Shown here: in pieces, positions 1-37,360 of the stretch
How positions within the stretch are numbered: position 1 is the first letter of the stretch
How the letters are laid out: the number at the start of each line of letters is the position of its first letter
From: Paludibacteraceae bacterium
GTDB taxonomy: Bacteria; Bacteroidota; Bacteroidia; Bacteroidales; Paludibacteraceae
NCBI GenBank assembly: GCA_017384225.1
Contig: JAFNUD010000042.1
Coordinates: 1 to 37,360 of the forward strand
Reading direction: 5' to 3'
Length of the DNA: 37,360 bases
Notes under the pieces: model-generated
Told to the model about the DNA's origin: nothing
Databases searched by the model: none
Seen by the model: only the letters and a program-made list of their open reading frames with translations
Position numbers and translations under genes: made by a program

Positions 1-9
1 AAAAAAACA

Positions 10-41
10 TTTGCTCAATTCAAAGATTTTCAGTACCTTTG
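10..41 (+). promoter_or_regulatory. Bacteroidetes-type promoter for first GH13 gene
   Basis: TTTG at 10-13 and TACCTTTG at 34-41 are separated by 20 bp, matching the Bacteroidetes primary sigma consensus (-33 TTTG, -7 TAnnTTTG). It lies about 40 bp upstream of the amylase start and implies a leader of roughly 36 nt. The match is seen directly; activity is inferred. Confidence 0.8.
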
Positions 42-81
42 TACGCTTTTTACGAAATACATTATCATTAACCAAATAAAT

Positions 82-2142
82 ATGAAGCACATCTTTTTTA
101 TTCTGCTTGCCACTATCGGACTCATCTCCTGTGGCAACACTGCGCAAAACGCTCAGAATGAAGCGAATGCGAACACACAAAACCCAATCATGCCTATCGT
201 ATATGTAGGCGAAAACACCGAAGTTATCCTCACCGATTACTTGCCAGCACTCACCGAAGAGGACGAAGTGGTGTTCTCCACCGAGCCTTCGTATCAAGTG
301 AGCAATGTGACTGCTCAGGGTTTCACCCTTAATGGCGACCACACCCTCTCTGTTCTCAGCGTGGATGTACCTGCCAAAGGATTGCACTACGATATTCCTA
401 TCGTACCACAATCGCAATACGAGGTTGGTTTGGCTACCAAGTCATTCTCTGACTCTACTATCACTATCAGCGTTCTCAACAACTATGAGCACCTGCAATT
501 CCGCGTACTCTGGCAAGACACACGCGCGAAAGAGTGTGTAGAATACGAGCAATACGGAACCGAAGCTACCATCACCATCGAACCAGCATGGCGCGAGAGC
601 AAAGGTCGTAGTTTCGTCCGCGTATATGCATACGCCGACGGCAAACACCTCAACGACTTGCTTATCCCAATGCAAGACGGCAAAGTGGTGAACGATGTGG
701 CAGAGCTCACCCGTTTTGACGACCACGCACAAATCCTCTACTCGCTGATGATCGACCGTTTCCACAACGGCAACAAGAATAACGACTGGAAAATGAATAG
801 CCCAGAGGTATTGGACATCGTGGACTATCAAGGTGGCGACATCAAGGGTATTCAGAAGAAAATCGAAGAGGGATTCTTCGAGGAGTTGGGTATCACCACC
901 ATTTGGATTTCTCCTATCACCCAAAACCCTTGGGATGCGTGGGGTATGAATGTATTTACCAATGGCAATAAATACGACAACACCAAGACCTATACCAAGT
1001 TCTCTGGTTATCACGGCTATTGGCCAATCTTTGCCACCGAAGTGGAGAAGCGTTTCACCACCGAGCAAGAGTTGCACGACATGTTGGCTACCGCACACAA
1101 GCATGGCATGAATGTCATTCTCGACTATGTGGCTAATCACATGCACATCAACTCCCCTACCCTGCAAGCGCACCCAGACTGGCACACCGATAGCATTTTG
1201 CCAGACGGAAGACGCAACTTCGAATTGTGGGACGAAGCACGCCTTACCACATGGTTTGATGTGCATATCCCTACCCTCGACCTGGAGCGTCCTGAAGTTT
1301 GCTCACCTATGACCGACTCTGCATTGGTATGGCTGGAGAAATTTGCTTTTGACGGTTTCCGCCACGATGCTTGTAAGCATATCCCACTGAACTACTGGCG
1401 CGAGCTGGGCAAGAAAATGAAACAACGCTACCCAGATCGCCACATATGGATGATTGGCGAAACATACGGCGACCCAGCACTGATTGGTTCGTATGTGAAG
1501 ACAGGTATGCTGAACGCACAGTTTGACTTCAATATCTATCATACCGCTATTGATGTACTCGGCAAACCAGAGCAATCGCTCACCAAGATGAATAACACCA
1601 TTCTGGAGTCGTTGGGCGCATATGGCGCACACCACACGATGGGTAATATCTCTGGCAACCACGACAAATGCCGCTTCATCTCATTGGCTGGTAAAGCAGT
1701 TAGTTGGGACGAGAACGATAAAGCAGCTGGTTGGGAGCGCGAGATTGGCGTAACTGCCGACGGCAATAAAGAGCTGGAAGCACATGCCTACCGTATGGCT
1801 ATGCTATTGGAGGTCATCAACTTTACCATTCCTGGCGTACCTTGCGTTTACCAAGGTGATGAATACGGCGAGGCGGGCGCTAATGATCCTGACAACCGCC
1901 ACATGATGAAGTTTGACGGATTGAATGCAGAGCAAACTGCGTTCCGCGCTAAGGTGCAAGAGTTGGCTCAACTCCGCCGCAACAATATGGCATTGCTCTA
2001 TGGCGAGTATATCCCTGTAGAAGTAACTGACACTAAAATGCACTTCCAACGTGCATACATGGGCGATGTAGTAGATGTAGTCATTGACCTCAATGGCGAG
2101 AGCAGCATCACCGTGAACGGCGACAAGGTTTGGAGCATTTAA
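82..2142 (+). CDS. GH13 alpha-amylase family lipoprotein (amylase / neopullulanase-like)
   Basis: This 686-residue protein is a glycoside hydrolase family 13 enzyme that should cleave alpha-1,4 glucans such as starch or glycogen fragments. It begins with a lipoprotein signal peptide (MKHIFF..., lipobox LISC, Cys17), so it is membrane anchored. Residues about 20-210 form a beta-rich N-terminal part that I cannot assign. The catalytic barrel starts near residue 215 with a calcium-site-like NGNKNNDW. The four GH13 regions are visible: DYVANH (348-353), GFRHDACKH with nucleophile Asp429, general acid Glu460 in IGET, and Asp528 in GNHD. The Lys-His after the nucleophile is the usual amylase form. 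The exact specificity (amylase, neopullulanase or cyclomaltodextrinase) cannot be fixed. It is followed 99 nt later by a second GH13 gene on the same strand. No SusC/SusD pair is in view. Confidence 0.93.
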   Translation: MKHIFFILLATIGLISCGNTAQNAQNEANANTQNPIMPIVYVGENTEVILTDYLPALTEEDEVVFSTEPSYQVSNVTAQGFTLNGDHTLSVLSVDVPAKGLHYDIPIVPQSQYEVGLATKSFSDSTITISVLNNYEHLQFRVLWQDTRAKECVEYEQYGTEATITIEPAWRESKGRSFVRVYAYADGKHLNDLLIPMQDGKVVNDVAELTRFDDHAQILYSLMIDRFHNGNKNNDWKMNSPEVLDIVDYQGGDIKGIQKKIEEGFFEELGITTIWISPITQNPWDAWGMNVFTNGNKYDNTKTYTKFSGYHGYWPIFATEVEKRFTTEQELHDMLATAHKHGMNVILDYVANHMHINSPTLQAHPDWHTDSILPDGRRNFELWDEARLTTWFDVHIPTLDLERPEVCSPMTDSALVWLEKFAFDGFRHDACKHIPLNYWRELGKKMKQRYPDRHIWMIGETYGDPALIGSYVKTGMLNAQFDFNIYHTAIDVLGKPEQSLTKMNNTILESLGAYGAHHTMGNISGNHDKCRFISLAGKAVSWDENDKAAGWEREIGVTADGNKELEAHAYRMAMLLEVINFTIPGVPCVYQGDEYGEAGANDPDNRHMMKFDGLNAEQTAFRAKVQELAQLRRNNMALLYGEYIPVEVTDTKMHFQRAYMGDVVDVVIDLNGESSITVNGDKVWSI

Positions 2143-2241
2143 TCCAGAATCCAAAGGCCGAGCTGTGAAAACTGGGCACTGGGCTCTAGAAGCCAGAAGC
2201 CAAATGACTTAAACAACAATCAATAATAACAATCAACAACA

Positions 2242-3597
2242 ATGAAGAAACTATTTTTCGCAGCGTTAGGATTGCTCTGCTTGGCATCCTGCGCAAAGCA
2301 GCCTTGCTGCCAACTGGAGCATCCATGCTATGCATACGATGCTACGATCTACGAGCTCAACACTCGCCAATTGACTGAAGAAGGTACTTTCAAAGCAGCT
2401 GAAGCTGTATTGCCAGCATTGAAAGAGATTGGCGTGGACATTATCTGGATTATGCCTATCCAAAAGATTGGCGTATTGGAGCGCAAAGGTAGCCTCGGTA
2501 GCTACTACGCTATTACCGACTACTGCACACTCAACCCTGAGTTTGGTACACGCGCTGACTTCGAGCACTTCCTCGCTGAGGCACACAAGTTGGGCTTGAA
2601 GGTTATCCTTGACTGGGTAGCTAACCACACCGCTCCAGATAGCGAGTGGACCAAGAACGACGGCTGGCACTACCGCGATAGTCTGGGCAACCTGATGGTA
2701 CAATACGACTGGACCGACATCTCTAAACTCAACTACGACAACCAAGACATGCGCGCTGCTATGAAGCAAGCCATGCACTGGTGGATGGACACTATCGGTA
2801 TTGATGGTTTCCGTTGCGACGTAGCTGGCGAAGTTCCTACCGATTTTTGGAATGATGCCATGGCTGAGCTTCGCGCTAAACACCCTAACATGTTCACATT
2901 GGCAGAGGACGAGGCAGAGGCACAAGACCTCACCGAGACTGCTTTCGACATGTACTATGGTTGGGAACTCCACCACCTCATGAACGGCGCAGCTCAAGGC
3001 ACCAAGACCGTAGAGGACCTCTGGGGTTATTTCGCTAAAGTGGATACTACTATCCGCAAAGAGGCTATCCGCATGAACTTCACCTCTAACCACGATGAGA
3101 ACTCATGGAATGGTACTGAGTTCGAGCGTATGGGCGATGCAGCCAACCTCTTCGCTGCGTTTACCTATGTAGTACCAGGTATGCCTATGATTTATACTGG
3201 TCAACCAAGTGGTAACCACCATCGTTTGGCATTCTTCGAGAAGGACCTCATTGACCGCGTAGAGAACGCACCACAACACGAGATGTACAAGAAACTCAAT
3301 GCATTGCGTGCAGAGAACTTCGCTTTGTGGAGCAACGAGATTGGCGCTCCTATGGTTCGCCTCGCTGCTGACAATGACAAGGTGTTTGCATGCGTTCGCC
3401 ATGCTGTATGCCCAAAGAGCGGCAAAGAGAACACCGTGATTGCAGTGATGAACATGTCGGCTGAAGAGCAAGTAGTGAACCTCACCGTTGACCAATACGC
3501 TGGCGAGTACAACTGCTTATGTGGAAAGACTATGACCGTAGAGGCTATCCAAACATTGACTCTCAAGCCTTGGCAACATGTGATTTTGAGTAAATAA
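2242..3597 (+). CDS. Small GH13 alpha-amylase family lipoprotein
   Basis: This 451-residue second GH13 enzyme is probably co-transcribed with the preceding amylase; no separate consensus promoter is seen in the 99-nt gap, which has an A/C-rich leader. A lipobox (LASC, Cys17) follows the signal peptide MKKLFFAALG, and several cysteines follow closely (CAKQPCC...C). The barrel begins almost at once (ATIYELNTRQLTEEGTF), so no large N-terminal domain is present. GH13 regions are DWVANHT (124-130), GFRCDVAGE with nucleophile Asp193, Glu222 in LAED, and Asp285 in SNHDEN. The position after the nucleophile reads VAGE rather than the amylase K-H pair, so it probably acts on shorter or different alpha-glucosides than its neighbour. 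A short beta-sandwich domain ends the protein. Specificity is inference; family membership is clear. Confidence 0.92.
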   Translation: MKKLFFAALGLLCLASCAKQPCCQLEHPCYAYDATIYELNTRQLTEEGTFKAAEAVLPALKEIGVDIIWIMPIQKIGVLERKGSLGSYYAITDYCTLNPEFGTRADFEHFLAEAHKLGLKVILDWVANHTAPDSEWTKNDGWHYRDSLGNLMVQYDWTDISKLNYDNQDMRAAMKQAMHWWMDTIGIDGFRCDVAGEVPTDFWNDAMAELRAKHPNMFTLAEDEAEAQDLTETAFDMYYGWELHHLMNGAAQGTKTVEDLWGYFAKVDTTIRKEAIRMNFTSNHDENSWNGTEFERMGDAANLFAAFTYVVPGMPMIYTGQPSGNHHRLAFFEKDLIDRVENAPQHEMYKKLNALRAENFALWSNEIGAPMVRLAADNDKVFACVRHAVCPKSGKENTVIAVMNMSAEEQVVNLTVDQYAGEYNCLCGKTMTVEAIQTLTLKPWQHVILSK

Positions 3598-3618
3598 GAA
3601 TAAATAGAATAGTCATTT

Positions 3619-3660
3619 ACAACAAGAGGGTGTGTCAGCATTGACACACCCTCTTGTTGT
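3619..3660. terminator. Bidirectional intrinsic terminator between convergent genes
   Basis: Two perfect 19-nt complementary arms (3619-3637 and 3642-3660) enclose a 4-nt GCAT loop. The hairpin sits between the end of the second amylase gene (plus) and the end of nrdJ (minus), so it can serve both. The arm ends are AC-rich/GT-rich rather than a long T-run. Confidence 0.85.
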
Positions 3661-3687
3661 ACTAAATTTGCAAATGTTAAACTATCT

Positions 3688-6249
3688 TTATCCGCCACAA
3701 CGGCTATAGCCACACTCGCGACAGTGCATACACCCTTCTTCAAAGATGAGTACATTGCCACAATTAGGGCAAGACTGACCTTGAACAACAGTACCATCTT
3801 GAATATACTTTTTGAGCGCACGCTCTACACCTACTTTCCATGAGTTGATAGATTCAGAATCCATCTGCAAAGTACTGATCATCTTGATAACCTGATCAAT
3901 AGGCATACCATAACGCAAGACACCAGAAATGAGTTTAGCGTAGTTCCAGAATTCTTTGTCAAACTTGTAGCTCAAGCCCTCCATAGTGGTCTTGAAGCCA
4001 CGAGAGTTAACGAACTGGAAGTCATAACGTTTGCTACCATCTTCCTGAACAACACGGATAATTTTACCCTTGGTCACGGATTTAGGCAATAAGATACCCT
4101 CCTCATCGTCCGCAAGACCTGTAAAAATCTCGTAAGGCACACCATCCTTCAAGCCAACGAAAGCAATCCACTTGTCCTTATTGTTTTGGAAACGAACCAC
4201 ATCGCATTCCAATTCAGCAGGACGGATACGCACTTTATTATCAAAGCATACGCAGTTCTTCTCCTCTTTCTTACTCTCTTCTTTTTTCTTCTTATCCTTC
4301 ATTCCCTCAAGTACACCAGTACGTGAACCATCACGGTATACTGTACAACCTTTGCACCCACAGCGCCAAGCTTCTTCGTAGAGTTGACCTACGAGCTCTT
4401 CGCTCACGTCATTAGGCAGATTGATGGTTACAGAGATAGAGTGATCTACCCATTTTTGAATAGCCCCTTGCATGTGCACTTTCTCCAACCAATCCACATC
4501 ATTAGCCGTAGCCTTGTAGTATGGCGATTTCTGTACGAGTTCGTCGATCTCAGCAGTGGTATAGCGATAAGAAGGATCGTAGGTATAACCATTAGCATTC
4601 ATCCATGTAATGAACTTGTGGTGGAACACTACATACTCCTCAAAGCTATCTCCTACCTCATCCACCAGATCTACGTGTACGTTCTTGTCGTTTGGATTCA
4701 CCTTGCGACGACGACGGTACACTGGTTGGAATACAGGCTCAATACCACTAGTAGTTTGCGTCATGATACTGGTGGTACCTGTAGGTGCGATAGTCAAGCA
4801 GGCAATGTTACGACGACCGTGTTGTACCATCAATTCGTACAATTCTGGATCTGCTTCTTTGAGACGTTGGATATACGGATTATTCTCCTCACGCTTAGCA
4901 TCATATACTTTAAAAGCACCACGCTCTTGAGCCATTACCACACTACTACGATAAGCTGCTAAAGCCAAGGTTTTGTGTACTTCCACAGAGAAAGCTGTTG
5001 CCTCTGGTGTACCATAACGCAAACCAAGAGCTGCCAACATATCACCTTCTGCAGTAGTTCCTACACCTGTACGACGACCTTGAGTAGTCTTTGCTAAAAT
5101 CTTCTCCCAAAGTTCACGCTCTGTGCGCTTGATTGCCTCGCACTCAGGATCAGACCCTACTTTAGCCAAGATTTTTTCTATCTTCTCAACCTCCAAATCA
5201 ATGATATCATCCATCATACGTTGTGCCACAGCAACATGCTTCTTAAAGAGTTCAAAGTCAAACTCTGCTTCTGCGGTAAACGGATTTTTCACATAACTAT
5301 AGAGGTTCACAGCCAACAGACGGCAGCTATCGTAAGGACACAATGGAATCTCACCACAAGGGTTTGTACTTACGGTCTTATAGCCCAAGTCTGCATAACA
5401 ATCAGGCACTGACTCACGGATAATCGTATCCCAGAAGAGTACACCTGGCTCAGCAGACTTCCAAGCATTATGAATGACTTTCTTCCATAATTTGGCTGCA
5501 TCTACCTCCTTCGTGTAGGTAGGCGCGTTAGAATCAATAGGATATTGTTGGGTATACATCTTACCCTCAATAGCAGCTTGCATAAAGTCATCGTGCATCT
5601 TTACAGACACGTTGGCACCTGTCACTTTTCCTGACTCCATCTTAGCGTCGATAAAAGCCTCGCTATCAGGGTGTTTTACGCTCACACTGAGCATCAACGC
5701 ACCGCGACGACCATCTTGTGCCACTTCACGAGTAGAGTTGCTATAGCGCTCCATAAATGGAACCAAACCAGTAGAGGTCAATGCACTATTCTTCACAGGG
5801 CTACCATGAGGACGAATATGACTGAGATCGTGACCAACTCCACCACGACGTTTCATGAGTTGTACTTGCTCTTCGTCTATCTGAATAATAGCACCATAAC
5901 TATCAGCGCTGCCATCTTGACCAATCACAAAGCAGTTACTCAAACTTGCCACTTGATAATTATTACCAATACCCGTCATAGGACTACCCGCAGGTACGAT
6001 GTATTTAAAATCCTTTAGGAGTTCAAATAATTCTGCCTCTGACATCGGATTTGCATACTTTTGTTCTATACGAGCAATCTCTCCTGCCAAACGATGATGC
6101 ATATCGTCTGGGGTTCGTTCAAAAAGGTTTCCAAACGAGTCCTTCAACGCATACTTTGTACTCCACACACGCGCAGCCAACTCATCACCTTTGAAATACT
6201 CCACAGAAGCCAATTCTGCTTCTTTTTGGGTAAAAATCTTTTTCTCCAT
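3688..6249 (-). CDS. nrdJ: Adenosylcobalamin-dependent class II ribonucleotide reductase
   Basis: This 853-residue enzyme reduces ribonucleotides to deoxyribonucleotides using a radical from adenosylcobalamin, so the cell must make or import B12. I place the start at the Met of MEKKIFTQKEAE (6249). A Met 13 codons upstream would add an atypical leader. The redox cysteine lies in SNCFVIG (Cys106). The active-site loop is NPCGEIPL (Asn296, radical Cys298, Glu300), and APTGTTSIMTQTTSGIEPVF is the phosphate-binding/C-terminal barrel motif. The last 30 residues form a four-cysteine zinc ribbon (CPNCG ... CMHCRECGYSRCGG), typical of the long class II form whose C-terminal cysteines shuttle electrons. 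It is transcribed alone from its own promoter. No nrdR-box-like or cobalamin-riboswitch structure was recognised in its short leader. Confidence 0.96.
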   Translation of the reverse strand: MEKKIFTQKEAELASVEYFKGDELAARVWSTKYALKDSFGNLFERTPDDMHHRLAGEIARIEQKYANPMSEAELFELLKDFKYIVPAGSPMTGIGNNYQVASLSNCFVIGQDGSADSYGAIIQIDEEQVQLMKRRGGVGHDLSHIRPHGSPVKNSALTSTGLVPFMERYSNSTREVAQDGRRGALMLSVSVKHPDSEAFIDAKMESGKVTGANVSVKMHDDFMQAAIEGKMYTQQYPIDSNAPTYTKEVDAAKLWKKVIHNAWKSAEPGVLFWDTIIRESVPDCYADLGYKTVSTNPCGEIPLCPYDSCRLLAVNLYSYVKNPFTAEAEFDFELFKKHVAVAQRMMDDIIDLEVEKIEKILAKVGSDPECEAIKRTERELWEKILAKTTQGRRTGVGTTAEGDMLAALGLRYGTPEATAFSVEVHKTLALAAYRSSVVMAQERGAFKVYDAKREENNPYIQRLKEADPELYELMVQHGRRNIACLTIAPTGTTSIMTQTTSGIEPVFQPVYRRRRKVNPNDKNVHVDLVDEVGDSFEEYVVFHHKFITWMNANGYTYDPSYRYTTAEIDELVQKSPYYKATANDVDWLEKVHMQGAIQKWVDHSISVTINLPNDVSEELVGQLYEEAWRCGCKGCTVYRDGSRTGVLEGMKDKKKKEESKKEEKNCVCFDNKVRIRPAELECDVVRFQNNKDKWIAFVGLKDGVPYEIFTGLADDEEGILLPKSVTKGKIIRVVQEDGSKRYDFQFVNSRGFKTTMEGLSYKFDKEFWNYAKLISGVLRYGMPIDQVIKMISTLQMDSESINSWKVGVERALKKYIQDGTVVQGQSCPNCGNVLIFEEGCMHCRECGYSRCGG

Positions 6250-6313
6250 GATATATAATGACTTACAATTTTCCTTATCTATACCCATCTAAAAATAGAC
6301 GCGAAATCGAGTG

Positions 6314-6345
6314 CAAAGATACTATATATTTATGGAACGTGCAAA
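6314..6345 (-). promoter_or_regulatory. Promoter of nrdJ
   Basis: Read on the minus strand, TTTG (6345-6342) is followed after 20 bp by TATCTTTG (6321-6314). The predicted leader to the ATG at 6249 is about 60 nt. Confidence 0.82.
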
Positions 6346-6393
6346 TATTTTCGCACAAAAAGTTTTCAACAACCAAGAAAAGTTGTCCAAAAC

Positions 6394-6432
6394 AAAATCG
6401 CAAGTATCTATAAACAAGACACTTGCGATTTT
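6394..6432 (-). terminator. Intrinsic terminator after thioesterase gene
   Basis: A perfect 12-bp inverted repeat, AAAATCGCAAGT (6394-6405) and ACTTGCGATTTT (6421-6432), has a 15-nt loop. On the minus strand it follows the stop of the thioesterase (6469) and is followed by a T-rich tract, so it probably ends the seven-gene envelope cluster. It lies upstream of the nrdJ promoter. Confidence 0.75.
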
Positions 6433-6468
6433 CAAAAAGACAAAAAGTTGTCCAAAATAAAAAAGTTA

Positions 6469-7239
6469 TCAACAACTTATATTTTCTATTTGTGCTATTC
6501 GAGCACTACAACACGTCACTCCATTTTTGTCAACTTGCTGATACTGCACGCTATTTGCTCGCTCAACATATCGGGTCAACATTTGGTCACCCAAATAGAG
6601 TTCCTTGACATAATTGATATCTAATCTAAAGGGCTTCGTATTATCCTGCATACGACGTGCATTGAGCATCCACTCCAAATACTTGGTAGAATTACAATGA
6701 CAGTTATAGTCCATATCTGCATATTGTATTGTATGTGCTTTTTCTTGTGCCCGAATCACCTCAGGATCTTGCTCCAACTCATCCAACACCAATGGCAACA
6801 TCTTTGCTCCGCGGCTCATCTTCATCACTTCTCCATCAACCGCATCTCTAAATACATCCATATCAAACAGATTCACGATCTCTCTCTTTTCGCGATCCAG
6901 CACCGCCCATACCGTTTTGCAACAACCTATCAGATTCTCTGCCTCGCCTTCTTTTTTGTATATACGGAAGTTACGAACGGACAACATATGGGCATTCATC
7001 TCTATCCACGTTTCGAAAATCAGTTCTTCACCATGAGTAGGCAGATAGAGCATTTCCAAATTAACATGAGTAATAATCCATGTACTATTATATTGCATCA
7101 AAAATGGAATACCGATTCCCATTTCATCTGCCACCTTGCCAGCGACAATCAACAAGCGATTTTCCAATGTATGCAATCGTAAACGACGCGTATCATCTAT
7201 ATCTTGATATTGTACTATATAATTATGTCTATACTTCAT
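6469..7239 (-). CDS. Acyl-ACP thioesterase (FatA-like double hotdog)
   Basis: At 256 residues this has the size and pattern of bacterial acyl-ACP thioesterases (PF01643), which release fatty acids from acyl carrier protein. The N-terminal hotdog begins YIVQYQDIDDTRRLRLHTLENRL. The second hotdog carries the Asp-x-Asn-x-His catalytic pattern in MDYNCHCNSTKYLEW (Asp177, Asn179, His181). In plant FatB the same motif reads D-x-N-x-H-V-N-N. It is the last gene of a minus-strand cluster and starts 20 nt after lptC. The cluster also encodes a long-chain acyl-CoA/ACP ligase, so the pair could release and reactivate fatty acids for membrane or lipid A supply. That link is inference. Confidence 0.88.
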   Translation of the reverse strand: MKYRHNYIVQYQDIDDTRRLRLHTLENRLLIVAGKVADEMGIGIPFLMQYNSTWIITHVNLEMLYLPTHGEELIFETWIEMNAHMLSVRNFRIYKKEGEAENLIGCCKTVWAVLDREKREIVNLFDMDVFRDAVDGEVMKMSRGAKMLPLVLDELEQDPEVIRAQEKAHTIQYADMDYNCHCNSTKYLEWMLNARRMQDNTKPFRLDINYVKELYLGDQMLTRYVERANSVQYQQVDKNGVTCCSARIAQIENISC

Positions 7240-7259
7240 AACTTATAATTCGTATTCAT

Positions 7260-7853
7260 TTACTCCTTTATAGGGAAAACACCTGTGGGACGCAGAATTG
7301 TATATTTAGTCATCTCTTGATTAGATTGGAATCCAACTCCTTGAATAATAGAAGTTTCACGAGTAATAACGATTGAAGAATCCGAATATACAGATCCTGA
7401 TTTTTGATCCCAATACAAGAGAGGAGTTTCAAACCTCTCCCCCTCCAAGTTTATTGCTTGCACATTCCCTTGCAGTGTCCAACGCTGGGCTGGTTCATTA
7501 TAATACGCATAATCAGCTTCCACCGTAGCGTCAGCCTCCAGATCCATGTTAAACTTTTCCAAATAGATTCCTTCTGGGAACTCCCAATATGGAGTATCAG
7601 CTTTATCAAAGACAAGCCATTTTTTTGTAGTAATGCGATAACGTGTGATACCAGAATCTGATATTAGTGTTGTAACCTCATTACCCTCCAACACTGGAAT
7701 CTGAGAACGATCCATAATTGCATCTGCACGATGACGCATTTCTTGCTTCTGACACGCTATAATGCCTATACATAACACCATCAAGAGAACCACGCGTGTG
7801 ATTCTCTTGATTAAAAATATATTTATAAATCTTTTCAATTGATAATCAAACAA
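7260..7853 (-). CDS. lptC: LPS export protein LptC
   Basis: A 197-residue LptC-like protein, the bitopic or lipid-anchored inner-membrane component that passes lipopolysaccharide from the LptBFG transporter to LptA. A hydrophobic N-terminal segment (VVLLMVLCIGIIAC) ends in a possible lipobox cysteine, as in many Bacteroidetes LptC proteins. The body shows the family's beta-jellyroll repeats, such as LEADATVEADYAYYNEPAQRWTL and LEGERFETPLLYWDQKSGSVYSDS, with the late SIIQGVGFQSNQ motif. The start used begins MFDYQLKRF; an internal Met at about residue 25 would leave only the lipoprotein-type signal. It begins 5 nt after the TPR gene's stop, so the genes are surely one transcript. Confidence 0.88.
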   Translation of the reverse strand: MFDYQLKRFINIFLIKRITRVVLLMVLCIGIIACQKQEMRHRADAIMDRSQIPVLEGNEVTTLISDSGITRYRITTKKWLVFDKADTPYWEFPEGIYLEKFNMDLEADATVEADYAYYNEPAQRWTLQGNVQAINLEGERFETPLLYWDQKSGSVYSDSSIVITRETSIIQGVGFQSNQEMTKYTILRPTGVFPIKE

Positions 7854-7858
7854 AAAGA

Positions 7859-9229
7859 TTATTCCTTCTTAGCACGGCATGTAGTTGTCTTGTTAATCCA
7901 TCCACCCACACGGAAAGAAGTACCCTCATTCAACTCTTTATGGAAGAACACATCCTCCTTGCTTGGGAAATATTGGCTATATGTAGCTATCAACTTGTTA
8001 GCATCTGTTGCACAAGAAGAATCTAACGCTTTTGCTTTGTTAAACATATCACATGCTACCCAATATACAGAACGAGCCAAAATAGGATCATCATAAATCT
8101 TTGCACTAGCATAGCACAAACCAATCAACAAATAGCAACGACCATCTTCTGGTGAGTACTCTAATGCCTGATTAGCATACACTACACCTTGTTGATAATT
8201 TTGTATTGACACATAAATATTAGCGATGCGATACAAATAATCAGCTTTATCCTCATTCTCTACAGCCATCTCCAAAGCTTGCTTATAATATGCCAACGCA
8301 CCATTCATATCACCTTTCTTGATAGACATCTGACCACAACCAGCAGCAGACTCACTGGTTGGTTGCAATTTGTGCGCACTCTCAGCTGCGGCAAAATACA
8401 CATCACTTTCTGTACAACCTAAACGACGATATAATTTCATGATAGAACTCAACTTATCCAAATCGTTTGCACTTTCTGTCACTACACTTGCATACATTTG
8501 ATCCATTTGACCACAATCAGCAGCACCAGAAGCAGCGTATAAACGATCTACATAAGCTTTTTGCTCTTGAGCTGCAGCGGTATTCTTACCGCCTTTAGCT
8601 ACAATAGCATCCAACAAGGCAGCTACCTTTTGATAATCTGCCAAAAATTGGTCACTATATTGATCTTGATTACTCTTATAAATATTATAACTCACTTCCA
8701 CCAACTTGCGGAGTACAGTAATTTGTGCGTTCTCACCCATACCTTCTACAGACTGTTTCAAACACGCATATGCCTGCGTACCAAGTTCATCCTCTGGATA
8801 ATAAATCAAATAGTCGACGCCCTTCAATCCAAGTACATATGCATCTGGATACTTAGGATCATCAAAAAACTTGATGCGCTCATCATGCAGTTTCATAATC
8901 ATCTCACGCCATTGGTTTTTCTCCTCTGGAGTTTGAGCTTGATTCCATTTGTACTCCAAGATTTTGTTACCATCGGTGAAGATGGTTTTGTTAAAATCAG
9001 GGCGACTTTGATAGAGTTTACTCCAATTCTCATAAGCATCATCATATTGCTCCGCTTTCACCGATTCGTGACTCAAAGAGAGCAACATTAGGCACTCTTC
9101 ATCATCGAGAACCTCTACTACAGGTGCAACCACCTCTTCTTCTACATTTTTACCTTTCTTGGCTTTCTTTTGTGCGAAACCTGCCATCGGAATAGCTACG
9201 CACAAGATAATAAATAATACTTTTTTCAT
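7859..9229 (-). CDS. Secreted tetratricopeptide-repeat protein
   Basis: A 456-residue exported protein with a signal peptide (MKKVLFIILCVAIPMAGFAQ) followed by a lysine-rich linker and TPR helices. The best TPR-like pairs are around GDMNGALAYYKQALEMAVENEDKADYLYRIANIYVSIQNYQQGVVYANQALEYSPEDGR. The start was moved to the Met of MKKVLF; eleven extra residues upstream would spoil the signal peptide. The protein ends with a conserved-looking EGTSFRVGGWINKTTTCR tail that I associate with the Bacteroidetes TPR protein encoded beside lptC. It probably works in the periplasm as a scaffold for envelope assembly, but no function is established from sequence. It lies between the outer-membrane barrel gene and lptC in the same operon. 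Confidence 0.85.
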   Translation of the reverse strand: MKKVLFIILCVAIPMAGFAQKKAKKGKNVEEEVVAPVVEVLDDEECLMLLSLSHESVKAEQYDDAYENWSKLYQSRPDFNKTIFTDGNKILEYKWNQAQTPEEKNQWREMIMKLHDERIKFFDDPKYPDAYVLGLKGVDYLIYYPEDELGTQAYACLKQSVEGMGENAQITVLRKLVEVSYNIYKSNQDQYSDQFLADYQKVAALLDAIVAKGGKNTAAAQEQKAYVDRLYAASGAADCGQMDQMYASVVTESANDLDKLSSIMKLYRRLGCTESDVYFAAAESAHKLQPTSESAAGCGQMSIKKGDMNGALAYYKQALEMAVENEDKADYLYRIANIYVSIQNYQQGVVYANQALEYSPEDGRCYLLIGLCYASAKIYDDPILARSVYWVACDMFNKAKALDSSCATDANKLIATYSQYFPSKEDVFFHKELNEGTSFRVGGWINKTTTCRAKKE

Positions 9230-9282
9230 GTTCTTTTTTATTACTTTTATATTGTTAATCACTTATAGTTAATCACACCTCA

Positions 9283-10524
9283 TCAAAGCTTGCGCTTGAA
9301 GAACCAGTGTTCCGCAATTGCTGCATTCACGACAATTCTCAAAGAGTTCTCTCCTAACATTACACCATCCATTGCACCACGATGCACATACTCAAATGTG
9401 GTATTGATTACAGTACCTATTGTGCGCAACGGAAAACCAATACCAGCTGAAACACCAATCTCTGGCATAGTAGTATATTTAGAGTATGCAGTTGCATAAT
9501 TAAGACCTAAACGCCAAAGAATTTGGTGTGCATAATTACGACTCTGCGGATTATGACGATATTCAACACCCAAAGCCCAACGCTGACGCGTGCGCAGACT
9601 ATTATCAGATGTATTAAAATATAATGAATTTGTCCAGTCTTGGCAAAGATAATCAATACCTAAAGTCAAACGCCCTTCATAACCATAACTAACACCAACC
9701 CCATACATCATTGGCAAATCAAAGCCTTCAGGTGAAACAGGAACAGTGTCATTGGTAGTTGTCTCCACAAGCAGATAATCACTATTTGAAAAGCGTTGTT
9801 TATTCTCAAACACACCACCTAATACAATAGTATGCTTGCCAAACGTATGAAATAATTGCATGCCATAGCGCATACGCAAACTATTTACTTTCAGTCGTTC
9901 ATACTGACTTGTAGAAGTAAGGGATGCATCAGTAAAAGTCAGCGAACGATATTTATTCATTTCACCAAACATATAATATACATTCGCACCCAAAGCCACC
10001 CAATCACAAATATTAAAACTCAAACCACCATACACTTGCGTAAAACCACCATCGCCACTATAGGTTTTTGTATAGTAATAATCCGAATGGATTGAATCTG
10101 AAATCGCCATGGAATACCCGACAGCAGAATAAGGAGTTACACCAGCAGAAAAGGCAATATGCTGACGCCAAATAGGAAATTGCAAGGTCACATATTCCAA
10201 GTTTCCATTGACTTTATTGTTCTGACCATACGCATCACCATAATTCGTATATAGAAACGAACCTGCTATATCGAACATAAATGTCATGCTATCACAGGCT
10301 GTATATGATGCAGGCTGCGCAGGATTAATGGCTTTATTAGAACGCATTCCAACACCTACTCCACCCATAGCACGATATGCACCAGGCAAATTGTCATTTA
10401 ACTCTCCATATCCAAAACGAGATGATGGCGATGAGGTCGCATTCTGTGCCCACGCGCATACAACCACCATCAGTACTACCAGTAATGTTACTATTCTTTT
10501 CACTATATCCTTGCCTTTAAACAT
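9283..10524 (-). CDS. Outer-membrane beta-barrel protein of unknown function
   Basis: A 413-residue exported protein. Its signal peptide (IVTLLVVLMVVVCAWAQ) is followed by SSRFGYGELNDNLPGAYRAMGGVGVGMRSNKAINPAQPASYTACDS, reminiscent of the FadL/PorV-like barrels of Bacteroidetes. The rest is alternating aromatic and polar strands (YVTLQFPIWRQHIAFSAGVTPYSAVGYS; LTLGIDYLCQDW; WRLGLNYATAYSKY) and ends near WFFKRKL. It begins 6 nt after coaX and precedes the TPR and lptC genes, an order I recognise from other Bacteroidales. Substrate and role are unknown; hydrophobic-molecule transport is only a possibility from the fold resemblance. Confidence 0.8.
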   Translation of the reverse strand: MFKGKDIVKRIVTLLVVLMVVVCAWAQNATSSPSSRFGYGELNDNLPGAYRAMGGVGVGMRSNKAINPAQPASYTACDSMTFMFDIAGSFLYTNYGDAYGQNNKVNGNLEYVTLQFPIWRQHIAFSAGVTPYSAVGYSMAISDSIHSDYYYTKTYSGDGGFTQVYGGLSFNICDWVALGANVYYMFGEMNKYRSLTFTDASLTSTSQYERLKVNSLRMRYGMQLFHTFGKHTIVLGGVFENKQRFSNSDYLLVETTTNDTVPVSPEGFDLPMMYGVGVSYGYEGRLTLGIDYLCQDWTNSLYFNTSDNSLRTRQRWALGVEYRHNPQSRNYAHQILWRLGLNYATAYSKYTTMPEIGVSAGIGFPLRTIGTVINTTFEYVHRGAMDGVMLGENSLRIVVNAAIAEHWFFKRKL

Positions 10525-10530
10525 TAAACT

Positions 10531-11262
10531 CTAAACACTAAACTCCAATATCCTATCCAACCCTATCAACACCAGATGTGGTTCGCCCACTATATCGCGA
10601 TGCTTCATCGCGTTTAATATGTAAGGTGCATGTCCTCCCGTCACATAAGTCTTGAATGCTATCTTTTGGTCCTTGAGCTGACGCATATAACCTTTCACTT
10701 CAAACACCAATCCTCTCACCACACCTGCGGCTATTGCTTCATTCGTATTCTTGCCAAAGAGTGGTGTCAATGCATCAGGTTCTACTTCCACTTTGGGCAA
10801 ACGCTTGGTCATTTGGTGTAATGCTGTCAGTCGCATCTTGATACCAGGAGCAATGTTTCCGCCTAAGTACCCTTGCTCTGCCGATACAAAATCATAGGTC
10901 ACCGCCGAACCTGCATCAATAATCAACAAGTTGCTATTCGGACACAAGTGTGCTGCACCTACTGCTGCTGCTATACGATCATGCCCCAAGGTTTCTGGCG
11001 TTTGATAACGATTGGCTATCGGTAGTGGAGTCAAGTGGTCAAACAGCACGAAGTGTTGGGACAATCGATTAAGCGCATTGATCACGGCAGGCTCCATATT
11101 TGCCACCGACGATACGATGCTATTCGTAATCGGATACAAGGAGAACAATCGTTCGACATCTACCGACGAAAATGACCTATACAGCAGATTCTTTACGATC
11201 ACGCCATCCTTAAACAGCGCCACCTTCGTCCTCGAATTTCCCTGATCAATACACAAATTCAT
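10531..11262 (-). CDS. coaX: Type III pantothenate kinase
   Basis: A 243-residue type III pantothenate kinase that phosphorylates pantothenate in the first step of coenzyme A synthesis. It belongs to the ASKHA fold: the phosphate-1 motif is DQGNSRTK (Asp6 to Lys13). TLGHDRIAAAVGA is the family-specific GxDR segment, and IIDAGSAVTYD holds the phosphate-2/catalytic aspartate region. YVTGGHAPYI is the adenosine motif. Length is normal. It is co-directional with the acyl-CoA/ACP ligase (53 nt upstream) and the barrel gene (6 nt downstream); CoA supply and acyl activation in one cluster makes functional sense. Confidence 0.95.
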   Translation of the reverse strand: MNLCIDQGNSRTKVALFKDGVIVKNLLYRSFSSVDVERLFSLYPITNSIVSSVANMEPAVINALNRLSQHFVLFDHLTPLPIANRYQTPETLGHDRIAAAVGAAHLCPNSNLLIIDAGSAVTYDFVSAEQGYLGGNIAPGIKMRLTALHQMTKRLPKVEVEPDALTPLFGKNTNEAIAAGVVRGLVFEVKGYMRQLKDQKIAFKTYVTGGHAPYILNAMKHRDIVGEPHLVLIGLDRILEFSV

Positions 11263-11315
11263 GCCTCTAAACTCAAAACTGTAGCGAAATGTCCTTCAAA
11301 CTATCGCTATGCAAC

Positions 11316-12983
11316 CTACGCCTCGTAAAGGAAGCGCTTTATACTCTTCTTCGGCGTCTTTTCAAACTCGTGGTTATAGATACGCACCTCGTTAATCTGC
11401 TCGTAGGCAGCCAAATCGGCATTCACCAATTTACGGTTCTCTTCCATAGCCACTTCCAATTGCTCTTGGTTCAACTTCTCTGCATCTACAGCCTCAAAAT
11501 CAGGGCAAACCAATGCTATCAATCGTGTATCTTTTTGCAGTACCAATGATTCCAATACGTATGGCATATTGTTAATCTTCGCCTCAATCTCCTCTGGATA
11601 AATATTTTGTCCGCTCGGACCGAGCAACATGGTTTTGCAACGACCTTTTATATATATATGCTTATCTTCATCAATCAATCCTAAGTCGCCTGTGCGTAGC
11701 CAACCGTCTTCGGTAAACGACTCTGCTGTAGCTTGCTCATTCTTGTAGTATCCAGCCATCACATTCTCACCACGAACCTGTATCTCGCCCACACCATCGG
11801 CATCTGGATTAGCTATTCGTGCTTCCATCAATCCTTCTAACACTTGTCCGCAAGATTGACTACGGAAGCGGTCGTGTGGTGCAAAACTAATCAGCGGAGC
11901 AGTTTCAGTCATTCCATAACCTACAGTCACAGGGAACTTGATGCGCTTCAAAAAAGTCTCCACTTCAGCATTCAATGGTGCACCACCAATAATGATTTGC
12001 GAGAACTCGCCACCAAAAGCGTTCATTAGTGTCTCACGAATCTTTCCCAATACTACTTGATCTAGCAATGGCACTTTCAACACCCAACTCACAGGCGCCT
12101 TCGAGATCTGTGGCTGAATCATCTTCTTATAAATCTTTTCCAAAATCAATGGCACAGACAAGATCACGGTTGGCTTCACTTCTGCAAAGGCCTTCAACAA
12201 GATTTTTGGCGATGGTGTGCGACCAATCAGATAAGTATGTCCACCTGCAGCCAAACATGCCAAGAAGTCGAATGCGCATCCGTATGCATGTGCCAAAGGC
12301 AAGAATGCCACGTGGCGACAACCTGGGAATACCAGCTTCGTGGTTAACCCAAATAATATATTACCTGCTAATGCATTCGCTGGTGTCATCACGCCTTTCG
12401 AGAAACCAGTTGTACCCGATGTATAGTTGATAGATGCTAATTCTGCATTGCTGCGCTCAATATAGTTCACATCGGCTGCACTATAACCATTAGGATATAA
12501 TTCGTCAAACAACTCCTCCATGGTCATTTTATCCACCGCTTGCTTCTTCGCATAGCGACTGATGATCAGATCCATGTCGTTTAGCGAGAATACCGCTTTC
12601 AGGTCTGGCACTTGTTCTGGATCAATATTTTCCCAAATCAAATCGGTGATAAACAACAGTTTAGACTCCGAGTGGTTGATGATATGTATTGCATCATTCG
12701 CCTTAAAGTCTTGCAGTATGGGCACGATTATTGCACCGTAAGTCACAGTTGCCAAATAGGTTATTACCCAATTGCTATTATTCTTGCCCATTACAGCAAT
12801 CTTATCACCTTGCTCTATGCCACAATGCTTGAAGAGCAAATGCAAGCGAGCAATCTTCTCTGCCATCTGACCATAAGTCAGCGTTACAGTTGTTCCATAA
12901 TCGGTTACAGCCTCCAAATCCCAATGTTTGCGAAAGGAGTTCTCGTAAATTTTAATCAGATTCTCTTCTGGTTTTGTCAACAT
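11316..12983 (-). CDS. AMP-forming long-chain acyl-CoA/acyl-ACP synthetase
   Basis: A 555-residue adenylate-forming enzyme that activates a carboxylate (most likely a long-chain fatty acid) with ATP and passes it to CoA or acyl carrier protein. The AMP/ATP P-loop is YTSGTTGFSKGVM (187-199). GYGMTETAPLI is the A5 motif, DGWLRTGDLG the A7 motif, and KTMLLGPSGQNIYPEEIE the hinge and A8 region, with the expected C-terminal catalytic Lys in KTPKKSIKRFLY. The family is certain but the acceptor is not. It starts 21 nt after the small membrane protein and lies in the cluster that includes the acyl-ACP thioesterase. Confidence 0.9.
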   Translation of the reverse strand: MLTKPEENLIKIYENSFRKHWDLEAVTDYGTTVTLTYGQMAEKIARLHLLFKHCGIEQGDKIAVMGKNNSNWVITYLATVTYGAIIVPILQDFKANDAIHIINHSESKLLFITDLIWENIDPEQVPDLKAVFSLNDMDLIISRYAKKQAVDKMTMEELFDELYPNGYSAADVNYIERSNAELASINYTSGTTGFSKGVMTPANALAGNILFGLTTKLVFPGCRHVAFLPLAHAYGCAFDFLACLAAGGHTYLIGRTPSPKILLKAFAEVKPTVILSVPLILEKIYKKMIQPQISKAPVSWVLKVPLLDQVVLGKIRETLMNAFGGEFSQIIIGGAPLNAEVETFLKRIKFPVTVGYGMTETAPLISFAPHDRFRSQSCGQVLEGLMEARIANPDADGVGEIQVRGENVMAGYYKNEQATAESFTEDGWLRTGDLGLIDEDKHIYIKGRCKTMLLGPSGQNIYPEEIEAKINNMPYVLESLVLQKDTRLIALVCPDFEAVDAEKLNQEQLEVAMEENRKLVNADLAAYEQINEVRIYNHEFEKTPKKSIKRFLYEA

Positions 12984-13004
12984 AATCTATTCATTTATAG
13001 GTTA

Positions 13005-13454
13005 TTACTCCAGTGGAAAATCCACAGGCGCTGGCAGTTCCAGCACATCTTCCGTAGCTGGAACTACGGGTATTGCGTTTCTCACGCTTATAATCGAGTC
13101 CACCACAAACTGACTGTTTCCGCGCCATGGTAATGTGCCGAGATAACGTTTCCAATGCAGTTTGATTTGGCGACTTGAGTTATTGTCTATTTGTTGGGCT
13201 ACATGCTCATCCACAACCGAAAACTTAAACTCGTTCGATTGTATCGTAGCGCTCGTATTATGCGAGTTATAGCCTGTTTGGATCATTTTTCCCTCATAGG
13301 TCTTAAAGACAAAACCTTCGCGTTGGAAATAGTTGATATCGCCTTCGTTCGTTCCTTCGCTATATACGAAGAAGAATTTGAAGTACATAAAACCCACTAA
13401 TGCGAGCAAGAGCACGCTAATCACAATGGTTACTATTTTTCCTGTTGTATTCAT
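13005..13454 (-). CDS. Conserved single-pass membrane protein
   Basis: A 149-residue protein with one N-terminal transmembrane helix (IVTIVISVLLLALVGFMYFKFFF) and a short periplasmic domain. Recognisable segments are EGTNEGDINYFQREGFVFKTYEGKMIQTG, KFSVVDEHVAQQI and the basic patch KLHWKRYLGTLPWRGNSQFVV. I recognise this as a widespread Bacteroidetes protein of no proven function; database names of the 6-phosphogluconate dehydrogenase kind would not be supported by this sequence. It is the first gene of the seven-gene cluster and has its own strong promoter. The downstream ligase starts 21 nt after its stop. Confidence 0.82.
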   Translation of the reverse strand: MNTTGKIVTIVISVLLLALVGFMYFKFFFVYSEGTNEGDINYFQREGFVFKTYEGKMIQTGYNSHNTSATIQSNEFKFSVVDEHVAQQIDNNSSRQIKLHWKRYLGTLPWRGNSQFVVDSIISVRNAIPVVPATEDVLELPAPVDFPLE

Positions 13455-13510
13455 AATCTGTTCCTTTAAACTTTAAAACTTAAACTTCCCTACATACCAC
13501 AAAAACCGCG

Positions 13511-13542
13511 CAAAGGTACAAAAAAAAAACGAAACATGCAAA
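13511..13542 (-). promoter_or_regulatory. Promoter of the envelope/lipid gene cluster
   Basis: On the minus strand TTTG (13542-13539), a 20-bp spacer and TACCTTTG (13518-13511) form a full consensus. It precedes the membrane protein at 13454 by about 56 nt and is the only consensus promoter seen for the seven genes down to 6469. Confidence 0.82.
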
Positions 13543-13656
13543 TATTCATGCAATTATTCCGCTTTTTTAATAAATATTTAATTTATTATCTCCCTAACTC
13601 TCAACACTAAATAGTAGCACATCGTCCACTAAATACACCACACACAAACTCTAAAC

Positions 13657-13684
13657 AAAAATAACGATCCACCTCGTTATTTTT
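13657..13684 (-). terminator. Terminator overlapping the DUF5103 stop codon
   Basis: Arms AAAAATAACGA (13657-13667) and TCGTTATTTTT (13674-13684) are perfectly complementary over 11 bp with a 6-nt loop. On the minus strand the TAA stop of the DUF5103 gene lies inside the upstream arm and the hairpin ends in TTTTTGTTT. Confidence 0.72.
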
Positions 13685-14978
13685 TCCCCACTAACCTATC
13701 ATATCTTCCGCCAAATGGACGATAATACACCCAAATGTCGTACTCGTTTTCAGTCTGCCAATGCGAACCCTCAAGAGGCAGTGCTACGGCGCCATTCGCA
13801 GGACTTACCACATAATACATATAGTCGTATCCTCCTTGCTTGAGATAAGCATACAGATAGTAGCATTTTTCGTCGGAATCATACTCCATTCTATTCTGTG
13901 CAATATATTGATTACCAAACAACTCGCCACCCACAAACACATATCCATCCATCACAGGTGTCGCTACAGGAAGCACAAAGTGCACCCACATATATTCAGC
14001 CTCTGTATCCACATAATCTGCCTTCTCGCAGTTCACCATCCATTGTCCATTCGCATCCCTTTCGGTTAGATATACAGTGCCTTCTCGTCCTGCACCTTTG
14101 GCCATTGTACCACGCAGTTCATCTACCTCTAGCAGGGCATGATATTCACCTTGTGCGTATTGAATTCGGTTCACGTGATAACCAGCATAGTAGAGAGAAT
14201 AGGTATCAAAGTGTCGATATTCATTCCCCGCCTCAAAAATCAGGCTTTTTTGATTGATATAGCGTAATCGATTAGGTTCTACAAAAGTAGGATTGTGTAG
14301 TACCACTTGGTTATCTCGTCTGCCATTTTGCTGTACTACTATACTCACGTCCTGCGGATTGCGCAGGTTGAGATGATGAGTCATCACATCTATATCCAAT
14401 TGTTGGTATCGCCCGTTAAACTCCATGTCTGTGTTTCCTCGTACTTTTGCTTCAATGCTTACGATGGGTTCCACTACTTGGAAGCACACTTGTGCTACTA
14501 CTTGGCTTTGGTCGCCATCTTGATAAATTTGTAGCACGTAGTTACCACTGGCTTTGAGTTGCATATCAGCGTTAGGAAACTCTAACCAATAGTGGGTATA
14601 TTCCTGTTGTGTATTCATGGATAATTCATAATCAACGATATCGTTGGTGGTGAAGCCATCTAAGTATTCGAAACTGCTTATTGGGCTTTCTTGCCAATTT
14701 CTATCGCAATGCAGTACGCGATAGGTATATTGTTTGGTATCGTGACTGAGGTAGTCGAAGCTTATTTCAAGAGTATTTTCTGGTTCAGTACCATCTATTA
14801 TGCCATTCTCCCCGAGCACAAGGTATGGTCTTTGCACCATGCCAGTAGATTCGATGGTTTCGCTCATCGCGCGCACACGCAACGTGCGTATATTAGGGTC
14901 TATCGCACACGTGGTATGCTGTGCAAAACTAACACAACATCCCATTACTAACAATAATATTACAAACAAATTTCTCAT
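13677..14978 (-). CDS. DUF5103 secreted protein
   Basis: A 433-residue exported protein of the DUF5103 family, found across Bacteroidetes and without known function. The signal peptide is MRNLFVILLLVMGCCVSFAQ. The body is beta-rich: early motif MVQRPYLVLGE, FDYLSHDTKQYTYRVLHCDRNWQESPISSFEYLDGF, NYVLQIYQDGDQSQVVAQVCFQVVEP, and a C-terminal half ending EYDIWVYYRPFGGRYDRLVGKK. The start at 14978 is chosen because the signal peptide begins there. The frame stays open 38 codons further, but that extension would run antisense through the promoter and lead-in of the neighbouring tRNA gene. A consensus promoter ends only 8 nt before the ATG, giving a very short leader. Confidence 0.85.
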   Translation of the reverse strand: MRNLFVILLLVMGCCVSFAQHTTCAIDPNIRTLRVRAMSETIESTGMVQRPYLVLGENGIIDGTEPENTLEISFDYLSHDTKQYTYRVLHCDRNWQESPISSFEYLDGFTTNDIVDYELSMNTQQEYTHYWLEFPNADMQLKASGNYVLQIYQDGDQSQVVAQVCFQVVEPIVSIEAKVRGNTDMEFNGRYQQLDIDVMTHHLNLRNPQDVSIVVQQNGRRDNQVVLHNPTFVEPNRLRYINQKSLIFEAGNEYRHFDTYSLYYAGYHVNRIQYAQGEYHALLEVDELRGTMAKGAGREGTVYLTERDANGQWMVNCEKADYVDTEAEYMWVHFVLPVATPVMDGYVFVGGELFGNQYIAQNRMEYDSDEKCYYLYAYLKQGGYDYMYYVVSPANGAVALPLEGSHWQTENEYDIWVYYRPFGGRYDRLVGKK

Positions 14979-14986
14979 TTCGGGCA

Positions 14987-15018
14987 CAAAATTACAAAAA
15001 AATGTGCAAATACGCAAA
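14987..15018 (-). promoter_or_regulatory. Promoter of DUF5103 gene
   Basis: On the minus strand TTTG (15018-15015), 20 bp and TAATTTTG (14994-14987). The last base of the -7 box is 8 nt from the ATG at 14978, so the transcript should be leaderless or nearly so. It lies back to back with the tRNA promoter. Confidence 0.72.
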
Positions 15019-15022
15019 ATTA

Positions 15023-15054
15023 TTTGCATATTTCGCAAAAAAGCAGTACTTTTG
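15023..15054 (+). promoter_or_regulatory. Promoter of tRNA-Thr gene
   Basis: TTTG (15023-15026), 20 bp and TACTTTTG (15047-15054). It lies 33 nt upstream of the mature tRNA 5' end. The region GTACTTTTGC (15046-15055) also fits the GTANNTTTGC core known as the attB core of CTnDOT-type elements. Confidence 0.8.
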
Positions 15055-15087
15055 CAGCGCGTTTCAGCATTGTCCGCTGACGCGGTT

Positions 15088-15160
<73 letters not shown>

Positions 15161-15186
15161 CAACTATTGATTATCAGTATGTTACG

Positions 15187-15225
15187 ATAAGGACTTGAAC
15201 CAAGTGGTTCGAGTCCTTATTTTTC
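15187..15225 (+). terminator. Terminator of tRNA-Thr carrying a T-arm copy
   Basis: A 15-bp stem pairs 15187-15201 with 15206-15220 (one G-U pair) around the loop AAGT and is followed by TTTTTCTTT. The right arm begins with GGTTCGAGTCC (15206-15216), identical to 11 nt of the tRNA's own T-arm at 15139-15149. Confidence 0.85.
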
Positions 15226-15272
15226 TTTAATCAACAGATAATCAACCTCTTAAACATTACTCATCCAAAAAA

Positions 15273-15320
15273 CGATACCAAAAACGATACCATAATCGAT
15301 ACCATTAGTGTTACCAATCA
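15273..15320. repeat. Four 12-bp iterated repeats (CGATACCA core)
   Basis: CGATACCA starts at 15273, 15285 and 15297, and a degenerate TGTTACCA at 15309, an exact 12-bp period. The array lies about 110 bp past the tRNA gene. It could be protein-binding iterons or an integration-site remnant; neither is shown. Confidence 0.7.
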
Positions 15321-15360
15321 TCCGAATAATTTGCAAAATTTCGGATATTTGAAAAGTGAA

Positions 15361-15386
15361 TAGCAGCTGCAAAGTTGCTATTTCTT
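15361..15386 (+). terminator. Terminator-like hairpin
   Basis: TAGCAGCT (15361-15368) pairs with AGTTGCTA (15373-15380) through one G-U, loop GCAA, followed by a T-rich TTTCTTTTA. No gene that would need it lies just upstream apart from the tRNA, which already has a better terminator. Confidence 0.45.
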
Positions 15387-15627
15387 TTATCCCTTAATCA
15401 TGTAAAATCACCCTTGACGAGTTTGATATTTCACAATTTTTGCGCTGTTTCAATAGGTTTGTGAAATAGCACAAAATTGTATTTTCACCACACAAATGAA
15501 AAAAAATGTGTAACTTCTTGCTTATAAACTTACACATCTCCCTAGGGAGAGGGGTAGCGCAAATACAAGTGATTAGACAATGGTTGATAGTCTCTAAACA
15601 CTACACCCTATATTTTTTTTGAAAACA

Positions 15628-15659
15628 CTTGCATATTTCAGAAAAAAGCAGTACTTTTG
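15628..15659 (+). promoter_or_regulatory. Promoter of mutY
   Basis: CTTG (15628-15631; the TTG core matches), 20 bp and TACTTTTG (15652-15659). The spacer and flanks are nearly the same as at the tRNA promoter (GCATATTTC ... AAAAAAGCAG). Confidence 0.78.
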
Positions 15660-15702
15660 TAGGCGTTTTTAAGAATGAGAATAACATTGGCACTATAATA
15701 CT

Positions 15703-16752
15703 TTGAACCATTCGTTAATACACACAAAGCTATCTCTTTGGTACGAACAAAACCATCGCATACTACCATGGCGTGAAACAAATGACCCATATTGTATATG
15801 GGTATCTGAGGTCATCCTACAGCAAACACGGGTAAATCAAGGTTTAGAATACTACCTTAGATTTATAACACGTTTTCCTGACATAGAGTCGTTAGCAGGT
15901 GCAGAAGAGGCAGAAGTATTGCGCTATTGGCAAGGTCTGGGCTATTATTCCCGAGCTCGAAATATGCATCAGGCAGCCAAGAGAGTAATCGAAAATGGCA
16001 TGCAAGTCTTTAGCCCAGATCCTCACGCACTATCAGCAGAAGAACGCTACCAGGGATTCTTGTCATTGCCTGGCATAGGCGAATACACCGCAGGAGCCAT
16101 CGCGTCTTTCGCGTTCGATCTTCCTTATCCTGCCATGGATGGTAATGTATATCGTGTTCTATCACGTCTATATGATTGTGAAATTCCTTTTGATAGCACA
16201 GAAGGCAAAAAGCATTTTCGACAATTAGCGTATGACTTGCTTGACCGTAAGCATCCTGGCAAATACAACTCTGCTATTATGGAATTTGGAGCACTACACT
16301 GCGTTCCCAAGTCACCCGATTGCGAATCTTGCCCCATACAAAATTCTTGTTTAGGCTACGCACATCACACAGTAGAGTGGTTGCCTGTACGTAAAACTCG
16401 CACTGCATTGCGTGATCGCTACCTGAATTACACTATCTACTTGACTAACGACCTACAAACGCTCATTTACCGCCGCACAGAAAATGACATTTGGAAGCAT
16501 TTGTATGAGTTCCCATTAGAAGAGAGCAATCAGTTGCTGCCCGCAGATAAAAATGTGATAAGTATAGATTTTACCCATATTCTTTCTCATCAACGCCTAC
16601 ATGTCCGTTTCTTCATAAAAAAAGTATCAGAGTTGCCTCTGATACCAAATTGTATTATCGTTTCGTTTGCGTCACTAGACGACTATGCTCTATCCCGCCT
16701 TACACTACGAGCCATAGAGTCAATAAGGCGGATTGATTCTATTTCTGAGTGA
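15703..16752 (+). CDS. mutY: A/G-specific adenine glycosylase MutY
   Basis: A 349-residue DNA repair glycosylase that removes adenine mispaired with 8-oxoguanine. It starts with TTG: the only in-frame stop upstream (TAA at 15682) leaves no ATG, and the frame gives the family's N-terminus WYEQNHRILPWRE. Catalytic Glu36 lies in SEVILQQTRV. The helix-hairpin-helix-GPD is LPGIGEYTAGAIASFAF with Asp146 in AMDGNVYRV. The 4Fe-4S cluster cysteines are Cys200, 207, 210 and 216 (C-x6-C-x2-C-x5-C). The C-terminal NUDIX-like 8-oxoG recognition domain is present, so the protein is full length. Its 3' end overlaps the convergent CorC-like gene by 14 bp. Confidence 0.95.
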   Translation: MNHSLIHTKLSLWYEQNHRILPWRETNDPYCIWVSEVILQQTRVNQGLEYYLRFITRFPDIESLAGAEEAEVLRYWQGLGYYSRARNMHQAAKRVIENGMQVFSPDPHALSAEERYQGFLSLPGIGEYTAGAIASFAFDLPYPAMDGNVYRVLSRLYDCEIPFDSTEGKKHFRQLAYDLLDRKHPGKYNSAIMEFGALHCVPKSPDCESCPIQNSCLGYAHHTVEWLPVRKTRTALRDRYLNYTIYLTNDLQTLIYRRTENDIWKHLYEFPLEESNQLLPADKNVISIDFTHILSHQRLHVRFFIKKVSELPLIPNCIIVSFASLDDYALSRLTLRAIESIRRIDSISE

Positions 16753-17788
16753 TAACACGATATTTCTTCTGGCGTTGCTGCCAGCGTTCGCGCGCATACT
16801 GCTGCATATCAGTAACAACATCCATCTCGTCTATAATCTCAAAACCAAAAATAGTCTCTATCACATCCTCAAAAGTCAGCACTCCTTGAAAACAACCATA
16901 GTCATCAATCACCACACCAATCTGCGATTTCTCTTGCAACATACGATCAAAAATATCACTCACGCTGGTTTCTTCATTAAAATAAAGCAATGGTCGTTTG
17001 ATTTCTCCCAATGTTTTCTCAAAATGGTCTTCAGTCAGCTCTTCTAAAGCATCATCACGCAAGACATATCCCGTGATAAACTCTGGTGATTCAGCATAGA
17101 TAGGAATACGAGAAAAATGGTCATACTCATCGCTATCGTAATAGGCTTTTAATGTCATGTTTTCGGTTGCGACAGCAGCAACAACACGAGGCGTCATCAC
17201 CTCATATGCTTTAACCTCATTAAGACGCATTAGATTGCGAATCATCTTATTTTCGTCTTCCTCAATGACACCCTCTTCTTCTCCTACATTAGCCATAGCA
17301 ATCACTTCTTCACGACTAACAGTAGCCTCATCTTGCTGTGGAAAAAGGCGCGAGATGAGTTCTATAAGTTTTACTACTGGCCACATCAACACAATCAATC
17401 CTCGAATAGTATATGCCGTTAATCCCATCAAATGCTTCCAATAGGTAGTGCCAATTGTCTTAGGAACAATTTCAGAAAAAAACAAAATCAAAACAGTCAT
17501 GATAGCGCTACACACACCAAACCACGCTTCGCCAAAAATCAATGTAGCTTGCATACCTACCCCACTGGCACCTACCGTGTTAGCTATCGTATTGAGGGAT
17601 AATATAGCAGCCAATGGACGCTCGGTTTCTGTCTTATAGTGCTTCATCAGCATGGCAGGCTTATACCCTTCTTCTTCACGCAAATTGATATAGGACAATG
17701 TAGTGGACATCAAGGTAGATTCCAGCAACGAACATACAAATGACACCCCTAAAGCAATAAACAAATACAATAGTAAATGACTAACCAT
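16739..17788 (-). CDS. CNNM/CorC-type DUF21-CBS membrane protein
   Basis: A 349-residue protein of the DUF21 (CNNM) plus CBS-pair family, often called hemolysin C-like. Members are linked to Mg or Co homeostasis, and some to Na/Mg exchange. The start is the Met of MVSHLLLYLF, directly before the first membrane helix, 24 nt after a promoter -7 box. DUF21 occupies residues about 1-180 with three or four helices and the conserved SLNTIANTVGASGVG and FSEIVPKTIGTTYW. Two CBS motifs follow (VMTPRVVAAVATENMTLKAYY and SQIGVVIDDYGCFQGVLTFEDVIETIFG). No C-terminal CorC_HlyC domain follows the CBS pair. In several Bacteroidales a gene of this kind follows lptC; here it is about 9 kb away and divergent from lysS. 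Confidence 0.88.
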   Translation of the reverse strand: MVSHLLLYLFIALGVSFVCSLLESTLMSTTLSYINLREEEGYKPAMLMKHYKTETERPLAAILSLNTIANTVGASGVGMQATLIFGEAWFGVCSAIMTVLILFFSEIVPKTIGTTYWKHLMGLTAYTIRGLIVLMWPVVKLIELISRLFPQQDEATVSREEVIAMANVGEEEGVIEEDENKMIRNLMRLNEVKAYEVMTPRVVAAVATENMTLKAYYDSDEYDHFSRIPIYAESPEFITGYVLRDDALEELTEDHFEKTLGEIKRPLLYFNEETSVSDIFDRMLQEKSQIGVVIDDYGCFQGVLTFEDVIETIFGFEIIDEMDVVTDMQQYARERWQQRQKKYRVITQK

Positions 17789-17811
17789 ATTAAAAAAAAT
17801 GAAAATCGCGG

Positions 17812-17843
17812 CAAAGTTACTGCTTTTTCTACACATTTGCAAA
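17812..17843 (-). promoter_or_regulatory. Promoter of CorC-like gene
   Basis: On the minus strand TTTG (17843-17840), 20 bp and TAACTTTG (17819-17812). The leader to the ATG at 17788 is about 20 nt. Confidence 0.8.
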
Positions 17844-17878
17844 TAAATTCCAATTTATTGATTCAAAATCACAAAATA

Positions 17879-17910
17879 TTTGTATATCTCACAAAAAAGT
17901 ATTATCTTTG
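17879..17910 (+). promoter_or_regulatory. Promoter of the lysS operon
   Basis: TTTG (17879-17882), 20 bp and TATCTTTG (17903-17910). It is divergent from the CorC-like promoter 35 bp away. The leader to lysS is about 70 nt. No T-box or other tRNA-sensing structure was recognised in it. Confidence 0.8.
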
Positions 17911-17985
17911 CAGCCGAAATTGGGTAAGTATGTACTATCCCGCCTCAGTAATCAATAACTAGATAATAATAATACAAAAAAAGAT

Positions 17986-19545
17986 ATGGAACTTTCTGAA
18001 CAAGAATTAGTACGCAGACAAAGTCTGCAAACCATGCGTGACATGGGCATCAACCCTTATCCTGCTGACGAATATGTAGTAAATGGTTATTCAACCGATA
18101 TCAAAGCTACCTTCCAAGATGAAGTGCCAAGCGATGAAGCGAATGAGGCTATTTGGTACACGGGCAAACCAGTACGCATAGCAGGTCGATTGATGTCGCG
18201 CCGTATAATGGGTAAAGCATCATTCATTGAGGTACAAGACTCGAAAGGTCGCATACAAGTATATGTAAGTCGCGACGATATTCAAGCACCTATACCAGAG
18301 GGCGAAACTGCTACCACCGTAGAGCAACAAATGTATAATATAGTGTTCAAAAAACTTTTGGACATTGGTGATTTTATCGGTATTGAAGGCTTTGTATTCC
18401 GTACTCAAATGGGCGAAATTTCCGTACATGCAAAAAAACTCACCGTGCTTGCCAAATCACTCAAACCACTACCAATCGTAAAATACAAAGATGGTGTAGC
18501 TTACGACGGCTTTAATGACCCAGAGCAACGCTATCGCCAACGTTACGTAGATTTGGTAGTAAACGAAGGCGTGAAAGATGTATTCTTGAAGCGCGCTACA
18601 ATTATCCGCACGATGCGTAAAGTGTTTGATGAAGCTGGTTATACCGAAGTAGAAACTCCTATCTTGCAAACCATAGCAGGCGGCGCAAGCGCACGTCCGT
18701 TTATGACACATCACAATGCATTGGATGTAGATATGTATATGCGTATTGCTACTGAGCTCTACTTGAAACGCTTGATTGTAGGCGGATTCGAAGGTGTATA
18801 TGAGATCGGACGAAACTTCCGCAATGAAGGTATGGACCGTACACACAATCCCGAGTTTACCTGCATGGAACTATATGTACAATACAAGGATTACAACTGG
18901 ATGATGCAGTTCACAGAGCAATTATTAGAAAAAATTGCTATTGCCGTAAATGGAACTACGAAGGTCAAAATTGGCGAAAACATCGTAGATTTCAAAGCTC
19001 CTTATCGCCGTTTACCTATTTTAGACGCAATTCAAGAAAAGACAGGATATGACTTAAGCACTATGAGTGAGGAAGAGATTCGTATAGTAGCTAAGAAATA
19101 TGGTGTGGAAGATACAGATAAGATGGGTAAAGGTAAACTCATCGATGAAATCTTCGGTGAGACCTGCGAAGGCAGTTTTATTCAGCCAACCTTCATCACC
19201 GATTATCCTGTTGAGATGTCACCCCTCACAAAAATGCACCGTAGCAAAGAGGGATTGACTGAACGCTTTGAACTAATGGTTAACGGCAAAGAATTGGCCA
19301 ATGCCTATAGTGAGCTAAACGACCCAATAGATCAATACAATCGCTTTATGGAACAAATGAAATTGGCAGATAAAGGCGATGACGAGGCGATGATTATTGA
19401 CCACGACTTCATGCGTGCACTCGAATACGGTATGCCACCTACCTCTGGTATCGGTATCGGTATTGATCGATTAGCGATCTTCATGACGGGACAACCATCT
19501 ATACAAGATGTATTGCTATTCCCTACAATGAAACCAGAAAAATAA
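17986..19545 (+). CDS. lysS: Lysyl-tRNA synthetase, class II
   Basis: A 519-residue class II lysyl-tRNA synthetase that charges tRNA-Lys. The N-terminal OB-fold anticodon-binding domain spans residues about 60-190 (VRIAGRLMSRRIMGKASFIEVQDSKGRIQVYV). Motif 1 is near VFLKRATIIRTMRKVFDEAGYTEVETPIL. Motif 2 is EIGRNFRNEGMDRTHNPEF and motif 3 is GIGIGIDRLAIF near the C-terminus. It ends soon after motif 3 (LLFPTMKPEK) without a long C-terminal extension. It is the first gene of a plus-strand run with gpsA, pgi and the DnaJ/TerB gene. The lysS-gpsA-pgi order recurs in Bacteroidales. Confidence 0.96.
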   Translation: MELSEQELVRRQSLQTMRDMGINPYPADEYVVNGYSTDIKATFQDEVPSDEANEAIWYTGKPVRIAGRLMSRRIMGKASFIEVQDSKGRIQVYVSRDDIQAPIPEGETATTVEQQMYNIVFKKLLDIGDFIGIEGFVFRTQMGEISVHAKKLTVLAKSLKPLPIVKYKDGVAYDGFNDPEQRYRQRYVDLVVNEGVKDVFLKRATIIRTMRKVFDEAGYTEVETPILQTIAGGASARPFMTHHNALDVDMYMRIATELYLKRLIVGGFEGVYEIGRNFRNEGMDRTHNPEFTCMELYVQYKDYNWMMQFTEQLLEKIAIAVNGTTKVKIGENIVDFKAPYRRLPILDAIQEKTGYDLSTMSEEEIRIVAKKYGVEDTDKMGKGKLIDEIFGETCEGSFIQPTFITDYPVEMSPLTKMHRSKEGLTERFELMVNGKELANAYSELNDPIDQYNRFMEQMKLADKGDDEAMIIDHDFMRALEYGMPPTSGIGIGIDRLAIFMTGQPSIQDVLLFPTMKPEK

Positions 19546-19601
19546 GTTGATAGACGCGTCTAAAGGCGCTACGATTTTGAGTTTCAAAGACTATAATAAT
19601 T

Positions 19602-20582
19602 ATGATCGGAATTTTAGGTTCAGGAAGTTGGGCTACAGCACTTGCAAAAATAGTGCTGACCAATGCAGATGACATCAATTGGTATATCCGAAAACAAGAG
19701 ACTATAGACGAATTTATTGAAAATCGCCGCAATCCCAACCATTTGGAATTAGCTTATTTTGATACGTCTAAAATACATTTCTCTAACAATATCAATCAGG
19801 TGATTGAGCAATCTGATGTGCTCATTTTGGCAATACCATCGCCTTATATTAAGCAAAGTTTGGATGATATTAACATTGACATATCAAAGAAAAAAATCAT
19901 ATCTGCGGTCAAAGGCATGATAGCTGATGAAAATATGCGTGTTACCGAATACCTGCACTCTCGATATAATATCCCTTATGAGCATATCGGCATTGTAGCA
20001 GGTCCTTGCCACGCCGAGGAAATTGCGTTAGAGCGACTTAGTTATTTGACCATTGGCTGTGTGGACATTAACCAGTCCAATGAATGGTGCAAAATGATGA
20101 CCACCAAATACGTACATACCACCCCAAGCGAAGATGTCGTGGGGCTAGAATACTCTAGCGTAATGAAGAATATTTACGCTATTGCCATGGGTATGTGCAA
20201 AAGTCTGCGCTATGGAGATAATTTTCAAGCAGTATTACTTACCAATGCAATGCATGAAATTTTGCGATTTGCTCAAGCGAGTTCGAATATACCACGCGAT
20301 ATTACCCATAGCGGATATTTAGGAGATGTATTGGTGACAGCATACTCTAATTTTTCACGAAACCGTCAATTCGGACAAATGATAGGCATGGGTTATAGCG
20401 TAAAAGCCGCACAAACAGAAATGGAGATGGTAGCGGAAGGATATTATGGAACAAAAGCAATCTACTTGGTAAATAAAACATTAGGAGTAGAACTACCTAT
20501 CGTAGATGCTATGTATCAAATACTCTATGGACGTAAATCGCCCAAAAATACAATCAAAGAATTAACACAAAAATTTCAATAA
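19602..20582 (+). CDS. gpsA: NAD(P)-dependent glycerol-3-phosphate dehydrogenase
   Basis: A 326-residue cytoplasmic enzyme that reduces dihydroxyacetone phosphate to sn-glycerol 3-phosphate, the backbone for phospholipids. The Rossmann nucleotide-binding loop [14 protein letters not shown] is at residues 3-16. SAVKGM (Lys104) and GPCHAEE (134-140) are the family's substrate-site motifs. The catalytic Lys189 lies in [15 protein letters not shown]. Full length. It sits 56 nt after lysS and 4 nt before pgi, so all are probably co-transcribed. Confidence 0.95.
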
Positions 20583-20586
20583 AACA

Positions 20587-21915
20587 ATGAAAGATATTCA
20601 ATTTTCTTATGCAAAAGCAGTAAGTACAGAAGCAGTACAAGCGTACAAAACACAAGTTGCCAACGCTCAAGAACAATTAGTAAATGGCACAGGACTCGGT
20701 AATGATTTTCTCGGTTGGATGAATCTGCCATCAGATATTCGTCCTCAGTTAGAAGATATACAAGCTACTGCAAATCTCTTACGCAAAGAGTGCGAAGTAA
20801 TCGTTTGCATTGGTATCGGCGGCTCATACCTTGGTGCAAAAGCCGTGATTGATGCGCTAACAAGCAGTTTTGCATGGCTTGAAGGTGAGAAACCTGCTAT
20901 CGTATATGCAGGACAAAATATTGGAGAAGACTACCTATACGAGTTGCAAACACTTCTCAAAAACAAGAAATTTGGTATTATCAGCATTTCTAAATCAGGT
21001 ACTACAACCGAACCTGCCTTGGCTTTTCGTCTATTAAAGACCCAACTCGAAGAACAACAAGGTAAAGAGGCTGCTAAGCAGCTCATCGTATGTATCACCG
21101 ATGCGAAAAAAGGTGCACTCCGCACACTCGCTACACAAGAAGGCTATAAGACCTATGTAATCGAGGATAATATCGGAGGTCGCTTCTCTGTACTCTCACC
21201 AGTAGGTTTGCTACCTATTGCTTGTGCAGGATTGGATATTCTGGCTCTCATTGATGGTGCTGAACGTATGATGCAAGTATGTGGCATCGACACACCATTC
21301 GAAGAGAACCCTGCAGCACAATACGCAGCAGCACGCAATAGTCTCTATGCAGAAGAAGGCAAAAAAATAGAATTATTGGTTAATTACCATCCTAAGCTCC
21401 ACAATATCAGCGAGTGGTGGAAACAACTTTATGGAGAATCAGAGGGTAAAGATGGCAAAGGAATCTTCCCTGCAAGCGTAGATTTCACCACCGACCTGCA
21501 CTCTATGGGACAATATATCCAAGACGGAGAACGCCACTTGTTTGAAACTGTAATCTCAGTAGAGCAGGCTCAACATACAGTACCATTCCCACACGACAAA
21601 GCCAACCTTGATGGCCTCAACTTCTTAGCTGGAAAGCGCGTTGATGAAGTAAACAAGATGGCAGAATTAGGTACCATGATTGCTCATATTGATGGTGGTG
21701 TACCAAACATGAAAATTACCATCCCTACTCTTAATGAGTATTACATCGGTCAGTTGCTCTATTTCTTTGAACGTGCATGCGGCATCTCTGGCTATATTTT
21801 AGGAGTTAATCCGTTCAATCAACCAGGAGTGGAGGCTTATAAGAAGAATATGTTTGCCCTACTTGACAAACCTGGATACGAGGCTGAATCAGCAGCTATC
21901 AAAGCACGTTTATAA
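20587..21915 (+). CDS. pgi: Glucose-6-phosphate isomerase
   Basis: A 442-residue isomerase that interconverts glucose 6-phosphate and fructose 6-phosphate. This is the short bacterial form, as in Bacillus and Bacteroides. It carries [16 protein letters not shown], the SIS sugar-phosphate loop [17 protein letters not shown], the signature [19 protein letters not shown], and the C-terminal catalytic segment [20 protein letters not shown]. It follows gpsA by 4 nt. The downstream gene begins with GTG one base after its stop. Confidence 0.96.
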
Positions 21916-21916
21916 G

Positions 21917-22663
21917 GTGGGAGCAAGTAAATGGATATTCGGTGGCCTTGGGTTCGTCTTAGGCGGACCCATTGGCGCACTGATTGGTGTCTTCATTGCA
22001 TCCTTATTGGAGAATACGCAGATAGAGTCAGGGGAATACACACAAGGTATTCCCCACTCTTCTCGTGCACGGGCTACACAAGGCGACATACGCGTATCTA
22101 TCATTGTGTTGCTCGCATGCGTAATTAAAGCGGACGGACGCATACTCAAGTCCGAGATCAATAGCATCAAGCCTTTCCTTGTACGTAATTTCGGTGAGGA
22201 AGGTGCCAAGCAAGCCCTGATGTTGCTCAAGCAACTACTCAACCAAGACATCAACCCTGTCGAAGTGGCGCAGCAAATCAGTCAGCACGTCAATTATTCG
22301 GTTCGCCTAGAACTCATACATTTGCTACTGCAGGTAGCCAAATCCGATGGCGAGGTAGCAGATTCAGAGTGTCAGGTAATTGAGCAGATTGCTACCAATA
22401 TGGGTATTGCTAATGCCGACTACCAATCACTACTCTCGCTCTATCGCAAGCATACGGATGCCAATTGGGCATACACAGCATTGGAGATTGAGCCCACGGC
22501 TACCAACGATGAGGTGAAGAAAGCTTACCGCCGTATGGCGATGAAGTACCACCCTGACAAGGTGGCTAATGCAGGCGAACAAATCCGCCAACAAGCCACT
22601 GATAAGTTCCGCTCCATCAACGAGGCATACGAACATATCAAACAATTGAGGGGATTGACATAA
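21917..22663 (+). CDS. TerB-DnaJ domain protein (DjlA-like)
   Basis: A 248-residue co-chaperone-like protein. I choose the GTG at 21917, one base after the pgi stop. It gives the typical N-terminus VGASKWIFGGLGFVLGGPIGALIGVFIASLLE, a glycine-rich membrane segment; an ATG 63 nt earlier would lie inside pgi. A TerB-like helical domain follows (residues about 60-175), including VLLACVIKADGRILKSEINSIKPFLVRNFG. The J domain at the C-terminus has the HPD motif at His212-Asp214 (AYRRMAMKYHPDKV), needed to stimulate DnaK-type Hsp70. The topology (N-terminal membrane segment, TerB, C-terminal J domain) is that of DjlA. Confidence 0.87.
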   Translation: MGASKWIFGGLGFVLGGPIGALIGVFIASLLENTQIESGEYTQGIPHSSRARATQGDIRVSIIVLLACVIKADGRILKSEINSIKPFLVRNFGEEGAKQALMLLKQLLNQDINPVEVAQQISQHVNYSVRLELIHLLLQVAKSDGEVADSECQVIEQIATNMGIANADYQSLLSLYRKHTDANWAYTALEIEPTATNDEVKKAYRRMAMKYHPDKVANAGEQIRQQATDKFRSINEAYEHIKQLRGLT

Positions 22664-22684
22664 AATGTCATTGTTTCGCACCGC

Positions 22685-22722
22685 ACAATAACCGCACTAT
22701 AACCGGACAATAACCGCACTAT
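22685..22722. repeat. 11-bp phased repeats upstream of rlmH
   Basis: ATAACCG begins at 22688, 22699 and 22710, a period of exactly 11 bp (one helical turn). The 16-bp unit ACAATAACCGCACTAT occurs twice with a 22-bp period (22685 and 22707). It lies in the 116-bp gap before rlmH, where no consensus promoter is visible. Confidence 0.65.
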
Positions 22723-22779
22723 TCCTTACCTTCACTTTACTATCTTGTTACACATTTTCAACTTAATTTATTACTTGTA

Positions 22780-23250
22780 ATGACCACTACCCTTCTCTTT
22801 GTCGGCAAGACCACCGACCCGCACATAGAAGCACTCTGTCAAGCCTATCTCAAACGCCTGACGCACTATTTGCCATTGAAGGTCGTCATCATTCCTGAAT
22901 TACGCAACACCAAAGCACTCACCCCCGATCAGCAGAAGGAAGCCGAAGGCGAACTCATCTTGCGCGCAGTGCCAACAACAGCCGAACTCATCTTATTGGA
23001 CGAACATGGAAAAGAGTATCGCTCCATGGATTTTGCTCAAGTGATGCAAAAAAAGATGTCCTCTGGGCGTGACATCTTTTTTGTTATTGGTGGTCCTTAT
23101 GGATTTTCCTCGTCGGTATATGATCGCGCGAATAGCAAGATCTCTCTTAGCCAAATGACATTTTCGCACCAAATGGTGCGATTATTTCTCATAGAACAAA
23201 TCTATCGTTCAATGACTATCCTGCGTGGTGAGCCTTATCATCACGAATAA
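22780..23250 (+). CDS. rlmH: 23S rRNA pseudouridine-1915 N3-methyltransferase
   Basis: A 156-residue SPOUT-superfamily methyltransferase that methylates pseudouridine 1915 in helix 69 of 23S rRNA, on assembled ribosomes. It is the usual length. The S-adenosylmethionine knot is formed by LILLDEHGKEYRS, FVIGGPYGFSSSVY and SLSQMTFSHQMVRLFLIEQIYRSMTILRGEPYHHE, the last being the diagnostic C-terminal signature of RlmH. It stands 116 nt after the DnaJ/TerB gene and converges on the BamA/TamA-like gene with only 21 nt between stops. Confidence 0.96.
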   Translation: MTTTLLFVGKTTDPHIEALCQAYLKRLTHYLPLKVVIIPELRNTKALTPDQQKEAEGELILRAVPTTAELILLDEHGKEYRSMDFAQVMQKKMSSGRDIFFVIGGPYGFSSSVYDRANSKISLSQMTFSHQMVRLFLIEQIYRSMTILRGEPYHHE

Positions 23251-23271
23251 TACAAGCACATTTTTCTACAT

Positions 23272-25542
23272 TTAGAACGGATAACCGATGGCGAAATGAA
23301 AGCTCATATCCTCAGCCCAATTCAAGCCATTGGATACAGTTCGCCATTGAGTACCTGATAAATTTCCATACAAACGGCTGGGATCATACAGTTTTACGCC
23401 AAAATCAATACGGAACACAAAAATGGAGAAATTCAATCGCAATCCTACACCATATGCCAAAGCTATTTGTTTGTAAAACTCTTTCCATTGAAACTTTCCA
23501 TATGGTTGCATCTCATAGTCATATATTGTCCATATATTTCCAGCATCGACAAACGCAGCCAATTCCACAAAGGACCATACCTTTGCACGATATTCTGCGC
23601 TGAGATTCAATCGAATATCTCCAGATTGATTATTAAAATCAATCATATTCCCCACCCCACGATAACCACCAGGTCCTAAACTACGCGCAGTCCAACCACG
23701 CACACTATTGGCACCTCCCGAGAAATATCGTTTTTCAAAAGGTACTACCTGCGAATTAGCATAAGGGACTGCAACACCTAAATCTGCATGATATACCAAG
23801 CGATGCGACTCATTGAAAATTTGGTTATACGTAACAGATAAATCTGCTTTTGCAAACTGGGCAAAACGAGTTTTAAGCAACATGTATTTACCATCAGCAT
23901 CAGTAGGAAAATTCAACAAATGTGCTAATCCAAGCATCAAATTGCCCGCAGTTTCTACATTATAATTCACATTCGTATAAGAACGATATGGCTGACGAGA
24001 ATTAAATGATGAATAAGTTCCAGAATACCCCCATCCTACAATAAAATGATCCTCATAGGAGTATTTGAGAATATTAGTAGATTGCAAAAACTTATCTCGG
24101 AAAGCGGGATCTATCCAAGGTAAATATACATAACTAATATCTGCTATTTTGAACTGATGATTCAATCGCAAAGAACGATGGCGGAATTGGTATTGCAAAC
24201 CTGCATTGAATATCGAACGATTGTATTCCAATGGACGATTCTGATAATTATAATTCAAATCTATCGCCAACGAATTTGAAAATTTTAATCCCATATTTGC
24301 TTTGGCTTCAATAGCTCGACCTCCATTCTGACGCCACTCATAACTTGCACGCCCATCTATCGTCAACTCCTCTGCTCCCCTAAACAAATTGCGATTAGCA
24401 TATCCTGCTCCTAATGCTATACCCCAATCACCAGCCGAATAGGTACCCTCTGCTTCTATAGATACAGAATTGAGTTTACTTCTTGACAAAACAATATGAC
24501 AAACCAACTCATCTTCAGATATAGGGTCGAAACTAATATCTACATATTTGATCGGAGCCAACTGATTCAATCTGCTGTAGGCTCGCTCTACTCGCAACTC
24601 GTTGTACAAATCTCCTGGCAAAATAGGACAATTACGGATCAGAACATTTTCGCGAAGCAATTTATCTCCAATCCATGTAAACTCATAGCCATCATGTATA
24701 GAAGAGTGTATTTCTTCTCCTTCAGGAATACGATTTATCTCATAATCAATATGAAAGCATACACGAGCAATCTTGTAGGGCCTAAAAATCTGCGATTGTA
24801 AATCTTCTGACAAATCTTTCACGTAATCTTGCATGCAGATCGTAAGATCGATTTGTCGCTTATTGGTACTATCAGCAGTAAACTGGATCAAATCCTCATT
24901 AAAATAATAGCAACCATTCCTACGCATCGCACGTGCAATACGTTGACGCTCTTGATTTAGTACATCTACATCAAATTGCATTCCTTCATGGATGAGTGAT
25001 GTACGCTGATTATTTGCAATTTTCTTCAAATCATCTTGTGAAAAATTGACATTATAACGCCAAACGATGTATGGTTCACCCGCACGGACACTATAGGTAA
25101 GATCCACTTTTCGATCTTTTACCTTCATTATAGTATCTACAGAAGCACTAAAATATCCTTTATTTTTCATTGCATTGTGTAGCTGGATGACACTCCTATC
25201 TGTCATTTCTGGTGAAAAAATCACAGGTGGTTCACCTATCCTACGCGCATTTCGGCTGGTCCATTTGGTTGTATCCAACGATGACGTGTTGTAGATTCCT
25301 AACTGCAATTTCCAGAAACCAAGAATCTCCGTATTTTGTTTCTGTTGTAAGTAATGTGATAATTCGGAGGCCAATACATCTTTGGAGTCTTCTACTTTTA
25401 CATTTGTTTTATTGAGCAAAAACTGGCCTTCGGGTACAAACTTAGTCACATTGCATCCCATTAAACATAGGATACATAGCAGCAAGGTTTGCCTTACAAC
25501 AAACATCAGTAAAACATAAATATTTTTCAACGAGCTATTCAT
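23272..25542 (-). CDS. BamA/TamA-family outer-membrane lipoprotein with POTRA domains
   Basis: A 756-residue Omp85-superfamily protein. The start is set at MNSSLKNIYV (25542), 15 nt after a promoter -7 box; the upstream open frame has no support. Unusually for a barrel protein, the signal ends in a lipobox (CLMGC, Cys30) followed by NVTKFVPEGQFLLNK. POTRA-like repeats occupy residues about 40-380 (for example GYFSASVDTIMKVKDRKVDLTYSVRAGEPYIVW). The C-terminal 16-strand barrel includes PFEKRYFSGGANSVRGWTARSLGPGGYRG, the conserved substrate/L6 (VRGW) region, and ends with the aromatic residue of GYPF. It should assist insertion or export of outer-membrane components. Assignment to BamA versus TamA cannot be settled, but the lipoprotein form is a known Bacteroidetes variety. 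Confidence 0.88.
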   Translation of the reverse strand: MNSSLKNIYVLLMFVVRQTLLLCILCLMGCNVTKFVPEGQFLLNKTNVKVEDSKDVLASELSHYLQQKQNTEILGFWKLQLGIYNTSSLDTTKWTSRNARRIGEPPVIFSPEMTDRSVIQLHNAMKNKGYFSASVDTIMKVKDRKVDLTYSVRAGEPYIVWRYNVNFSQDDLKKIANNQRTSLIHEGMQFDVDVLNQERQRIARAMRRNGCYYFNEDLIQFTADSTNKRQIDLTICMQDYVKDLSEDLQSQIFRPYKIARVCFHIDYEINRIPEGEEIHSSIHDGYEFTWIGDKLLRENVLIRNCPILPGDLYNELRVERAYSRLNQLAPIKYVDISFDPISEDELVCHIVLSRSKLNSVSIEAEGTYSAGDWGIALGAGYANRNLFRGAEELTIDGRASYEWRQNGGRAIEAKANMGLKFSNSLAIDLNYNYQNRPLEYNRSIFNAGLQYQFRHRSLRLNHQFKIADISYVYLPWIDPAFRDKFLQSTNILKYSYEDHFIVGWGYSGTYSSFNSRQPYRSYTNVNYNVETAGNLMLGLAHLLNFPTDADGKYMLLKTRFAQFAKADLSVTYNQIFNESHRLVYHADLGVAVPYANSQVVPFEKRYFSGGANSVRGWTARSLGPGGYRGVGNMIDFNNQSGDIRLNLSAEYRAKVWSFVELAAFVDAGNIWTIYDYEMQPYGKFQWKEFYKQIALAYGVGLRLNFSIFVFRIDFGVKLYDPSRLYGNLSGTQWRTVSNGLNWAEDMSFHFAIGYPF

Positions 25543-25556
25543 AATAAATCGCGCTA

Positions 25557-25588
25557 CAAAGGTACAACTTTTTTTGTAAATATGCAAA
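25557..25588 (-). promoter_or_regulatory. Promoter of BamA/TamA-like gene
   Basis: On the minus strand TTTG (25588-25585), 20 bp and TACCTTTG (25564-25557). Only 14 nt separate the -7 box from the ATG, so the leader is about 10 nt. Confidence 0.8.
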
Positions 25589-25684
25589 TATTTAGTGTTT
25601 TTTATGTAGCTACATAATATCGAACTCAAACTATGTGCCATAAAACAACGTATGTAAGCGATTATTGAAAAATTCCTATTCTTT

Positions 25685-25716
25685 TTTGGTGATATCAAAA
25701 AAATATAGTACCTTTG
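25685..25716 (+). promoter_or_regulatory. Promoter of aldo/keto reductase operon
   Basis: TTTG (25685-25688), 20 bp and TACCTTTG (25709-25716). The leader to the ATG at 25751 is about 30 nt. Confidence 0.82.
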
Positions 25717-25750
25717 CGCTGAAATTATCAACTATCTAATTCATTATATT

Positions 25751-26701
25751 ATGGAATACCGTTTTTCAGGCAATAGTGGTTTGCAACTACCACTCATTTC
25801 ATTAGGATTGTGGCATAATTTTGGCAACGAAGATCCATTCGATACTGCTCGAGCAATGCTTCTACATGCTTGGGAAAATGGTGTTACACATTTTGACATA
25901 GCTAATAATTATGGTCCTGCGCCAGGTACAGCAGAAATCACATTTGGCAAAGTGCTACGCGAGGATTTGGTAAGTCATCGTGACGAGATGATAATTTCCT
26001 CTAAAGCAGGATATTGGATGTGGGATGGTCCTTACGGTAATGGTGGCTCACGTAAATATATGATATCATCCTGTGATCAAAGTTTACTTCGAACAGGACT
26101 GGAATACTTTGATATTTTCTATTCACATCGCTACGATCCTAATACACCTATAGAAGAAACGATGCAAGCACTTGTGGATATTGTCCGTGCAGGTAAAGCA
26201 TTATATGTGGGTATCAGCAACTATCCTGCTGATAAACAAAAGGAATGCTATGATTACCTACATGCAGCCCACGTACCATGTGTGATTAGTCAATACAAAG
26301 CCAATATCGCATACACAAATACGCTTGAGCAAAACTTACCCGTTGCTACCGATAATGGCTCTGGATTTATATGTTTCTCACCATTAGCACAAGGCTTGCT
26401 TACTAATCGCTATGTGAATGGAATACCTGCAGGCAGTAGAGCAAGCAAAAATGTTTTTCTACGTCCAGAGCAAATCAATTCAGAAGCAATAGCATACGCA
26501 CAAAAACTTACTACTATTGCCGCAGAACGTGGGCAATCACTGGCTCAAATGGCTATATCTTGGTTATTGGCAAAAGATGTAACAAGCGTTATTATAGGCG
26601 CAAGCTCTGTCGCGCAGTTGGAAGATAATTTGCAGGCTATCAATAACATCGTTTTTTCTGACGAAGAACTACGCAAGATAGATAACTGCAAAACTCGATA
26701 A
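25751..26701 (+). CDS. Aldo/keto reductase (YghZ/Kv-beta-like)
   Basis: A 316-residue NADPH-dependent reductase of the aldo/keto reductase superfamily, closest in look to YghZ (L-glyceraldehyde 3-phosphate reductase) and Kv-beta proteins. The catalytic tetrad is visible: Asp49 (THFDIANNYG), Tyr54, Lys85 (IISSKAGYWMWDGPYG) and His126 (FYSHRYDP). The insert WDGPYGNGGSRKYMISSCDQSL is characteristic of the YghZ group. The NADPH-binding C-terminal segment is TSVIIGASSVAQLEDNLQA. It acts in the cytosol. A membrane transporter gene follows 13 nt later. Substrate is not settled. Confidence 0.9.
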   Translation: MEYRFSGNSGLQLPLISLGLWHNFGNEDPFDTARAMLLHAWENGVTHFDIANNYGPAPGTAEITFGKVLREDLVSHRDEMIISSKAGYWMWDGPYGNGGSRKYMISSCDQSLLRTGLEYFDIFYSHRYDPNTPIEETMQALVDIVRAGKALYVGISNYPADKQKECYDYLHAAHVPCVISQYKANIAYTNTLEQNLPVATDNGSGFICFSPLAQGLLTNRYVNGIPAGSRASKNVFLRPEQINSEAIAYAQKLTTIAAERGQSLAQMAISWLLAKDVTSVIIGASSVAQLEDNLQAINNIVFSDEELRKIDNCKTR

Positions 26702-26714
26702 TAAGCATTCATAT

Positions 26715-27749
26715 ATGAAATTTCGTCGTTTTATAGATCGATATGCCCTAATTATCTCTATGCTTATTGGGGCTATAGGATATAAGTGGTTTCACCAATT
26801 AGATGTGTTGATGCCACCACTTATTTTCCTTATGTTGTTTTTTACTTTCTGCAAGATCAACCCTCTAGATTTGCGCTTGCGATTGTGGCATTGGTTAGTT
26901 TTAGGAACACAAATACTACTCACATTGGGGTGTTATTATGGATTGTTGTATGGATTACAATATTGCGGACATATTTGGTCATTAACATTTGATGACATCC
27001 ATACCATTGCTCAAGGTATCATGATATGTATCATCATGCCAACTGCTACAGCAGCGCCTATCATTGCAGGCAAATTAGGAGGAAGTATCCAAAATCTAAC
27101 TACCTTTAGTTTGTTGAGCAACATAGCTACAGCATTGATTGTACCAGCATTCTTTCCAATAGTCAACCCCTCTGCAGACATTGCCTTTTTTTCTGCCATG
27201 TGGCAAATTCTACGAAGAGTAGGTCCGCTATTGCTCGGTCCTTTTGTGGCAGCATGGATATTGCGTCTTGGATACGAAGCTTACTTCCGCCATAAAGGAC
27301 AACCACACACGTTTTCATTATCGCAAACATGGGCATCCATGCCTTTCTATTTATGGATTTTACTATTGGTCGTATTAATTAGCAATATCACGCATACGCT
27401 AATACAAGAAACATATTCTGGTTGGGTAATTATCACGCTATGTATGGGTGCACTCGTTGCTTGTCTTATCCAATTTGCCATCGGACGATGGATTGGTAAC
27501 CACTTCCCCGCCTCTACTCACGGCAGTGATTACTCTGATGTGCTTATCAATCCTAAAGCTGCTGAATTTACAATTAACCAAAAAAGCCAAATCACAGCAG
27601 GACAAGCATTTGGACAAAAAAATACAGCTCTTGGCGTATGGATGGCACAAATCTATCTCAATCCTTTATCTGCCATTGGACCTGCTGCATATATCATCTG
27701 GCAAAACTTATTCAACTCTTGGCAACTTTGGTATGCAGGACGAAAATAG
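26715..27749 (+). CDS. Bile acid:sodium symporter family (BASS-type) membrane transporter
   Basis: A 344-residue polytopic membrane protein with about nine or ten hydrophobic segments. IMPTATAAPIIAGKLGGSIQNLTTFSLLSN is the first crossing-region motif. Near the C-terminus, ITAGQAFGQKNTALGVWMAQIYLNPLSAIGPAAYIIWQNLFNSWQLW resembles the BASS/SBF family's second conserved region. Family members co-transport sodium with bile acids, keto acids or pantoate-like anions; the substrate here cannot be read. It is transcribed with the aldo/keto reductase. The stop codon is embedded in a strong terminator hairpin. Confidence 0.82.
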   Translation: MKFRRFIDRYALIISMLIGAIGYKWFHQLDVLMPPLIFLMLFFTFCKINPLDLRLRLWHWLVLGTQILLTLGCYYGLLYGLQYCGHIWSLTFDDIHTIAQGIMICIIMPTATAAPIIAGKLGGSIQNLTTFSLLSNIATALIVPAFFPIVNPSADIAFFSAMWQILRRVGPLLLGPFVAAWILRLGYEAYFRHKGQPHTFSLSQTWASMPFYLWILLLVVLISNITHTLIQETYSGWVIITLCMGALVACLIQFAIGRWIGNHFPASTHGSDYSDVLINPKAAEFTINQKSQITAGQAFGQKNTALGVWMAQIYLNPLSAIGPAAYIIWQNLFNSWQLWYAGRK

Positions 27750-27773
27750 CCACACATCGTGCGGCTATTTTTT
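27743..27773 (+). terminator. Intrinsic terminator after BASS-type transporter
   Basis: AAAATAGCC (27743-27751) pairs with GGCTATTTT (27763-27771), with an inner CAC/GTG pair and a further T-run. The TAG stop lies in the left arm. It may also end the minus-strand CE2-like genes, whose last stop is at 27808. Confidence 0.82.
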
Positions 27774-27807
27774 TAGATTGCATTGTTCGTAACTCGTATT
27801 ATCTCCC

Positions 27808-28968
27808 TTATTTAACAGGATTATCTTGCAATCCCCACCCCGTAATCGTAGCTATATAGGGGATATAAGCATACGAGAATTTCTGATGTCCAATATAATT
27901 AGGGTGCATTGCTGCACCTAAGTCCTCATTCGTAGACAAGTGTAAAGCTGGACAGCATGCCATAAAATGCACATTGGGCATAGGACAGAATTTTACCATA
28001 TCTCGCATATAATCAAGCAATGTGCTATGTGCTTTAGATGACACACAGAGCACAGGATGATCCTCGCCATAATAATCTTTGATATAGCGAATCAAGCGAT
28101 AGTATCCATCACGAAATTTTTCGTAAGATGGTTGCAAGGAAACTGAGAAATCATTACCACCCAAATAGATACAAGTCATAGCAGGACGTATATTCGATTC
28201 TGCTGCATTCCAACGTGTTGCTTTTGCAGAATCCATATCAAATGTTTGAAGATAGCGGTCTGGCATATGATAACCATCAAATTTAGAGTTGTAATTGCGT
28301 GCAGCTCCCATACCCGAGTGAGCCACCACCACATAATCAGCACCAAAATAACGCGATATAATGGCAGGAAATGAACGTGATGCATTTTCTGTTTCGGGTG
28401 TAAATTTAGCTAAACGACAAGTATCATCTACACCATAACCACAATCATAACTTGCACCTATAAACTCCAATTGACGTGTTCGAATAGGTTCAGCTTGATA
28501 AAATATGCCTTTCGCATCGGTGGCAAATGAATGGACTGTAATCTTGCCTTGTTCACCTTCTGTACGCTTTTGTACGACAACAGTATGCACTTTTTGTTTG
28601 GAGGTTTTGAGAAAACTAGGATCTATCAGCTCAATAACTGTATCTGTACTTGCAACCTCTATGATACGATGAGGTTCTGCACTCATTGGTGAATCAATCC
28701 AAACATTGAAATAATTATGACGTGTGGCTGCCATCTCTGGCGTATCGTCCCACTTAGTATCTGATACACGCATAGTCAATGATTTGCCCGAAAAAGCAAT
28801 GCGAAAATACACACCTGTCCAATCGAAAGACACATCACTACCCTCTACTAAAGTACGACCTACATAGGTGATACGAGAGTCATTTGCCAAAATTGTTTCA
28901 GCAAGAAGATTTGAAGTAATAGGCGCAAAAACGATCAGGCTTACAGCCAAGAAAAAAATCTTTTTCAT
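27808..28968 (-). CDS. CE2-like SGNH esterase paralogue with altered GDS motif
   Basis: A 386-residue exported protein with the two-domain plan of carbohydrate esterase family 2: an N-terminal jelly-roll and a C-terminal SGNH hydrolase. CE2 enzymes remove O-acetyl groups from plant polysaccharides. Signal peptide: MKKIFFLAVSLIVFAPITSNLLA, start at 28968. The jelly-roll shows VSFDWTGVYFRIAFSGKSLTMRVSDTKWDDT. In the SGNH domain, block I reads IGASYDCGYG, so the usual Asp before Ser173 is Ala. The block III-like Asn is in YLGGNDFS and the His in DLGAAMHPNYIG is kept. Its neighbour upstream keeps GDS and is clearly a paralogue. The change may reduce or redirect activity; catalysis is not excluded because CE2 uses a Ser-His dyad. 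Signal-peptide cysteine absent, so probably periplasmic or secreted. Confidence 0.85.
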   Translation of the reverse strand: MKKIFFLAVSLIVFAPITSNLLAETILANDSRITYVGRTLVEGSDVSFDWTGVYFRIAFSGKSLTMRVSDTKWDDTPEMAATRHNYFNVWIDSPMSAEPHRIIEVASTDTVIELIDPSFLKTSKQKVHTVVVQKRTEGEQGKITVHSFATDAKGIFYQAEPIRTRQLEFIGASYDCGYGVDDTCRLAKFTPETENASRSFPAIISRYFGADYVVVAHSGMGAARNYNSKFDGYHMPDRYLQTFDMDSAKATRWNAAESNIRPAMTCIYLGGNDFSVSLQPSYEKFRDGYYRLIRYIKDYYGEDHPVLCVSSKAHSTLLDYMRDMVKFCPMPNVHFMACCPALHLSTNEDLGAAMHPNYIGHQKFSYAYIPYIATITGWGLQDNPVK

Positions 28969-28984
28969 TTCTCTAAACATTCAA

Positions 28985-30133
28985 CTATTTCACTGGCATA
29001 TCTTGCAATCCCCATCCCGTAATAGTAGCAATATATGGGATAATAGAGTATGCCTTCTTTTGTTGTCCATTGTAGTTAGGGTGTACATCAGCTCCCAGAT
29101 CCTCATCAGTATGCAGGTGTTGTGCTGGGCAATAACCTAAATAATGTACATTTTTCATACCGCAATTATTTACTAAATCACGCACATAATTAAATAGATA
29201 TTCATGTGTTTTGGTACTTACACACAAAATCGGATGATCCTCGCCATAATTCGTTTTGATATAATCAAACAAACGGTAATAGTGCTTGCGAAAATCCTCA
29301 TATTTAGGAGCCAATGAAGTAGAAAAATCGTTTGCACCCAAATAAACAATAGTCATAGCTGGATGAAAATCCGACTTAGTAGCATCCCAACGTGTAAGTT
29401 GTGTAGAATCTTCGTCGAAAGTTTGCAAGTAACGGTCAGGCATCCACCAACCTTTAAACTTGGAGTTGTAATTGCGAGCAATACCCATACCAGAGTGTGC
29501 TATCGCCACATAATCCGCATCAAAATAGCGTGATACAATGCCTGCATACGAACGAGAAGCATTTTCTGTCTCTGGAGTAAAACGATCTTTGCGACTTGGA
29601 GCATCTACTCCATAGCCACAAGTGTAGCTATCGCCAATAAACTCTAATTGGCGTGATTTAAGCGGTTCCGCTGGGAAGAACAAACCTTTACTATCCGTAG
29701 CGAACTCATGTATTGTAGTTTTTCCTTGTTCACCTTCGGTTCGCTTTTGTACGATTACCTCGTGTACTGTACGACGTGATTTCTGCAAATAGGTTGGATC
29801 TATCAACTCTATCACGGTATCATTTCCATTTACTTCTATGATACGATGTGGTTCTGCACTGGTTGGTGAGTCTATCCAAACATTATAATAATTATGACGA
29901 GTAGCTGCCTTATTCACATCTGCATCCCATTTTGTTTCAGATGCTTTCATATGTAATGACTTGCCAGAGAAAGCGATACGAAAATACGTTGCAGTCCAAT
30001 CAAAAGAGACATCCGTACCATCAACCCATGTACGACCTATATACGTTACACGAGCATCATTTGCAGGAATAGTTTCCGAGAATGCATTGATCGTCAGCAG
30101 CATAATAGCTACCATAAGAAGTGTTTTTTTCAT
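28985..30133 (-). CDS. CE2-like acetyl-polysaccharide esterase (SGNH)
   Basis: A 382-residue exported esterase, the upstream member of a tandem pair. Start: Met of MKKTLLMVAIMLLTINAFSE at 30133. The jelly-roll domain (VSFDWTATYFRIAFSGKSLHMKASETKWDADV) is followed by an SGNH hydrolase. Block I is IGDSYTCGYG with the nucleophile Ser, the Asn is in YLGANDFS, and the His is in DLGADVHPNYNG. Both genes share long identical stretches (for example EPHRIIEV, TETENASRS-like PETENASRS, YIATITGWGLQD) and the same C-terminus, so they arose by duplication. Only 16 nt separate this stop from the next start, indicating a single operon. No consensus promoter could be found in the AT-rich region upstream (30134-30223), so regulation may use another sigma factor or regulator. 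Confidence 0.87.
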   Translation of the reverse strand: MKKTLLMVAIMLLTINAFSETIPANDARVTYIGRTWVDGTDVSFDWTATYFRIAFSGKSLHMKASETKWDADVNKAATRHNYYNVWIDSPTSAEPHRIIEVNGNDTVIELIDPTYLQKSRRTVHEVIVQKRTEGEQGKTTIHEFATDSKGLFFPAEPLKSRQLEFIGDSYTCGYGVDAPSRKDRFTPETENASRSYAGIVSRYFDADYVAIAHSGMGIARNYNSKFKGWWMPDRYLQTFDEDSTQLTRWDATKSDFHPAMTIVYLGANDFSTSLAPKYEDFRKHYYRLFDYIKTNYGEDHPILCVSTKTHEYLFNYVRDLVNNCGMKNVHYLGYCPAQHLHTDEDLGADVHPNYNGQQKKAYSIIPYIATITGWGLQDMPVK

Positions 30134-30223
30134 GCTATTATATATTTTAATTATTATTTTCATTAAGTCATACATCACAGTCTATATACTGCTATATATT
30201 CCCTAATCTGATTTATCGGTACA

Positions 30224-30267
30224 AAAACTAGACAAAGCGAGAAGATTCTCTCACTTTGTCTAGTTTT
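30224..30267 (-). terminator. Terminator of rluB-like gene
   Basis: AAAACTAGACAAAG (30224-30237) pairs perfectly over 14 bp with CTTTGTCTAGTTTT (30254-30267), with a GAGAA/TTCTC extension inside. It directly follows the stop at 30269 on the minus strand and is followed by a T-run. Confidence 0.85.
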
Positions 30268-30268
30268 C

Positions 30269-31327
30269 TTATTCGAATGCACCCATTTGCAACATCGCCA
30301 CCTCTTTAGGAGTGAGGAAGCGATATTTACCTCGTGCTACATTCTTTTTCGTTAGTCCAGCAAATGATACGCGATCCAATTTTGTCACTTTGTATCCCAC
30401 TTTCTCAAACATACGACGCACTACACGGTTTTGTCCAGAGTGGATCTCTATACCGATATGCTTGCGATCATCCTGTGGAAACTCAAGCGCGTCTGGAGCT
30501 ATACGTTCATCTTCGATTGTGACACCCGCACGCAAAGTTGCTTCATCTATCTCGTCTAAATCGCGATCAAGAGTAACTGCGTAGATTTTTTTCTTGCCAA
30601 ACTTTGGGTGTGTCAGTTTTGCAGCGAGATCACCATCGTTCGTTAACAGAAGTACACCTGTAGTATTACGGTCAAGACGACCTACTGGATAAATACGCTC
30701 AGCACACGCGTTACGTACGATATCCAATACTGTGTGACGTTCTTGTGGATCGTCTGTGGTTGTCACTGTATTCTTAGGTTTATTGAGCAAGATATATACT
30801 TTTCTCTCACGACGAACTGGTTGGTTGTGGAACATCACCTTATCTGTAGGCAATACTTTGGCTCCGAGATTGTCAACCACTTCTCCATTAACAGTTATTA
30901 CCCCTGCCATGATAAAGTCATCTGCCTCACGGCGCGAACATATACCAGCGTTAGCAAGATATTTATTCAAGCGAATTGGCTTTGTAGGGTCTTCGTAATT
31001 TTTAGCATACTCTTGGCGTTTACGTTGTGAATATACGCCAGTATTGTACTTTGCTTTTGGTCTGAACTGACGCTCTCCTGCTTGTTCTCCTTCTTGACGA
31101 AAAGCAGGGCGACGATTTTCCACTTTCTCCACTCGTACAGCTCCTGCGGTGCGTGTGAATCGTTGACGTTGTCTGCCTCCCTCTCGATTAGGGCGGTCTG
31201 TTGGTGCATTAAATCGGGGACGAATAGATGCTCCGTCAGCAGAAAAGTGTGCGCCATTATGCTCACGCGGATTCGCATCTTGCGAGTAGCCACCACGACG
31301 CGGGGTGCGATTGTTTGAATCAAACAT
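30269..31327 (-). CDS. rluB: RsuA/RluB-family 23S rRNA pseudouridine synthase
   Basis: A 352-residue pseudouridine synthase of the RsuA/RluB/E/F group. Residues about 1-115 are an Arg-, Gln- and Gly-rich disordered extension (RGGYSQDANPRE ... NREGGRQRQRFTRT). An S4 RNA-binding domain follows (IRLNKYLANAGICSRREADDFI, GVITVNGEVV). The catalytic domain carries VGRLDRNTTGVLLLTNDGDLAAKLTHPK with the catalytic Asp in GRLDR, and RMFEKVGYKVTKLDRVSFAGL. The overall plan, including S4 plus ARxxRRMFE-like region, supports RluB, which modifies 23S rRNA position 2605 in E. coli, although RluF or RsuA cannot be excluded. It is transcribed alone, without a consensus promoter in the 70 nt upstream. Confidence 0.88.
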   Translation of the reverse strand: MFDSNNRTPRRGGYSQDANPREHNGAHFSADGASIRPRFNAPTDRPNREGGRQRQRFTRTAGAVRVEKVENRRPAFRQEGEQAGERQFRPKAKYNTGVYSQRKRQEYAKNYEDPTKPIRLNKYLANAGICSRREADDFIMAGVITVNGEVVDNLGAKVLPTDKVMFHNQPVRRERKVYILLNKPKNTVTTTDDPQERHTVLDIVRNACAERIYPVGRLDRNTTGVLLLTNDGDLAAKLTHPKFGKKKIYAVTLDRDLDEIDEATLRAGVTIEDERIAPDALEFPQDDRKHIGIEIHSGQNRVVRRMFEKVGYKVTKLDRVSFAGLTKKNVARGKYRFLTPKEVAMLQMGAFE

Positions 31328-31397
31328 AATTTTTAGATAAATAATGGTTTAGTTAGTTGTATTCTAATGATCATGTCAAGGTCTTGATGTTTTTTTC

Positions 31398-31435
31398 AAA
31401 ACATAGGCTCCGAGTATTGCTCAGAGCCTATGTTT
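31398..31435 (-). terminator. Terminator of yceD-rpmF
   Basis: AAACATAGGCTC (31399-31410) pairs perfectly over 12 bp with GAGCCTATGTTT (31424-31435), with an inner GAG/CTC. It lies about 55 nt after the rpmF stop on the minus strand and is followed by TTTTGAAAAAA. Confidence 0.78.
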
Positions 31436-31489
31436 GTTGGAGTCTACTTGTGCATATACATCTCTCGACGTACATGCCAATCGCCACAT

Positions 31490-31675
31490 TTAGGCTTCTG
31501 CAGCTTGCTCTACAGCCAGTTTACCACGATAGTATCCGCAGGTTGGGCAGATAGTGTGGTAGATGTAGTGAGCGCCACAGTTAGGGCAAAGAGCCAATGC
31601 TGGCATTTTTGCCTTGTCATGTGTACGACGTTTCGCGGTTCTTGTGTGCGATTGTCTTCTTTTTGGATGTGCCAT
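31490..31675 (-). CDS. rpmF: 50S ribosomal protein L32
   Basis: A 61-residue small ribosomal protein with the family's opening MAHPKRRQSHTRTAKRRTHDK and a zinc-binding CPNCG ... CPTCGYYRGK ribbon (four cysteines, the C+ form). It belongs next to the yceD (DUF177) gene, as across bacteria, because the two are usually co-transcribed. In Bacteroidales fabH, era and der often follow; here a terminator follows instead, so the operon ends at rpmF. Confidence 0.96.
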   Translation of the reverse strand: MAHPKRRQSHTRTAKRRTHDKAKMPALALCPNCGAHYIYHTICPTCGYYRGKLAVEQAAEA

Positions 31676-31784
31676 AGTTGTTTATTATTTTTAATAGTTA
31701 TTTTTTAATTTATTTTTGGAAGCAGTATCCTCTTTTGCCTTGCCACGCAGAACGACAACGCACTAGAATCACCTGTCTCCTATA

Positions 31785-32213
31785 TCATTCTTCATCTGCC
31801 AACGCGGTGCAGAGGTGGTCTTGGAGAAGAGCATCCATTTCAGGATTGCAACCACCATCTTGGTGACTATGCACCAGCGGGAGATTCACTATGATCAATT
31901 CATATGCCAACCATGCGAGATCAAGTTGTTGAGTATCATCATCCAACTCTATTTCCTCTTCGTAAATATCTACATCTACATGCATTGCATCAAGACAGCG
32001 ATCACAAGTCACTTGCACTTGCCCGACAATGTCCATATCCAACGAAAAATCATTTTCGTGAAGTATCAAACGCGCTTTCACATCCACAGTTCCTCCCAGC
32101 AGTTCTGTATGTTCAACGGAAGAAAGATAAGAACTATCTAACTGAATATCAAACAGATGTTCACCTACTTCCAACTTATCCAGCTGTACGATATGTGCAG
32201 TTGCTGCATTCAT
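31785..32213 (-). CDS. YceD (DUF177) protein
   Basis: A 142-residue DUF177/YceD protein, the conserved partner gene of rpmF; E. coli YceD is linked to 23S rRNA maturation. It has the metal-binding-type pair CDRC (VTCDRCLDAM), a long acidic beta region (YEEEIELDDDTQQLDLAWLAYELIIVNLPLVHSH) and a C-terminal acidic tail ALADEE. The second cysteine pair expected in some homologues is represented only by single cysteines (GGCNPEM and DHLC). It is 109 nt upstream of rpmF, whose leader is A/T rich and has no consensus promoter, so both are expected on one transcript from the promoter at 32242-32273. Confidence 0.85.
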   Translation of the reverse strand: MNAATAHIVQLDKLEVGEHLFDIQLDSSYLSSVEHTELLGGTVDVKARLILHENDFSLDMDIVGQVQVTCDRCLDAMHVDVDIYEEEIELDDDTQQLDLAWLAYELIIVNLPLVHSHQDGGCNPEMDALLQDHLCTALADEE

Positions 32214-32241
32214 TTATTCACATTTTCCCAAAATCGGCGTG

Positions 32242-32273
32242 CAAAGGTACTACATTTTTCTGGAATACGCAAG
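32242..32273 (-). promoter_or_regulatory. Promoter of yceD-rpmF
   Basis: On the minus strand CTTG (32273-32270, TTG core), 20 bp and TACCTTTG (32249-32242). The leader to the ATG at 32213 is about 25 nt. Confidence 0.75.
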
Positions 32274-32301
32274 TTTTTTAGATATTTTTTATAAAAAACT
32301 T
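32271..32301 (-). terminator. Possible weak AT-only terminator of sdaA
   Basis: AAGTTTTTTA (32271-32280) pairs with TAAAAAACTT (32292-32301) over 10 bp, directly after the sdaA stop. The stem is almost all A-T and overlaps the -33 box of the yceD promoter, so it may be fortuitous. Confidence 0.35.
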
Positions 32302-32304
32302 TTA

Positions 32305-33519
32305 TCAGTATTCTTTTGCCAATCCTCCCTGTGCAGTTTCTTTGTATAAAGAAGGCAAATCATGTCCCGTTTGTTTCATTACATCTACCACTTTGTCAAA
32401 AGAAACCCTATGTTTTCCATCGGAAAAAGCTGCATACATATTGCTATCGAGCGCACGCGCGGCCGCGAACGCATTGCGCTCTATACAAGGGATTTGCACC
32501 AGTCCGCAAACAGGGTCACATGTCATACCTAAGTGATGTTCTAATCCCATTTCCGCCGCATATTCTATCTGTGCAAGTGTTCCTCCAAAAAGTTGGTTCA
32601 CAGCCGCAGAAGCCATTGCGCATGCCACTCCCACTTCTCCTTGGCATCCCACTTCTGCACCCGAAATAGATGCATGTTCTTTCACCACATTACCAACGAG
32701 TCCTGCAGTTGCCAATGCATGTAATATACGTGTTTCAGAGAAGTTGCGTGATCGCCAAGTATGATACAACACGGCAGGCAAGACACCACACGAACCGCAC
32801 GTTGGAGCAGTTACAATCTTACCGCCAGAGGCATTTTCCTCGCTGACAGCCAGCGCGTAAGAGAATACCAATCCGCGTGTACGGAGATTATCCTTGTATC
32901 CAGCCACTTTGATATAGTAACTGGCTGCTTTACGCCGTAAATTGAGAGGACCTGGCAAAACGCCTTCGTGATCCAATCCGCGTTCTACAGCTTCGCGCAT
33001 CACTTGCCATACCTCACGCAAATAGTCCCATATTGCATTTCCTTCGTAGTGTTCCACATATTCCCAATAATCCCAACCTTGTTTGTCACAATAATCTTTA
33101 ATTTCGCTAAGACGGGTAAGTGGATATGCTATTCCGTTCTCCTCAACTTTTGTCTCTTCGCTTAATAGGCTTATCGTCCCATCAGGTTCTTCCTCAAGTG
33201 CTCCACCGCCTACAGAATACACGGTCCAATCACCCAACAAAGCACTATCAGCTCCAAAAGCGCAAAAGCGCATACCATTGGGGTGAAATGGCAAAAAATC
33301 ATCATGCCAAACAATCTGCACATTAGGAATAACCTCTATGATAGCAGCATCAGTCAAGTGCCCTTTACCTGTAGCGGAAAGACTACCGTACAAATGCGCT
33401 TCATAACGAGAAGCTTGTGGTAGGTGCTTCAAAAAGAGTTCTGCAGCTTTTCGAGGTCCCATAGTGTGGCTGCTACTCGGGCCATAACCTATGCGAAAGA
33501 TTTCACGTATTGATTTCAT
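32305..33519 (-). CDS. sdaA: L-serine ammonia-lyase (serine dehydratase), single chain
   Basis: A 404-residue iron-sulfur enzyme that deaminates L-serine to pyruvate and ammonia. The beta-type N-terminal domain opens MKSIREIFRIGYGPSSSHTMGPRKAAELFL, the characteristic phosphoserine-like substrate loop. The alpha domain carries the cluster and substrate residues: TAPTCGSCGVLPAV, EVGCQGEVGVACAM and CDPVCGLVQIPCIERNA. The two parts that are separate subunits in Gram-positive SdaAA/SdaAB are fused here, as in E. coli. The linker includes a W-rich stretch (QGWDYWEYVEHYEGNAIWDYL). Cytoplasmic, single gene with its own promoter. Confidence 0.95.
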   Translation of the reverse strand: MKSIREIFRIGYGPSSSHTMGPRKAAELFLKHLPQASRYEAHLYGSLSATGKGHLTDAAIIEVIPNVQIVWHDDFLPFHPNGMRFCAFGADSALLGDWTVYSVGGGALEEEPDGTISLLSEETKVEENGIAYPLTRLSEIKDYCDKQGWDYWEYVEHYEGNAIWDYLREVWQVMREAVERGLDHEGVLPGPLNLRRKAASYYIKVAGYKDNLRTRGLVFSYALAVSEENASGGKIVTAPTCGSCGVLPAVLYHTWRSRNFSETRILHALATAGLVGNVVKEHASISGAEVGCQGEVGVACAMASAAVNQLFGGTLAQIEYAAEMGLEHHLGMTCDPVCGLVQIPCIERNAFAAARALDSNMYAAFSDGKHRVSFDKVVDVMKQTGHDLPSLYKETAQGGLAKEY

Positions 33520-33555
33520 ATCAAACTAAAAATGCTAAATATTCTAAAAACATTG

Positions 33556-33587
33556 CAAAATTACAACATTTTTTTAATATGTGCAAA
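33556..33587 (-). promoter_or_regulatory. Promoter of sdaA
   Basis: On the minus strand TTTG (33587-33584), 20 bp and TAATTTTG (33563-33556). The leader to the ATG at 33519 is about 33 nt. Confidence 0.8.
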
Positions 33588-33673
33588 TATTTTTCTAAAT
33601 TATGTATTACTACTATTTAGTAAATAGTAATAATTTTCTACTAATTATCAAATATAAAATAATCTCAAAAAAA

Positions 33674-33712
33674 ATCAAACGACTGCAATCCTAAAAATTA
33701 CAGTCGTTTGAT
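33674..33712 (-). terminator. Terminator of the giant repeat protein gene
   Basis: ATCAAACGACTG (33674-33685) and CAGTCGTTTGAT (33701-33712) are perfectly complementary over 12 bp. On the minus strand the hairpin is followed by eight T residues, a classical intrinsic terminator, about 40 nt after the stop at 33753. Confidence 0.88.
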
Positions 33713-33752
33713 AGTTAGTATCCTATGACAAGATTAACACTACATATTAAGA

Positions 33753-36700
33753 TTATTGCATGTGTACAACTTTAAGACCTATTGTATTATATATTTCGCC
33801 ATTACGAATAATTAGCACCTGCTCATCTCGAATAACTTTGTAGGTTTCTATCAATGTACTTTGCACAGCGTCTAAAGCAGTTGCTTGGATAATGATAGTT
33901 ATGGGTTCTGATTCTATACTATCGCAATCACTATCAATCACATACTTCAGCACGACTTCAGTTGTACCTGTCATTACAGGTTCTGTAGAGAGTACACTCC
34001 AATTAGTATTATCCTTTACATACCATGCTACAGAAGCATTAGGAGCATACCAAGTCTGAAGTGCAATATGTGCAAGAATATCCTCTGTTGGAATAGTTAC
34101 ATCTATTGGTTCACCAACACGAACCACAGGCAAAGTCACTTGCTCTGGTAATGTCTGTACAAATACATTCAGTATCAGTTCATGTATCACGCTATCACAC
34201 CCAATAGCATATTGCTCAACCATGCTATATTCACCAGCCTCAGCGATAGATAATCCGTTCCATTCGTATGGCAACTCAGAAGGACAAAGTACCAATTCTT
34301 CACGCTCTGTCACAGCATCTGGAAGAATAGTGAGGTGCAATATTGCGATACTATCACAGCCATTAGCAGCAACGATAGTGTAGACATAGTCGCCGCTTTG
34401 AGTGTAAGTCTCGCCATTCCAAGTATAGCCATCACAAGCGGTGATAGTTTCCTCTGTGTACTTGGTTTGGTTGATAGTTAAGTGGAGCGTTACGATGCTA
34501 TCGCAGCCGTTAGTGGCAACGGTGGTGTAAATATAGTTACCACTTTGGGTGTAAGTCTCGCCATTCCAAGTATAGCCATCACAAGCGGTGATAGTTTCTT
34601 CTGTATAAACGGTTGGATTAACTGTCAAATTGAGGATATGTTGTACACTATCTATATCAGTACCTACATATTTCTCTGTATAGGTGTATTTACCTGTTGC
34701 AGTGTAAGACTCACCATACCACATATAAGGTACTTCACTATCGCAGATAGTTGCTGACTGTTCGTCGAGAGCGCCTGTTGTCAGTACAATTAGATCCAAC
34801 ACATGGATAGCACTATCGCAAGCAACGTTTGTATATTGTTCAATGTCGGTGTAACGATCTGTAGCGGTAATGGATTGTCCACGCCAACTATATGGCAACT
34901 CATCGCTACCTATCACAACGGTTTCGGTAGTAGTGACAGCCGCAGGCATGATAGTGAGGTGCAATGTTGCTACGCTATCGCAGCCAAGAGCATTTTGCAA
35001 GGTTACATTGTACTCGCCTTCAGTCGAGTAGGTTTGACCGTTCCATGTGTAGGTTTCGCCGTGACAAATGGTTGCGTACTCAGGTGTAGCCACTTCACTA
35101 TAGTTGATAGTCAAGTGCAATGTTAAAATGCTATCACAACCATTGGCAGCAGCAGTGGTGTAAACATAGTCACCGCTTTCGGTGTAGATCTCGCCATTCC
35201 AAGTGTAGCTGTCGCATGCGGTGATGATTTCCTCTGTGTGCTTAGTTGGGTTGATAGTCAAGTGTAATGTGACGATGCTATCACAACCATTAGCTGCAAC
35301 GGTGGTGTAAATATAGTCGCCGCTTGTAGTGTAGGTCTCGCCGTTCCAAGTGTAGCTATCGCATGCGGTGATAGTTTCTTCTGTATAAACGGTTGGATTA
35401 ACTGTCAAATTGAGGATATGTTGTACACTATCTATATCTGTACCTACATATTTCTCAGCGTAAGTATATTTGCCTGTTGTGCTGTAAGATTCACCATACC
35501 ATATATATGGTGTTTCTGTCTCACAGATAGTAACTGATTGCTCATCGTAGTTGCCCGTTGTGAGTACCGTCAAGTCCAACACATGGATAGCGCTATCGCA
35601 AGCAATAGTAGCGTATTGCTCTATGTCTGTATAGCGACCAGTTACAGAGTAAGTATTGCCACGCCATACATATGGCAACTCATCGCTACCAATTACGACA
35701 GTCTCAGTGGTGGTAATAGCCGCTGGCATAATCGTGAGGTGCAAGATTGCTACGCTATCGCAGCCAAGAGCATTTTGCAAGGTTACACTATACTCGCCTT
35801 CAGTCGAATAAGTTTGACCGTTCCATGTATAGGTCTCGCCATGGCAAATAGTTGCGTACTCGGTTGCAGCAACTTCACTATGGTTGATAGTGAGGTGCAA
35901 AGTCACGATGCTATCGCAGCCATTAGAAGCAGTAGTGGTGTAAACATAGTCACCGCTCTCGGTGTAGGTTTCGCCATTCCATGCGTAACTGTCGCAAGCG
36001 GTGACACTCTTCTCAGCATATTGCGTTTGGTTAATAGTTAGGTGGAGAGTTACGATGCTATCGCAACCGTTAGAAGCGGTAGTGGTGTAAACATAGTCGC
36101 CACTCTCTGTATAGCTCTCGCCATTCCAAGTGTAGCTGTCACATGCTGTGATATGCTCCTCAGTGTAAACTGTTGGATTAACTGTGAGATTGAGGATGTA
36201 TTGGATACTATCAATATCAGTACCTGCGTACTTTTCTGTGTAGGTGTATTTGCCTGTAGCAGAATACGATTCGCCATACCAGAGATAAGGTGCTTCCGTC
36301 TCGCAGATTGTTACTGATTGCTCATCGTAATTATCTGTATTTAGTACTGTCAAATCTAACACATGGATAGCGCTATCGCAAGCAATAGTAGCGTATTGCT
36401 CCACATCTGTATAGCGACCTGTTGCAGTATAGGTATTACCACGCCATGCATATGGCAACTCATCGCTACCAATTACAACAGTCTCTGTGGTGGTAATAGC
36501 CGCTGGCATGATAGTGAGGTGCAAAGATGCTACACTATCGCAGCCAAGAGCATTTTGCAAGGTTACACTATACTCGCCTTCAGTCGAGTAAGTTTGACCG
36601 TTCCATGTATAGGTCTCGCCATGGCAAATAGTTGCGTACTCAGGGGCAGATACTTCACTATGGTTGATTGTTAAGTGCAAAGTCACGATGCTATCGCAAC

Positions 36701-37360
36701 CATTAGAAGCAGTGGTGGTATAGGTGTAATCACCACTCTCGGTATAAGTTTCACTATTCCAAGTGTAACTATCGCAGGCGGTAATGCTCTCCTCTGCGTA
36801 CTTAGTTTGATTGATAGTCAGGTGGAGAGTTACAATGCTATCACAACCAAGAGCGTTTTGCAAGGTTACACTATACTCGCCTTCAGCCGAGTAGGTTTGA
36901 CCGTTCCATGTATAGGTCTCTCCATGGCAAATGGTTGCGTACTCAGGTGCTGCTACTTCACTATGGTTGATTGTTAAGTGCAAAGTCACGATGCTATCGC
37001 AGCCATTAGAAGCAGTAGTGGTGTAAACATAGTCACCGCTTTCGGTGTAGATCTCGCCATTCCATGCGTAACTGTCGCAAGCGGTGACACTCTTCTCAGC
37101 ATATTGAGTTTGGTTAATAGTGAGGTGCAAAGTTACGATGCTATCACAACCATTAGCAGCAACGGTGGTGTAAACATAGTCGCCGCTTGTAGTGTAGGTT
37201 TCGCCATTCCATGCGTAACTATCACAAGCGGTGACACTCTCCTCAGCATATTGAGTTTGGTTAATAGTGAGGTGCAAAGTTACGATGCTATCACAACCAT
37301 TAGCTGCAACGGTGGTGTAAACATAGTCGCCGCTTGTAGTGTAGGTTTCAGCATTCCATG
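33753..37360 (-). CDS. Giant modular Cys-patterned repeat protein, probably surface or secreted (5' end beyond window)
   Basis: At least 1202 residues are visible and the reading frame is open to the right edge, so the N-terminus is missing. The visible part is an array of about 49-55-residue beta-type modules of five kinds (A-E) with the recurring pattern CDSYTWNGETYTxSGDY ... GCDSIVTLHLTI. Modules are arranged A-A-B-C-D in a 260-residue super-unit. After the last A modules there is a module E (34176-34337) and a 140-residue C-terminal region (33756-34175) ending IIRNGEIYNTIGLKVVHMQ, which resembles the type IX secretion sorting tail of Bacteroidetes. Probably a long adhesin or surface fibre. 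No enzymatic motif is visible. Two-cysteine modules could form internal disulfides. The family has no function I can name. Confidence 0.85.
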   Translation of the reverse strand, partial: WNAETYTTSGDYVYTTVAANGCDSIVTLHLTINQTQYAEESVTACDSYAWNGETYTTSGDYVYTTVAANGCDSIVTLHLTINQTQYAEKSVTACDSYAWNGEIYTESGDYVYTTTASNGCDSIVTLHLTINHSEVAAPEYATICHGETYTWNGQTYSAEGEYSVTLQNALGCDSIVTLHLTINQTKYAEESITACDSYTWNSETYTESGDYTYTTTASNGCDSIVTLHLTINHSEVSAPEYATICHGETYTWNGQTYSTEGEYSVTLQNALGCDSVASLHLTIMPAAITTTETVVIGSDELPYAWRGNTYTATGRYTDVEQYATIACDSAIHVLDLTVLNTDNYDEQSVTICETEAPYLWYGESYSATGKYTYTEKYAGTDIDSIQYILNLTVNPTVYTEEHITACDSYTWNGESYTESGDYVYTTTASNGCDSIVTLHLTINQTQYAEKSVTACDSYAWNGETYTESGDYVYTTTASNGCDSIVTLHLTINHSEVAATEYATICHGETYTWNGQTYSTEGEYSVTLQNALGCDSVAILHLTIMPAAITTTETVVIGSDELPYVWRGNTYSVTGRYTDIEQYATIACDSAIHVLDLTVLTTGNYDEQSVTICETETPYIWYGESYSTTGKYTYAEKYVGTDIDSVQHILNLTVNPTVYTEETITACDSYTWNGETYTTSGDYIYTTVAANGCDSIVTLHLTINPTKHTEEIITACDSYTWNGEIYTESGDYVYTTAAANGCDSILTLHLTINYSEVATPEYATICHGETYTWNGQTYSTEGEYNVTLQNALGCDSVATLHLTIMPAAVTTTETVVIGSDELPYSWRGQSITATDRYTDIEQYTNVACDSAIHVLDLIVLTTGALDEQSATICDSEVPYMWYGESYTATGKYTYTEKYVGTDIDSVQHILNLTVNPTVYTEETITACDGYTWNGETYTQSGNYIYTTVATNGCDSIVTLHLTINQTKYTEETITACDGYTWNGETYTQSGDYVYTIVAANGCDSIAILHLTILPDAVTEREELVLCPSELPYEWNGLSIAEAGEYSMVEQYAIGCDSVIHELILNVFVQTLPEQVTLPVVRVGEPIDVTIPTEDILAHIALQTWYAPNASVAWYVKDNTNWSVLSTEPVMTGTTEVVLKYVIDSDCDSIESEPITIIIQATALDAVQSTLIETYKVIRDEQVLIIRNGEIYNTIGLKVVHMQ
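34632..35411 (-). repeat. 780-bp super-repeat, copy 1 (A-A-B-C-D)
   Basis: Contains A 35265-35411, A 35118-35264, B 34962-35117, C 34797-34961 and D 34632-34796, again 260 codons. It is the copy nearest the C-terminus and shows the most drift in its C and D modules (for example WRGQSITATDRYT and ICDSEVPYMWYG). Confidence 0.9.
35412..36191 (-). repeat. 780-bp super-repeat, copy 2 (A-A-B-C-D)
   Basis: Contains A 36045-36191, A 35898-36044, B 35742-35897, C 35577-35741 and D 35412-35576. Total 260 codons. The phase is confirmed by the same landmark ACATGGATAGCGCTATCGCA starting at 35581, 780 bp after its near copy at 34801 and 780 bp before 36361. Confidence 0.9.
36192..36824 (-). repeat. Partial super-repeat, copy 3 (A-B-C-D)
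   Basis: Contains A 36678-36824, B 36522-36677, C 36357-36521 and D 36192-36356. The first A expected in the pattern is replaced by a B module (36825-36980). This is where the regular super-unit breaks down toward the N-terminus. Confidence 0.82.

What the first reader, a model, noticed from the sequence alone, without database searches (positions are those of the whole stretch)
34338..37360. 260-residue super-repeat (A-A-B-C-D) with an exact 780-bp period in a giant surface-type protein
Seen directly: landmark ACATGGATAGCGCTATCGCA-type sites start at 34801, 35581 and 36361, exactly 780 bp apart, and module lengths 49+49+52+55+55 sum to 260 codons. The order A-A-B-C-D recurs twice in full and once without one A. 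A hierarchical array that evolves by five-module blocks, rather than single modules, suggests that the block is the structural or ligand-binding unit. The protein family and role are unknown to me.
Basis: seen in the sequence. Interest (0 to 1): 0.72.

Follow-up and report, generated by a model that had tools for sequence, protein, structure and literature searches.

The report
Disulfide-stapled stalk with five-module segments
The repeat is real, and its five-module block looks like one segment of a bacterial surface stalk in which each small domain is probably tied to the next by a disulfide bond, with one tie missing per block as a possible hinge.

Summary
The 780-bp super-repeat is real: one minus-strand frame (33753-37358, 1201 aa) of about 50-residue modules ordered A-A-B-C-D, running off the contig end. 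No Pfam, NCBIfam or PDB entry matched the module, yet 32 of 41 genomes searched, its own included, hold it. Most modules have two cysteines. In 134 arrays, loss of Cys1 in module n goes with loss of Cys2 in n+1: both present 1059, one lost 15, both lost 60 against 4 expected. The rule held in same-order loci fetched after I formed it (316/2/3/46); 20 regions from other orders showed no double loss. Coupling analysis ranks this pair first (16.9 sd; shuffles -1.2 to 1.0). I infer staples Cys1(n)-Cys2(n+1), probably disulfides. In the window C lacks Cys1 and D lacks Cys2, so the unit is D-A-A-B-C with one unstapled junction per 260 residues. Likely role: surface stalk of stiff segments joined by hinges. 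Bond chemistry, fold, hinge and export by T9SS are inferred: structure prediction failed, the protein has no recognised T9SS tail, and 41 genomes show no DsbA, DsbB or VKOR.

The parts
33753..37358 (-). Open frame of the array protein, 1201 aa, 5' end missing (contig ends)
36345..37358 (-). Incomplete first segment: A(partial)-A-A-B-A-B-C (residues 1-338); Cys pattern ?-o-o-o-o-o-c (o both cysteines, c no Cys1, d no Cys2)
35565..36344 (-). Segment D-A-A-B-C, 260 residues (339-598); predicted staples (residues) 352-432, 406-481, 455-533, 505-587
   Evidence: pairing inferred
34785..35564 (-). Segment D-A-A-B-C, 260 residues (599-858); predicted staples 612-692, 666-741, 715-793, 765-847
   Evidence: pairing inferred
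33885..34784 (-). Last segment D-A-A-X-T (residues 859-1158); predicted staples 872-952, 926-1001, 975-1054, 1025-1145; again five units, closed by a divergent domain T with one Cys2-like cysteine
   Evidence: that T is a module relative is inferred by eye from its CDS-type ending; the profile did not detect it
36344..36345 (-). Unstapled junction C|D number 1 (proposed hinge)
   Evidence: Cys1 absent in C, Cys2 absent in D
35564..35565 (-). Unstapled junction C|D number 2 (proposed hinge)
34784..34785 (-). Unstapled junction C|D number 3 (proposed hinge)
34164..34325 (-). Module X, last module the profile recognises, both cysteines present
33756..33884 (-). C-terminal tail of 43 aa; similar endings in other array proteins (L037, L043, L073, L074, L076, L110); resembles only part of a T9SS sorting tail
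   Evidence: no TIGR04183 match in this contig

Best explanation
The array is the stalk of a secreted surface protein. Each ~50-residue module is a small all-beta domain. Cys1, just after its first strand, sits at the exit pole; Cys2, in the turn before its last strand, sits at the entry pole. Cys1 of module n forms a covalent cross-link, most likely a disulfide, with Cys2 of module n+1, so each ordinary junction is held by the peptide linker and by a staple, which should stiffen the rod and limit how far a module can be pulled out. Modules lacking Cys2 (D) begin a stapled run and modules lacking Cys1 (C) end one; where a C meets a D the staple is absent and the rod can bend. In the window this gives D-A-A-B-C segments with a hinge every 260 residues. 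Shown by computation: periodicity, paired loss of cysteines, coupling, end polarity. Inferred: disulfide chemistry, fold and poles, stiffness and hinge, surface stalk role and T9SS export.
For: Cys1(n) and Cys2(n+1) lost together in 60 of 1134 adjacent pairs against 4 expected, 15 discordant, p=3.4e-84 (two duplicate arrays removed); after redundancy reduction 20 double losses and 6 discordant among 364 scored pairs. Same module: both lost 1 against 5.9 expected; Cys2(n)/Cys1(n+1): 16 against 10.6, p=0.09. Of offsets -3 to +3 only +1 exceeds all 500 within-array shuffles (68; shuffle mean 19, max 28). Same-order loci fetched after the rule was noted: 316/2/3/46 of 367 pairs, 17 loci with a double loss; keeping only pairs under 50% identical to every earlier pair, 194/2/1/44. 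Coupling C13(n)-C41(n+1) is highest of all at 16.9 sd; 20 re-paired controls -1.2 to 1.0. End polarity: single-Cys first modules are 11 Cys1-only to 1, single-Cys last modules 42 Cys2-only to 2, p=6e-9. All 58 last modules that keep Cys1 have a cysteine within the next 120 residues, 26 of 52 that lack it do. Couplings pair 6-12 in parallel with 45-51 and 30-35 antiparallel with 43-48, which puts Cys13 and Cys41 at opposite poles. Unstapled junctions have longer linkers (median 25 against 22 residues). Stalk role: of 17 regions N-terminal to arrays that I scanned (of 53 listed), 13 match a known family, among them peptidase C10, IgGFc-binding, CUB, cleaved adhesin, BspA LRR and PKD. The genome holds one T9SS PorP-family protein and 17 TIGR04183 matches, 14 over the cut-off; three of the 17 are on array proteins (C63 over; C101 and C10 below the cut-off).
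Against: 0 of 41 genomes have DsbA, DsbB, VKOR or Thioredoxin_4 matches, so no known disulfide catalyst; the link could be another Cys-Cys chemistry. No structure: the AlphaFold job was interrupted and the tool then switched off. In 20 regions from other orders there were 89 intact pairs, 4 single losses and no double loss. 45 of 89 last and 57 of 69 first modules keep both cysteines, so end caps are common but not the rule; only 7 of 53 contiguous arrays flanked on both sides are balanced by themselves. Of 12 arrays with two or more unstapled junctions the period equals their usual spacing in 3 and is twice it in 1. The window protein has no recognised T9SS tail. Sequence relatedness: the 60 double losses fall into 42 clusters at 50% identity but 13 at 40% and 3 at 35%.
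Confidence: 0.72

Rival explanations
1. Each normal module has its own internal Cys1-Cys2 disulfide, and only in C-D pairs do the two remaining cysteines pair across the junction.
For: It also predicts joint loss of Cys1(n) and Cys2(n+1) in C-D pairs.
Against: Modules without either cysteine should then be the common Cys-less state, but 2 of 1376 scored modules lack both while 272 lack one. It does not predict Cys1-only first modules and Cys2-only last modules, nor that each of 58 last modules with Cys1 is followed by another cysteine. Couplings place the two cysteines of one module at opposite ends of a strand.
Confidence: 0.08
2. The cysteine pair across each junction is not a disulfide but a metal site or another thiol-derived cross-link, suited to an anaerobe without DsbA or VKOR.
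For: No DsbA, DsbB, VKOR or Thioredoxin_4 match in 41 genomes. Asp often follows both cysteines (D14 455 and D42 941 of 1107 two-Cys modules).
Against: Asp is largely kept when its neighbouring Cys is lost (D42 in 78 of 100 Cys2-less modules, D14 in 51 of 175 Cys1-less ones), unlike a four-ligand site; a two-Cys site is not excluded. Disulfides outside the cytoplasm are shown in F. johnsoniae, and the PorG cysteine is essential for export in anaerobically grown P. gingivalis (PMC12635249, passages).
Confidence: 0.12
3. The super-repeat is only the mark of block duplication by recombination; the position of C and D in it is incidental and the block has no structural meaning.
For: Arrays without any unstapled junction also have multi-module periods, e.g. 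3 in L043, 4 in L035 and L044. In most arrays with several unstapled junctions the period does not follow their spacing: 8 of 12. Block copying alone would give an exact period.
Against: The blocks are old (dS 1.47) and under purifying selection (dN/dS 0.07), with C|D unstapled in all three copies. In the window, L082 and L078 the period equals the usual spacing of unstapled junctions (5, 3, 4) and in L105 it is twice that. A single d-o-o-o-c run is the whole repeat region of another protein (L124).
Confidence: 0.3
4. The five-module block is a repeated ligand-binding site.
For: The block recurs and is under purifying selection.
Against: No recognised binding domain in the modules; recognised functional domains lie N-terminal to arrays in relatives. 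Binding itself was not testable here.
Confidence: 0.1

Closest known systems
SprB repeat (Pfam PF13573) and other repeats of T9SS-exported Bacteroidota adhesins
   Same: Long tandem arrays in surface proteins of Bacteroidota (SprB's role: PMC12635249, passages).
   Different: The module matches no SprB model. A weak SprB match lies N-terminal to the array in L096, below the Pfam cut-off and with no stretch passing. The junction cysteine pair was not tested in SprB repeats.
Rod-like or stiff tandem-domain stalks: Periscope/SHIRT proteins, SasG, MpAFP RII, SiiE (PMC8201768, PMC9704523, PMC4458895, PMC4083281, PMC5466336; search-listing abstract starts only)
   Same: Tandem domains that project a functional part from the cell surface; repeat number sets length.
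   Different: As far as those abstract starts say, MpAFP and SiiE use calcium and SasG has no covalent cross-links. Here a coevolving cysteine pair crosses ordinary junctions and special modules omit it.
Disulfide-linked T9SS and gliding track (GldK-SprF, GldK-PorG; PMC12635249, passages)
   Same: Disulfides between partners outside the cytoplasm in Bacteroidota.
   Different: Those join separate proteins; here neighbouring modules of one chain.
Short T9SS C-terminal signals of Prevotella intermedia (PMC11969387, passages)
   Same: The window protein's tail has a Tyr and a Gly (Y-N-T-I-G) that I compare with its motif B; the spacing in that motif was not in the passages seen.
   Different: The tail ends a few residues later, without the G-x-Y of motif D, and gives no TIGR04183 match.

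Membership tests
T9SS cargo protein | N-terminal signal peptide | tested here: inconclusive
   The N-terminus lies off the contig. The end of contig C10 holds a hydrophobic N-terminus, an N-domain and four similar modules running off that contig; that it is the same gene is inferred, no exact end overlap was found.
T9SS cargo protein | C-terminal sorting domain (TIGR04183) | tested here: not met
   No match in the protein or contig C59. Array proteins on C63, C101 and C10 of the same genome do match, C101 and C10 below the cut-off.
T9SS cargo protein | Genome encodes T9SS | tested here: met
   One TIGR03519 PorP-family match, E 5.6e-57; other T9SS genes not tested.
Pfam/NCBIfam Ig-like, PKD or SprB repeat | Model match over the curated cut-off with a matched stretch | tested here: not met
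   Whole protein: only families with 0 stretches passing on their own. 15 single modules: 8 families, each by one member, best E 0.0096.
Disulfide-stapled tandem domain array | Coupled cysteines across ordinary junctions | tested here: met
   no double loss in the 20 regions from other orders
Disulfide-stapled tandem domain array | Disulfide actually formed | not testable with these tools
   Needs chemistry or structure.
Disulfide-stapled tandem domain array | Known disulfide catalyst in the genome | tested here: not met
   PF01323, PF02600, PF07884, PF13462: 0 of 41 genomes each.

The most novel reading that the evidence does not exclude
A family of beta modules without a database entry, spread over the phylum, obeys in Bacteroidales a grammar (d-o*-c)+: Cys2-less modules start and Cys1-less modules end covalently stapled runs, so the gene encodes where a surface stalk is stiff and where it bends, and anaerobes without DsbA, DsbB or VKOR make these links by an unknown oxidation route.
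Probability: 0.45. Interest if true: 0.8.

Novelty: new variant of a known kind. Interest (0 to 1): 0.66.

Why it matters
It gives a testable rule for a repeat type that is common in rumen and gut Bacteroidales genomes and has no family model in the libraries searched. From sequence alone the rule predicts which cysteines are linked and where such a protein should be stiff or flexible. It also poses a sharp question: how do anaerobes without the known thiol oxidases form these bonds? If right, it is a natural blueprint for stapled protein rods with programmable hinges.

Tried and rejected
AlphaFold prediction with an 80-row alignment (A2): job interrupted; so no fold search was run. Pfam and NCBIfam names such as ATE_N, DUF357 and ErpA_rel: rejected, since no stretch passes on its own (one search lists no stretches) and the names are unrelated; they look like chance scores summed over repeats. 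PDB by sequence: one hit at E 0.45 and one at E 3.3, both rejected. Viral contigs: 2 pattern matches, none confirmed. Joining C10 to C59: no exact end overlap, left as inference. Literature: the module peptide CDSYTWNG gave 0 papers; in the listings I saw no title or abstract start on this module or on inter-module disulfides in such arrays. Only the open-licence PMC library was searched and most listed papers were not opened, so this is not proof that it is unpublished.

How the cysteine counts were made: a cysteine counts as present if one lies from 3 columns before to 2 after the model column; pairs more than 10 residues apart and modules cut at a cysteine column were left out; so were loci L001-L008, L011-L031 and L127-L154 (short or overlapping pieces), L175-L176 (fetched later), and two duplicate arrays. 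still contain the duplicates. All 15 discordant pairs were read by eye: L168 (three), L048, L060, L089 and L094 show a cysteine displaced by some residues or in the linker; they were still counted as discordant. The pattern was first seen in the window and L032-L071, so only later loci are a test. Related sequences inflate p-values; cluster and identity-limited counts are given.
Full report
OBSERVATION. The frame 33753-37358 on the minus strand (1201 aa) runs off the contig end. The landmark occurs at 34801, 35581 and 36361 and 780 is the strongest offset in the frame. The two full D-A-A-B-C blocks differ at dS 1.47 and dN/dS 0.07; partial D-A-A comparisons give dS 0.87 and 1.56, an A-B-C comparison 0.55, all with dN/dS of 0.08 to 0.11; the longest exact repeat is 74 bp. 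This argues against a collapsed assembly and for old duplications under purifying selection.

WHAT THE MODULE IS. No solved structure or curated family describes it by sequence. With a profile of 15 modules, 62 matches lie in the window's genome, on contigs C59, C10, C63, C101, C68, C116, C113, C27 and C86. In the relatives search 32 of 41 genomes have it: the window's own, 24 of 24 of its genus, 7 of 16 others of the order. Of 395 genomes drawn across the phylum 22 have it, one of them the window's own (at most 17 candidates per genome were scored). The 40 named loci come mostly from rumen and gut Bacteroidales metagenome genomes, some labelled Paludibacteraceae, one Flavobacterium. A profile search of the fetched loci gives 1450 modules; Cys1 lies at column 13 (85%) and Cys2 at column 41 (91%).

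THE CYSTEINE RULE. In the window, module C has lost Cys1 and the next module, D, has lost Cys2, in all three C-D pairs. The same pairing turned up in other arrays. Over 134 arrays and 1442 modules after removal of two duplicates, 1134 scored adjacent pairs count 1059 with both, 2 with only Cys2(n+1) lost, 13 with only Cys1(n) lost and 60 with both lost, 4 expected. The same-module combination is depleted (1 against 5.9) and Cys2(n)/Cys1(n+1) shows no significant link (16 against 10.6, p=0.09). Within-array shuffles single out offset +1. By data set: loci in which I noticed the rule 631/0/6/11; window, C10 and C63 23/0/0/3; same-order loci fetched afterwards 316/2/3/46, and 194/2/1/44 among pairs less than 50% identical to every earlier pair; regions from other orders 89/0/4/0. 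So the double loss has been seen only within the order. The 60 double losses form 42 clusters at 50% identity, 13 at 40%, 3 at 35%; the number of independent origins is uncertain. Of 1376 scored modules 1102 have both cysteines, 272 one and 2 none.

ENDS. Single-Cys first modules lack Cys2 in 11 of 12 cases, single-Cys last modules lack Cys1 in 42 of 44; but 57 of 69 first and 45 of 89 last modules keep both. Last modules that keep Cys1 have a cysteine within 120 residues downstream in 58 of 58 cases, those without it in 26 of 52. This is what a bond from Cys1(n) to Cys2(n+1) requires. A complete-looking protein of the same genome (C101) reads d-o-o-o-o-o-o-c; of 53 contiguous arrays flanked on both sides seven are balanced on their own, one of them d-o-o-o-c like the window's unit. 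In the window protein this scheme uses all 36 cysteines if the partners of the first two Cys2 lie upstream of the contig end (positions; the pairing is my inference).

COUPLINGS. Mean-field coupling analysis on 985 module triples and on 1173 pairs with 20 re-paired controls puts C13(n)-C41(n+1) first at 18.2 and 16.9 sd. The next inter-module values are 3.8 (W20-W20, as expected when neighbours are similar) and 3.4 (D14-S3). Intra-module couplings (12-51, 9-48, 6-45; 30-48, 34-44, 35-43; 21-33; 20-25; 10-18) suggest a small beta meander closed by a parallel pair of first and last strands, with Cys13 and the exit at one pole, the entry and Cys41 at the other. I infer that the staple spans the interface of neighbouring modules. 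No structure could be computed.

SEGMENTS. Successive unstapled junctions are 5 modules apart in the window (twice), mostly 3 in L082, 3 in L105, 9 then 4 and 4 in L078. Of 12 arrays with two or more such junctions, the best sequence period equals the usual spacing in the window, L082 and L078 and is twice it in L105; in the other eight it does not follow it (L047, L101, L089, L107, L095, L053, L106, L055; several of these have no significant period). Linkers at unstapled junctions are longer (median 25 against 22 residues, 60 and 1046 junctions). Hinge is therefore my reading, not a result. L043, a tail relative, has a 3-module period with no unstapled junction, so periodicity alone is no proof of a structural unit.

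CONTEXT AND FUNCTION. The genome has a PorP-family T9SS protein and 17 sorting-tail matches, 14 over the cut-off; three of the 17 are on array proteins, two of these below the cut-off. The window protein itself ends in a shorter tail shared by other array proteins that lacks motif D of the short signals described in PMC11969387 (passages). Of 53 proteins listed with at least 150 residues before the array I scanned 17, and 13 carry a known family there. I take the array as a stalk that holds an N-terminal head away from the cell. The probable N-terminal part of the window protein is at the end of contig C10: that frame begins with a hydrophobic N-terminus and an N-domain without a Pfam match, followed by d-o-o-o, and its modules are the closest DNA to the block elsewhere in the genome. 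The join is not shown.

REDOX PUZZLE. DsbA, DsbB, VKOR and Thioredoxin_4 models find nothing at E 0.001 in 41 of 41 genomes, while they ring in 8, 6, 3 and 9 of 14 control genomes, the Bacteroides control not among them. A family missed by these four models is possible. Bacteroidota nevertheless form disulfides outside the cytoplasm (PMC12635249, passages). Either an unrecognised oxidant serves or the link is another chemistry.

VERDICT. Real observation; a block that is probably a stapled segment; a new variant of surface stalk. The coupling of the cysteines is firm, the disulfide likely, the hinge plausible.

Noticed in passing
L175 (record LR745206.1, 573429-587564): A 635-kb uncultured phage genome encodes a 1207-aa frame with nine distant relatives of the module, each with both cysteines.
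   Followed up: partly
L009 4-6318 (contig C10): A 2104-aa protein with CBM26, X25 and Fn3-associated matches and four modules (o-o-o-c), encoded two genes before the probable N-terminal part of the window protein.
   Followed up: partly
L176 (Aureibacter tunicatorum plasmid pAT4): Module relatives on plasmids of a Cytophagales bacterium; the protein is annotated 'Ig-like domain-containing'.
   Followed up: partly
window 27808-30178: Two adjacent genes for carbohydrate esterase family 2 type proteins (CE2_N plus GDSL; the GDSL match of the second is below the cut-off), fitting a plant-fibre degrader.
   Followed up: no
window 22680-22722: Short tandem repeat of an 11-bp unit, ACCGCACAATA.
   Followed up: no
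L094 (G019:C51): Array whose modules seem to have Cys1 several residues upstream of its usual place, which could be a shifted staple.
   Followed up: no
L036 and L067: Arrays d-o-o-o-o-o-c that follow a peptidase C10 domain (L036) and an IgGFc-binding domain (L067).
   Followed up: partly
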